Source of the DNA: Amylostereum areolatum
Lineage: Eukaryota > Basidiomycota > Agaricomycetes > Russulales > Stereaceae
DNA length: 64,000 nucleotides
Reading direction: 5' to 3'
Assembly (NCBI GenBank): GCA_012932865.1
Contig: SAXG01000001.1
Location: 919,693-983,692, forward strand
A program made the translations under genes and the position numbers. Below are positions 1-64,000 of this stretch, in pieces (the first letter of the stretch is position 1; the number at the start of each line of letters is the position of its first letter). The notes under the pieces were generated by a model. It was given only the letters and a program-made list of their open reading frames with translations, was not told the origin of the DNA and made no database searches.

Positions 1-1799
1 GCTTACCCGTCCGTGTCCAAGTATACCCCCACCAACTCCTCAATGTGGTTTTGAAGGCATCGCTTCCCCAGATTTTCCCTCCTGGTTCACTTAGTGCAGT
101 ATGATCACACTCTTTTGCGACTGCAATGAGAAAAGTGGAAGTGAGGAAGCTCGAGGAAGCGCGGTCGTGATTGAACATTACTATGGTTGTGTGAAAGTAA
201 AAGAAGACTACTACATGGCTACTGTACATAGCTACATACGGGATACACAAATACACAAAGGCAAACCAACGATGCAGTCTGAGAACGGATCCGAGTGCAT
301 ATCTTTACAGACACAACCAATAACGAGCTTGAGTACGGTCTGTCACTCGATAGAGCGGAGGGGACTCACTCTTTGGTTCGAATTTTGAACTCGGGTGTTG
401 CTATATGCGCTGAGACTGAGGAGGGCGCCGAGACCGAGAGCAGGGTGCCAGGACCAAGATGAACAGGTCGGTGAAAGCTCCCAAGCTTAAGCCCCAAGTT
501 CAAGCTTCAAGCTTCAAGTCCGAGTCCCAAGTCCCAAGTCGTCGGCTAGAGTGGGTGCGCAGAATTTAACTCCATGCATCGACCGCTAGGTCGATGCATG
601 CAGGCAAAAAGGCACTCCGAGTCTTTGGGCGCATGGCCGCTGGTGACCCAAACCAACGAGTAAACGCGGTGGCGAAGGTGAACGAGGGGGCGAGGGCGGA
701 ATGGCGAGGGCGAGGGCGACGTCATGGATTATCGAGGTCGAGGTCGTGTCGGTGTCGGTGTCGGTGTCGATGGTGTCGGCAGAGACGGGGTCGACGAAGA
801 TTGTCGGGGTCGGGGTCGTCAAGTGGGGTCCGCCAGATAGGCAGTAGAGTGATGGCGAAGAAAGGAAAGAAGCCAAGAGAGCATAGGTGTCGAGGTGCGT
901 CGATGACTCCAGCGGCGGAAGGGGCGAAGACCAGCCACAGAAAAGTCGACGAAGGCGAGGGATGTCGAGCAGATGGGGGGGGAGAGAGACCTGTGAAGGA
1001 TGGATTCACTGGTGAGGCTGGGGTGTTTTTATACGTATCCTGGCGGGAGAATGTGGTCGTGTTTGTGCAGACCTTCGCGACCATCTGCCCGGTGGAATAC
1101 AAGAGTCTCAGCCGGACGGTTTCCGATCGAGGCTACCGTGGATCGATGTATTCCAGCGGTGGCGACAGTCGGCTGAGACTTGAATGCCATCCCGCCGAAC
1201 CATGGACAGGTAACGAAGTAGCCCCTCGCACGGGCACGCTGAAGCAGGGAAGGAGGCGCGTGAAGACCAGACTGGATATATAGTTGTACACTCGGAAGCC
1301 AGCCCGGGGGATGTTGGGTGGCAGGTCAAGTCCCTTCAAACGTCGACATAGCAGATGCATAGCAGCTAGTTGGACTTGGCGGCCATCTTCATTATTCCAT
1401 CCGGGTTTTCGTCCACAAGTCAGACAAATGATCCAAAGCGCGAAAGCCGAGCTGCTGGCAGTGTCAATTCTTTCGACTATCTGAAGGCGGCGTGGCGATG
1501 CTGGAACATACAGTGTAGCTTTGGAGAGAGATAGGTTGAAGCCGCGGGTGCGATTTGAGCGGTCGAAGTAGGTTGCATGTGCGCAATCATATGCAAGTTC
1601 GCCGCACGATCGACATGTCGGGATATTCAACCTGGATGACATCAGTCCAACGCACGATGCGTTCCAGCACATGAGACAACTTCTCTAAGACTTCACCCAA
1701 GTCTCGAGCTTCAAGATCTGGTCATTCGACGGAAAGTCAGGATTGAAAATTTCATAGCCAATCCACCAAGCAAACCAAACATGTCGGGGCCTTCCCCGC
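1..1799. other. Intergenic region with dispersed repeat, no gene supported
   Basis: No gene is supported here. Most of the interval (about 265-1205) is one copy of a dispersed repeat described separately. Positions 480-545 hold short direct repeats around CAAGTCC and CAAGCTTC. Positions 740-770 hold a GTCGGT hexamer run. A 229-codon open frame at 594-1283 exists only because the strand is G-rich and poor in stops; it is broken in the second repeat copy, so I do not call it a gene. Confidence 0.6.
265..1205 (+). repeat. Dispersed repeat copy A (inverted relative to copy B)
   Basis: This stretch matches the reverse complement of about 32935-33965 over nearly its whole length. Clear blocks are GATGCAG-CTGAGAACGG near 270-290, the segment reading ACAGACACAACCAATAACGAG near 308, CAAAGACTTGGAG-type sequence near 610, and GTGGAATACAAGAGTCTCAGC near 1091. 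Similarity is high at both ends and patchier in the GC-rich centre. There is no clear target-site duplication or long terminal repeat structure, so element class is unknown: a solo LTR, a degraded non-autonomous transposon or a segmental duplication are all possible. Confidence 0.75.
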
Positions 1800-2637
1800 T
1801 TAACACAAACACGGCAGATGCAGCGATATCATCCCGCAAGTCTCCCCGCTCGGCACATCGTTCGCCTCCTGCAAGTACACAGTCCAAAAGTCCGCGTCCG
1901 CGGTTGGACATGCGAGGAAGTTAAGCTGCCGCGGGTCCGTCGTGATGATCGTGTCGCCCTCGAGACCCCAGTCTGTCGTTGTCGCCGTGGCATCCAAGGT
2001 GAGAGGTTTGTACGTCTCACTGGCGGACTCGTCGACGTTGAGGTATAGCGTCGATCCCGTCAACGCCGTTCAAGGAGAGGGAGCCTGAGATGGTGAAGTA
2101 ACCTCCGGTGTCTTCGGGGCCAAGGACGGGTGTTCCATCTGTAGCATACGATCAGCTTGGGCCTTGAGCAGAACATATCGACGAGTGACTGACTGTTATT
2201 CTGGAGATAAAGGTGGAATACCGGATCTTGGTCGGATCGAATCTGCGTGCCCGTGGGGGTGGGGGCAGCAATGGTCGTTGTAGGGGCATTTGTAGCAGAT
2301 CCAGAGACTATGGCCGTCGTTGTTGGAGCCGGAGCCGGGGTGTTCGATGCCGTGCCAGGAAGACACTGCGAGTAGTCTAATAACTCGGATATTGAGGTAT
2401 GTTGGGATGGGAAGGACACAAAATACTCACATTCGTTGCTGACGGTACACGTATACCCAGGCACGCATGTAGTCGAGCCCGCCCTGTTATAGACACAAGG
2501 TCGTGCAGCCAGATATTTCACGCGTACTTAGATGGATGTGGGACATACCAGCCAATACCGCCGCATTGACCCCATGCAGATGACTGCGCCGTCACTGAAA
2601 CCGCGAAGTATACGAGACAAGCCAAGGTGTACTTCAT
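1800..2637 (-). CDS. Secreted CBM1 (fungal cellulose-binding) protein
   Basis: A secreted protein with an N-terminal fungal cellulose-binding module. I read exons 2637-2549, 2483-2431, 2376-2194 and 2138-1800, all with GT-AG introns. An 18-residue signal peptide ending at TAQ is followed by the CBM1 signature (WGQCGGIGW, then STTCVPGYTCTVSNEYYSQC), with the conserved cysteines and aromatic residues present. A Thr/Pro/Ala-rich linker leads to a C-terminal domain of about 120 residues ending HLPCLC, which I recognise only as a basidiomycete extracellular domain without known activity. The exons sum to 664 nt, 3n+1. The frame changes between LSLNGVDG and STLYLNVD at the GGG run at 2056-2058; dropping one G gives DGSTLYL. 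The function is probably attachment to or sensing of cellulose, not hydrolysis. Confidence 0.85.
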
Positions 2638-3106
2638 GCTTGTAGTCTGCGGATAGATACACGGGTAATCCGGGTTGCATTGGCTTGCCTTTTTATCCAT
2701 GGATGAACCTCGCATCCTTCGGAGGGCGGGCGAACCACGGATTTGGGGAGAGTTCCTAAAGATGGAGTATCCTCGGCTGCGAAGTTCAGTGGACTCGAGT
2801 GCCATCAGCTGGTGTAGGGGTCAAGGATGGACAACACTATGAACGGGACGTTGACGGAGGTGCTTCGGAGGCTAGAGTCGATCAGCATGCTGCAACCATG
2901 CAGATGCTTAACGCTCACCGTTTACCCACCACCCTTCGAGGCTTCGAGGGCATGCCGAAATTGCGAGCCATGGTGTAGGAGTCTTGCTCATCCCAGGCAA
3001 TCCGAAAAAGAGATAATACATTATAACGGTTGTAGTTAGATCTGGATACAATACACACATCAAGAAAGCCAAACGATAACAAACCATGAAACAGGCATCC
3101 TCAGAG
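2638..3106. other. Intergenic, upstream of the CBM1 gene
   Basis: This is the promoter side of the CBM1 gene and the 3' side of the F-box gene. On the minus strand a TATA-like GATAAAAA lies near 2690-2697, about 55 bp upstream of the CBM1 start. I see no gene in it. Confidence 0.5.
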
Positions 3107-5029
3107 TCAGATTGTCAAACAGCCACCCACTGCCGCCACAAGTAATGCAATGCAGAAGCAAATTAGACGCATCTCCTGGCCTGCCGCTGTCCCGTCGAGG
3201 AACAACGAGGCAAATCCGCCCCTGCGCGTGCCAGGATAGCCTGCCGGACGTAGGTCAACGATAGAGCGGCGTGCAGCGCCAGATTTCCACCAACGACCAC
3301 CGCGCCGATACTCTTGAACGTACAAGGACAGCGGCAATCCATGCTGATCTGTGAGTAGCTCAAAGGTGGCGGAATGTAGCACATCCGGCTTGTCAACGCG
3401 AGTGGGTGGGGCCGGCCTGCGCTCAAGAAACTCGATCTTGAACGTGTTTAAACGAGGGTTTGTGCGCGCCAGGCGCGTGCCACAGGCGGCAAGGTTCTCC
3501 TCTGAGCGTGATCGAACAATGCGGACGTTAAGCGTCCGGAGTTTGCTAAGAGGCCGAACGGCACGACAGAAGGTCTCCTGCAAGCGATGGACAGTGGTCA
3601 GCTGGGGGTGGCAGCGCTTCAAGGAGACGGATCTCACAAACGTGAATGAGGGCCTGCAGGCACATGTGAAATCGAAGTGTTGCAGGTATGGGCAGGCGGA
3701 CGCGATAGAACGAACGATCCCGCCGTTGTCGTACCCATGTAATAGCGTGAACTGAAATGACGAGTGACGACAAGTTCGACAGCGCGCAAAGCGTGCCCGA
3801 GACGCTCAGCGGAGTGCTTTCTCGCAATAGAATGGCGTCCGGAACGAAAAGCGTCTTGATGTGGTCCTTGTGCTGAAACGACTGCAACTGTTCCAACGAA
3901 CCGCCGAACTCCGTGACCTTTTCAAGAGCATCCGAGCGCACATCTTGAAGAATAGAAGGGGCGCCGACGCTAGGCTGATGACCCTGCAGATGGAGGACTT
4001 GGAGTTCTCTGTGGTCATTGAGAAAGGCGATGAAAGAGCGCTTCGCCGCCTGGTTGATACTTGTGTGCCAGTCCATTACAACGTCGCCTAGAATGAGCTT
4101 GCGGAGGGATGGCCAGCGACCACGGATCATGCGATGCGCATCGACAGGCTCGCGAGGGGAGTAGCCGTCTACGACAAGCTCTTGGAGGTTGGGACATCGT
4201 TTGATGAGCATATCCCAAAGTCTATGGTATCCAGGAATAGCCTCTTCTAAGTCACGCTGCTCAGCAAATGACCAGACGACACGAGTCAGAACACGCACCT
4301 CGTGAGACTCCGTCGTACTGCCAGTAGAACCCGCTCTTGAATGTCATAGAGAATCCATGAAGGCCCACGAAGTCGAACAACTATCCGACACGTTAGTGGA
4401 TGGTCATCGAGAGCGTTTCGAGATACGCACATGGCTATTGGGGGACGTAAGGATCGATCCGAGACTGACCGCAACGTATTTGAGCGAGGGACAGCTGCGC
4501 ATCGTCGTTCAGGATGGCGAAGGTTACCAGCGAGAAGAGGACTACTCACAACACGCGGAGGGCAAACCACATGTCGTCGTACGGAGGCAACTCTTCACCA
4601 TCCCATATGAATCTCTGAAGGACTTCAAGTCGTGACGCGGCACGACGTACGGCTGCAGACACAGCGTACCCATCGGCAAGAACGGCTCTGCCCCACACTG
4701 GTCGAGTCCCGAGCCCTATCGGATGGTTGTCCGGGACGACGCAGAGCGAGCGGACATGACGGGCGCGATCTGGGCGCATCGAAAGCATTTCCAAGGTGCG
4801 AAGACACTGGGAGGCGCCTCGGAGGTTAACATTTGTGTAAAGGGCGGGGGCGACGTCCTGGAAGATGCGCGCCGACTGCATGCAGAGAAGGAAGAGCCCT
4901 ACGTCATTGAGCGATGCCTTGAGCGGGGAACAATCAGGAACTTGCCGTGAGACTGAGATGGAGAACCTCGGTGGGTAGGGAAAGATAACTGGCGATTTCA
5001 AGAAGAATGTCGGCGGGAAGAACGAGCAT
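3107..5029 (-). CDS. F-box-like protein with C-terminal membrane segment
   Basis: A member of a large agaricomycete F-box family, presumably a substrate receptor for an SCF ubiquitin ligase. I read exons 5029-4946, 4875-4550, 4494-4431, 4380-4299, 4246-3638 and 3577-3107. The F-box-like segment is at the start (LPADILLEIASYLSLPTEVL). It is followed by leucine-rich sequence (RHVRSLCVVP, RLWDMLIKRCPNLQELVVDG) and, at the C terminus, a hydrophobic segment after GQEMR that could be a membrane anchor. Intron 1 appears to be GC-AG (ACG|GCAAGT to GCAG|TCG, 70 nt). Exons sum to 1636 nt, 3n+1. The frame slips near 3753-3757 within LVIS/FTLLHGYDNGG; shortening the run of three T on the coding strand by one restores it. 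A 52-nt intron with a weak GTCTCG donor would also restore it but would delete conserved sequence. Confidence 0.75.
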
Positions 5030-5447
5030 CGCGGTCAGAGCGTAAGAGAGGAGGACTGCGCGGAGTGCGAGACAGTTTCGTTGAACGGGTTTGTGGCTGA
5101 CACATGATCCAATCTCCGTCCGCTCTCCGTCCATAGCCGAGCTGGGAATTTTGACCACTCCGCTGAGTCCGCTCTGCTCGCCACTGCTTCAGCTCGCAAA
5201 CTTCATTTGTCAACTTGGGTTTACACTCGCGAACGCGGCCTCTATTACAGTATATGCTAGATGATACAGGCATGCATATGAATACACTGTGCCATACACC
5301 CCAGACAAGCAGATCAGATGCTCCCCACAAGCACAGTCGTCGCGCTCAATACCTGTACATGCGGACACGGACATACCGCGAGTTCGTGGGCAAGGTAGCA
5401 GAAGCGAAGAAATACAGCGTCCGATATAGTCGTTGCAAGACGTAAAA
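5030..5447. other. Intergenic between F-box and PRMT1 genes
   Basis: This region holds the 5' flank of the F-box gene and the 3' flank of the methyltransferase gene. I see no coding or repeat signal. Confidence 0.5.
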
Positions 5448-6930
<1,483 letters not shown>

Positions 6931-7313
6931 CGCAGCTCTTCAGCCCCTGTGGGTAATATTTGAGAGAGATGGGATAGTGGGAGAGGGCGACAAAGGCCAA
7001 CTCGTACGATGCAGACTTGGAAGAAAGAAAGAAAAGAAAAGAAAAAAGTGCAATAAGAATCACGTGATGCATAGGATGTTGGACGCGGGCGGCGGGCCGG
7101 CGCAGTGGGGCTGCGTCGTCAATAGTGCGCAGCCTTCCAGCATCCGGCTTCAAGTTCCTATCTTCGTCCACCACAGTCCCTCTGTCATTTTCGTTCGCAA
7201 GGTATGTGCTGGGCTTCAGCCCTCTTACCTGTCTTGACTCACTGGCTGCGCACAAGCCGACGTTTATAAACCCCCTACCCTACTCATTCTACCAAAGTAA
7301 ATCGGACCAAGCC

Positions 7314-7910
7314 ATGGTGCAGGTGCGTTGCAGTGCATATTCCTTGATGCTCTCTTTTCATCTAACTGTTCTTCAGTCACCATCGATGGAGAGCCCCCCT
7401 ACTTACGAGTCCGCCATGGAGGGTACATGTGCGCTTTCAATCTTCTCCTCCGGTTGGAACCTAACTCGGTCTTTACAGCTGTGCACCACGCCACCGCCGC
7501 CGCCAACTCACCAGAACGGGATACAACGGGAAAGGATACAAAGATGCCTCCACCGATGCCCCCACCCCCTCATTCACCCGCCCTTTATGGTGCAACAATG
7601 TCCACTACCACACCTATCATCTACCACTACCAGCATCCTGTCACAGGCGATCACGTCGCCTCTCTCCTTCCCCCCGACCACCCCCAAATGGTCTGTCTTC
7701 AGCGGGGTTATCACGACACAGAGACGAGGTATGGACTGTTAGGTATGTCAGGATCGGTCCGTCACGGAAATACTTGTGTTGATATACCTCCTGGCAGGTG
7801 TCCTCGCCGCCGTCTTGTGGTTCCCTCTCGGGATCGGCCTCTGTCTCCTTGACAGAAAAGTCCGCTGTCGCAGCTGCGGCGAGCATATCTCCGACGGAAT
7901 ATGTGGCTAG
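7314..7910 (+). CDS. BRI3/LITAF-like zinc-ribbon membrane protein
   Basis: A small membrane-associated protein of the brain protein I3 type. Four exons, 7314-7322, 7377-7422, 7479-7742 and 7798-7910, sum to 432 nt (143 residues) with no break. After the 9-nt first exon comes a Pro-rich N terminus containing SPPTYES, a possible PY motif for a Nedd4/Rsp5-type ligase. The core has TTPIIYHYQHPVTGDHVASL, a short hydrophobic stretch (VLAAVLWFPLGIGLCLL) and a terminal CRSCGEHISDGICG with Cys pairs as in a zinc ribbon. Related proteins sit on endosomal or lysosomal membranes; that location is inferred. It shares a 383-bp divergent promoter with the PRMT1 gene. Confidence 0.82.
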
Positions 7911-10900
7911 CCGTTTGATCGCCTGTTCTCCTGTTTTTGGACTCGTCTGACACGAAGACTGTATCTTTCGCCGTGACCTCGTCATCCCTTCTGTATCCAT
8001 CTATTTTCTGTTTCCTTGTGTACTGTACCTGCGCCTATCATGGGCGCAATTCATACATGACCCCGGACGTCGCTTGTACTCTACCTTACCATATCCCTGG
8101 AATTACAATCAGTCGAATATTGCGTATTGGGAAGAATGCTGGCCATGTGTAGTCTCCCCGAAGGCAGAGGGGGAAACCTTGTTAACTGTAACAAGTCCAG
8201 AATACTTGTAAGGTTTCGCAGACGTATCGGGCGGGGATATGAGCGGTGTATGCTTCAAAAGCTCGTGGTGTTGGTAACTTGACGGAAGTGTTATGTCACG
8301 TCGTGGTATTTATTGGACCAGTGAAGATCTATATCGAGTCTTGAACGAACATCGATGAGACTACTTACTCCAGGGAAAGGCATCTACGGTCGCTGCTAAT
8401 AAGTCTGCGCCTTTCCCGAAACGCGGGGAAGTTGGAACAGAAGCTCGTCGAGGCCACATGTTGTAATGGTTTCGCATGCACTCCGGTCATTTGTGGCCAA
8501 AACGCGTTTCGACAAGTGCAGTCTTACACGGGGTAAGGGAGAAGCCGTATAAATTGACTGAATCTGTGCCCCCAAGGATACGGTACCGGAAGTTTTCTAC
8601 AGCGCACTCGCGTCCGACGTATGGCGTACCGTAGGGGTGTCATCGTGCAAAGTATAGGGCGCGAACCGAGATGAACGATGCGATTCGATAAATGTAGCCG
8701 AGGCCATAGAATTCACAGGGCAAAAAATGGAGAAGGGGGACAGAAAGGGGGTGCTGGCTGGGTCCGCGTGGTGGATGTTTAAGGAGGAGGTAGTGTCATC
8801 GGATGTGCAGGGTGGGTTATCGCGTATCGGTTTGAGCGGCACGCGCATGCCTTAGACTCTTTCATGCACCAGAGATCTGGCTGCGAGCGGCAATGCGCGA
8901 GCTGCAGATAGGAGAAAGAGCCACGTACGCGTTTCAGCCTGGTGGAGGAGGGTAATGACGGAAAGGCGCACCCTAAGCTCGGCCACGCTACTTGCTTCCT
9001 TTCACCCCCTTTTTCACAGATCATGTATTGCTATAGGTTGAACCTTCACGAGGAAGGTAGTCCACGGCGCCTGTGTGTGAGACAAATGCGGTACCCTAAG
9101 TATAAGGATGGGTGTCGGTCAACGGCTCGATAAAGGGCGTGACGACCAGGCTTCGAAGGTCAGAACAGTACGGCGGCGCATACTTGGCCGTCGGTCCTTA
9201 CATGGCAGATTCCTCGCTATTCCCCGCTGGGTTCGACCTACTTAAAATTCCAGCCTGAGAATGAGTAATAATTATCTGTGTCTCGGAATATGAGTCGCAG
9301 TCAGGGGATCCGAGAGGAGAGAAAAAGAGTAATACCACTGACCGCGCAATTACGCCAGTACAGAGTTGGAGAGCGTTCGTTTGACAGACGCTCACGCCAC
9401 CGACTCGGCCTGTGCCTGACCCCGAAGTATCCTGGCGGGTGACGCGGTGACGCACTGACCAGACAAATGCCAACCTATCCTGAGTGGAACTTGGGAAGAC
9501 CTTGTACAAATTAGATCCCGACGGTGAGCGAGCACCTATTTCATCTCGACAGAATTTCTTCTGGCTGGGTTTTTACTCACACGCAAAAAAATGAGTCAAG
9601 ACTACGTATCTGAACATCACGTATCCACGCAGTCAGCAGGTCTGTAGAACGGTTCAAGTTTGCCGAGACGTTCACTCGGGACTCACAAGCTCTTTATGGA
9701 AAGTGGCCGAGAACGATTCGGAAGCTTGAAGCTCGTTTCAGCTCGCTGTTATTTGGCGACTGTGTGGAGCAGAAAACCCACCAATATACCCGAAGGGGAT
9801 GACATATACGACCCGTGGGTCGCACCGTCAGCCTAGATATATGGTCCATTTGCTCATCCTTCGAGACCTAGAGCGAGCCAGCACTTTGGCCAACGCGCGA
9901 GGCCCCTAGCTTCACGGGCATATCTAAGAGGCGAGAAAAAAAAGTACTTCGCACTTATCGATCGGCCTCGGTGGATGTGTATCAGCCGCCTGCTTACCGG
10001 GTGTGAGGGTTGAGATGTTAGCGGTGTACTCTGTACGACCTGCCTGTGAAGCTTGTGCGGGATGAGCCACGCTTGTTCATTTTAGCTAGAAGAACACGAG
10101 ATGCAGAGCAAATTGAAGGCAGGGCGCGAAGAAAAATGTTTGTGAGTACGTAGACGTTCCCTCAAGAGATAAGACGTACAATGAACCACTATTGAATAAC
10201 GAAAGACCCCAGTTCCGGTTTCCTGTCTCGCGTCTTGCCATCGGCCTCGTGTCGAGCGCGTGCGCGTGCGTCTACGGTTGTCGGGAAGGCGGGAAGGGAG
10301 AATATAGCCGAGGTGATCGAGGGTTGAGGCGACGACTTTGTAGATGCTGGAGCATATTTTGGGGGCGTATGAGTCCTCCGTGGCGCGTAAAATCTCGTCT
10401 TTGCGAGGTTGACCGAGAATGCTTACCTCTAGGCACCCAATCGTTCATAAAATTCACTAAATGAGCTGTGGGTCCGAGACTCCGAGGTCAACAGGTGCCG
10501 AGCGTTCGCGACGAGCGAAGACCGCCAGAACAATTGAGATGGTTGAAGGCAGTGGTGATGATCTGAAGACCGGAAAGAATGATTCCGGGCAGGTGATATC
10601 CTGGCAGCCTGGCGAGATAGATCGAGGGGCAGTTGGTCTCTCTAGCAGCAGTGGCGGCTACAAATGGTTTATGTGGTTAGAACGATCGAGCGGAGTGGTT
10701 TTCACATTTCCGCGCAGCGATTGGAACCGTGTCCACGGAGGTCGACGAAGGGTGTTGGCAGCGGCTGCAGGAAAGAGCGCCCAAGAAAGTTAGAATAGAA
10801 GTCGAACGAACGAACGAACGAACGAACGAACCTAGTCCTCGATTTGGGAAATTCAAAGTCAGCGGAAGAAGGGAGGATGGACTGACGAGGGGGGCGGCCG

Positions 10901-11138
10901 CCGGCCGGGACAGGGCGAGATTTGCGGTGACGGAGAGCGGAACTGCGGAACGGGACGCACAACGTGGCGGCCACGCGCTGCCGGGATTACCGCATTTTGA
11001 ACAAGGAGAGGGTCACGTGAGAGAGAGGGAGCACTGGCGCCGCCGCTGCGTTTCTGACCATTGAATCCCGTCCAGTTCTCGTCCTCGTCCCCGTCTCCGT
11101 CCCCCTTCCTTTCCTTTTTCCAACTACTCCCCTTGCTC
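7911..11138. other. 3.2-kb stretch without a recognisable gene
   Basis: Short open frames occur on both strands, but none shows coding-like codon use, splice-linked continuation or a family motif. The only repeat I see is a tetranucleotide microsatellite near 10803-10830. The end of the interval (about 11050-11138) is a pyrimidine-rich leader, as in many fungal promoters. A fast-evolving gene or noncoding RNA cannot be excluded. Confidence 0.5.
10803..10830. repeat. (CGAA)7 microsatellite
   Basis: About seven perfect tandem copies of CGAA, in the region upstream of the large disordered-protein gene. Confidence 0.9.
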
Positions 11139-14100
11139 ATGCCTCACAGTAAGCGTGCAAGTCGCTCTTTCTTCGATCTCTTTTCTGTTTCTCCCCACAA
11201 CATCCCCCCCGTAGACGTCCCTGCCCCGCAGTCTCCGACTCCCGCTCAGCCTCTTCCCCTTTATCCTCCCCGTCGAACTCCCCTCGCTCCGATAGCACAA
11301 CAAGCTCTCCCGCCCGTTTCCACCGCAATGCCCCCCACCTCTTCCACACAATCTTCTGCTTTCCCTGGACCCGATGCGGATCCCTATCTAGCCAAGTCCA
11401 AGGCCGGCAGACGGTCGTCGCATACCAGCGACGATTCGTTCGGCAGTGTAGCCACCCAGAGGAGAAAGTCTCAGTGAGTACCTCGCCCCTTTTCTACCGT
11501 TGGATTTCCATCTTTTGTTGCCCACGTCGTGTGGTCTTCTTCCCTCGGCCTTCCAGCGGAGGATCGACCATGGGGCGCGGATTTATCCCCCCCCCTTTTC
11601 CATCTACCACCTCAATTCTCCGGGTCTCTTTACAGTCGCGTTCTCTGGGGGGACTCTTACACACGATTGAACGTCTTCCTGTCGGTTGACAGCCATATCA
11701 TTTCATCCGTGCTGGGCCTGCGGGGAGGCTTGATCAGGGGCACGCCTTCATAAGATCTCATGAACCCCTGAACGCGTCCGTTCCGTTCTTCTGTGGCGAC
11801 CGTCCGTGCCGTGCGTATGGCGAAAGCGGTGTCCCGTACCGCACTTTCCGTGAGCCTCGGCAATTTTGTTTTGTTTTTTTCATCTCTCCGGTCTCATGCC
11901 GATTTCCTATGAACTCCCCTTGCCGTAGCCCATCCCCATGCTGCACGTTGTCTTCCTTTTTATTCCACGTTGTTTATCGTTATTTTCGCTCGACCTTTTT
12001 CGGGACCGCTGCTGAAAACTATCTTCAGATCTCACATGACTAACTCAACTCGCCCTCTCCCTTATCCGCCCACAAAACCATCACGCCGGCCCCTGCACGC
12101 ACCCTCGCAGTCTACTTCAAGTTCCACATCTACTCGACGGACATCTCTCCCGACCCTCCACCTCCATCCCCTTTCTACTGCTACCCCCGCTTCGCCCCAC
12201 TCGCCCCTACCGGCCCACGATAACTCGGAAAACGTCAATAACGACGACCTATTCAACTACTCAAGCCTTTCATCATACACATTCGGCGCTGCATCCTCGA
12301 CGTCACGACGGGATTACGAATCAGACAGCCTTTCTCCGTTAACGACATTGTCCGCACCTGCTGATCGTCGGGACCGAGGCGGTGCTGGTGACGATCATAC
12401 CCCAAGACCATCCATCTCTCATCCCCGCAACGACGACGAAGACGACGAGGACGAGGCTCGACGATACAACAGAGCAAAAATGCGCGCTATCGATGACGGC
12501 GGGCGCCGCCCTTCCTTGCCTACCAACTTGCACAGCGGTTCGTCTGGAGACGAAGCCACGTGCCCTTCTCCTGGCCCGTCCTCCACCCGAGACCACTCCA
12601 AGCAGGAATCGCAGACCAGCATTGATATGGATCAAGATCTCAGCCAAGATGCCGGCGTGATTGATACCGACGTCGAATACGAATCCGGATTCGACACGGC
12701 ATCTGTCCATACATTTGGAATGGGGAGGAGGGGTGCCCGAGGGGTAGTGGCCACTCGCGTTTGGGATTTGTCGGATTCAGAGGTCGAATCTGAAGGCGAG
12801 ACTCATATTCCCCGAAGTGCCTCGTCTCATGCGCCTTCGTTTTTTCGCACTCATCCCAGCGACGACGATGGCTCGGGACAAGACTCCGGCGAAGAAAGGC
12901 AAAAAGGCAGCGGCGTTGAAGTACGTCGCGGTAGTCTTCCGGCCGCTATACCTGCCCGCACGCCCACGTCGGCTGGTTTTGCTATCGATGATTTTGACCT
13001 GGCCAGCCGGGATCGCGAAGGTAGCATCGCAACACTTCGTCGGCCTAGTCGCAGCGTCGACGATGAGCTTCGTGCGCTGAACGCAGGGATCACTATCATG
13101 GGCGTCTTGCCTCCCAGTCCCACGGATACGCGTACTGTTGCTCTTGATCGCTCCTCCGGCACCACTGCTCAGGATACGTACGCAGAGCTGGATTTAGCTT
13201 ACATCATGGACGGCATAACAGGCGGTGGACCAGGCTCTCGCCGTTCATCCCTATCATTTGTTCAACCACTCTCGCCACCCCCGAAGGAGAAGGGGAAAGG
13301 GAAGGAGAAAGGAAAGAATAAGAACAAGGATAAGGGCAAAGGAAAGGGGAAGTCGGGTGCGTTCATCGGCTGTTCGTCCTCCGATCCTGTTGCTTAAACA
13401 GTTCACCTATGATGCAGAGTTTGATCCAAACGACTTCGGCTCTCCATCGTCCCTCTTGGATGTCGCCCCGTGGGCGACAGACGTGACGTATCCGCCACGC
13501 CGTCCCAGCACGATCACCATAAGCGGCGATGACACCTTTGCAAAAGGGCTCAGAGAGGCGGATCCGAGTTACACGAACAGCCGGCTAGAGTGGAGCTTCA
13601 TTCGCGACCCTACAACCGGCCCTCTCCCCGATCCCATTCCTGGCGCCAAACCGGCCAAACACGAGATTTGGCGATGCGAGCACATTGGCAAAGTAGTCGT
13701 GGATAGGATTTCTGTACTCACATGTACGTCCATCTCTTGTCGGTTGCCCATCTGACGCTGAATGACCATGAAATCGTTTCACAGCGGACACCACGAGGCC
13801 ACCCCAACAACGCCTTAACGTTGCGCACAAGGTCGATCCGACGTCCATCGGCAACAGACTTGGAGGTCCTGCGTGCATCATTCACAAACATTCGAAAGCG
13901 ACGGCCTTTTCGATCTTCCGAAGTTATGGGCTCCTCGACCATCGTCGCGCCAAGAACCCCAACGATCCATCGCATATCGCCCACATGACATTGCCTACTT
14001 CAAACAGCTTCTTGTTGGCTCCGAAGAAAGTACAAGAACAGTACACGAACACGAAATCAACGAAGATGTTGAGCACACATGGCCTGTTGGAGGACAAGAA

Positions 14101-15467
14101 ACCGCGCCCCACGCCCAGTCGCAGTCGGGAGGGCTCAAGCAGGCGCGCTCTTCCCGAGCGCGGCGCGATACCTTTCGGCGACCCTCGAGCCGGGCGACAC
14201 ATCATCGACCCCAAGGATCTTCCTACTATGCTTAGCTCGAGCCCTCCCGGGAGGACTCCTTCTACGTCCGCTGCGACATCTCTCGACGTTCCCCGCTCTT
14301 CTGAGTCGTCTATCCCCCTCATTAATGCCAACCAGCGTACCCTGAAGGAAGTCGTCTCCTCACGTGAAGGGTCCCAGTCAACTATCCTACGGCCTGTACA
14401 AGTGCAACAAGTGGAAGAGGAGGAGTCCTATAGTGACTCGGATTTGGAGCGTCAGGCTACCCGTACCTCCCACGCCGAGGCATTTGCCACCCTTGATCCT
14501 GTCTCTTTGGAGCAGTATCGCGCGCGTAACCCCACGGCGGTAGAGAAAGATGTATCCGTGACGAACTGGCTCAAGCAGAAATTCCGCCAGGGTGGCACCC
14601 CCCGCCCCGCACAAACCAATTTTGTGGTGGATCCTATCAACCCGCCGTGGATGACGCTTGCACCTCGCGGTCAGCAGGAGGAGCAGGACCAGGTGATCAA
14701 AACACTCAATACGTCCTTTGTCGACGTCGGATTACTGCCGTCGACCAGGAAAAAGGGCGCCGGGATCGGGCGCAAGGGTCACAGCCGGAATGCCAACGTG
14801 CTTACGCATGTTCCCGATGATGCCCTATACATGCTGCTTCCTCTCTGGCCGAGAGAGACGGACTCATTGATCGCGTCAAAGGCGCCGCAGGAGGAGGAAA
14901 CGGAACCCCCCGAGGTTGCAAATCGGTTGTACCTCCTTGTCTACTACGTGCCGTTCGAGAGACGAGACAAGAAGTCGGGCGCGCTCGTGGCGGACGTTGC
15001 GGCGGCAAAGAAGCGATCACGCTCTAGCCAGCGCAAGGGCGAATACTCCTCGATATCGCGATCGATCGTTCTTGACTCGTTCCGTGCGATTGCACGGCTG
15101 ATGAGCTACGACGACCTTGCGTGGGTCTGGCGTGCGTTTACCTGCCCGAGGATTGGCGGTGACCGGCCCCATGGAAGATGCAATGCGTGGAATCCCCCCG
15201 GCCAAACTACGGGACGTCCACCAGGATGACTTCGTCATTGCTATCTACGCGAGCCGCGCAGCTGGTCGCGTTGAATTCTTACCGGACGGTCTGGAAAAAC
15301 TTGGGCTGTGCGAGCCTCGGACGGACAGCGAGGAGGCGTATCACCCCGCGATGCAAGTGAGGGAGTCGGAGGAACTCGAGCCTCAGCCGTTGACGGCGAT
15401 TGGGCGGGCGGCGGTGGAGATGGCGTGGTTGGGGTGCATGGCCTTGACGAATTTTCAAGGTTACTAA
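11139..15467 (+). CDS. Large Ser-rich disordered protein, function unknown
   Basis: I do not recognise a domain. Exons 11139-11473, 12029-13356, 13418-13723 and 13785-15467 give about 1216 residues. The first two-thirds are low-complexity Ser/Pro/Asp-rich sequence with acidic runs (DDEDDEDEAR) and a Lys/Gly block (GKGKEKGKNKNKDKGKGKGK). A more ordered part follows (RLEWSFIRDPTTGPLPDPIP, GNRLGGPACIIHKHSKATAF), and a C-terminal segment (LYLLVYYVPFERRDKK to VEFLPDGLEKLGLC) looks globular. Intron 1 is 555 nt, ten times the local norm, so a missed small exon is possible. Exons total 3652 nt, 3n+1. The frame must change near the CCCC at 15167-15170, where one fewer C joins GGDRP to MEDAMRGIPP. It is likely a basidiomycete-specific gene. 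Confidence 0.7.
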
Positions 15468-16239
15468 AGGATGTTCTAATGGTGCGTCGTCTCGACGCCT
15501 GGCGTAAAGGGCGCAAGTCTGTCATACAAAGGACGACTAATACATATAACTGTACGTTTCCTAACCGATATTCTCTGTGGGATTTCATTCTGTCTATCTT
15601 CACACCCCTGTGTTATTTTCGATCCATTTCGGCCACATCTCTTCATGAAGAGCTCGCGTATATCTCATCCCATTTTTTCTCATGTAGTTCCGCGGATACC
15701 CTTGACGTGTATTTTCTATGAGCAGTCGATACAGTACGACCGTGACGATGTTTTCGTGCATGCCTTTCTCTCACACATTGTGTTTTTTCGTCTATCCACC
15801 TCTTGTATTTTTGGGTACTATGATCGTATGAAGTTTCTGTGATTTGCCAGGACGTTATATGGAGTATATACACATGACCGCATGGAATCTCGCTGGCGAC
15901 GACCAGGGGACGGTCAGCGGATTAAGGGGGGGGGCGGTGGTCGTGAGAGCGGGTAGGATTGAGAATTCGAGGTTGCTCCGAGGTTCCGAGCCTCCGAGGC
16001 ATAAGCGGGGGTAGATATAAACCTGGACTTTCGGGAGACTTGGTCGCGGCATCTCCTCGGGCGCCTACACGTTGTTTGGACCGAACAAACAAGCGACGTG
16101 GCAAGACCGGTCGTGGCTGTCATCCCTCTCTCTCTCAGTTACGACCACCACCTCCTCCACGTAGCCCCTGCTCTTCCGCAGTATCCCGCCCCTCTATTTC
16201 ACTAATCGTCTCTCCTTTCCCTCTCCTCTCACACTCACC
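15468..16239. other. Intergenic; 5' leader of the HAC1-like gene
   Basis: This holds the 3' flank of the preceding gene and the promoter and leader of the bZIP gene. A TATA-like TAGATATAAA lies near 16012-16021. From there to the ATG at 16240 the leader is pyrimidine-rich and I see no upstream ATG. No other gene is apparent. Confidence 0.55.
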
Positions 16240-17420
16240 ATGGCCCGCAACGACTCCGCACGCGCTCTTCCATCCCCCTCCGAGTCTCCCGCTCCGTCTT
16301 CCTCCGCTCTTCCCTCCCCATCCTCCACCAAATCTCGTCCTCGTCCCGACGACAACGACGACGACCACCCTCGCAAACGCAGCCGTACCGATCTCACCGC
16401 CGATGAACGCAAGGAGGCCCGCGCCCACAGAAACCGCATCGCCGCCCAAAACAGCCGCGATCGCCGCAAGGCTCAGTTCTCTGCACTCGAGCAGCGAATA
16501 GCCGAGCTCGAGACCGAAAACTATGCCCTCCGCACCACCGTAGGCGTCTCCGCCCTCCGTGATACCGAGCAACACCGGGCCGTTGAAAGTGCCCGGGAAC
16601 GCGAGAACCAGGAGCTCCGCGAGCGCGTACGAACCCTCGAAGCGGGCTGGGACGCTATCGTCAAAGCCCTGCAACTGCACGGAATACCCCCTGGTATCCC
16701 ATCCCTCAGCGCACCCCAACCACAGGCGCCGACGCCGAAACCCACCCCCAAGGAGTCTGCACAGCCTTCGCGCGCACGCTCGTCCACCCCTTCATCCTCA
16801 ACCACTACCACCTTTCCGGTTCTCGTTCCCCCCTCGCCCATCTTCCCCCTCTCGCCTGCACCTTCCCAGTCGTCCATGAACAGCTCTGGCTTCTTTGACG
16901 AACCCGAGTCCACTCGCCACCTAGCACGGGTGGCGACCACCGCAGCTCTAGCGGTGCCCCAGCAGCGGGTGGATTCGGCCCACTCGGCTTTGACGCAGAA
17001 GTACTTCAACTCGACTACAGCAGCATGGGTGCGCCTTCTAGCGCAGCGTCGCCCCCGGACCTCGACGATGCGACGATGGACAGCCTCTTCCGGGAGATTC
17101 TCGCGTCCCCTTCGCTGTCAGCAGCTTCGCTTCCGAGTGCTGCCTTCACCGGCGCGCCGGTGAGCTGCGGGGCAGAGGAGAAGACGGACACGCTGGGCGG
17201 CGGGGATGCACAAGGGGACGGCAGCGAGCGGGCGGAGCGGGAGATCCAGAAACTGTTGGAGTGGTTACCATCTGTGGTTGCGGATGGGGCGGACACAGAC
17301 GGCGGGTTGTTCAGCGCGGAGAGCATGAACACAGACTCGGAAGCCCTGTCGGCGCTGGACCTGGGTCTCGGCGTGTGGGACATGGCACCCCCGCTGTCTC
17401 TCGGTCCAGAGGTTTTCTAA
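16240..17420 (+). CDS. HAC1: HAC1/XBP1-type bZIP transcription factor of the unfolded protein response
   Basis: A bZIP regulator of ER-stress genes. The DNA-binding basic region is at residues about 57-80, with NRIAAQNSR at 65-73, followed by a leucine zipper starting at LEQRIAELE. The basic-region neighbourhood (LTADERKEARAHRNRIAAQN) is the HAC1/Cib1/Hxl1 type. The genomic frame runs 16240-17163 and would give 307 residues with an unrelated Arg-rich tail. A second open frame continues to 17420 with a clearly coding acidic tail (DLDDATMDSLFREIL). Removing the 20 nt at 16943-16962 joins them: 703 + 458 = 1161 nt, 386 residues. Those 20 nt are bounded by two CNG|CNG sites like Ire1 targets. I therefore read it as an Ire1-spliced mRNA. 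I see no convincing conventional intron. Confidence 0.9.
16943..16962 (+). promoter_or_regulatory. Candidate unconventional (Ire1-type) 20-nt intron in HAC1 mRNA
   Basis: The 20 nt begin after CCG (CCG|CAGC, cut after 16942) and end after CAG (CAG|CAGC, cut after 16962). Both fit the CNG|CNG(N) Ire1 cleavage consensus. The 3' site is a 7-nt loop closed by CCC/GGG plus two G-U pairs. Around the 5' site, CACCGC (16938-16943) pairs perfectly with GCGGTG (16951-16956). Twenty is not a multiple of three, so excision switches the reading frame from the 307-residue to the 386-residue product. Twenty-nt introns are known in hac1/hacA of filamentous ascomycetes. Splicing itself is not shown by DNA. 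Confidence 0.82.
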
Positions 17421-18501
17421 CCACCTGTTTGGTATTTCTCTTGGGTTGTGACGGACCTCACTTCGGTTTTTGGATTTCTCTTTTTCTCTCGATCATATCG
17501 TATGTGTTCCCTCATCGTATCTATTGTCTCTCAGTCCTGGATTTCCGTCTCGTTTTTCTCTTTCTCTCTCGCCTACAGGATCGTTTATAGGCTGTTCAGT
17601 CACTTACGTACCTTTCGACGACTGCTCTACGATACGCTTGCTTCTTTCTGCGATACTCTTCTTTGTGTCCGAGGTGGCTTCTGCTGTCTCCCGCGTGCGT
17701 CCTCGTTTCTCCCTTCGGGTCGAGAAATGGGCTGATGTGTGTGGTGAGCGCGGGGGTCTGCCGAGGATGCGGAGACGGGTGTTCGTCGTTCGTTGTTTGC
17801 GTTTACTGGATCAGAAGGCGGTGGATTCGCAGGTGTTGAATAAGATGATATTCGGTCTACTCGGTTGAGGCGATGCTGTTAAGGACGCACCCTGTGGGGT
17901 AAGTACGAGCCAGAACAGGCCAGAACCTCAGAAAATTCAAAGTCGACGTTGGGCAGACGCGTTGACGCACGTGACTCGGCTGCAGCAATGCCCCAGGCGA
18001 GTCACGGAGCACACCTAGTCTCCCGTCGCAGACCTTACCAGAAGACAGTCGTTCTGGTATAGGGCACACCCACCCGCGAGCTTCAAGTTCAAGTTGGGGC
18101 AAAATTGCAAACGTTGTGGACGGCTGTAGCTGCGCCGTCAGAGAGGGGAGAACAAGCAGCACTACTAGCCGTTGCGGAATGCAGCACTAGCCTTGCTTTA
18201 CGATCTCGTTCTACGCTGTCAAGTAGTCATCATGCCCGACTGTTTCGTGAGCAGTGGGAATCATTATCAGTAATATCACGCTGTGGACTTCTCTTCCCGT
18301 GCCGAGAAGATGGTAGGTCAAAAACGAAACCTGGTTTTATAAAAGACGACAGGAGCTGATTCGAAGTGAAGCACATCTGAGAGTACAACAGACAACATGG
18401 AGGTCACGGAGGATGAGGCCCATATAAAAACGAGGTTGGACAGGAAGGGGAGAAGCTGAAGAAACGGGGGCGGCTCCAGATTTCGAGGCGTGCGCGCACG
18501 G
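17421..18501. other. Intergenic between HAC1 and CHZ1
   Basis: The two genes converge here, so both 3' untranslated regions must lie in this interval. Short open frames are present but none has coding features. I see no RNA gene. Confidence 0.5.
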
Positions 18502-19118
18502 TCAGTCGTCGTGCATTTCGTCGTCGGGGGCGACGAAGGAGTCGCCGCCTTCGTCCTCGTCGGCAGTCTCGGGCTTGAGGCCGGCTTTGGCAAGGGCCTC
18601 CTCTGAGGCGTAGTCGATTTTGATACCACGGGTGCGGCGAGATCCAGATATGATGGCGGAGGGATTGATCTCCTGATAGTCCTACGAGGTGAGACGTTAG
18701 CGAAAAGTGCATATATGCGCTGGGGATGGGAGGTTTGGGGGTAAAGGGAATGGATGGAACGGCGGGAAAACTTGTAGGGATATTAAAGAGCGCGTGTAAC
18801 GCGTATAAAACGCGTAAGGGGGAGAGGGGAACGCGTCGAGGGAGCAGAAAACGCGTGAGGGGGGTCAGAGACAAGACGCGTACATCTTCTTCTTCACCAT
18901 CGTCTTCCTCCTCGACGTCGTCCTCGTCTTCATCCTCCTCGTCATCTTCGTCCATAGACTCGTCGACGGTTTTTCCCTTGCCTTTGTTGGGGGTACCGTT
19001 TCCAGAGGCCGTGGGGGCGTCGATGGAAGGAGCACTGGGGAGAGAGAGTGGGCCGGGTGAGCGACAGAAGAAAGGGAGTCGCTTACGCTTTGGAGGGGGT
19101 GGTGGCTTCGGTGGACAT
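18502..19118 (-). CDS. CHZ1: Histone H2A.Z-H2B chaperone CHZ1-like protein
   Basis: A small acidic nuclear chaperone that delivers H2A.Z-H2B dimers. Exons 19118-19087, 19034-18884 and 18681-18502 sum to 363 nt (120 residues), in frame. After a Ser/Thr-rich N terminus with GNGTPNKGKGK comes a long Asp/Glu run, then the CHZ motif: EINPSAIISGSRRTRGIKID. The rest is acidic, ending DDEMHDD. Intron 2 is 202 nt, much longer than its neighbours, and carries five ACGCGT hexamers. The gene is divergent from the Ser-rich protein gene at 19502, with 383 bp between the two start codons. Family assignment rests on the RRTRGxKIDY core within acidic flanks. Confidence 0.85.
18799..18881. promoter_or_regulatory. 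Cluster of five ACGCGT (MCB-like) sites in CHZ1 intron 2
   Basis: ACGCGT occurs at 18799, 18810, 18831, 18851 and 18876, five copies in 83 bp, with a sixth near-match (GCGCGT) at 18790. ACGCGT is the MluI cell-cycle box bound by MBF (Swi6-Mbp1-type) factors at G1/S genes. The last copy overlaps the intron donor region. A role in S-phase transcription of a histone chaperone gene is an attractive inference. Confidence 0.6.
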
Positions 19119-19501
19119 GGTGGACGGAGAATGGATTTTGGGGAGGGGAGGGTAGGCGATGGTGATGGTTGAATGGAGAGTGGGCACTGTCAAGTTGGAC
19201 TGGAGAGGTAGGAGGGCGTGGGAGAGGCGAAGGATGATGACGTAATAAATAAAATGAACAGGCCGGGCCCCCGGGGGATGGAATCCGGACATAAAAAGCG
19301 GGATATGGAAGTGCGGTGACGGCGTGGGTGCGCCGTGTTCGCCGGGGAGACGGGGGAGAAGGCCGAAGGTGATGGAATCGGGGGGTTCTGAATCGGCAGA
19401 GGCCGGCAAGGGGTGGGGGAGGGCTCGCCGCCGTTTAGAATCTACTACGACTTGTACTCCTCGCTCGTCGTCGTAACTCGTTCCCTCGCCCGAACGCGAA
19501 T

Positions 19502-21590
19502 ATGGTGAAGCTGTCCCTGTGGGACAAGGAAAGGTCACCTCCCGCTGGCACTTCCTTCACTCCCTCCTTCAACGAGCGTCCGAAGACCGCCCCTCCTCCC
19601 TCAGGCTTCCCCTCTTTCCGCAGGTTATCCACAGACCCCGTCCTCTCCTCTTCCTCCTCCTCCTCCTCCTCCGCTCTCCCCATCCTTTCCCTCACCCTTT
19701 CCTCCCCTTCCTTCCTCGACTCGGTCGTACACGATGGCGTATCCGACAACCCCCTCTATGTCATAGAGACCGAAGCCAATCTCACCAAGATTCGTCGCTC
19801 CGACGCCAAGGGTTTCATCAACGTCGCTCGCGTCCGCTGGAGAGAAGATCCTGCGTTTTTCTCAAAGAGCAAAAAGGAGCTCTCTGGCGTCCTTCTCGCT
19901 TTCGGAAAGGGTCAATGGAAACCTGCGGACGAGTTTCTAGGCTACTCCTACAGCTCCCTCTCCAGGTGCGTCATTCGCCCCCTCCCCCCTCCCCCCTCTC
20001 CCCCCTCGTCCTCGCTCACCCGCCCCTCAGCTACCGCAAATTCTACCTTCCCCACCACTTCCAACAGCCTTCGCTGGAAACGGTCCGGTTCTTCTTCCTA
20101 CTCAGTGAGCTCCCCTCTTCCGCGACCCATCAATCCCTCTCATCGTCCCATTTCAGTGTACAACCGCCACCGTCAAAGGCCCCGTTGCTATCCTCGAACC
20201 CGCCGTGCTCATCGCGCCCCCGCACATCAAGATATTCGATCCCATTTTTCGCACAGGGTCCACCGCCCGTCCTCAGCGCTCTCATGCGGGCGTACCCATT
20301 AGTCTCCTCGATTTTCTCCTCGTCACCTCCATGCTTCTTCTCACCGAGCACGACGAATGGACCAATGTCACTCGCACTAGGCCCGTCACGACTGCCCCCG
20401 CCGACGACGGTGCGTATGAGGAAGATTCTGTCCGCCACTTACCCCCATCGTCGTCCGTCACCAGCACCCCTTCTCGATCCGCCACTATCGACACCCTCCA
20501 CAATCCATCGTCCGCATCCTTGGTCTCCGGCTTCTCCTCCGGGATGGCCCCTTCGTTTGGCCTCGACAATTGGAGAAACAACGTGTCGGAACGCCCCCGT
20601 TCACCAGATGACAGGTGGCCTTCCTCCAGCCGAGAACCCGGGAGCCCTGTTCGAGCTTCTGGCGCAAGCCAGTCTTCAGCCGACTCTGACGCCATCTCCA
20701 CTCCGGCCTCCCCCACCCACCACACCTTCTCCTACCGTTCTGGCTCCAGCATCTCCTCTCACAACCGCCAGCCTTACCACTCTGCCCCTTCTCTGTCAAA
20801 TACCCATGCGCGTGACTTGCCCATCCCTCCCTTACCGACCAGCCACTACGTCAATCCGAAGCACTCACGGACATTCAGAGGCCCAGATTCTTCTGCTCAA
20901 TCTCGATACGCGCGTTCGCCTTCGCCAACATCGCGGCACTCTACGTATCCCTCGCAGTCTTCTCGGGACGGCGAACCGTGGCGGATATCCACAGAATTGT
21001 CCAGGCCAAGTGCCATGTCGTCCAGTGCATCCGTTTACAACCTCTCCGGCCCATCATCTGCCCATCCATCCCACGCCGAATCGCAATGGCCTCCGACCAC
21101 ACCAGGTTCATCGACCCCATCCTTGCATCACTACCCCCACACACCGATTACCTCGCGTTCCTTACCGCCTATCCCCCCCGTACCCACCATCGATCGTTCC
21201 CTCGTGCACAAATCACCCCTCTCATCGCCGAACGTTATCGCCGTTCCGTCGCTTCCTCACCCACCGTCGCTCACAAGGTCCGGCACGACAACCACCACTC
21301 GCATGTCGACTGTACCGCACCGCAGCCAGTCCTACAATAACCTCCGTCGGACCACGATCAAAGCACCGCCGAATTACCTCGCGAGCACGCAAGACAACAC
21401 CGTGCATCCCTCGGATCTGGGACTCCTCGACGCCATGCAGGCGTTTGGCATCAACGACGGAGGAGCACACGCGCCAGGAGGACAGGTCCTTTCGCAGGGC
21501 ATGACGGAGGTGATGCGCCCTGACTCGGTGTATGATGCTCCGCCACCGGCGTATTCGCAGCTTGATATGGCTCGTTCGCCCTTGCAATGA
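19502..21590 (+). CDS. Ser/Pro-rich protein with conserved N-terminal domain, function unknown
   Basis: Exons 19502-19965, 20031-20104 and 20157-21590. The first about 270 residues form a conserved domain I associate with basidiomycete proteins of DUF6593 type (memory, not searched): LSSPSFLDSVVHDGVSDNPL, SDAKGFINVARVRWREDPAF, SLSSYRKFYLP, VKGPVAILEPAVLIAPPHIK, and SLLDFLLVTSMLLLTEHDEW. The remaining about 390 residues are disordered, rich in Ser, Pro and His, ending with DAPPPAYSQLDMA, which contains a PPAY motif for WW-domain ligases. Exons 1 and 2 total 538 nt, 3n+1, where phase 0 is needed; dropping one C of the CCCC run at about 20052-20055 restores the frame into SNSLRWKRSG. Confidence 0.75.
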
Positions 21591-23437
21591 ACGCGGATGC
21601 GAGGGCGCCTGCTTCGCTCGTGCTTTCCCTCCCTGCCGGGAACCCTTCGTGCGGGGTACCTGGTGCCGTGTCCCGACTCTCCTCCCCTGATAGAGTGTTG
21701 TTTATCGCATCTCTACTCGCTGTGTATAGATTATTTACAAGGCGAAGACAAAGAACACCGCGCTCTCGTCGCCCCACCGCTCCGTTTGTACAGGACGCCG
21801 CTTAATCCCCTCCCCCTCAATATCCGGATTCCGCACCACCGTGTATCGGCGACCCCCTCCTTTCCTCTGTCCACCTTTTTTAAACTTTCCCCATCGTCGC
21901 CGCTTCCCCTTCGCTTTTCCCCCTTCCCGCGATCGGAAGCTTGGTCGGCCTGGGACGCCCCTCGTTTCACGCGCCCATCTACATTTTTATATCGTCTCCC
22001 GTCTCCATGCATATCTACATTTGATTCGTCTTACTGTGTCTGTTACCCCTGCCCAACACCTACATATCCCCGTCTTTCCTTTGTCTTTTTACCGACTTAC
22101 AGTTTGTGACGCCTCTTCGCTTCGTTGCATCACGTCTCGCCTTGCAGAACATACCAAGCATAACATCACGCATTCCCCTCACATAGAGCTCATGTGTAAT
22201 CTGAGCTTTCTAATTGGCATCGTCTAGACTGGAAGGGCGCCTCTATCTGGGGCCTCTTAAGACTGCCTTGCTCTTCAGGACACCGTCCGTCACGATAGGG
22301 TACTTAGGACCCGGCAGGGCAGACCGACCGAATTATCGGCGAGTTTAAGGTGCGGAAGATGGGTCAGGTACCTCGAGAAGTGGACTGTGTACTTACTCAT
22401 ACACGGCTAAGGGCCACGTTGATTGAATTGCGGATCCGAATAAAGCTCTGCAAAGCAATAAGGGCTTGATGTTGACATGATGCACGCGAGCGGTCATGGG
22501 CGCGTGTGGGTGCGCGCGCCCGGCGAACGATCTTATTCGGCTACAGTAAATACATGGAGGTCCACGTAAGTAACGCACTTGCTTCTTGGTAACGATCTGC
22601 AGCTTGATCCGACTGGCGCTTACGAGGCAGCGGAGGGAAGCACTCGATTTGAACGGCTATTTTGGCTATTTTAGTGTTCGGGGATCGTGCAAAGTGAGGG
22701 GCGTGCGTGTGCATGTACGTATCGCACCACGACTCGCCGGCGCAAGGTGCGCCGTGAAACGCGCACGGACTTCGCACGCGCCTGATTGGAATGCTGCGAC
22801 GAAATGTGCGAAGACCGCGTACATCCTTTGCGACTGTGCGGGAAGTTCAGAGTTATGTCCGAGGGCACAGGAGCACTGAAATGGGTAGTCACTGGCTTCG
22901 TGCCACCACGGGACTCCGCCCGTGATATGTGGACTTGAAGAGGTTTCAGATCGCATGTAGAGTGGCGATACGCGGCAGTCTCCGTCTTGCCAGCGGACTG
23001 CAGCGTCTTGCAGCGTCGTCGCGTTCGATATGTTACCAGGTCGACTCATTGCAAGTCTATTGTGCTGTATGCTGTCATGTAGCATCGTGACCGGCCTGTC
23101 CGTTATGAATGATGAGCGCCGTTCCGGAGAAGTTCGGGGATATTACTGGTGACTTGCAGATGAGCGACCTCCGGGAACATGGAGCACGACCGACTCGTGG
23201 CTGAACGCGTTCACTTGTTACATCGCGTACGGCAAGGAGTAGGACATTTCCACCCGTACGACTCGTCCGCGTCGCCCGGATGTGCGCAAAGGGCTAGCCT
23301 GGAATCCAAGTCGAATGCGTGTCATAGTACACGAGGCTAATATGTACGTACAAAGTCGAACGTGTGGCACACCATGGCTGACGCCGGTCTTGACTCTTTT
23401 CATCCCACTACCACGTCCAGCAACCCACTCGCCATCT
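21591..23437. other. 1.8-kb intergenic region
   Basis: It starts with the pyrimidine-rich 3' flank of the preceding gene and ends with the promoter of the first tandem paralogue. Open frames on both strands lack coding character. No tRNA or repeat is apparent. Confidence 0.5.
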
Positions 23438-24244
23438 ATGCCCGAGCACGCTGCGGGCTCGAAAGAGGAGACAGGTTCGTGCTCTTCGCGGTGGTCCTGG
23501 CGCCGGACTGGCTTTGACACGCGAAATGTAAGGGCAGCTGGAAAACGCAAGTTGAGCACGAGCGCCTCGCAAGGGCCTGAAGATACGCAGATCAAAAGGT
23601 CGAAGAGTGAGACTCAGAGCGAAGCCGCGGACCAGTCTGCAGCAGGGGTTGTTGTTGTGCCGGCCAAGTCGAAGGAGGCGCCCGAATCACAGGAGTCGGA
23701 CGACGAATGCGAGGACGAATATGATGAAGACGAGGATGAATACGCGGAGGAATACAAGGGCTCGTCTACGAATGAACAAGGAAACGTGGTCGAGACTTTC
23801 TATATGGGTAAAGGGGAGCTCTTCCCTTTGCTGGTATGGGGAAATGACGATGATGCGGCGCTGCGATTGAAATCGGCGGTCCTGGAAACGTGGGCGCGCG
23901 TCAAGGACGACAAGGAGGAGCGGGAGCGATGCCCTGGAGGAATCGAGCAGTGGTTGGTGACCATCGAAAAAGACGCGCACAAGACCGATGGATGCCAGCG
24001 TCTAGGGAAGATGTACGAGGCCAGGTGCAAGGATAACTGGTGGTGGGAGGTGGATTTGCAGCGCGAGCAGCCGAAGGAAGGGGAGGCGTCGATGGAGGTG
24101 GAGTTAAGGGCGGCGGGAGCTCGCACGGTGGATAAATGGGAGGGAGTGTGGTGGGTGACGGATCTGAGGGTACCCTCGGAGGAAGGGCTCCAGGCGATAA
24201 CCACCTTCGCGGGCTGGCTCTCCGACATATTGACCATGAGCTAA
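23438..24244 (+). CDS. Acidic protein of unknown function, tandem paralogue 1
   Basis: I do not recognise the family. Exons 23438-23474 and 23538-24244 total 744 nt (247 residues), in frame. The acceptor GGGCAG at 23532-23537 was chosen because it gives EETAGKRKLSTSAS, matching paralogue 2. A basic, nuclear-localisation-like patch (GKRKL, QIKRSKSE) is followed by a strongly acidic stretch (DECEDEYDEDEDEYAEEY). A probably folded region follows, with FYMGKGELFPLL, ALRLKSAVLETWARVK, a WWWEVDLQRE motif and a C-terminal WWVTDLRVPSEEG. The Trp-rich pattern repeats in the next gene. A nuclear location is inferred only from the basic patch. Confidence 0.72.
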   Translation: MPEHAAGSKEETGSCSSRWSWRRTGFDTRNVRAAGKRKLSTSASQGPEDTQIKRSKSETQSEAADQSAAGVVVVPAKSKEAPESQESDDECEDEYDEDEDEYAEEYKGSSTNEQGNVVETFYMGKGELFPLLVWGNDDDAALRLKSAVLETWARVKDDKEERERCPGGIEQWLVTIEKDAHKTDGCQRLGKMYEARCKDNWWWEVDLQREQPKEGEASMEVELRAAGARTVDKWEGVWWVTDLRVPSEEGLQAITTFAGWLSDILTMS

Positions 24245-24521
24245 GCTAGAGGTCCTACATAATTATTCGAGTTTTGCAACCGTCCCGTGTATGTTCAGCT
24301 CAGCGGCAAAGTCGTCCTTTCGTCCTCTTTGGGGATCTCGGCAAGGCCTCGGTATCGACGATTGTTTCGAGGCTAATTGGGTCTACGTCAGCAGCATACG
24401 CGAGATTATGTACGAAGCCAAACATCCATACATTTTCTGAACGCGGTGAAGTGCCGGTCGCTTATCTCCGCTGGTTCCCTTCCACCACCACATCCTTGCC
24501 CACGTTTTCCACTTGCCATTC

Positions 24522-25327
24522 ATGCCAGACACGCAAGATTCGAAGTCCAAGAAAGAAACAGGTGCGCCGTGTTCGTGTTGAGTTTTGGTATTGGACTTAT
24601 CCTGAATTTGACGGGGTAGAGGCGGCCGGGAAGCGCAAGCTGAGCGCGAGTGCTGCGTCGGGGCCGCTTGGATACACAGATCAAGAGGTCGAAAAGCGGA
24701 AGCGAAACCATCGGCGAGCTGGCGACCGCGGCGACCGTACCGACGTCGAAAGAGCCCGACGCGGATGGCGATGGCGATGGCAATGGCGCAAGTAAGAAAC
24801 CTGCCTCAGATGGGATCGACACGTTCTATTTGTGGGATGAGGCGTTGCAGCCGATGCTGGAGGACGGAGAAGTGGTGGAGGGTGCGCTGCGGCTTAAATC
24901 TGTGGTCCTTGAGGCATGGGCGAAAATCAAGCACCTCCCCGAGGAGGAGCAAAACGATTTTATCCAAGGAGACGAGGACGACGAATCGGAGAGCACCTTC
25001 CTCGAAGGGGTTTCCATGGCGCAGTGGTTCATCGAGATGGAGGAAGGGTCGCATGAGACTGACGCGGGCAAACGCCTTCGGGAGTTGTACGAGGTCAAGG
25101 GCAAGGAGAAGAGCACATGGTGGTGGGAGTTGGACTTGCAGAGGAAGGAACCGGAGGAAGGTGCGGCGGCGTTGGCGATAAAGCTGCAGCGGGTATTGGG
25201 ACTCGGAGATGACGAAGTGGACGAGCGAGATGGAAAGTGGTGGGTGGTTGGGTTGAGGGCGGCGGACGAGGACGGAAAGAAGGCGATGACGCTGTTCACG
25301 GACTATCTTGCGGCTGACATCGATTGA
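24522..25327 (+). CDS. Acidic protein of unknown function, tandem paralogue 2
   Basis: This is a tandem duplicate of the gene 278 bp upstream. Exons 24522-24561 and 24620-25327. The first exon (MPDTQDSKSKKET) and the junction GKRKLSASA match paralogue 1. So do DTQIKRSKS, TFYLWDEALQPML, ALRLKSVVLEAWAKIK, WWWELDLQRKEPEEG and WWVVGLRAADEDGKK. Exons total 748 nt, 3n+1. One G too many in the GGGG at about 24660-24663 explains it, since the shorter run reads SGRLDTQIKRSK. It lacks the long acidic run of paralogue 1 and instead has a short DGDGDGNG tract. Function unknown. Confidence 0.7.
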
Positions 25328-25579
25328 TAGTTTGATACATAGTGATTTTCTGGCGTCCGCACTTTGACATTGGAGGAGTACGTAGAACATATCCAGTGGC
25401 CGGATTCGAAACAATGTGAACCCGTGGGAGAAGTCATTGACCGCGTCTTACGTAAGAAACAACGTGGTGTTGGACAATAACGGCGGCGGCGGCGAGGGAC
25501 GCTTGGGCACGCGGTCGCGCGGGTCATATCCAGGCGCGTTCCCGCTCTCCCTCGACCTTTCTCCTCACTCTGCACCTCC

Positions 25580-28500
25580 ATGGATACCCCCTCTCTGCCG
25601 CTCCCCCGCCTTCGCCTCGCGAGAAACGGAATTGCACCCCATCATGACAGCGAGAACAACACCCCCACCGCTGGTCCTTCCCGTCTCTCCCCCGGCGTCC
25701 ACCACCATCTTGCCATGAAGGGCCTGTTCGACGACGACGACGATCGTGATGACATGGAAGCCACCCCGCGACTCCCTGTCAAGTCCTCCCTTCCGTCTCC
25801 CCAGGCCACCTCATCGCAGTCTCATTCGCTCGAGCCTTCCGTTCGCCTCCGTGCCCTCCTCCGCGGCACTAACGGCGGCTCCACCTCGCAGACCCAGCTT
25901 CTCGATGAGCTTACGCCCTCATTGCCCTCCGAACGGGAATCGGATTTTGATCCCCCTCCAAAGTGGAACACGACCTCGGCCAGCGTCGCCTTGGACACTG
26001 TGAAGGACATCTTCTCCAAGGCGTTGCGCGATACCCCGCAGAAGCACGGACGGCGCCGGAGTATCGATGCCAGTGGGACTGAAGACAGTCCGCGGGTTGA
26101 GAGGGTGGTTCAGGAGCGGTCGAGAAATAAGGGCAAAAGAAGGAGCCTTAGCGATGATGACATGGACAAGTCTTCCAGTGCGTTCACCGCCGTGTCCATT
26201 TTTTTTGCCTTTTGTGACCGTGCGATCTCTCCAGAAACATCCTCGAGTGCCGCCAATTTTGAGGCCCTTCGCAGTAGACTCCTCAGTTCGCAAGGGAAAC
26301 CTGAACACTCTCGTCCACCGCAAGAAGAAGCTTCAGACCGTCAGTTTTCGGCCACCTTACCCTCGTATAACGCCTCACGATCTATTCAAGACTCGATATC
26401 CGACATGGACCTTTCGGACGGCCCTGTCGGTGCGAGTGCTGGAACGAACACTTTCCTTCGACAGCTCAACGCGTCGTCCGCTTCCGTCCCAGCGGGCTCA
26501 AACACTATCCGTTCTCTGCAGTTTCCTTCACAAATCGAGGATGACAGTAAGCGCTGTGACATCTGAATACGAAATTATCAATAACGCTTTTCTGTAGACC
26601 TTTTGGAACAAGACTCGGAGATGCAGAGAGCAATGGGCGCATGGGATAGTTATGACGGGGAATCCACCCGCCACGATCGACCTTGTGAGTATCCAACCAC
26701 TGTCGCGTACGTTTCGTTAAGCCATCGCCGTCAGTGTCTTTCCCCCCTCCGCGATCGAAAGTCACTCCGCTTGCCGCCCGCCCACGGTCATCGCTTGTGC
26801 GCACAGAGTCCCTCACGGAGAACAGACTTGCTGGAAACCTCTCTCGCCAACCCTCTCGCGATCTGTCAAGACGATACAGTGCTGAAAGCAATGACATCTG
26901 TGCGTGATCTTGCCATTTCTACCATGCCAAACTCTGGACCTTTGCATTCTACAGCTTCGCGCGCAAGCTCTCCGGCAGCGAGCTGTGAGTGAATCCTAGC
27001 CACCCGATGTCTAATGACTCACATCTTCTTGCTAGCGCCGAGTCGGCCGGTAACTCCTCACAAGGATAGTTTTCACCACCATCGCAATTCGCACTCCCAG
27101 ACCGGCTCCCCTTATCACGAACCTCGCTCTGGACGAAACAGTGCAGTGTCTTTGCGGAGTGTAGACAGCGGGAGTTCTTCACGGACAAGTTCGGTTGGCT
27201 CAAACGCCGATTGTGAGTTTTTTTCGTCCAATCTCATGTATCTTGCATTCTCACGTCAAGTCTCAGACCGAGATCGTGTGACAGAAGAAGCAGACGACAA
27301 GAAGCGTGAACGGGAACGCGCTTGGAACCGTCCTGCAAATGCACTTCACCGTCCTACCTCTGCTCTAGGGTCCCACCCCGACCACCATCAGCGAACTTAT
27401 AGCCATCCATCGCGGCCAACTTCTGCCTTGTCAGCACACACTCCTGATCACTCGTCCCAGTCGTCTAGGGCAAACTCTCCGAACGGCTCTGTCCATTCGT
27501 TTACCTCAGGAAGCGATGATCATGTACGCGAACGGAACTGGAACTCACCACATCCCCACTGGTCGAATCCACGTAGACCTCTGTCACCCATGCCCTCCCC
27601 TAGACCATCTCCACACCCGTCGCCCTCTCATTCGCGTACCAGGACAAAAAGCCTGGGCGTCAACTCTCCTAAACCGTCCCCTCAAGATCAGGCCACGGTA
27701 CGGGCCAAGAAAAGTCCCAATTCGTCGTCTCTCAGTGTACCCAAAGCACCTCTCCCCGCGTCCAGTGTCTCCTTCCCCCCCGCCCCGACGACATGATCCT
27801 CGTCCTTCGCAGAGCTCCCCTCGACTTGCTCCGATACTACCTTCCGCGAAATCCAACGGCAAACTCAACGGTAAGGTCAATGGCAAAGCGAACATATCGA
27901 CGCCTGGTCTTGAAGCACAGTTTGGATTTTCCTTTCCGCGTCACCGTGCCCCTCTCCCGCCGTTGGAATTCGACCATAGCTCTCCCTGAACGTCCACGCC
28001 CATCCAGCAGGCTCAACAGCACAGCTCCTAGCCACATCCCTGTGCGCTCGCCTGGCAAGGTTCCAAGGGTCGAGAAAATAAATGGACACCCCTAAGCCCC
28101 CTGTCGAGACTTTTAAAAGGGACACAAACGGGCAAGTACTGAGTTCAGCGAGGCAAATGGGGCGATTCCTCCGCGGATCGTGGTGGACTCTGAGCAGGAG
28201 ACAGATACTGGAGAGTTTAGCCAGGACGATGGTCACGTCGATTCCGTGCGAGGTGTGTCTGTTCTTCTCCACGAATGAACAAAGATGCTGATTTCATTCC
28301 AGAGAGCGACGAAGATATGTCCAATACGCCGGTCTTGCGGCCTATTTCCATCCCTCCTCCCGAAGAGGATGAACCTGAGTCACGACAGCATCCTACCGAA
28401 GGTGATACTACGCCTCAAGAATTCACCGAGCCTCTACAACAGACTCCATCCCTTTCACCTCCTCCCTCCTCCCCCGCCACTACCCCAACCTTCCATCTCC

Positions 28501-30231
28501 GATCTTTTCACCCCACCACGACCCTCTATTTCCAGGGCGCCTACCGTCTCATTTGAGAGCCCTTCACCCACCAAGGATCTTCCCGAGCTCCCCCCTCCGC
28601 CTTCGTCGTCGGATGACGATACGGCCGACTTTAGGAACATCACTCCGACCCACCACGACCCTCCCGCTGCCCCTTGATTTATCGTCTATGAAGACGCCGC
28701 GCCCGCCAGGAGCCTGGATGGCAACGCCGGCTCCGACTCGCATACAAGAGCCGAAGCTGCTCTTCACCTCAGACAAGGAGACGACCTCGCTCCAACTCTC
28801 TGCCTCAAGGCACGCCTCCGAAAGCAAGAGGACGTCGTTCAGAAGACTGAGACGCCATCGTCGGCATCAGTCAGATCTAATACGCTTCCTACCCGACGCC
28901 AGCTCCGCCTGGGGCTTGGATAGCGACACCTGCTACTAGCGAAGAGGAAGAGTCTCATGAAGGTTCGCTTTGAATCTGTCGCGTCGGACAGTGCTCCATC
29001 GGAGAATGGTGATGCGATCAAGGAGGAGAGCGTCGACGAGGGCATGTCCTCTCTCGAAACGGGGACGCAACCTCTTGGGGCTCCCCAATTCGACGCCTCT
29101 ATGTCCATGTCGGATCCTTCTTTCAATGGCGTCGCAGAGTCCTCACCGGTGCCCCGGAATGGTGGGCTCGCATTCAATGTTCCAAGCATTCCTGAGACGC
29201 CGAAGACGCCATCGGAACCTTCCAAACGACCTCGAAAATCTCCTAGTGTTCGCCTGGTGGACGAATTCGGGCGCGAGTGGAGCGAGAAAATGGAAACAGC
29301 GTTGGTTAAGAAAGATGCCTCTAGGAGAGATATCTCTCGTTCAATGCACATGCCTGGAGGACAGCTTATGACTCCCCGAAACAAGAGTGGCGTGCGGATG
29401 CTAGACGCGATGGGGCGCGAGGTCGACGAGCCCTCGGAAAATAACGACAGCGAGGACACAGTCACAGAGGAACGCCCCAGCCGTCCGCAAGCAATTGCCA
29501 GAGCCAAGAAAATTACTGCGAAATTTCGGAGAGCAAATACCGATGCTTGAAAGGTTGGTTTTCTTGCGCACTCCCCGAGACAGGTATGTTGACGGTGCCC
29601 AGGACGGAGGTTTTGCCACAGGATCGAAGCATAGCTTTGAATGAAGTCTCTCGCTCGCGTGAGGTACGGTCAAGGATGCATTCGAATATAGATGCCTTTA
29701 CTGCCCGTACGGCAGAGGAACGTTGCGCGAAAAGTGAGCCTCGGTCAAGATGGAGTAGACTGGCGGTAAGCTCCAGCATTTGTGCTCTACTGGAAACCTT
29801 CTCAACTGTGTTCAGGCAATGTTACCCCAATGGAGTCCCTGGCTCTACTGGACTATCTTTTCGCTCCAATTTGTTATATTCCTCGCAGTGTATCAGTACG
29901 TGGCTCCCTGGTCCCTTCCTGAGGCTCTTTTGTTGATGATTCCTACAGTTTGTCGCAAAATATGGCCCGGGACCGCTTCGTAACCACATTCTTCGACCCG
30001 TTCTACGCCGATCTCCATCTCTACGTTGTGAAACCTGATCTTGACTACAATCGCAACCTCTTCTCTTTCGATCAGCGTCCTGTCTCATCGACTTCTTACC
30101 CCCAACTTTTTGGCCCCATCGCGTCGGCTTGGCGAAGCGTGCATGGCACGATTGCCGTAGTGCAGCGTCTGATCTGGGACGCGTGGGCGTTGGATGAACA
30201 GCAACGGCCAAGGTCGTGGCCTCCGACATAA
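25580..30231 (+). CDS. Large disordered protein with C-terminal transmembrane anchor
   Basis: I do not recognise the family. The N terminus is at 25580 (MDTPSLPLPRLRLARNG). Conserved-looking stretches are LRALLRGTNGG, KWNTTSASVALDTVKDIFSK and FEALRSRLLSSQG. A long Ser/Pro/His-rich region follows, joined by several short introns (for example 26165-26221, 26548-26597, 26684-26733). The motif TPxPPGAWxATP occurs twice (near 28690 and 28900). Downstream come VRLVDEFGREWSEKME, a coiled-looking Arg-rich segment, a membrane segment WSPWLYWTIFSLQFVIFLAV (29827-29886) and a final LSQNMARDRFVTTFFDPF domain ending at 30231. The frame is interrupted at several base runs (27775-27781, 27984-27986, 28089-28092, 28111-28118, about 28484 and others). 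One gene is the simplest reading; two genes or a decaying gene are possible. Confidence 0.6.
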
Positions 30232-31346
30232 CACAGAACACGCATCCGTTATTTATCCCCTCCTGCGATACACCCGTCCACCCTTTGCATATACTATACC
30301 TCCTCTATTCACATCTTGGTTGTTGGGCTCTATCTTGACGATCGCATACCCTGGACTGTTCGCCTCACTTTTGGATTACAAGGTCTCTTGCCTACGTTCT
30401 TAGGCTCCACATGTTGTACAACTATCATTTATGCATCACTTACGTTTTCATCCCACCTGCCGTCGATGATCGATATCGCCTCCTGCGTCCACGAAGTCAC
30501 TTCAAGTTCTTTCCTTGCGGTCCGTTGACGTTACTGTTGGTAAGCGACGATGCGTGTATTCTGCGTGTATCTGCTGTGATTGCTGACCATTATGGTACCA
30601 GGTTATCATCTCACCGTAGCGGACCACAGTCATTAGTTGACGACATCGCCATTGCAGCCTCCACAGGCCTCCACCCCTCCACGACATGAGCGCTGAGCTG
30701 TCCGAGTGAAAACAAGTACTGTTCAAGGCGCGGGCCGCGGCCACAATGGTATGTATCGCCCGGGGCAACGGTACTTAATTGCAACGGCTATCGGTACTAA
30801 TCCATCATGGCCGTCCTCGTTGCTCTTGGCACGAAGTTCCTTGTCATGAGGTACAGTTCCTGGAGAACGTGCTCCCGGCTCGTTATTGCCAATGTCCTCG
30901 GACATGGACTGTGTTGATAGACACTGGACAACACTTGGTCATACCTCGGACGTGCAGAAAATAGCGATCTCTGGGATGGAGTGTCTATATACTTTTCCCT
31001 ACTTCATGGATTGTGCTAGATTGTGCCAAGTCACGAAGTACAAGGCAATCCTCCACTGATGTATGTCGTGCTTCTACGACTGTCCCTGGGCCGAGACGTG
31101 TCGTCAAGGTGACTTTCCATCCGTCGGGAAACGGCGCAGACGTGCCCGGACCTATAAAGTCTGGCTCGCAGTGTCGATAATTCCCCATCTTCCTGCGCCC
31201 GGTGCCAGTCTGAGTTATTGGCCTCTCCCTTCTTTCCTTTCCTCATTCTTTCTTTTGCCCAAGTGACCTGTCGTCCTCGTCGTCCGCAAGTCGGCCTGAT
31301 TCTTTGTCCTTAACAACACACTTCCTCTGAACACTTCCTCTACACG
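30232..31346. other. Intergenic, promoter of small secreted protein
   Basis: No coding signal. A TATA box (TATAAAG at 31153-31159) and a C/T-rich leader precede the secreted-protein gene at 31347. Confidence 0.55.
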
Positions 31347-32201
31347 ATGGCTCGTCTCTCTTTCTTCGCTCTCGCCGCTGCCGCCCTCTTCGGTGCGGTT
31401 GCTGCGGCTCCCGTCCCGGCCTCCAACCTTGCCCCTCGCTTCTTTATGCTGGACGCGCGCAAGGCTAAGGCCTCGGCGAACTCAGCAGCCGCTTCGAGCA
31501 CAGCAACTGCGGCCGCCGCTGCCTCTACTGGCGCCGCCGCGTCGACGGCCAGCTTCCAGCTTCAAGAGTAAGTGCCCTTTTTTCCGCGTCATACGTATCT
31601 CAATTAACTCACTCGTCCGTCAGCTACGCACAATTCCAGATCTCGGACGGTGTTGCCGGCACTGCAAAGGATGAGGCTGACGCGATCTTCGTCAGTACGT
31701 ATACCTGTCTGTCATTGCAGAAAGACGAGGTGCTTATGCTTCCACAGCTCCATTTGCGAACGTCGATCTGTCGACTGTCGATTCCTCTGTCGCCGATGAC
31801 ATCGAGACGATGAGGCAGGCGGCTGAAGCAGCCGAGACCGACCAGTTTAACCCGGCGATCGAAGCGGCTACCGGTGCTGACGGTATGTCGATGGGTCGTC
31901 TTCTGCTGGGGGTTGACCATTGAATGATTTTTCGCCAGCCGATGCTCTCCAAGTCGGCAAGATCAAGAACAAGGTTCTCAAGCTGACCGCTGAAGTGCAA
32001 ACGCTCAACATCAAGCTTGCCAAGGCACAGGCTAACGGTGATGACACGGCGTCCATCCAGACTAAGCTCGACACTGAGAAGTATGTTCCGTCCCCTGATC
32101 CCTCCGACGTGGTCACTGAACGATTTTGCAGCAAGAAGCTCACCACCAACATCGCCACGGACACCAAGAGCGCTGGTGCGGTTTCGAAGAGTGTTGTATA
32201 A
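31347..32201 (+). CDS. Small secreted Ala-rich protein of a basidiomycete family
   Basis: Five exons (31347-31567, 31624-31694, 31748-31882, 31939-32080, 32132-32201) total 639 nt, 212 residues, in frame. A signal peptide of about 20 residues (FFALAAAALFGAVAAAPVPA) is followed by an Ala/Ser/Thr tract. A helical domain comes next: FQISDGVAGTAKDEADAIFV, QAAEAAETDQFNPAIEAATG, ADALQVGKIKNKVLKLTAEV and KKLTTNIATDTKSAGAVSK. I recognise this as a secreted family common in wood-decay agaricomycetes; its function is unknown. There are no cysteine pairs, so it is not a hydrophobin. Confidence 0.87.
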
Positions 32202-34633
32202 AGGATATTTTCTTTCTTTCGGAGTTCAGGATGCGCATATTTTCGATCATCGCGCTAGGGATTCTCAGGTATACCTACGGTACTTATCGAAAGACGGGAA
32301 GAACGGGGGGCTTTATATTCGCTCAAATTCATTCATTTGGTTGATCATTCTCAATAACTCAGGTGTGACTAGCGCACGATATTGTCGATCTGAACTCGAT
32401 GAGTACAGGCTTCTGCTCCTTGGATCGGCGTTACAGAGCGGCGATAACACCAATCTGTCTGAGACGCCGTCTCAGACACGTCGATTGTCTAGTCTCCTTA
32501 TAGCAGACCTTACACAGATGACAGTCGATCTGTATGTATGCGGCCCTAGCGATGTACAGGTACTGACTGCCCTTCATGCGTTCTAATTACCACTGTACGT
32601 TATGGACTTACTTCAGGCGGTCACCGGTCAGGGCTGAGGAAAACTCACCTGTAATTTTGCGGTCAGGACCAGACAGGATATAGGCGGCTCTCCTCTGAGT
32701 CCGATTGATCTGACTTTTGGACTGAATGCTGGATGGTGGTAAGTATGGCTGTCAACAGCTGCTATGCAACTAATCGTACGGCTAGGTGGCGCTTATCCGT
32801 GCTATCCAACGTATCCCGTCCTTTGATTAGCCAAAACGTTCACTGAACCCGACATACAGCCCCCACTTCGATACTGAAACCCTCCCTACTTTGCCTCAGA
32901 CCGGCTTGAGTAGTGTCTATCCAATTCTAGCGGGATGGTATTCAAATCTCGGCCGATTATCACCAGCGTTGGAATACATCGTTCCATGGTAGCCTCGATC
33001 GTCGACCGTCCAGCTGAGACTCTTGTATTCCACCGGGCAGATGGTCGCGAAGGTCTGCACAAACACGACCACATTCTCCCGCCAGGATACTTATAAAAAC
33101 ACCCCAGCCTCACCACTGAATCCATCCTTCACAGGTCTCTCTCCCCCGTCTGCTCGGCATCCCTTCCCTTTGTCGACCTTTCTGTGACTAGTCTTTGCCC
33201 CTTCCGCCGCTGGAGTCATCGACGTACTTCGACACTCATGCCCTCTTAGCTTCTTTCCTTTCTTCGCCATCTACTGCCTATCTGGCCGACCCCACTTGAC
33301 GACCCCGCCCCCCCCCCGACAATCTTCGTCGACCTCGTCTCTGCCGACGCCACCGACACCGATGCCACGACCACGAGTGTAACCGACATCGACATCGACA
33401 ATACACGACGTCTCGGCCTCCCCATCTCACCCCCGCCATCACCCCCTTGTCCACCGCCTCTACTTGTTGGTTTGGGTCACCAGCGGCCATGCGCCCAAAG
33501 ACTTGGAGTGCCTTTTCGTCTGCATGTATCGACCCTAGCAGTCGGCACATGGAGTTACATTCTGCGCACCCACTCTGGGATCTGAGGCTGTTTTGGCGCT
33601 CGGGACTTCGTACTTGCTCGATACCAAGCCCTGGGGGCCTTGAACTTGCGCTGCTTCGCTCTCTTGCTTGGTCAAGATCCGGGGACTCTTCACCAGCTCA
33701 AACTCGACCTCTCGATTTGGACTTGTGCGTGAGTTTGGGACTTCAGCTTCTGACCTCATCATCTTGGTCCTGGTACCCCGCTCTCGGTCTCAGTCTCGGC
33801 AGTACTCGGTCACAGCGTCTTGTGTCCTGGACCTTGCCAATTTCTAACTAAACAGTGAGTTTCCTCCGCTCTATTGAGTGACACGCCGTACTCAAACTCG
33901 TTATTGGTTGTGTCTGTAAAGATATGCACTCGGAACCGTTCTCAGGCTGCATCATTGATTCGTTTCTATGCCTCACATCCAGTACGGCAACGAGTAGTCT
34001 CTCATATTTTTGGCATCGTTCTCGCCTCACGGCCAATACATAAGTACCCATGGGCCCAACAGGTTGGTGAGTCAATTCGAGTGGCAGAGCATTGGTGAGA
34101 GGGTCAAGGACGACAGCCTGCATGTGATCGTGAGTTCTTAGTCGAATTAAGGTGGCCTTCGACCAGTCGCCGTTTTCTCAACAGACGCAGTAGTTATTAA
34201 CATCTCGCTCCCACACCCACGCCAGTCAACTACTGTAGTTACTGACGTGTGTAACTCTATCCCCCGATTCGCTCATCGTATGTAGTGAACCTGGGCACCA
34301 CACTGAAGTCTGCAGGCGCTCGCTCAGGCCCCTCTGTTGTGCCCTGTTCTGCTCCGCTTGGATAAGCACCCATAGATACAAACAGACACGGCCTCCTAGC
34401 CTGCTAATAGCCTGCATATAGCCTCCTATGTGCTCTGCAGGCTGCATGTCGTGTTTGCAGCGCTGATACCTGTCTGGTGCCTTTCAACGGGCCCCCCACT
34501 CACCCCACTGACGTCAAGTCCCTTGGTGGCCTTCCCCTCCTCCTTAAATTCGCGCCTTGCCCTCACACTTCTCCACCAACCGCGCGTCGACCTACACACA
34601 AAATACCCTCACATACCCCGGATATCACTCACT
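32202..34633. other. Intergenic region containing dispersed repeat copy B
   Basis: No gene supported. The repeat occupies about 32935-33965. The flanks, 32202-32930 and 33970-34633, hold only short open frames. Confidence 0.6.
32935..33965 (-). repeat. Dispersed repeat copy B (inverted relative to copy A)
   Basis: Read on the minus strand this segment follows copy A (265-1205) in the same order: the GATGCAGCCTGAGAACGG end, ACAGACACAACCAATAACGAG, the GC-rich centre, then GTGGAATACAAGAGTCTCAGC and TGTATTCCAACGCTGG. Open frames that exist in copy A are interrupted here, which argues that the repeat is not maintained as coding sequence. The two copies lie about 31.7 kb apart in opposite orientation. 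Confidence 0.75.
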
Positions 34634-35197
34634 ATGCCTCTCTTCGGATCCGCCCGCGAGCCCTCTCCTCCCCCTCCTCCGCCTGAGCCAGAGCGTCACG
34701 GCCTCTTCGGTCGCAAGCGCCAGTCTACGCCGCCCGTCCAGGAGAGTCATGATGATGGCGTTCAACGCCGCGGGTCTATGTTCTCTCGTAGCTCTGCGGG
34801 ACGTACATCGCCCACCGGCACGGCTTCTACCAACCGCACCGGTGGTGGCTTCTTCAGCCTGCACCGCGGATCCAACTCAGACTCCAGCGGAGAGCTCTCT
34901 CATGTTGGGAATGATTCAAGCATCATCGCTGCGAAGCAGAAAGTGAACGACGCGGAACGCTTCGAGCGCGAGGCCGATCATGCGCTGAGCGTAGCTCGCT
35001 CTGCTGTCCGCGAGGCGCGCGATCATGTACGGATGCTCGAACATGAGGCCCTTGAAGAGTATGTGTTCTTCACCCCTCTTATCACAGAAATGAATCTAAA
35101 CCACGGTTTCTATTACAGGGCAAGACGGGCCAAACAAAAGCAGCAGGAAGCGAAGAATGTCTCCAAGAGCGCGAAGCATCTCGGCCGCCATGGCTGA
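34634..35197 (+). CDS. Small basic protein with C-terminal helix, function unknown
   Basis: Exons 34634-35058 and 35119-35197 total 504 nt, 167 residues, in frame. The N terminus is Pro-rich and begins MPLFGSAREPSPPPPPP; a Ser/Gly-rich part follows. The C-terminal half is a predicted charged helix (AAKQKVNDAERFEREADHAL, VARSAVREARDHVRMLEHEA, RAKQKQQEAKNVSKSAKHLG) suited to a coiled coil. I know similar proteins as agaricomycete hypotheticals only. Confidence 0.78.
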   Translation: MPLFGSAREPSPPPPPPEPERHGLFGRKRQSTPPVQESHDDGVQRRGSMFSRSSAGRTSPTGTASTNRTGGGFFSLHRGSNSDSSGELSHVGNDSSIIAAKQKVNDAERFEREADHALSVARSAVREARDHVRMLEHEALEEYVFFTPLITEMNLNHGFYYRARRAKQKQQEAKNVSKSAKHLGRHG

Positions 35198-35624
35198 GCG
35201 CTTGAGCGACGAGCATGGCGGATTTCAAGGAGAATACCCCTTCACCCGTCTACTACGATTGTGTGCTGTCCCTTCTTGATCCTGTGTATGTTGTATGTTT
35301 TACTTTCTTCTGCTTTCCCCGGGGTTCCTTTGAATAATGGACAATGTTGGTCGATTACTCTGCATATCTGTACACCATCTACGACCAGTTCATCTTAATG
35401 TTGTATCAGATCGCGCCTTGTGTCATATTCGACTGAAAGGCAGGTACATAAGTATCACTGTATCAGGACATGGACCAGTGTGTCCCGTGACGAAATTCCC
35501 CGAGAAGTCAGATCTCCGAGTTCAACGTTCACGTTCAAGCTTCATTGAATCATCCACTCCCACTACTTTCCAACCGCCCATATCCGCTCATCTGCACTCT
35601 TTATTACCGTCCTATAAAACAGCC

Positions 35625-36291
35625 ATGCGGATGGTATGTCAGCTGTCCTCTGCATGCACACCGGGGCAAGTCTGAAGGTTAGCATGCAGCTCCCACAGGA
35701 AGAAGAAACCGGCGACGACGGCACCCAAGTCAGCTGGGGTACGCCCTTGCTCACTTTCCCTCGTCCGGTCTGAAGGGAAATGAACGGATCTTACCAGATG
35801 ACCAGCAACGTATCAACACGTTCTCGAAGCTGAACGCGCGCATACGGTCGATCATGGAACGCGTGGAGGTGCTCAAGGTCCGTGTGGGGTGCAGTCATCT
35901 GGGTCATTGGCCATTTCTCACATATCGATTGGTGTCGCTCGATTGAATGGGTAGCAAGAGAAGGAAGCGTTGGATGATCTGTCTTTAGAGCTGGAGCTCG
36001 CGGACGAGGACGAACTCGTACTGTGCGTCATCTTCTGACCTCTGCACCTTTCTTCCCTGATGTTTTCCATATACATTCCTTCGATCGCTCGGACCCAGAT
36101 ATCGCGTCGGGGAAGCCTTCTTGCACATGCGACATACACAAGCAACACGCAGACTCTCCAAGGACCAGGCAGCAGTTGATACGGAGATCAGCCAGCTGGG
36201 CACGCGAGCGGACGAGTGCGAGACAGAAATGAAGGCGTTGAAAGTTGCGCTATACGCCAAGTTTGGGAACGCAATCAATTTGGACGAGTGA
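35625..36291 (+). CDS. Prefoldin subunit 4
   Basis: A beta-type subunit of the hexameric prefoldin chaperone that passes nascent actin and tubulin to the CCT chaperonin in the cytosol. Five exons (35625-35633, 35678-35738, 35798-35877, 35955-36022, 36099-36291) total 411 nt, 136 residues, in frame. Family landmarks are DDQQRINTFSKLNARI, the ELELADEDELVLYRVGEAF hairpin region, and the C-terminal MKALKVALYAKFGNAINLDE. The helices at each end form the coiled coil. The first coding exon is only 9 nt. It is tail-to-tail with the Vps3844-like gene, 170 bp apart. Confidence 0.93.
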
Positions 36292-36461
36292 CCGCATGTT
36301 CTTAGGCGGCCGTAGGTCGTGCACGATGTACGATGCTTTTGAGACCCCAGGCATGGCAATATGGAATGAAAGCTGGACCAGTCTCGCGATTATGCGTAGA
36401 GTATACAGAGTAAGGTGCGTTGGTACGACGAGTCCTGATCGTCCGTTGTTCCAATACCCTT

Positions 36462-37642
36462 CTACTCCCTCTTCGACGGAGCTACGCCACCCGTCAACAC
36501 ACTCGGCAGCTCACCGCCTGCGCCCACCAGAAGGCCTACACTTGCTGCCACAACCACGAATAATGCGATCGTCGTGCCCGCCAACAGGACAAAAGATCTA
36601 CGCCCGCATCGCGTTAATGCTTCGGCACAATGGAGTCAAGAAAATAACACGCACGAGCTAATGTCCCGGCGTTCACAGCGCTCGCCAGCCCAGTTCTCTG
36701 TCAACCCCTTTTCGTTCTTGGTCGCTACACACGAGCACGCGAAGCACTCCTTTCCGGCTTTAATCCCTGCGGCGCACTTGCCGTTACCGGAACACGAGTT
36801 GGTGGAGTTCGTGCACGCCTCTTCCGTAGCGAAGCAGAGCGCGTCAGAGACGAGCTGCGGAGGAACGGACGACGGAACTGGGTCTTGACGCTTATTGAGG
36901 ACGTCCGCGGTAGGGGATGTGAGGAGCACAATGCGGATATTTGGGTGCGCAAGCGCGGACTGAAGCGCTGCGCGAAGGGTCGTGGTGGCGAGCGAGTACT
37001 GTTCACTCGTGCGACCATAGGCTTTCGCGATAGCATCGAGTCCGGTGAGGGTGAAAGCGCCAAATTTGTCAGAGGAAGGTGGTGGGCTCCTCAAGATATG
37101 CAATAAGGGGGGTGAGAGAGGAAAGGAAAGCCTCTGTGGCTGGGTGGGGGACGGAGAAGAGGTCAAGTGTTGCCGGGAGGGTTGTTGTGGATGATTCGGA
37201 GGATGGAGAAAGGGATGCTGAGACATGGTTGTAGACGTGCTGCGCTCGCGCGAGGAGAGTTGTAAGAAGATCTGAAGGGTCGAAGGACGTGAAGCGAAGG
37301 GAGAACGATGGTTTGAGTGTGTCCGGGATCACATCTATTTATGCAGAGTTAAGGAGAGAAAATACGGGAAGGAGGGGATGGCGCACCCTTGATATACGGC
37401 TGCTCCACGCTCAGCAAAAGACTCTCCGTTTCGCCTTGGCCAACGAAAGGTTCAGAGAAGATGGGGAGCTGGCCATCGTCGAGAGGCTCAAAGCGCTCAA
37501 GGCGGAGGTGCTGTGCGATGAGTGCACTGGCGCTACGTGAGCTGGCAGGGTGGTTGTTGTCGAGAGAAGGATGCAAGTAGACGGTGGAGGCGTGTACGAG
37601 GAGGGGGAGGGAGAGAACGCCGAAGATGAAGGAACGATGCAT
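36462..37642 (-). CDS. Vps3844-like (DUF3844) type I membrane protein
   Basis: A secretory-pathway membrane protein of the fungal Vps3844/DUF3844 family, linked to vacuolar sorting. Exons 37642-37387, 37334-36655 and 36597-36462. A signal peptide (FGVLSLPLLVHAS) precedes a luminal domain. The cysteine-rich signature is CFATEEACTNSTNSCSGNGK, then ECFACSCVATKN and WAGERCERRDIS, resembling an EGF fold. One membrane helix follows (LLAGTTIALFVVVAASVGLL) with a short tail ending SKRE. Exons total 1072 nt, 3n+1; losing one C of the CCC before PPSSDKFGAF (about 37088-37092) restores the frame. It is divergent from the S1P lyase gene. Confidence 0.85.
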
Positions 37643-37713
37643 GGTGGTCGTCGACGGCTTCGACGAGCGGGTGTTGTGCAAGTCGGAGGCGCCGGCGCCG
37701 GCGACTGTTTGGG

Positions 37714-37760
37714 TAAGGTAGACCGCACTCAAAACCTGGGTGTTCACGTGCCGGCACGTG
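37714..37760 (+). repeat. 47-bp inverted repeat, left arm
   Basis: Identical, by eye, to the reverse complement of 38153-38199. It starts TAAGGTAGACC and ends CACGTGCCGGCACGTG. The 392-bp spacer between arms and the sharp arm ends would also fit a small terminal-inverted-repeat element (MITE-like), but I see no target-site duplication. Confidence 0.9.
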
Positions 37761-38152
37761 CTTGTGACATCCGGTGACATGTCTCCTTCCCAGAGCTGGA
37801 CAAGCCACGAGAACGCTTCGCAAACACACAGAGATTAGCTAGGCTGAAAGGGAGTGTATGTAGACACCCTGAAATGAGAGTATCACGAACGTTTGAGTGG
37901 TCCCCGAGCACTCGCCGCCTTGTTCAGTGAAGCGAGCACGGGTACCCTCACACTTCCAGGGTTTTGAACCCTTCAGTGCATTTCTGTTGCTTTCCTGCAC
38001 CACGGAATCGAGTTGGTGGTAGCATACATTTACACTGTACATTGAATCCACCGAACTGTGAGCCGTGGCCTGTGGAAACGCTCTCGACGGTAGTTCAAAG
38101 TTCGAACAAATATCATGGGCTTCAAGATGCGCGGGCGTGACAAGCGCCCGTC

Positions 38153-38199
38153 CACGTGCCGGCACGTGAACACCCAGGTTTTGAGTGCGGTCTACCTTA
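38153..38199 (-). repeat. 47-bp inverted repeat, right arm
   Basis: Reverse complement of 37714-37760; it lies about 170 bp upstream of the S1P lyase start. Confidence 0.9.
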
Positions 38200-38372
38200 T
38201 GTTGACGTTGCGAGGGTTCGGGCCTGATCGGGCCGCCGGGGTCCTGACGCTCGCTGACGATGCCGGATCCGGGGCAGACAAACCATGCACCTGTGGCTGT
38301 CTCCTCGGAGCACACTACAACCCCTCCTTGCTTTCTTACCACCATCACATCCGCTACGCAGAGGGAGTCGCC

Positions 38373-40857
38373 ATGCCCCCTCTCTCTGTGTTGTCTATGC
38401 CGCACATCGTTGATGCCGTTGACCTCGTGCAGCGCAACTTCACGGTCGACAGTATCACCTGGGACAATGCGAAGAACCTCGTCATTTTCTATCTCGTCTG
38501 GACGCGTTCCATCAAGGCCTACCGTCATATTCGCGCTCGGGGGCTTATTTCGACCGTCGAAGACGCGTACAAATGGATAGCGCAGGTCCGTGCATCCTGC
38601 ACACTTTCTCCCACGTAGTGCTGAAACTCCCCCGATCGGGTAGCGCGTTATGCGCGTCGTCATCCGTTCACCGTGGCTCAAGGATCGCGTCGAACTCGAG
38701 ATGGGGCAGGCAAAGGCCTCTATCCAGCGTAGCCTTATTCCTCAAGGCCCCGACGTCGTCCAGCATCTCGCCCTGCCCATGAGCAGCCGATCCTTGGATG
38801 ACATCCTCGCGGACATGGAGAAGATGGACACGGATGGACCCTCGCATACGGACTACAAGGAAGGAAAGCTTTCCGGTGCAGTGTATCGTGAGTTTCTCTT
38901 TGTCTTGTTCGTGTGGTATGTTCTCCGCGAGGTGTCATACTTGCGATCAGAACCCGAGCGTCTCAGGACGAGTGCCCTAGGGACTCTCAGAACCTGAAAA
39001 TTTGTCCATATGGACAGCAGTTCAAGATTGTTCGGGGCCGAATGTGTGCATAACACGCACGGCCTTCCTCCCCGTCCCATGCAACCACATATTGATTGTT
39101 TACGTTTAGACGGAGGCTTGGACATGGAAAGGGTCATCGTCGCAGCATTCCAACGTTATTGTGTATCCAATCCACTCCATCCCGATGTATTCCCCGCCGT
39201 CCGCCGCATGGAAGCTGAGGTCGTCGCCATGTGTCTTCGTATTTACAACAACCCGGATGGCGCAGGCGCGATGACGTCTGGGGGCACCGAATCCATTCTC
39301 ATGGCGGTCAAGACCCATCGCGAATGGGCGCTTGACACGAAGGGCATTACTGAACCGGAAATGTGAACAGTCTTCATCTTCTTATGCTCCATCATCCTGA
39401 CTGACCTTGTGGCCAGGGTCATCCCTGTGACCGCGCACGCGGCCTTCGACAAGGCTTCCTCGTACTTCAAGATCAAGCTTCATTGGATACCTGTCGACCC
39501 CGTGACACGACGAGTCGACTTGAAACGAATGCGTCGAGCGATGTAAAACGTATCCCATCTTCCTTCGCCAGTCGCTGACCGGTGTTCTTGCAGAAACGCC
39601 AATACGATCATGGTATGGCATGACGTCCTTGGTCTATAAACGAATGATTGAGTTTTGCTTCTAGATAGTAGGATCAGCGATCAACTTCCCGGATGGTTGC
39701 CAAGATGACATCGTCTCTCTGGGTAAACTGGCGAGGAGATACAACAGTTGGCTTGCATGTTGATTGCTGCCTCGGCAGTTTCATCATGCCTTTCCTCGAG
39801 AAGGCGGGCTTCCCCGTCGAGCCGTTCGATTTCCGCGTCGCTGGCGTGACGAGCATCAGTTGCGATACACACAAAGTAAGAAGGCGTTTCACCCTGTCGC
39901 ATGCCGCTCCACTGACCGCCGCTATAGTACGGGTTCGCTCCCAAGGCAAGTATCTCGCCATCGTGTTTGCAAGTGGTGGTTGACCCTTTGGCGTATAGGG
40001 CTCCTCAGTTGTTATGTACCGTTCCCCCGAGCTCCGTCAATATCAGTACTATGTCAACCCCTCCTGGACGGGTGAGCGACACTGAGTGTCTCCATTTCTT
40101 ATCCTAACCATCCACGCCAGGTGGTGTTTACGCTAGCCCCGGTTTGTCCGGCTCACGGTACGTTGCCTTCCTTCTGTGGCACCGAGCAAGCCTTAACGCC
40201 TCCTTTCCCAGACCTGGCTCCTTGATCGCGGGAACCTGGGCAGCCATGCAATACATGGGCGAAGAGTACATTTCCTTCTTTCAACCATTATCGTGCGATC
40301 TCTGATACCTTGCCTTTCAGAGGCTACATAGCATCCTGCCGGGACATAGTGAACGCGGCGAGGACAATCGAACGTGGAATACGGACGAACTTCCCTGATC
40401 TCGCCGTTCTGGGCAACCCCCCCGCATCCGTCGTCGCGTTCCGCGCTGTGGACCCTGCGGCGCTCAACATCCTGGAGGTCGGAGATCGAATGTCGAAGCG
40501 CGGGTGGCACTTGAACGCGCTGCAGGATCCCCCGGGGTTGCACATCGCGTGCACGGTGCGTGCTTGCGGTTGGAAAATGTCCGGAACAGGAGGCTGACTG
40601 GGGGGATTGGATAGCGCTTGACTGTGAGTGTCGTGGACGCGTTCTTGTCCGACTTAAACGCGGCGATCCTGGAGGCGAAGGGGTCGCCGGCCGGAGAGGG
40701 CAACATGGTCGCTCTGTATGGTAAGATCGTTTTTCTTTTCACTCCGTGGACTTCCTTGTTCATCGAAGCGACAGGTCTGGGAACGTCGAGCGCAATTGGC
40801 CCGGAGATGGTGGGCACGCTGGCGTCGGCGTTCTTGGACGCGATGTATCAAGCCTGA
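38373..40857 (+). CDS. DPL1: Sphingosine-1-phosphate lyase (PLP-dependent)
   Basis: It cleaves phosphorylated sphingoid bases to a fatty aldehyde and phosphoethanolamine at the ER membrane. Thirteen exons are readable: 38373-38585, 38644-38887, 39110-39362, 39417-39542, 39594-39612, 39665-39875, 39928-39945, 39999-40071, 40121-40157, 40212-40265, 40321-40555, 40615-40720 and 40775-40857. Landmarks are [45 protein letters not shown], and the cofactor lysine in [31 protein letters not shown] lies near the C terminus. An N-terminal hydrophobic stretch (NLVIFYLVW) fits an ER anchor. The intron after GFAPK appears to be GC-AG. Exon 6 carries one base too many ([11 protein letters not shown], near 39751-39756). 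The start was chosen over an upstream ATG at 38115 because the intervening frame crosses the inverted repeat. Confidence 0.93.
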
Positions 40858-43800
40858 TTCTCGGGAGCTTGGGAAACGAGGGTGGACGGATTTCGGATTA
40901 GACCGTAGTTCGCGCATTTCTGTTCATCGTGTATCTTTTATTATAACCTATCTTCGGTTTTTTGGGTGCGATCTGTTGCACGTATATGTACATGATGCTA
41001 CCTATGACCATGCGTTTATAGAGCATTATGGCTGCGACGAAAAGTTCGTGTTTACGAGGCTCCAGCCCGTGCGCAAGTCAAGATACACGGCTCGCACGAT
41101 TATCGCGATCGGTTGGTTACATGCACCCCGAGCCACTCCGTTACCAGACATGACACCTGGATCCGATGCAACCGAAGGCCTGTCTGGGTGTGAGAAGCGG
41201 TCCTTGCATTCTTCTACTTATGTATGTCGGAAGTGCATGTGGAGTGCTGAGCGCTGAGCGCGGGAGAGCCATGATGAACGGCTGCCGCTGGTGCAAAACC
41301 TGCACAAACGGAGCAGCTCGAAGTCGAAGTATGCGGATAAGGCCTACTGGTAGGCAAGGTGCAATACACTCAAAGCTCCACGACCGGGCTGAGACTGACC
41401 CTAGACTTAGAAGCACTGTGATCGTGGTCGGCGGGATGCTCGAAGCACCGCGGCGCGAAGCGCACAAGTTCGAGAACGCACTGGCATGCGGACGCGCTCG
41501 CCTCGTTTCGCAGTTGACGCATCGCATCTTGCAGGCGAAACCTTATCCGGGACATCCAAGGACATAACCTCGGACTTCGTGCTAAAAATTCGACGATCCG
41601 ATGGATACGATTGAGGACATGGGAACTTGGTTTACAGTGGCCGAACGAGGACTGCCACCGACAGAGCGGGATGGTACAAGTATAAATAGCACCATTCAAC
41701 TCGGTGGAAGAGGTGCCGATACGTGACTCGCCACGCATCAAGTGATAGGGATATGGGGGAGGGGGTGATGGTGCGGCGGCAGAGGGAAGCGATTTGAACT
41801 GGGAGGGGACGTTGGCGTTGACAGCGAAGGACATGGTGGTCGGGGAGCGGGTCATGTTACGCAATTATCAGAGGATTCGCCGAATCGCCGTGGTGGCGTT
41901 TTCGTCCCCACAGCGAAGTCGAAGCACGTCTCTGTTTAGACGGCCGATCCCTCCGAACAATGGCGTCTGCCGGGCCACGTGTGGAATTTGTATAAAAAAA
42001 AAGGAGGTGGACAGGAGAAATGCTGAGTGAGACAATTTGAGTGTCGGGTAGTTGAGACGGTATGCTTTGAGGTCAGGTCTTCGCTTCTTGGGAAAGGTTG
42101 GGCTATCCGATATCGAGCCAACCGTAACATAAGTAGCCGACAGCAAACCACATATGCAACGCACGAAATAGGTTAAAACGTACCCACGTCTGCATCCCGC
42201 GCCGAGATCACGCCGTGCATCGCCAGCAGCTTTGCTCCAAGCTTCAAGGTTTGTGCGAAGGCTCGCGCCGGAAGCTATCCTTGAATGTTTTCGTCAGTTG
42301 TGATGTTGGGAAAAGAAGCCTCCATCCCGCAACTGCGCGGTCCACGACAGACGTCTGTTGGGCGTTCGAAAGGGGGGTGACAGGGGGGTGACAGGTCCGG
42401 AGACAGCCTTGAGGTCTATGGACTGAGCGTGGAGCGTGGAGCAAGTACAGTTCGCTTCGTGGGGTGCTATCCCATTCTGTTGTAAGTAAGTGCGACGGTG
42501 GTGACGAGGAATGGCGATCCAGTCCAGACACTGCGCTCGTCGCGGCGGACAAAAAGGATAGGGCGGCCTTGGAAGTTGGCTCCAGGTTCAGGCCTGCTCT
42601 TGGCCAGGGGGCACTTAGAGTAGAGAGGCCCGGTGGTGGTGGTTCCTATGTAGAGCGTGTCAACGGAAAGTCATGCGGCTGTACCATTGAGCACCGTACG
42701 CCACGTCGAGTACTTGCGAGTCCTGATGCACGATGCGTGGCAGAAGACACGACCTATGACCAGACAGCGGTATTTTCAGAGAGGTCAAGCCTACGACGGG
42801 GGCAGATACTTGGTACTTACGATGGACGGACAGGGCAGGCACATCACACGCGTTCGTCCGTCGGGGGATTGCATGCGTTACGTGGATGAGCGATAGCGAA
42901 GAATCGAAGGGAAGCGACGGTGGGCCAGAGTTAAATGGAGACCGTGGTTAAGGTAGAGCTATCCTTTTTCAAGCTTTCCCACCACAAGTTCTGATACGGA
43001 ATTATCAAAGAGAATAAGCATCCTGTTAGGTTTCTGGAACCGCCGGAAAGAACACTTTGAAGTAATAAAGGAGCGGCTTGCGGAAGGATTCTCGTCGCCC
43101 ATAAGGCAGGCAGGCCGCGCGTCTTCGTCAACCTTGGAGCGGGTTCGTCGTCGCCCTGAACGAACGAGAGTGTGCGTGGGTTTTGACCAAATTGCAGTGC
43201 TCCTCGAGGCAGTAATTTTGCGCGATGCATGCATGATACCGTGGTAAGTCGACTGTGTGTGTTGATGAACAAAGCCCGATATAGAGAGGTCGGACCGTGA
43301 AGCCTCAAGCCTCAGGCCTGGGGGCGGGCAGTCGATAGTAACCAAGCTACGGGATCCTGTGCAGGTATATGTTTGCGGGCGGCGGAGATCGACGCGCTGA
43401 AAACAAGCAACCGGGTATGTACATGTACATGGTTGAGCTTGCGCTTGAACTGCGAGAAGCGGGTATTTTTTGAGGTCCAGACTCGAGAGCACGTCGCGGG
43501 AGAACACAGGCCGGGTCAGGGACTGTGGGAAGTCGAGAGAATCCGAGTCGGAATGTATGAGCCGTTCAAGTTGGTTGGCGGTGAGAGCAAGGCGATTTTG
43601 AGTTGGACATCGATTGGGGGGATAAGAGGAAGCAGCGGTGGTCAAGGTGAGTTATGTCCGGCGCCGAGCTGATGACAGGAACGATGACCAGCTGGCGATG
43701 GGGATGTGCATCGGAGCGGGCGTTCGGAGAAACTTGGATGCTCCTGCGACCAAAAGAAAATGAGGGATGGCGTTCAGTGCAAGGGAGGGAGACCAGGGGA

Positions 43801-44093
43801 GACGGTGGGGCACTGGGAGTGGTACTTGGCGGCACCGGCGGGCAGGAACTCGGAAAGGAAATGATATCATGATCTCCGCGGAAAATGAACGATAATCAAA
43901 AATTATACCGGCTCAAAGCGGCTGCTTTCGATCGAGATCCACGGAGAAAGGAAGAAAAAAAGAGGGAAAATGGAGATAATAAATAAAGGGGGGGGCCTGG
44001 GCTTGAGCGTCGACATTTGAACGAGCAGGTTGGGTGGATGGTCCCGGTCCCCATCTGAGTCCCAAGGACCCCGTTCGCTCGAGATCCATCCCC
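40858..44093. other. 3.2-kb stretch without a supported gene
   Basis: Several open frames of 70-230 codons occur on both strands, but none continues across splice sites or shows a known motif. The best is on the minus strand at about 41790-41832 (MSFAVNANVPSQFKSLP), which has coding-like codon choice for some 30 codons and then degenerates. The end of the interval is the arrestin promoter, with an AAATAAA stretch near 43978. Confidence 0.45.
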
Positions 44094-46647
44094 ATGTCAT
44101 TTCCCCTCACAAGGCCCTCTTCGCCCTCCCATTCCCCATCTGAAGATCCTCATCCGCACCGTTCCCTTCCAGAAGTCGACGTCCTCGCCTCAGCCCTTCA
44201 TAATGCTCTCCAAGGCATCACCGGAGGAGGTCCTTCCTCCTCCTCCTCCTCCTCTGCTCACCCCGGCCCTTCCGCCCTCGCGCCCCCCTCCTCGCGCCAG
44301 CCAGATCCAGACATGGCTAACTTGAAAGACAAAGACAAGCACCCGAGCCTCGAGATCGTCGTCGCCTCCGACGTCCTCACCCTCAGAGGTACAGGCGTCG
44401 ACGTCACCCCAACCTCTCTCCAGGGCCATCTCGTCCTCAACCTCGTAGAGTCCACCTCTCTCAAAGAGATCACCCTTCAGTTCAGGGGCAAGGCGCGCCT
44501 CCCCGCACCCTCCACAGAGTACGTTCTTTTGTCTTTTCCTTCCCGACGCCGACGATCCTAACGTACATGACTTTAGCATGAGCATCAACAGCTCCGCCAT
44601 GACCTATCTCGTCTGCAATCATGAATGGTCCTTCCTCGAAGGCGACAAGAAACACACCCGCACGCTCAAAGCAGGTCGTCACCTCTTCCCTTTCCAGCTT
44701 CGGATCGGCGGCTCCCTTCCGTCTTCCATCTCCACCCCCGCGTTCGGTGGCGCCTCTGTCCAATACAAACTGCGCGCTACCGCCACCCGTCCCGGTCTCG
44801 CCCACAACCTTCAGACTCAGGTGCCCATCTCCATCAACCGTTCCTTCGCCGCAGAGGCCCTCGAATACCAGCAGACTCTCGAAATCGAGAACACATGGCC
44901 AGAAAAACTCATGTACTCTATCATGATCCCCCACAAGGCTTGGGCCGCGGGTGACACCGTCACCGCCGTCGTCAAGTTCTCCCCTCTGACCAAAGGCGCG
45001 CGGGTGTTGTCCGTCGGTACGGTGGTCAACGAGACCGTCAAACTCTACGTACGCACAGGCTGGCAGGAGACGACCAAAGTCATCGCTTCCACCAAGCATG
45101 GGATACACAACGGACGTGCTGTCAAGATCGAACAACCTCCACCGCGTTCTCGGGCCGCTACTTCATCCGCTTCCAGGTCGCTGCTGCCCACTCCGGGCCC
45201 TCGTTCCATGCCTGCGACACCGGGTGTCGATTTTCACCACGCTAGCCACGTGAATTCTGTCCAAGGGACTCCTGCCTCCACTCAACCCCCAGCCGCGTCC
45301 ACTCAAGCCTCTTACTTCTCGTCGGTACCCGGAATGGTACCAGGCCACCACGAACCCCCGGTCGCCAGCTCTTCGCTTGTGACCCTCCCTGATAGCCATG
45401 ACCCCCATCATGCTGTTCCTACGGATTTTGAACTGTCTGACCAGGACGTAGTCACCACCCTCGACGTGTTCTTGCCGCCCGCGAGCACACCGACCCACAG
45501 TTTGGAACCTATCATCATCTCCCACCGGATTCGTTGGAGCATCCTCATTAGCAACCTTGACGGACACACCTCGGAGCTCCGATGCTCACTACCGATGCAC
45601 GTCCTCGACCACAGCCTCATCGACGAAGCCAAGTCAGCGACGGCGGCAACACGACGGCTGCTTCTTGGCGGACCAGAGGTAGCGGAAGAGGCCGACGAGG
45701 AGATGGAACTTCCGAGCTACTCCTCACACGTCCGCGATCGCGTCGCCAACATGTTTCTACCAGAACAGGGTGTTCTACGCGTCACGAACCCCTGGGTTCA
45801 AAATGGGATCAGCCCCGTGCAGATGCCAGAAGGGCAAAGCGCACCCGTCTCAGGTCTCGCGACACCATTGGAAGCGCACCACATCCATTCCTACCTCGGC
45901 CACGCACACGGTAATCTGGAGTATGTGAATTCTGAGCTTCTGCTTTCCCTCACCTCGGACGCCCCTCCGGCCCTCGAACCCTCACAGCCGGGACATCAAT
46001 CCCCTCACAATCCGACGCCACCGGACACCGCGTCCCCTTCTCAAGGTGCGAGTCGTCGTCAAAGCCGCGCCAACAGTCGCTCGGGTAGCCGCGCAGGGAG
46101 CAGGGCGCCCAGTCCGGAGCCCCATTCTCATCGCTCGAGCGGGAGCAACAGCCCAGACCCGAGCTTGACCTACGTACACGACCATAGTTCCGCAAGTCGG
46201 AACCACCACGGTCTTTTCCATATATCCATGAAGCCTTTCACATCCATATCTTCCCCCTTCTTTCGACACAACCACCACCACCACACCAGCTCCCACTCCA
46301 CGCCCGCGACACCGCGGACCCCGCCCGCCCCCGTGCAGATCATCCGCACGCCACACAACACGTCGCAGTCGCTGCTGCATCGCGCGTTTACCGAGGTCCC
46401 GGACTACGGTATCGCCTCCCGCGGGTTTTTGGGCGGGGTGACGCCGCTCGAGAGCATGCAGGGGTTACCGAGCTACGAGGAGGCAGGAGACGCAGCGCTC
46501 GTTCAGCGACACGGATCTAGCCGCGAGGTTTGCTTCCGCGCCGCGGCAGCGCGCACGAACGTACGCGGTGATACGGAGAGCGAGACGCACAGCGATCCTT
46601 TATCGCATGATGGGTCCTCATCGACATCTTCCGTCCAGACGAGCTGA
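44094..46647 (+). CDS. Alpha-arrestin (ART-type ubiquitin-ligase adaptor)
   Basis: It probably recruits a Rsp5/Nedd4-type ubiquitin ligase to plasma-membrane transporters for endocytosis. Exons 44094-44518 and 44577-46647 total 2496 nt, 831 residues, in frame. The arrestin N domain starts at LEIVVASDVLTLRGTGV with GHLVLNLVESTSLKEITLQF and NHEWSFLEGDKKHTRTLKAG. The C domain includes LEYQQTLEIENTWPEKLMYS, WAAGDTVTAVVKFSPLTKGA and a later SHRIRWSILISNLDGHTSEL. Two LPSY motifs (45709-45720 and 46465-46476) are likely WW-domain docking sites. A long Ser/His/Pro-rich tail is probably phosphorylated. It converges with cytochrome c peroxidase. Confidence 0.9.
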
Positions 46648-47395
46648 TCCCCCATTTCCCCTCTTCTCCTCTGTACTGCCAATACCCGCTTCGTTTTCAA
46701 AATCTTACCGCCCCTTGTGTTCCACCGCCCTCTTCCCGCTTCCCCCCCCCCCTGCTTTTGGGTTTCTGCCTCGGACCAATGTTTGGTGTAGTAACGAAAT
46801 TTCCCCCCGGTTCAAATAACTCAACTGTATCACTTTCCCTCCCGTCCTCGATGGCGTCCCGTCCAACTGTCCTTCACGCACGCTTCTTTTGTGTCATACC
46901 ACATGCACTTCATCTCTCGCGTCGCCCCTCACCTTAGACAGACGCCTTTACCCCTCTTGAAGTTGTTAAATCGATCCTACCGCGACCCCCCCCCCTCTCA
47001 TGTACTGCACGACCCCCATAGACTTTCCACCGCTCCGTCTGTCTCAACTCTTCCCTATAGAATAATCCTACGCCTCATATTGTATCACGTACGAAAGCAA
47101 AGAATTCGAATTTGACGGTTCGCTATTTGCGTGCCGAGGACCTGGATACTGGATAGGAATTTTGAATACGGAGACGGATCATCCGATTTATTCGCATTGT
47201 TCGATGGACAGGATTAGGAGGGGGGTAAATCGAGCGGGGATGATCCGCGTAGCATAGGCAGAGTATAGTAAAGGGGGGAACAGGGAACGAGCCGTCTAGG
47301 TCTCCAACGTCAGACTCCAACGTTCAAACCGTACGTCTAACATCTAGCCACCATCTAGCCTCGACACGAAACCAGCCCGGGTATTGTAAGCATCC
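46648..47395. other. Intergenic between convergent arrestin and CCP genes
   Basis: Only 3' flanking sequence is expected here. Long C/T-rich tracts with pure C runs occur near 46745-46752 and 46986-46996. No gene is seen. Confidence 0.5.
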
Positions 47396-49045
<1,650 letters not shown>

Positions 49046-49713
49046 GGCGATGATGGTGGTTGAGGAGAAAGAAAGGAGAGGGGAGAGAGAAGGGGTATTT
49101 GAAAGCCAGGCGGGGGATGAGGTGAGCTCAGGACGGTGACGGCGTGAGCACGCGAAATGGATGGTCCGACGCGTTCCGATATCTAATCGGGACCTCGCTC
49201 ATTGGTCGACACGAGTGATGGACCCATCTGGGTCCTCCGCGCGGCTCAGCGCGGACGCGGCGCCGGCGACGAGGACGACGAGGACGACGGCTTTGAAGTT
49301 GACGAGGACGCTGCATGGTGGAGGGATGCTCAGCGCTCAGCGCTCAGATCTAAAACCGTCAGTGGCTTCTTGTCGACAAGCGGACGATCCTGTGACCACT
49401 CCTTTCACTGGAAACGCACATGACCGCGTTCCCTCGTCTCACGATAATATTTCCTTGTTCCCCACGATTTCATTATGTACAAAAGGTGGTACCTGCACTT
49501 GCTACTCTTTCTTTGCCGTTGGGATCCAGCGCTTGCTTGCACGTCGCCGCGCATTCCACTGGCGTTGGCGTCTCTTCGACGTCCGTGGGCTATGTAGCCT
49601 GGGCGTCAGATAAGTGCACATCCATGCATGACCTGTCCTAGGACCGTTTGGCGCCTCCGTCATGCCTATATAGATGCACTCGCTCGGTGCAAGTTTTCCC
49701 ACCCAACTCACTT
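49046..49713. other. Divergent promoter of CCP and membrane-protein genes
   Basis: No gene is seen. A TATATAG element lies near 49667-49673, about 45 bp before the start at 49714. A short direct repeat (CAGCGCT three times) lies near 49331-49347. Confidence 0.5.
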
Positions 49714-51307
49714 ATGGCGTCCCTAAAGGCATCCCTTCCTGGCCCCGGCCCCGAGGTGCCTCCTACCCGCCCTTCTTCTCACCTTGGACATTCGCCCCAT
49801 GCACTTCCCTCGGCCTCTCGAGGTCTCCGCACTCGTCGTGGACGCCTCTGCACTTTCATCGGCTTCATGGTACTGCTCGCCATCCTGCTAAACCCCATCG
49901 CTGCAATTGGGCTCTCCCTTCGCCAGTGGTTGGTCTCGACGGACGTGGGGATCTTCCCTTGCTATCGCATCAACATCGCTGAGCTTCGTTTCAGAATGTC
50001 CCCTACACGGATACTCCTCTCGTTCTCTTCCTTTCCGATCGCTACGATATCTCCACTTGCATACACGGCAACGACTGGACGGTCCTCGACGCAAAGACAG
50101 TCGGTTCTGACGTATACACTGCGGTGACATCTTTCGACATTCCCGTCGCCTCCCCGTTGCTGTCTCTCATCGCGAATGGCCATTTCCCCCAAAGGCAACC
50201 TGCGCGTCGTGTCCGCGACCCATCCAAGTCCGTTTATTACCGTAGGCGTCGTGGCAAAATACCGCTCGCGCTCCGCGTTCGGCCGCGTTGCGGTTTGTCC
50301 TTTCCATGGCATAGAAGGCGAAGAAGGGGTCGGGCTGATCGTGGGCACATCTGCGTTCTGTCGAGAAGCAGTTCGATGACGATAGCCTGTTATAGGGTCC
50401 ATTCGGCCGTCGCGCCATGGTCAATTTCGATGTCACTGTCTATCTCCCTCCTACAGAAGACGGATCCATACGCACAATCCCCGAACTGAAGACACACCTA
50501 CCGATGTTCCGACAGAGTTTCGATGATCTGTTGCAAGACTTCCAATTCGGAAGCATCTCCCTAGGTGGCAGTGAATTCGCCGGTCGATGTCAAGGTTCCG
50601 ATCTCCTCGTTGTATCATCCCCCCCGAACCTATTCGCCAACATTTCATTGTTTATAGTCCATCCAGGCCGAGAGCGTGTCGATACCCACCGAGTACGCAC
50701 CGATTTATGGGACGTTCGATACGACGTCTTCCCTCGAGCTCTGTACCAAGAACGCGCCGATCCTCGTTACAATTAACGCGTACAATGACGTCGCCAATGG
50801 GACCTCGAACCTCACCCTGGTGACTGAGAACGGGTTCGTCCTCAGCTCCCGTCCTGATACCCACCTTCTCGTCTGAAGATATGGGGTTTCAGATCTATCA
50901 CCGCGAAGATGTCGCTCTTCTCAGCAGACCCGTCCGGTACCACGGGCAACTTCAACGTCTCTGCCACGACTCGCAACGGCCTAATCAAAATTGACAATCC
51001 TGTGTCTCCTCCCGACGTCGTCCTGAACTTGCTCGCCAAAACAATCAACGCACCAGCCGAGGTTTCACTTTGGCCCGCCTTCCAGGGGAGCTTCCTCACC
51101 CGTGGCACTGCGAACCAAGTGACCCACGTGGAGCATCCGGAGGATCCGACAGGACGCTCACGCCAGCGTAAGTTTAGTGTCGAGAAAGTTGTCGGGGATC
51201 TTGTACAGGGACGCGTGTGGTGGGCATCAGACTCTGGGGAGGATCCGGGGCCTCAGGGGTCCGTGAATGTGACCACGACCCACGGGCCAGTCGAATTAGC
51301 TCTATGA
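49714..51307 (+). CDS. Single-pass membrane protein, adhesin-like, function unknown
   Basis: The N terminus is disordered and Pro/Ser-rich. One hydrophobic helix follows (TFIGFMVLLAILLNPIAAIG), suggesting a type II membrane protein. The ectodomain has beta-type repeats known to me only from agaricomycete hypotheticals (KTVGSDVYTAVTSFDIPVAS, KYRSRSAFGRVAVCPFHG, NFDVTVYLPPTEDGSIRTIP, YAPIYGTFDTTSSLELCTKN, FNVSATTRNGLIKIDNPVSP). A likely intron is 49948-49995, joining VSTD to NVPYTDTPLVLF; another runs from about 50340 to 50398. The frame must shift by one base near 50182-50185, near 50565-50575 and again around 50610-50640, so exon details in the middle are uncertain. It ends VTTTHGPVELAL. Confidence 0.6.
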
Positions 51308-51433
51308 CACCTTGGACAAGTAGTTCAAACGTCGCCTGGACCAGACGTGCTATGTGTATCTGACGTCCCCACCCACATATGATTCCTCATGTATACGTAT
51401 CATACTGTACAAGTTAGCAGTGATAGAGATGTT

Positions 51434-51905
51434 TTAATTCAGCAGGCGCAGGAAACCATGGTAGGACATCATGGCAGCGGCGGCGTGTCCGTCAGACTCC
51501 AGTGCTCGTAACCATTGCCACGCCAGGTCAGGTGGGTTCTTGGTCCCGTCCAGTTCGGATTCCTCTACAAACTTCCTAAGTTCCTCAACCTCCCTGGAAT
51601 AAGGACACGTCTTGTCTCCCGCGTTCTTAATCGCGCACTAAACACATGCATCAGCGCCGTCGTAAACATGGCGCGCAAGACGAAAAGCTGACCTTGGGGC
51701 TGCTCGTCTCGGGGATGGGGATGATCGTCTCATCTTGACGAGGAGCCAGGCGAGCATAACCTGGTCCGACGTACTGTGCCTCTTCCCAGTGCGCTCAAGC
51801 CTCAATCCCCTCGACGAGCTTCAGAATTTGGCGGATACCAGCTTCGGAGATCTTCTTCGGAGAATGCCTTCAGTCCACTCTACCCGGGGGTCTGCCAGTC
51901 AGTAT
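51434..51905 (-). pseudogene. Remnant or fragment of an agaricomycete hypothetical gene
   Basis: The minus strand carries two exon-like blocks joined by a good intron (51693-51634, 60 nt). The upstream block reads KKISEAGIRQILKLVEGIEA, an in-frame TGA, then AHWEEAQYVGPGYARLAPRQ and DETIIPIPETSSPK. The downstream block reads CAIKNAGDKTCPYSREVEEL through WQWLRALESDGHAA to MMSYHGFLRLLN and a stop at 51434. Codon use and the splice join look genuine, but the internal stop and the lack of a credible 5' part (only the fragment DWQTPG further upstream) suggest a broken gene. A sequence error at the stop is the alternative. Confidence 0.5.
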
Positions 51906-52711
51906 TCCTGGAAGGACAGAAAATTGTACTGGAGGTGAGGCGCATGTAACGACCGGTAAGGCCGGTAAGGAGCCCTCGTTCCGAAGGCGAATAGGCGATG
52001 TTGCAATGCCCAGGTCGCGGTACGCATTTGAGTAGTTACGTGCTCTCGCGCTCTCTGTCGAGGCAGAAAAGTGAGTACTCGACCTAGTAGACTGTGATGA
52101 TATACATTGTACAATGTACCGTCACTGCGCAGCGTGCGCCCGTCAGGTCGTTACGGAGCATTCGGATATGCCGATTTGCTTCACCTTACCTTTTCTGCGA
52201 CACGAGCAGATGAGCAGGCTCGGAACGTTGCCTATCTTCTGGGAGCTTGAATGATTCGAAGGGTAGGAGATGCCAATCGAGACGGTGTTCCTCCCTGCAT
52301 TTATAGGATGTGCAGGCGAAAGCGAACGGAGCCTGTGGATCGTGTCGTCGGCCGCGTATTTTGCGGTTGGGAGCATTGCATGAAGCTCGGAATGAGATAG
52401 CTCAGACGTCCTGAAAGCGGCCGACGAGACTTCTTGACTCAGCGTCATCGCGAGACTGGACCTATCCCGGGTGGATATGAAGATCGTTTGGGATGTCCGA
52501 AGGAGTTCGTGCTGGTCCGACGGAAAGCCAGAGTGCGTCGACCGATTGCCCTGCAGTGAGTCCCCGTTCAGAGGGGAGGATAGCAAAACGTAGGCCTTTC
52601 AGATTAAGTAGGGATACAATTAGCGTGCTAACATTACATGAGGAAAGAAAGACGGAGGCAGGAGCATGGAGTACAATGGGACGAGAAAAGATATGGCGTA
52701 TACTCGAATTT
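51906..52711. other. No supported gene
   Basis: Between the gene remnant and the cyclin gene. Open frames of 70-147 codons on the minus strand lack motifs. Upstream exons of the remnant may lie at about 51905-52140 but I cannot place them. Confidence 0.4.
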
Positions 52712-53670
52712 TCAGGGCGTCAAGTCGGGAGGATCGACGCTTTGGGTACGCGAACGCTGAAACTGTTCGAACGCCATGCTTTGCTCGACAGTGGCAGGCG
52801 CGCGGGGAAGCTCGGGCCCGTGTACAGCAGTTTCGCGGAGGATGGTGGATGGTTCTGGAGGAACATCGGGTGGGTTGGGGGATGGAGTACGAGAGCTCAT
52901 GTCACTGTCTGATGAGGAGGAGCTTGATCCTTGGCGGATGATGTAGAACTGGCCATTGCTGTGTGTCACAAGGTTCTCATAGTAGAGTTGGAGAACTTCC
53001 TGTGTAGACTAAGGCTATGGTTCAATGGGATTGTAGATGTGTGAAGAAGTATAAAACACACAGTCAGTCGCCAATCGATGGCGTATAAGAATTCACGTTC
53101 AAGGCGAGCAAGTTCGTCCGTGGTTATGCCGCCTATACGAGCGTAAAGAGCATTTGAACAGAAGGCGTCGCAGAGGGTCTTGCTAGCGAGGGCGACGGCG
53201 GTGATGAGGAAACGATGGCAGGTTAAGGAGCAGATCGTGAATGTGGGCTGGCGCGCGCAGATTTGGTCGATGTAGTGCAGAACGATGAGAAGACACGTTG
53301 GCTGCGTCTCGTGAGTAAAGCTCGAAGGAAGAAGAGAATACAAAGTACCTCAACATTGGTAAAGCGCACAATGCGACGCAGATAATCCAGGATGGAGATA
53401 GGAGGCACCGCTGCTGAATGGAAGCGGGTTATGCTCTCTCTGAGTTCGAATGAGTGGTGGAGAAGATATGTTGAGGGGAGGGGACGCACGGCGACAACGG
53501 AATCCTATCGTTCAAAGCCGTGACGCGTCCGAGCATAAGACCTGGCAGAAAGTCAGCGATTTGGGTAGACACGGAAGACTAAATTCAAACAGACCCATGA
53601 GCTGAGCGAGGTGGTCTAGGTCCGCATCTTGATACGCGGGTGGGAGACCAACCCTGTGGTGGGCTTCCAT
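52712..53670 (-). CDS. Pho80/PCL-type cyclin
   Basis: A cyclin predicted to activate a Pho85-type kinase (phosphate, polarity or cell-cycle control). Five exons (53670-53595, 53541-53490, 53439-53349, 53301-53062, 52999-52712) total 747 nt, 248 residues, in frame. Landmarks are LTRFHSAAVPPISILDYLRR or its spliced equivalent ESITRFHSAAVPPISILDYL, then RIVRFTNVEPTCLLIVLHYI and TFTICSLTCHRFLITAVALA. SKTLCDAFCSNALYARIGGI and LARLEREFLYAIDWRLT complete the cyclin box. The C-terminal 90 residues are Ser/Pro-rich and disordered. It is divergent from the ribosomal protein gene, 373 bp between start codons. Confidence 0.9.
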
Positions 53671-54043
53671 CCATCCATGTCCTCGCGCACGAACAACGCA
53701 CGATCGGCGAACGAATGGATTTGATCGTGGATTGATTTACGAGTCTACGACGACACCGACGACGATTCGAGTCACTTGCTGCGCGAGGTCGACATGTCGC
53801 CAATCTTGCATTGATTGATCTCCCGGCTTCCTCGGCCCGGTCACCGAGCGTAAACTGTACAGTACCCCTGGAAAGCGGCGTCCTCCGTATCATCCAGCAT
53901 CCCGTGCACGTGACTTAACTCTTCGAGCCCGTAAACACTTTCCCCCCCTCCGTTCCAAGTCCTCACCACCCACTCAGTGCGTCGCCTACGTCTTTCATCC
54001 CATTCAATCGCTGACATTCGCCGTATTCAACAGAAAGCAAGCA

Positions 54044-54697
54044 ATGGCGCCCGTTGAGTCGCTTTCCGTTGGCTCATTCTTGCCTACTCACCTTGATCCT
54101 ACAGAAACTCGACCCGAATGAGATCAAGATCATCTACTTGAGGGCAACCGGTGGTGAGGTCGGTGCCTCCTCTGCGCTTGCGCCGAAAATTGGTCCTCTT
54201 GGTCTCGTGCGTCCCACGTTTATTGTCTAGGGAGCGTTTCCTCATATCGTTACAGTCTCCCAAGAAGGTCGGAGAAGACATTGCGAAGGCCACCACTGCC
54301 TGGAAAGGTCTGAAGGTGACCGTTCAACTGACAATCCAAAATCGTCAAGCCGCTGTCTCCGTTGTTCCCTCCGCTTCATCTCTCGTTATCCGTGCGCTCA
54401 AGGGTGTGTAGCCGTACCTTCCGCTTGAACCCTCCCAATTTTGAGATCATCCGTACAGAGCCCCCACGGGACCGCAAGAAGGAGAAGAACATCAAACACT
54501 CCGGCAACATCGCATTGGACGAGATCTTCGAGATTGCGCGTACGATGAAGTCGAAATCCCTCGCGAAGGACCTTTCCGGCGTCACGAAGGAGATTCTCGG
54601 CACCGCACAGAGCGTTGGCTGCACCGTCGACGGTCAGCCTCCACACGATATTATTGACGCTATCAACTCGGGGGAAGTCGAGGTTCCCGACGAGTAA
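54044..54697 (+). CDS. RPL12: 60S ribosomal protein uL11 (L12)
   Basis: A component of the large-subunit GTPase-associated centre, binding 28S rRNA next to the P-stalk. Exons 54044-54052, 54105-54206, 54256-54403 and 54459-54697 total 498 nt, 165 residues, the usual length, with no break. Signature stretches are [80 protein letters not shown] and [20 protein letters not shown]. The first coding exon is 9 nt. Confidence 0.97.
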
Positions 54698-55295
54698 ATG
54701 AGTTCTCGGGACGTTCTGTGTTGTTTTATTACTTTGCTTCCACCCATCGCGACCGACGTGCCTCTGCAACCCATCATCTGCGTGAGGGAGACAAACGTTC
54801 AAACGTTGAACGTTGAAATTTGAAACGCTAAAGCTCCAAACTTGTGGTAGTGAGAAGTGATGGAATCCTTCATCTGCAAGTTATGTACTACATGTATGTA
54901 GCGACTAGCGAACTATCGTCCGTCGCCGCCCAGGTGTCAAACTCCTACAGACATACCTCCAAGAAGGATCCTTCGTCATTCGCTGGGCAAGGCTGTGTCT
55001 AAATGAGACTCGCGATCCCAGCACTTAGATTGTCTTCCAAATGGTCACTGGCAGGATGATTCTGGACAGTTCAGACGAAATGATTATTGAGGTTGTATAC
55101 AACAATGGGCTGGTTATGCGTTTACTATTTTTCGGTTCGTTGAATCAACTGTAATACAGATAACCTACTGAGCTGCCGAGTCTCCGCTGACGGGTCCACC
55201 ACGGGCGAATATATAAGGAATAAATAATAGGTCGTAGGCTCGGTCAGCGAGCCACATGAATCATGAATGGCAATGAAACAAGAATTATGGAAAAT
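54698..55295. other. Intergenic between convergent RPL12 and MAPKK genes
   Basis: No gene or repeat is seen; it should hold two 3' untranslated regions. Confidence 0.5.
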
Positions 55296-56859
55296 TCACG
55301 CGTTCTCCCACCCCCAAACGTCGCTGAGCCAACGCGCCATATTCACTCGGCGGCTCATGACGTCAACGAACCAAGGGTGCTGCAGCAATTCCTTGGGCGA
55401 GGGACGTTGCACCGGGTCCACCATCAACCTGCGAGGGGCGTCAGAAACCGGGGTAGGAGCAGAAGAACCAAGGGAAGCGGCTCACGAGAGTCGGATGAAA
55501 TCCTTCATGTTGACGCTCCATGGGAGAGGCAAAGTGGGATCATCCTCGAGCTTTGGAGGCTCGCTATGGCTGATGCGCAGCATAAGTTCGAAGGGAGGGA
55601 GGTCACGAGGGTACGGGAACGAGTTCTGGACAAGTTCAAGAATGGAGAGGCCTGTGGACCATACATCTGCGCGAATGGAGTAGTCCTGGCCTGAGATACG
55701 CTCGGGCTGCGGTGGTGTGTTGCGGTCAGATAACAGTCCGAGGCGGGCAAGGCAAAGGGTGCGTACCGCCATATACACGCTCGTTCCTGTAAACGTCTGC
55801 GCGATGGACTGAACGAGCTTGCCCGAGACACCAAAGTCGCAGAGCTTGACGACGCCGGAGCGTGTAAGTAAGATGTTTGAAGGCTTGATGTCGCGGTGGA
55901 TGAACTGTTTGCTGTGCAGATATGCAAGACCCTGCAGAATCTGTGGCACGTTATCATCAACACGGCCGCAGACGAGATGAGGTTTGGAGAATACTCACAC
56001 CCTCGCCGAGACGTCCCGCAACCATCTCTCCAACCCGGCCACGACGACGGCGAATTTCCGCGCCAACTGACTCCAGGCTCTTGCCCTCGCAGTGCTCCAT
56101 GAGGACCTTCACCTCGCTGGAGGAAGAGGACATGTAAACGCCGAAGAAACTGGTGATGTTCGGGTGCGAGAGCGTCGAGATGATATCCAGTTCGCGGATC
56201 ACGTATTTGAGGGGGGACCCGCGGGTGACGATCGTTTTTCGAGCGTACATTGCGCCAGTGCGTTTATCGCGCACTGCATGCACTGCACCGCCGGCCCCTT
56301 CGCCCAGACGACGTACAACCACAAACAGGTCATCCGACCATTCTTGGGTATTTGATCGCTCAGGCGATCCCTCGTCGCTCGAGCTTGAGATAGAGGGCAC
56401 GGGTTCGGGTGTGTCTATATTGCGGATGGTCTGACGCAGGTCCGCGATCGAGACCGACCTTGAGATAGGACGCGGGGAAGGGCGAACAGTTTCGTCCGAG
56501 TTTTGCTTCGACGATGTCGGTACGGCTGGGAGCGCGAGCTTAAGCCCACGGGTAACGCCCTGCAAAGAAGGCTCGCTTCGGGTGCGGCAGTGGAATTCGT
56601 TTGTCACAAGCTTGAGGGGGGGACGAGGCGCAGGCATTGCGGTAGATTTCGAGCGACATTCAATGTGAAGCAGAGCTTTCGATGGTCTGGATGAGGAAGA
56701 AAGCTTGTAGGTCGTGAAGGCATAGCTCGCCGGGACTTGATTCGGGGTAGTGGGAAGGGGCGGAAGAGGAGGACTAGGGAGAGGAGGAAGAATGCGAGTG
56801 CGTGAGTGAGAACGGGTCAGGGAACGTGATCGTGACTGGAGAGAACGCGAGGAATCCAT
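55296..56859 (-). CDS. MAP kinase kinase
   Basis: A dual-specificity kinase of the MAPKK family. The start is [11 protein letters not shown] at 56859. A disordered N-terminal part of about 190 residues holds a basic-hydrophobic docking-like stretch (RTRILPPLP). The kinase domain starts at [20 protein letters not shown] (Gly-rich loop) with the lysine in YARKTIV. The catalytic loop is [13 protein letters not shown] and the DFG loop is [12 protein letters not shown]. The activation segment [20 protein letters not shown] carries the paired Ser/Thr sites. Introns fall after GRLGEG, after VYMA and after DFIRLS; the last exon gives [20 protein letters not shown] and ends WGWENA. It resembles cell-wall-integrity MKK1/2 most, but Ste7 or Pbs2-type assignment is not excluded. 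No frame break. Confidence 0.92.
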
Positions 56860-57818
56860 GATGAAGGGAAAAAGGAGAAAAAAAAGAAAAGACGGGGAAG
56901 ATGAACAAAGTTGAACTAGAGACAAACCTCATCCATCTATATAGGACGCGGACTCGCGTGATGCCACGCCGCCGCGGTAATGATCAATGCCAACTGACAA
57001 GCGACAGGACTCAGGACTCTGGACCGTCGCCCCGGTAGAATGGTCCAGGATGCCTAGGCGATTGTCCGCAGAGATTGTGAGGCCTCTGAGGAGTCGACGC
57101 AGCGAAAACCAAATGTCTCACATGTCATCCATCAGCTGGTCCTGTTCGGGGTGTACAACTGGTGGAGATGGCACAGCCGCACAGTCAAAAAAGCGTCGCC
57201 TTCCTGTGAAAACCTTGGAAAGCGTGAGAAGCTGAACCAGAGACACCAGTAACGGGGACGAAAACTGCTGAAATGATGGTAGATGCCAAACTTGCACAGC
57301 ATGCAACGGACCCTTGTAAACTCAAATTGGGAACCTATTGCTGTTTCTTCACCTGACAGCGTAGGGGATCGTCAAACATGCCCAGATTGTATTGTGTACA
57401 CACGACGAATAGAGGTGCCACAGTCATGCGCTTAAGTCATGCGGAAACGCCTATCATCATCGGCGTACTTACATACATATGGTACACATAAGCTGGGCCA
57501 GCCGGCGTCCAGATCCCGAAGCCTTCAATGGGCTGATGTAGCTCTATGTAGCTGGCGGGTTTCGGGTCTCGGGGAAGAATATTTGATAATCCGTCGACAT
57601 TGGAAAGCGAGGCGCCCGATTTCTATGACACTGAGAGGCCGATGGTTGCATAGTGATTGATGCTAGCAGTCGATGAAAACCTTCGACTATAGTCCATCTG
57701 TTCTAACGGAGGGGATCAGGACGTGTGCTGAGAAAATTCCCTTGCTTGCCTAGAAACGTACTCACCAAGGGTAATAGCAGATGAGACGGCATGGGGACGC
57801 TGGGTAGGTAAGGTTTGT
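56860..57818. other. Intergenic upstream of the MAPKK gene
   Basis: On the minus strand a TATATAG element near 56938-56944 lies about 80 bp before the kinase start. The rest shows no gene; it includes the 3' flank of the Mediator gene. Confidence 0.5.
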
Positions 57819-60165
57819 TCAAACCACTGTCTGCTCCACAGCCCATACCCGTCCTGGTAAGCCAAACAAGCCCCCGCGACGGACCGCTTCTTCGAGCACT
57901 TCCACTGGAATATCCGCCCCCATTGCTCCGCGAACATGGACCGAAACACCACGCGGGCGGGTCACATCATGCGTGATGGACATTTGAACCAGTCCAATGA
58001 TAGGTGGACGCTCGGGTGAAGACAGCATGATACAGGGCCGCGGTCGTACTGGGGCATCAAACAGTATTTCAGTACTGGTCGGATGCGCCGCCGGGAGCGG
58101 GATATAAACATTGACGGGGATTTTGTGGGGTGCCAGAGTACCTGGATGATAAGGTCATTCGTGGAAACAAGTCGATGCGTAAATCAATGTACCGCTCAAG
58201 ACGGACGCAAGCTCTTCCTCGGTAGTTGAAGGATCCACTTCGTGGGCAGGAAGGGGCGATGACCGATCTGGAGCCCAGATGCAGCCGTTCAGTAGCTCAT
58301 TTAACCAGCATTGCTCCCGGACAATCTACGTACGGTTGGTTAGAATGTAGCGACGAAGGACAAATGGCACACCGACCTCCATAACCGCCCACGCTTCTTT
58401 CATAGTACGAACACGTACCCGCTCCAACATAAAGCCGGGCTCGACAGGAGGGCTGAAACGTAGTTCGAGTGGAGGATGCGAGCCGGACGGCGATGTCTAA
58501 GCAAACCGTAGCTTAGCCATGGAGTATGAATGCGAAGGATACTACTTACGTAGATGGACGTGTAGCATTCTGAGGATATTGGCTGCGCAGGATTCAACTA
58601 AGCTATAATAAGTATACGCTCAGCAAAGCGATGCGAAAACAGCGCACCAACATGTCAACCCACCCAACCGTCCCGAAAGATATGCTGGTCGTATTTTCCA
58701 TACGTCCAAACCCGCCGAAGACACTCTCTATTTCACGCATCCTAGACTGGCTTACAACAACACCGCGTGTACGGCCGCCAGAGGTAAAATCCAAGTACCA
58801 GGTATGTGGTTGGTGAGCAGAAGCAACACCAACCACTGAGGGAGTGATCGGGAGAGTGTGGTCGAATGCGGCCAATTCTGGTGCAAGGGGAAAGAAAGGC
58901 CGGCCACTCAAGGATATGCCAGAGGAGTCGGCATTGTAGGAAGCGGCCGATGGCGTTAGGACGAGAGTAGCTATTGTCACGCCAGAAGCGTGGGGTTGCG
59001 CGGCCAACAGCGGGCGCAGATGAGATGGCGTTATCGTTAGAGTTGGAAGGCCGGGAAACATATCAGGCGTTGGAGCATTGCGCTGAAGTGCTAGGTAGTA
59101 CCGAGGGGAAATGTGGATGAGAAATGATAGGGTAGGGGAGAGGAGGTAAGGGAGAGGAAGAGCATGTCCGCGCAGGAGAAGTATGTCCAAAGGTGCAGCT
59201 GGTATGCCTTCCGACCTGTGAGATCATGCCAGTTAGTCTCTATGTTCGTGCAAGACGGAAAACGTACCTGATGATAAAATCGGCCTCCGCCTTGGATGAT
59301 CGTTCGAGGGATTTGCCGAGGTTGTCAATATCTCGAAACCAACGTATCCCCCCCGAACCTTCTTGTACATTCTCGGCTAGTTGATCAAGGTGCATGAGGT
59401 ATTTCAAGCTTTCCTGGATACCGCGTGCCAGTCTAGCGGCGGCTAGGGCGTCCGCATATTCTCCTTTCCGTGCTTCCGTCGTGAACGCCTTCAGTGCGTC
59501 GACCAGATAACCATCCAGCGATGAAGAACCTTGCGTGGTTTGGCCTCCCTCGCCCGATAGTCCAGTTGGAACCGCGTAGGAGGTCCGAACGCCGAGAACA
59601 TCGACGCTTGGATCGACGGCAAGGTCCACGTCTAGAACAAGCACTTTTCCTCCAAGCGTCAGAGTGCGACGACCCTCGCTCTCGGCCTCAGAAAAAGCCT
59701 CCATGCCCACTGTGGTTGCCCACGCACTGATTCGAGCGATGCACCAATCTCCGAGCGATGCACTGTCGAAAGGGATGTCTTCACCGTAGGCGGCATCAGG
59801 ACGCGCGTGCGGAGTAGCTAGAATCTCTTGTACATGATGGCCGACCTGACTAACGGAAAAATACGTGAGAAACGATGTTTCAGCGTGAGAGAATGGGCGC
59901 TGACAATATGCAAGCCATGTTGGTTCCCGGCCTGCTGGCGGAGAAGAGAAACCGTCTTTGAATTGTGGATGGGGTTGCTGAGGTAGAGATGAACGTTGTG
60001 TGCGAATGAACTAGTGAGTTCGATGAGACCGTTGAGAGAGGCGATCGTCTTGTCCGCTTCCTTCGAAAGCATGTGTGCGCCATTGGAAGACAGCGCGTCG
60101 GGGGAAGTGAACCTATGAAAAGTAGAGAGCAGGGTCGGAGTAGTATTGTCGTGAGACATTGTCAT
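57819..60165 (-). CDS. Mediator subunit 1 (Med1) domain protein
   Basis: A probable subunit of the Mediator co-activator complex in the nucleus. The start is at 60165 (MTMSHDNTTPTLLS) or the next ATG at 60159. Readable exons give ISAWATTVGMEAFSEAESEG, the Med1-type core LGGKVLVLDVDLAVDPSVDV, LGVRTSYAVPTGLSG, YADALAAARLARGIQESLKY and LDILLLRGHALPLPYLLSPT. LPITPSVVGVASAHQPHTWY and HPPLELRFSPPVEPGFMLER follow, ending RRGGLFGLPGRVWAVEQTVV. At least seven exons are separated by short introns, for example after NQHGLHI, after DFIIR and after VGWVDML. I see no frame break. Assignment rests on the core motif order, recalled without a search. Confidence 0.8.
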
Positions 60166-61181
60166 GCGCAATGGAGCGCGCGGATTGCGCGCCACTAGAA
60201 TGAGAGAACTGTGAGAATTAAGATGGGGAAATAACGAAGCGAGAGGGGCAATGTCAAGAAAACGCTCAGTTACGTTTGTGAACGCGGCAGAGGCCAGCCC
60301 GCGCGTCGAGGGCAAACTGGCCAGGCCGCAAGGGCGGGAAAGCATTTCTCACGAGTTTAGCACGGCTACCGCGTTTTCCGACTCTGTTTCCCCAGATTTC
60401 CCCTCAACGCTCTCATGTGCCCTTGGATCCATTCATTCTCATCACTCTAAGTGGTCAGTTTCAATACTTGTCCGTGGGAGACATCATCACTCTGTGCACT
60501 CTGTTTTATTGCCCCTGGAAGCTCCGGGCGACAGGCCAAACTGGCGCAATCTCTTTCCGAGTCCTCTCGTAGGCTCTTTGGCAATAATCCAGAGGGCTCC
60601 AAGGGTACCTCATCTTGGCATTCCCATCGCTGACCTACCGCTTTCTGTCCTGAATTCGTGACGCGCAAGTGTGAGTGTATGCCCCTTCAATGCGACAATT
60701 TTGCGACTTTCTCCTTCCACGGCGCACACCCCGAGGCCGCTCGGTTTCTTTTCTTGGTCCTTCGGCATCGAGCCAATAGACGCGATTACAGGCCTGCCAC
60801 ACGACCCGAAGAATTTTCTCGCTCGGTCGTGGGTCCGGCCCTCATCCTGTCGGGACCGAAGGACCTTGAAGCGCCACACCGGCAGTCAGTAACGGTGGGT
60901 TACACCGGCATTTTCTTAGTGTGTCGGGCAGGGCATATCCACCCTTATTAGTTGCATCGTGATCTCATCCCGGTCTTGGCACGCCCCTCAGCGATCCTCG
61001 CGCCTGGCATGCAAATTAATCTCACCGCTTGCGTGCTATTCGCTGTAAGACGTCTCCATCTATTGGGCGCACCGGTAATCCAGTGTCGGGCCTATTGCTC
61101 AGACAGTCGTCGCTGTCCGCGTATAAAAGGCCGCCAGTCTCAACGCCATCACTCCAGAGCTCACCCAAGTGTCACTCAAAC
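60166..61181. other. Divergent promoter of Med1 and laccase-like genes
   Basis: No gene supported in about 1 kb. A TATA box serving the laccase-like gene is at 61122-61128. Confidence 0.5.
61122..61128 (+). promoter_or_regulatory. TATA box of the laccase-like gene
   Basis: TATAAAA, 54 bp before the start codon at 61182, in a GC-rich context. Confidence 0.7.
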
Positions 61182-63434
61182 ATGAAGGCTTTCCTCGGAT
61201 CCGCTGCCTTGCTTGTCTCTGCCTACACCGCCTGGGCCAAGGACGTCACCCTCGATGTGGTGAATGCGAACCTTTCCCCCGACGGCTTTGAAAGAAGTAA
61301 GTCTCTTGTCGTAAGGTTATCATCATAGCTAACCTTTACGCATCGCAGGCACTGTCGTTGCAAACGGAACGTATCCCGGTCCACCGATTCTGGCTACCAA
61401 GGGCGACACGCTCGTTGTGACGGTTAACAACAAGCTCGTAGGTGCTTTGTCATTTACCCTCCTGACACAGCTCATTTCCCCCTCAGAGCGATCCCACCTT
61501 ACGTCGCAGCACTTCGGTCGTGAGTCACCGATGGATTCATCTTTGTGCGATTTAGCCAACCTAACCTTCTCTAGAACTTCGACGGTCTGCTGCTGAACAC
61601 AGAGGACTTCTACGATGAAGGCAGTGATTTTGTCACACAGTGCCCTCTAGCTCCGAACACTTCTTACACCTACACCATACCTCTTGGCGAGCAGACCGGC
61701 ACTCACTGGTATCACAGGTTCGTTTCCCATCGTCCGTCATCTTCCCAAGTCTAAATGGCTGATCTTCACCCCAGCCAGCTGAGCGTGCAGTATGTCGACG
61801 GTTTCCGTGGTCCACTGATCATCTACGGTTGGTTTCATTCGAGTTCAAAAGGTAGCTATTTGACAAGTTTGTAGATCCCGAGGACCCTCATGCGGATCTC
61901 TACGACGTCGATGACGAGAGCACAGTGAGATCGTTGATGCCATTTGTTTGCTTCGCCACTCATGTTCTCTTAGATCATTCAAGTCGGCGATTGGTGGCAA
62001 AACAGCACCCTCCCTCTGCTCGCTCATTATGAAGCAACTGGTATCGTCCCGTGAGTGCCGATGACTTTTTCAATGTACCCTGTGATCCAAACATTCGGGC
62101 ATTCAGCGTTTCTGACTCTGGCACGGTCAACGGTGTCGGTCGTTACCAAGGTGGCCCTGAAGTACCCTTCCCGGTCTTCACCGTTGAGAAGGGCAAACGC
62201 TACCGCTACCGTATCATCAACGAGTCCGCTCGCAACGTCTTCACTATCTCTTTCGACGGACATAACGTTACTATCATTGAGGTCGACGGTCAGAACACGG
62301 AGCCCTTCTCGACAGACTCTATCCAACTTTTGGCCGGTCAACGTTACTCTGTTGTGTTGACTGCTGACCAGGAGGTCGACAACTACTGGTTCAACGGTAC
62401 GCGCACATCTCCCGAACACGCCGACTTATCTGACAATCTTTTCAGCACCTTTCGTTGGTGGCAACCCAACGCGCAACCTTCACCGTAAGTAACCGATAGA
62501 CGCACTTGTGGATTATGACTCACCGCGATCGGTCCCTTTCAGAGAACGCGTCGTTGACTCGCGCCGTCCTTCACTACGAAGGTGCCTCAGATGCTGAGCC
62601 AGAAGGTCCCTTCCCCCTTGGCCCCGAGAATGGAACTGGTGGTGTCGTCGAGCACCTTCTCGCTGTAAGCTGTGAACAATTTCCTTATTCTGAGTCGTCC
62701 GCTGATAGCATACCTTTCAGCCTCTTGTCCCCACCGCTGTATGTAACTTCTGTATATCGTCCTCTCAGGTACTGAGCCACTTTTGTATCAGCCTGGCGAC
62801 CCCGACGTCAACATCACACTGAACCTGGCCGTCGTCGCCGGTCAGGCCGTCTGGCAGATCAACGGTATCTCTTACCTTCCCCCGGAGACCCCCACGCTCG
62901 TGAAGATCCTCGATGGTGCCAACACGACCGCCGACTTCAATGCCACAGAGAACACCTTCATTCTTCCGGCCAACGCTACCATCCAGGTTGATTTCCCGCC
63001 CAGGTACGTGCATCGCCCTCCGCTACAGGTAGGTTTGTGCTGATCGTAAGGGTAGCGATGATGATGAGTCCCACCCCTTCCACTTGCACGGCAACAACTT
63101 CTGGGTCGTCAAGTCGAACAGCTCGGACGTCGTCAACACAGTGAACCCTATCAAGCGTGACACCGTCGCCGTCGGGGCCGCTGGTACCACCATCCGTTTC
63201 AGAACCGACCACCCCGGTACGTACACCCGCACCTTACCCCTCAAGCTTCTGCCTGACATCTCGCCCGGTGTAGCCCCCGCGTTCTTCCACTGCCACATCT
63301 TCTGGCACAAGCAGGCCGGCCTTGCCTCGGTGTTGGCGTCTGGCCTCGACGATATCCGCGCCAACGTTCACCCCGACAGCGAGTGGTCCGAGCTTTGCGC
63401 CGCCTACGGTGCCCTTCCCGATGACCAGAAGTAA
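61182..63434 (+). CDS. Secreted laccase-like multicopper oxidase with degenerate copper site
   Basis: It has three cupredoxin domains and a signal peptide (LGSAALLVSAYTAWA). Early exons are 61182-61296, 61349-61437, 61487-61519, 61575-61717 and 61775-61827, with more to 63434. The fold is clearly laccase: VANGTYPGPPILATKGDTLV, SDPTLRRSTS, FVTQCPLAPNTSYTYTIPLG, VDGFRGPLIIYDPEDPH, IEVDGQNTEPFSTDSIQLLA. Motif L3 is intact (HPFHLHG, 63072-63092), as is L4 (HCHIFWHKQAGL, from 63288). Motif L1, normally HWHG, reads NFDG (61575-61586), losing both His. Motif L2, normally WYHSH, reads WYHSQ. The type 1 copper ligands remain, but the trinuclear site lacks three of eight His, so oxygen reduction is unlikely. 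A small exon near 62721-62738 leaves the frame one base short before TEPLLYQPG. Confidence 0.88.
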
Positions 63435-64000
63435 CCGCCGCTGCTAGTACGAGTGCAAGGATGAGGGGGGGACGTTTACGTGTCGCCCTGGTTAAATCAT
63501 CTCTGTTTTCTTTTCCATTGTGTATGTGTATATGTATTGGGGCTCGTGGATGTGCTTGTGCATGACGAGGTGGTGCTTAATGAGAATTCATTGTCTGTCT
63601 ACCACTCCTTGCCACCATTCTTTGCTGAATCTAGTAGGAAGTGGTGTCGTGATGTGAATGGCAGACGCGGTTCGAACTTGGACGGATACAATGATTCGTC
63701 AATTCTTACTTATGTCCTGCGTACATGAACCTGTCGTCGTATAGCTCATAGAGTGTCCATCCATTCACTGAGGGAAAATTAGATGGAGCAACTCGAACCT
63801 GCCAGTGGGAGGCATGCAGGAGATACGCCCACAAATCTAAGTAAAGCCTTGTCCAGATGCGGCGCTGCTTCGAGGGCTTATCTTTCCAGATTCACAGATT
63901 CTTCGGACATCGTGTCACACACGAGGTCGATCTGTTCAAAGTCCGCAAAACCTTGTACAGCACCCAAGCATGATAAGTACAAGGAGTGCGTAGAGGTCAA
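63435..64000. other. 3' flank of the laccase-like gene to window end
   Basis: No gene supported; T-rich 3' untranslated-type sequence follows the stop. Confidence 0.5.

What the first reader, a model, noticed from the sequence alone, without database searches (positions are those of the whole stretch)
16920..16985. Candidate 20-nt Ire1-spliced intron in a basidiomycete HAC1 gene
The bZIP frame runs into an unrelated tail, while a clearly coding acidic tail continues in another frame. Exactly 20 nt (16943-16962) lie between CCG|CAGC and CAG|CAGC, both Ire1-type CNG|CNG sites. Removing them joins the frames into a 386-residue protein; unspliced mRNA gives 307 residues. The 3' site sits in a 7-nt loop closed by CCC/GGG. 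Known HAC1-type introns differ in length between lineages: 20 nt in filamentous ascomycetes, 26 in animal XBP1, and about 56-65 in Cryptococcus and Ustilago as I recall. A 20-nt form in a wood-decay basidiomycete would therefore be informative.
Basis: partly seen in the sequence, partly recalled or inferred. Interest (0 to 1): 0.88.

Follow-up and report, generated by a model that had tools for sequence, protein, structure and literature searches.

The report
Mushroom HAC1 stress-switch intron, 38 nt
A wood-rotting fungus's HAC1-like gene holds two overlapping reading frames that would likely be joined when the stress sensor Ire1 cuts a predicted 38-nucleotide piece, not the proposed 20, out of its messenger RNA, at a start site that breaks the published Ire1 rule and whose hairpin is predicted to recur in other mushroom-forming fungi.

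Summary
The gene is a single-copy bZIP gene of HAC1/XBP1 kind from Amylostereum chailletii or a near-identical genome: NCBI protein P0002 equals this locus once a 41-nt gene-model gap is removed. The frame break, the 3' site CAG|CAGC (16962|16963) and the acidic tail are real. Of 240 proteins in hand, 13 show the 38-nt type of join: 11 read H[L/S]A|AG and two Mycena models HPA|AGG, a join three bases upstream on both sides. None shows the 20-nt type. This predicts intron 16925-16962 and a 380-aa product. The 5' cut lies in a loop UAG|CACG on a perfect 8-bp stem (pair probability 0.75-1.0) that synonymous recoding reproduces in 0.05% of trials. Two reading frames of Lentinula raphanica fix the same hairpin letter for letter. 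Ire1 and Trl1 domains are in the genome. New: the 5' loop fails the CNG|CNGN rule, and inferred introns of relatives run mostly 35-50 nt. No RNA reads of this species were available; Ire1 dependence is inferred, and most public gene models use other joins.

The parts
16240..16924 (+). exon 1 (coding from ATG 16240): bZIP, linker, up to the first base of the Ala codon of STRHLA
   Evidence: bZIP_2 and bZIP_1 at residues 55-101 over their cut-offs
16925..16962 (+). predicted Ire1-type intron, 38 nt
   Evidence: 13 relatives with the 38-nt type of join, 11 of them at exactly this point; codon phase and hairpin
16914..16936 (+). 5' splice hairpin: stem 16914-16921 with 16929-16936 (8 Watson-Crick pairs), loop 16922-16928 UAG|CACG; a further U-G pair can close it to a 5-nt loop
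   Evidence: identical in Lentinula raphanica
16955..16971 (+). 3' splice hairpin: UGCCC [CAG|CAGC] GGGUG, 7-nt loop, 5 bp with 2 G-U
   Evidence: low probability, 0.22; residue before Q-R is L, Q or R in 103 of 104 distinct relatives
16963..17420 (+). exon 2 in the tail frame: acidic C-terminal region ending GPEVF and stop
   Evidence: 60 of 90 tail-frame relatives end in VF
17161..17163 (+). stop codon of the unspliced 307-aa frame
   Evidence: paired in the hairpin 16938-16956; absent in Lentinula
16904..16978 (+). predicted outer helix 16904-16913 with 16969-16978, bringing the two exon ends together and competing with the 3' hairpin
   Evidence: fold (z -2.47; 1 of 200 shuffles folds as well)
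17001..17041 (+). 41-nt GT-AG gap used by the public gene model P0002; judged an annotation compromise
   Evidence: P0002 equals the window with this stretch removed

Best explanation
This is a HAC1/XBP1-type gene whose unspliced reading frame encodes a 307-residue bZIP protein, and Ire1 is predicted to remove 38 nt (16925-16962) from its mRNA, which would join the bZIP part to an acidic tail and give 380 residues. Shown by calls or sequence: the two frames, the bZIP domain, the complementary 8-bp arms around UAGCACG, the join in related proteins, and Ire1 and Trl1 domains in the same genome. Inferred: under ER stress Ire1 would cut UAG|CACG in the 5' loop and CAG|CAGC in the 3' loop, Trl1 would ligate the exons, and the acidic-tail form would be the active transcription factor. 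The 5' loop lacks the C at -3 and the G at +3 of the published CNG|CNGN rule, so Agaricomycete Ire1 would have to accept an unequal pair of loops.
For: 13 of 240 homologous proteins carry the 38-nt type of join, 0 the 20-nt type. By the name columns, the only unnamed proteins among the 90 tail-frame ones are P0061, P0149, P0215 and P0220; these and P0236 sit on contigs of 1.2-2.4 kb and all five have this join. After the join, residues follow the out-of-frame reading of read-through relatives: 8 of 13 beat all 300 shuffles, best 25 of 25. Hairpin: 8 bp, 7-nt loop, G|C at loop positions 3|4, right codon phase; 0.0005 of 20,000 synonymous recodings reach 8 bp there, 0.00035 over all in-phase registers. 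Same hairpin in Lentinula from two frames. Peptide RHLAR, CHSAR, CHLAR or RHSAR in 104 of 104 distinct read-throughs (the anchor pattern itself asked for H[LSP]AR). Ire1 kinase and Ribonuc_2-5A, Trl1 domains.
Against: No RNA data from this species. 78 of 90 tail-frame models use other joins. Two of the 13 (Mycena vitilis, M. rosella) read HPA, although no protein in hand reads HPAR, so their join lies 3 nt upstream on both sides. In 5 of 13 the frame match after the join does not beat all shuffles. Without the phase condition an 8-bp stem turns up somewhere in 14.5% of recodings. The 3' hairpin is weak (0.22). The 5' loop fails the published consensus.
Confidence: 0.8

Rival explanations
1. 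One reading: Ire1 removes 20 nt (16943-16962) between CCG|CAGC and CAG|CAGC, giving 386 residues.
For: Both borders fit CNG|CNGN exactly and the frames join. The sub-threshold Rfam RF04247 alignment puts its 5' site there. A loose CNG|NNG in this phase is possible in 69 of 104 relatives.
Against: 0 of 240 proteins show this type of join. The site is paired in the predicted fold, no stem above 2 bp can surround it, a strict CNG|CNG is possible in 9 of 104, and it is absent in Lentinula.
Confidence: 0.08
2. A conventional GT-AG intron restores the frame: 41 nt (17001-17041, as in P0002), or one with an upstream donor such as 56 nt (16869-16924), whose acceptor TAG ends exactly at the 5' cut proposed here.
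For: P0002 uses the 41-nt gap. The 56-nt removal joins the frames and gives 374 aa; 15 upstream-donor candidates of 35-200 nt and 20 within 16899-17161 do so. 22 of 90 relatives' models read the tail frame from upstream and 12 of 90 have a DAP|PG join like a 23-nt GT-AG gap.
Against: The models disagree with each other even among Trametes species. The 56-nt version would remove the conserved ESTRHL peptide; the 41-nt one would remove residues corresponding to the LQLEL stretch of polypore tails. The five short-contig proteins all have the HLA|AG join, whose ends are not GT-AG or GC-AG in any register (from the sequence).
Confidence: 0.08
3. No splicing: the frame break is an assembly error or is bridged by ribosomal frameshifting.
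For: Only one assembly was seen, and the frame relation alone would fit a small indel.
Against: The same read-through pattern recurs in 104 distinct relatives, P0002 bears the same letters, and 13 relatives show the join.
Confidence: 0.03

Closest known systems
XBP1 intron of animals (26 nt) and hacA/HAC1 intron of filamentous ascomycetes (20-26 nt)
   Same: bZIP gene, frame switch to a new C-terminal tail, 3' loop CNG|CAGC of 7 nt, Ire1 in the genome
   Different: 38 nt; 5' loop UAG|CACG instead of CNG|CNGN. Ascomycete lengths and the rule from PMC8071499 passages; the 26 nt of XBP1 is recalled
Cryptococcus HXL1 (56 nt) and Ustilago cib1 (65 nt)
   Same: Basidiomycete Ire1-spliced bZIP genes with introns longer than 20-26 nt (PMC3154848, PMC8071499, passages)
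   Different: Shorter here; cib1 is shown in PMC8071499 under the CNG'CNGN consensus and HXL1 is said to have CAG at both borders (passages only; figures not held), unlike the 5' loop here
Rfam RF04247 (bZIP, non-canonical Hac1/Xbp1 intron, Metazoa)
   Same: The only one of 4227 families reported up to E = 10 on 16880-17010; the 3' loop aligns
   Different: 16.4 bits against a gathering score of 41; most of the model's 5' hairpin is gapped in the alignment

Membership tests
HAC1/XBP1 Ire1-spliced bZIP genes | bZIP domain | tested here: met
   bZIP_2 E 5.3e-11, bZIP_1 E 1.3e-10, both over cut-off
HAC1/XBP1 Ire1-spliced bZIP genes | removal of a short non-GT-AG piece that switches the frame to a new C-terminal tail | tested here: inconclusive
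   Seen as a join in 13 of 240 relatives' proteins, not in RNA of this species
HAC1/XBP1 Ire1-spliced bZIP genes | cut sites in two hairpins with 7-nt loops | tested here: inconclusive
   5' stem probability 0.75-1.0, with the loop often narrowed by a U-G pair; 3' hairpin 0.22
HAC1/XBP1 Ire1-spliced bZIP genes | CNG|CNGN at the 3' site | tested here: met
   CAG|CAGC; residue before Q-R is L, Q or R in 103 of 104 distinct relatives
HAC1/XBP1 Ire1-spliced bZIP genes | CNG|CNGN at the 5' site | tested here: not met
   UAG|CACG at the site supported here; the CCG|CAGC at 16942 fits but is not supported as the cut
HAC1/XBP1 Ire1-spliced bZIP genes | Ire1 kinase-RNase and tRNA ligase in the genome | tested here: met
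   Pkinase E 4.6e-36 and Ribonuc_2-5A E 8.7e-23 close together on one strand; RNA_lig_T4_1 E 1.1e-66, tRNA_lig_kinase, tRNA_lig_CPD
HAC1/XBP1 Ire1-spliced bZIP genes | splicing induced by ER stress and dependent on Ire1 | not testable with these tools
   needs RNA from stressed and IRE1-deleted mycelium
Rfam RF04247 | score over the gathering threshold (41 bits) | tested here: not met
   16.4 bits on 131 bases; nothing up to E = 1 on 1701 bases or up to E = 10 genome-wide

The most novel reading that the evidence does not exclude
Agaricomycete Ire1 works on an unequal pair of loops: a 5' loop [U/C]AG|CACG that breaks the CNG|CNGN rule, held on a stem kept to the letter between Russulales and Agaricales under the near-invariant peptide RHLARVA, and a canonical 3' loop CNG|CAGC, enclosing introns of mostly 35-50 nt. 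Mushroom-forming fungi would thus run the unfolded protein response through a distinct class of Ire1 substrate that public gene models mostly miss.
Probability: 0.6. Interest if true: 0.7.

Novelty: new variant of a known kind. Interest (0 to 1): 0.56.

Why it matters
The 2014 genome paper of the white-rot fungus Pycnoporus cinnabarinus reported Ire1 and Trl1 but no clear Hac1/XBP1 ortholog (PMC4101180, passages). A homolog from Trametes cinnabarina (recalled to be the same fungus under another name) is among the hits here (P0169). The intron borders found here give a concrete target for that missing half of the pathway in mushroom-forming fungi, many of which matter as wood decomposers and enzyme secretors. 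A 5' loop that breaks the Ire1 consensus is a directly testable question about enzyme specificity. Correct splicing is also needed to annotate the active protein: 12 of 90 tail-frame models in hand have the join supported here.

Tried and rejected
Rejected: the 20-nt intron (see rivals) and its 23-nt variant with CAG|CGGG, which shares the same 5' site. GTGGCG at 16930 as a GT-AG donor to CAG at 16962 or 16965 gives 33 or 36 nt, which does not restore the frame (arithmetic; that donor joins frames only at 17096). Pairing of the 5' UTR with the intron region, as described for yeast HAC1, is not above shuffles (64.7% of 300 at least as strong).

Led nowhere: viral contigs hold no relative. Rfam on 1.7 kb gave nothing up to E = 1; RF04247 genome-wide gave nothing up to E = 10 (there 7 of 14 control genomes rang, none over cut-off). 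A first count of the 3' residue used patterns that stopped too early in some proteins and was replaced. A first frame-compatibility test was off by one residue (last block) and was replaced. The GT-AG list did not cover donors before 16896; one search adds them. Hooks and Griffiths-Jones 2011, the key survey of these introns, is not held, so I cannot say whether it already lists Agaricomycete introns; [quoted passage not shown] Ten paper searches showed, in the passages I read, basidiomycete intron lengths for Cryptococcus and Ustilago only. The second bZIP match in the genome (L009) has a different basic region by eye and was not followed further.

Full report
What is there. The window carries a bZIP reading frame from 16240 to a stop at 17161-17163 (307 aa) and, overlapping it, a second frame open from 16899 to the stop at 17418-17420. 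Pfam finds bZIP_2 and bZIP_1 over their cut-offs. A DNA search finds one copy in the 57-Mb assembly. An NCBI protein of Amylostereum chailletii (P0002) equals this locus letter for letter if 17001-17041 is taken out, so the window is from that species (Russulales) or a near-identical one. Several relatives bear the UniRef label 'X-box-binding protein 1'.

CCG|CAGC (after 16942) and CAG|CAGC (after 16962) are where stated, and taking 16943-16962 out gives 386 residues. They are not the only such pair: four CNG|CNG pairs join the frames without a stop (20, 23, 101 and 179 nt). In the predicted fold the 5' one is paired inside a hairpin CACCGC[AGCUCUA]GCGGUG, and its coding peptide cannot form a stem of more than 2 bp around it.

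The hairpin that was missed. 16914-16936 folds as UCGCCACC [UAGCACG] GGUGGCGA: eight Watson-Crick pairs, pair probabilities 0.75-1.0 in four folding windows; the first and last loop base form an extra U-G pair about 94% of the time, leaving AGCAC open. Its G|C (16924|16925), at loop positions 3|4, is in the codon phase needed to join the frames with 16962|16963, which makes 38 nt. Recoding the same peptide with the gene's own codon usage reaches 8 bp at this place in 0.0005 of 20,000 trials, and in 0.00035 over all in-phase registers of 16894-16947. Without the phase condition some 8-bp stem turns up in 14.5% of trials, so phase and place carry the argument. The whole stretch 16900-17000 folds better than shuffles (z -2.47).

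Relatives show the join. Three protein searches, each listing its best 120 of 449, 532 and 469 hits, put 240 proteins in hand, the window's own frame included. Thirteen read H[L/S/P]A followed directly by AG[G/A/V], the product of the 38-nt type of removal; none shows the 20-nt type, also with a broader pattern. Eight are named genome models: Gelatoporia subvermispora, Cristinia sonorae, Trametes maxima, T. elegans, Russula earlei, Mycena vitilis, M. floridula and M. rosella. Two of these, M. vitilis and M. rosella, read HPA; no protein in hand reads HPAR, so their join lies 3 nt upstream on both sides, with the same length removed. Eleven of 13 therefore fit the exact cut. Five come from unnamed contigs of 1.2-2.4 kb (P0061, P0149, P0215, P0220, P0236), which I take to be cDNA-derived (inference); reading the name columns against the lists, no other unnamed protein reaches the tail frame. 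In every register the removed piece lacks GT-AG and GC-AG ends, so ab initio prediction is an unlikely source for the named ones (inference). After the join the 13 follow the out-of-frame reading of read-through relatives: 25 of 25 residues for M. vitilis, 24 of 25 for the Thelephora-like P0149, 23 of 25 for T. maxima, 22 of 25 for R. earlei. In 8 of 13 the match exceeds all 300 shuffled controls; in 5 (P0013, P0175, P0215, P0220, P0236) it does not, perhaps for want of a close read-through partner.

Conservation at the two sites. Among 190 proteins with the anchor H[LSP]AR[VLM][AV], 154 read through to a 3' motif, 104 of them distinct; 36 do not, most of them gene models with other gaps, some with variant residues. 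In the 104, the residue before Q-R is L (84), Q (16), R (3) or I (1, a doubtful match in P0177): L, Q and R are amino acids of CNG codons. The 5' peptide is RHLAR (80), CHSAR (11), CHLAR (8) or RHSAR (5), followed by VA (84), VV (14), MA (5) or MV (1); the anchor itself fixed part of this. The next positions vary more. Inferred intron lengths are 29 (1), 35 (4), 38 (19), 41 (6), 44 (17), 47 (32), 50 (21), 53 (2), 56 (1) and the doubtful 74 (1). Some gene models read the tail frame straight through the element, and two frames together fix the codons. For Lentinula raphanica both frames come from the same species: ACTCGCCACCTAGCACGGGTGGCGAC is identical to the window, while the rest of the intron differs and holds no CCGCAGC. 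For Lactarius indigo and two Russula the loop is CAGCACG with G-U pairs in the stem, if the frame-0 peptide of genus-mates is assumed; a Punctularia case gave no solution and was dropped.

Evidence the other way. Of 90 tail-frame models, 78 use other joins: 22 read the tail frame from upstream, 17 read through and jump later (this gene's own model P0002 among them), 17 jump before the 3' site, 12 use a DAP|PG join that looks like a 23-nt GT-AG gap, 10 others. Trametes species disagree: T. maxima and T. elegans have the HLA|AGG join, others the 23-nt gap. I read the GT-AG models as gene-finder compromises, but no read data were available to prove it. The 3' hairpin has low predicted probability (0.22; 0.01 in the shortest fold), an outer helix (16904-16913 with 16969-16978) competing with it.

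Machinery. The same genome has a kinase domain followed by Ribonuc_2-5A (Ire1 type) on C97 and RNA ligase, kinase and phosphodiesterase domains of the fungal tRNA ligase on C133.

Likely mechanism. The 307-aa frame ends in a basic tail (+15 over 78 residues after HLA); after removal of 38 nt the 380-aa form ends in an acidic tail (-21 over 151 residues). By analogy with HAC1 and XBP1, Ire1 would cut and Trl1 would ligate. The steps from stress to cut to ligation are inferred.

What is known. Papers seen as passages: PMC3154848 (Cryptococcus HXL1, 56 nt), PMC8071499 (20 nt in Verticillium, 65 nt in Ustilago, consensus CNG'CNGN), PMC6222058 (range in yeasts), PMC6037481 (7-nt loops), PMC11701678 (RF04247, Metazoa), PMC4101180 (no clear Hac1 in Pycnoporus), PMC6116095. 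The defining survey (Hooks and Griffiths-Jones 2011) could not be read. Filed as a new variant of a known kind: same gene kind, 3' site and frame switch; different length and a 5' loop that fails the consensus.

Noticed in passing
window 15900-16239: No ATG in the 340 nt before the start codon, so no AUG-started upstream ORF lies in that stretch, unlike what is described for some fungal HAC1 mRNAs.
   Followed up: yes
window 16869-16924: A frame-joining 56-nt GT-AG candidate has its acceptor TAG exactly at the 5' cut proposed here; several relatives' gene models appear to use that TAG as an acceptor (inferred from xTGG reads).
   Followed up: partly
P0169 (Trametes cinnabarina): A homolog exists in the species (by a recalled synonym) whose genome paper reported no clear Hac1/XBP1 ortholog; its gene model jumps from HLAR into the tail.
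   Followed up: no
P0097 and P0176 (Mycena): Two Mycena models read HPA|AGG where read-through Mycena relatives read HLAR: the same length removed, shifted by 3 nt at both ends. Unexplained.
   Followed up: partly
L009 (G000:C106): A second bZIP_1 match in the genome, with a different basic region; not a second HAC1 copy by eye.
   Followed up: partly
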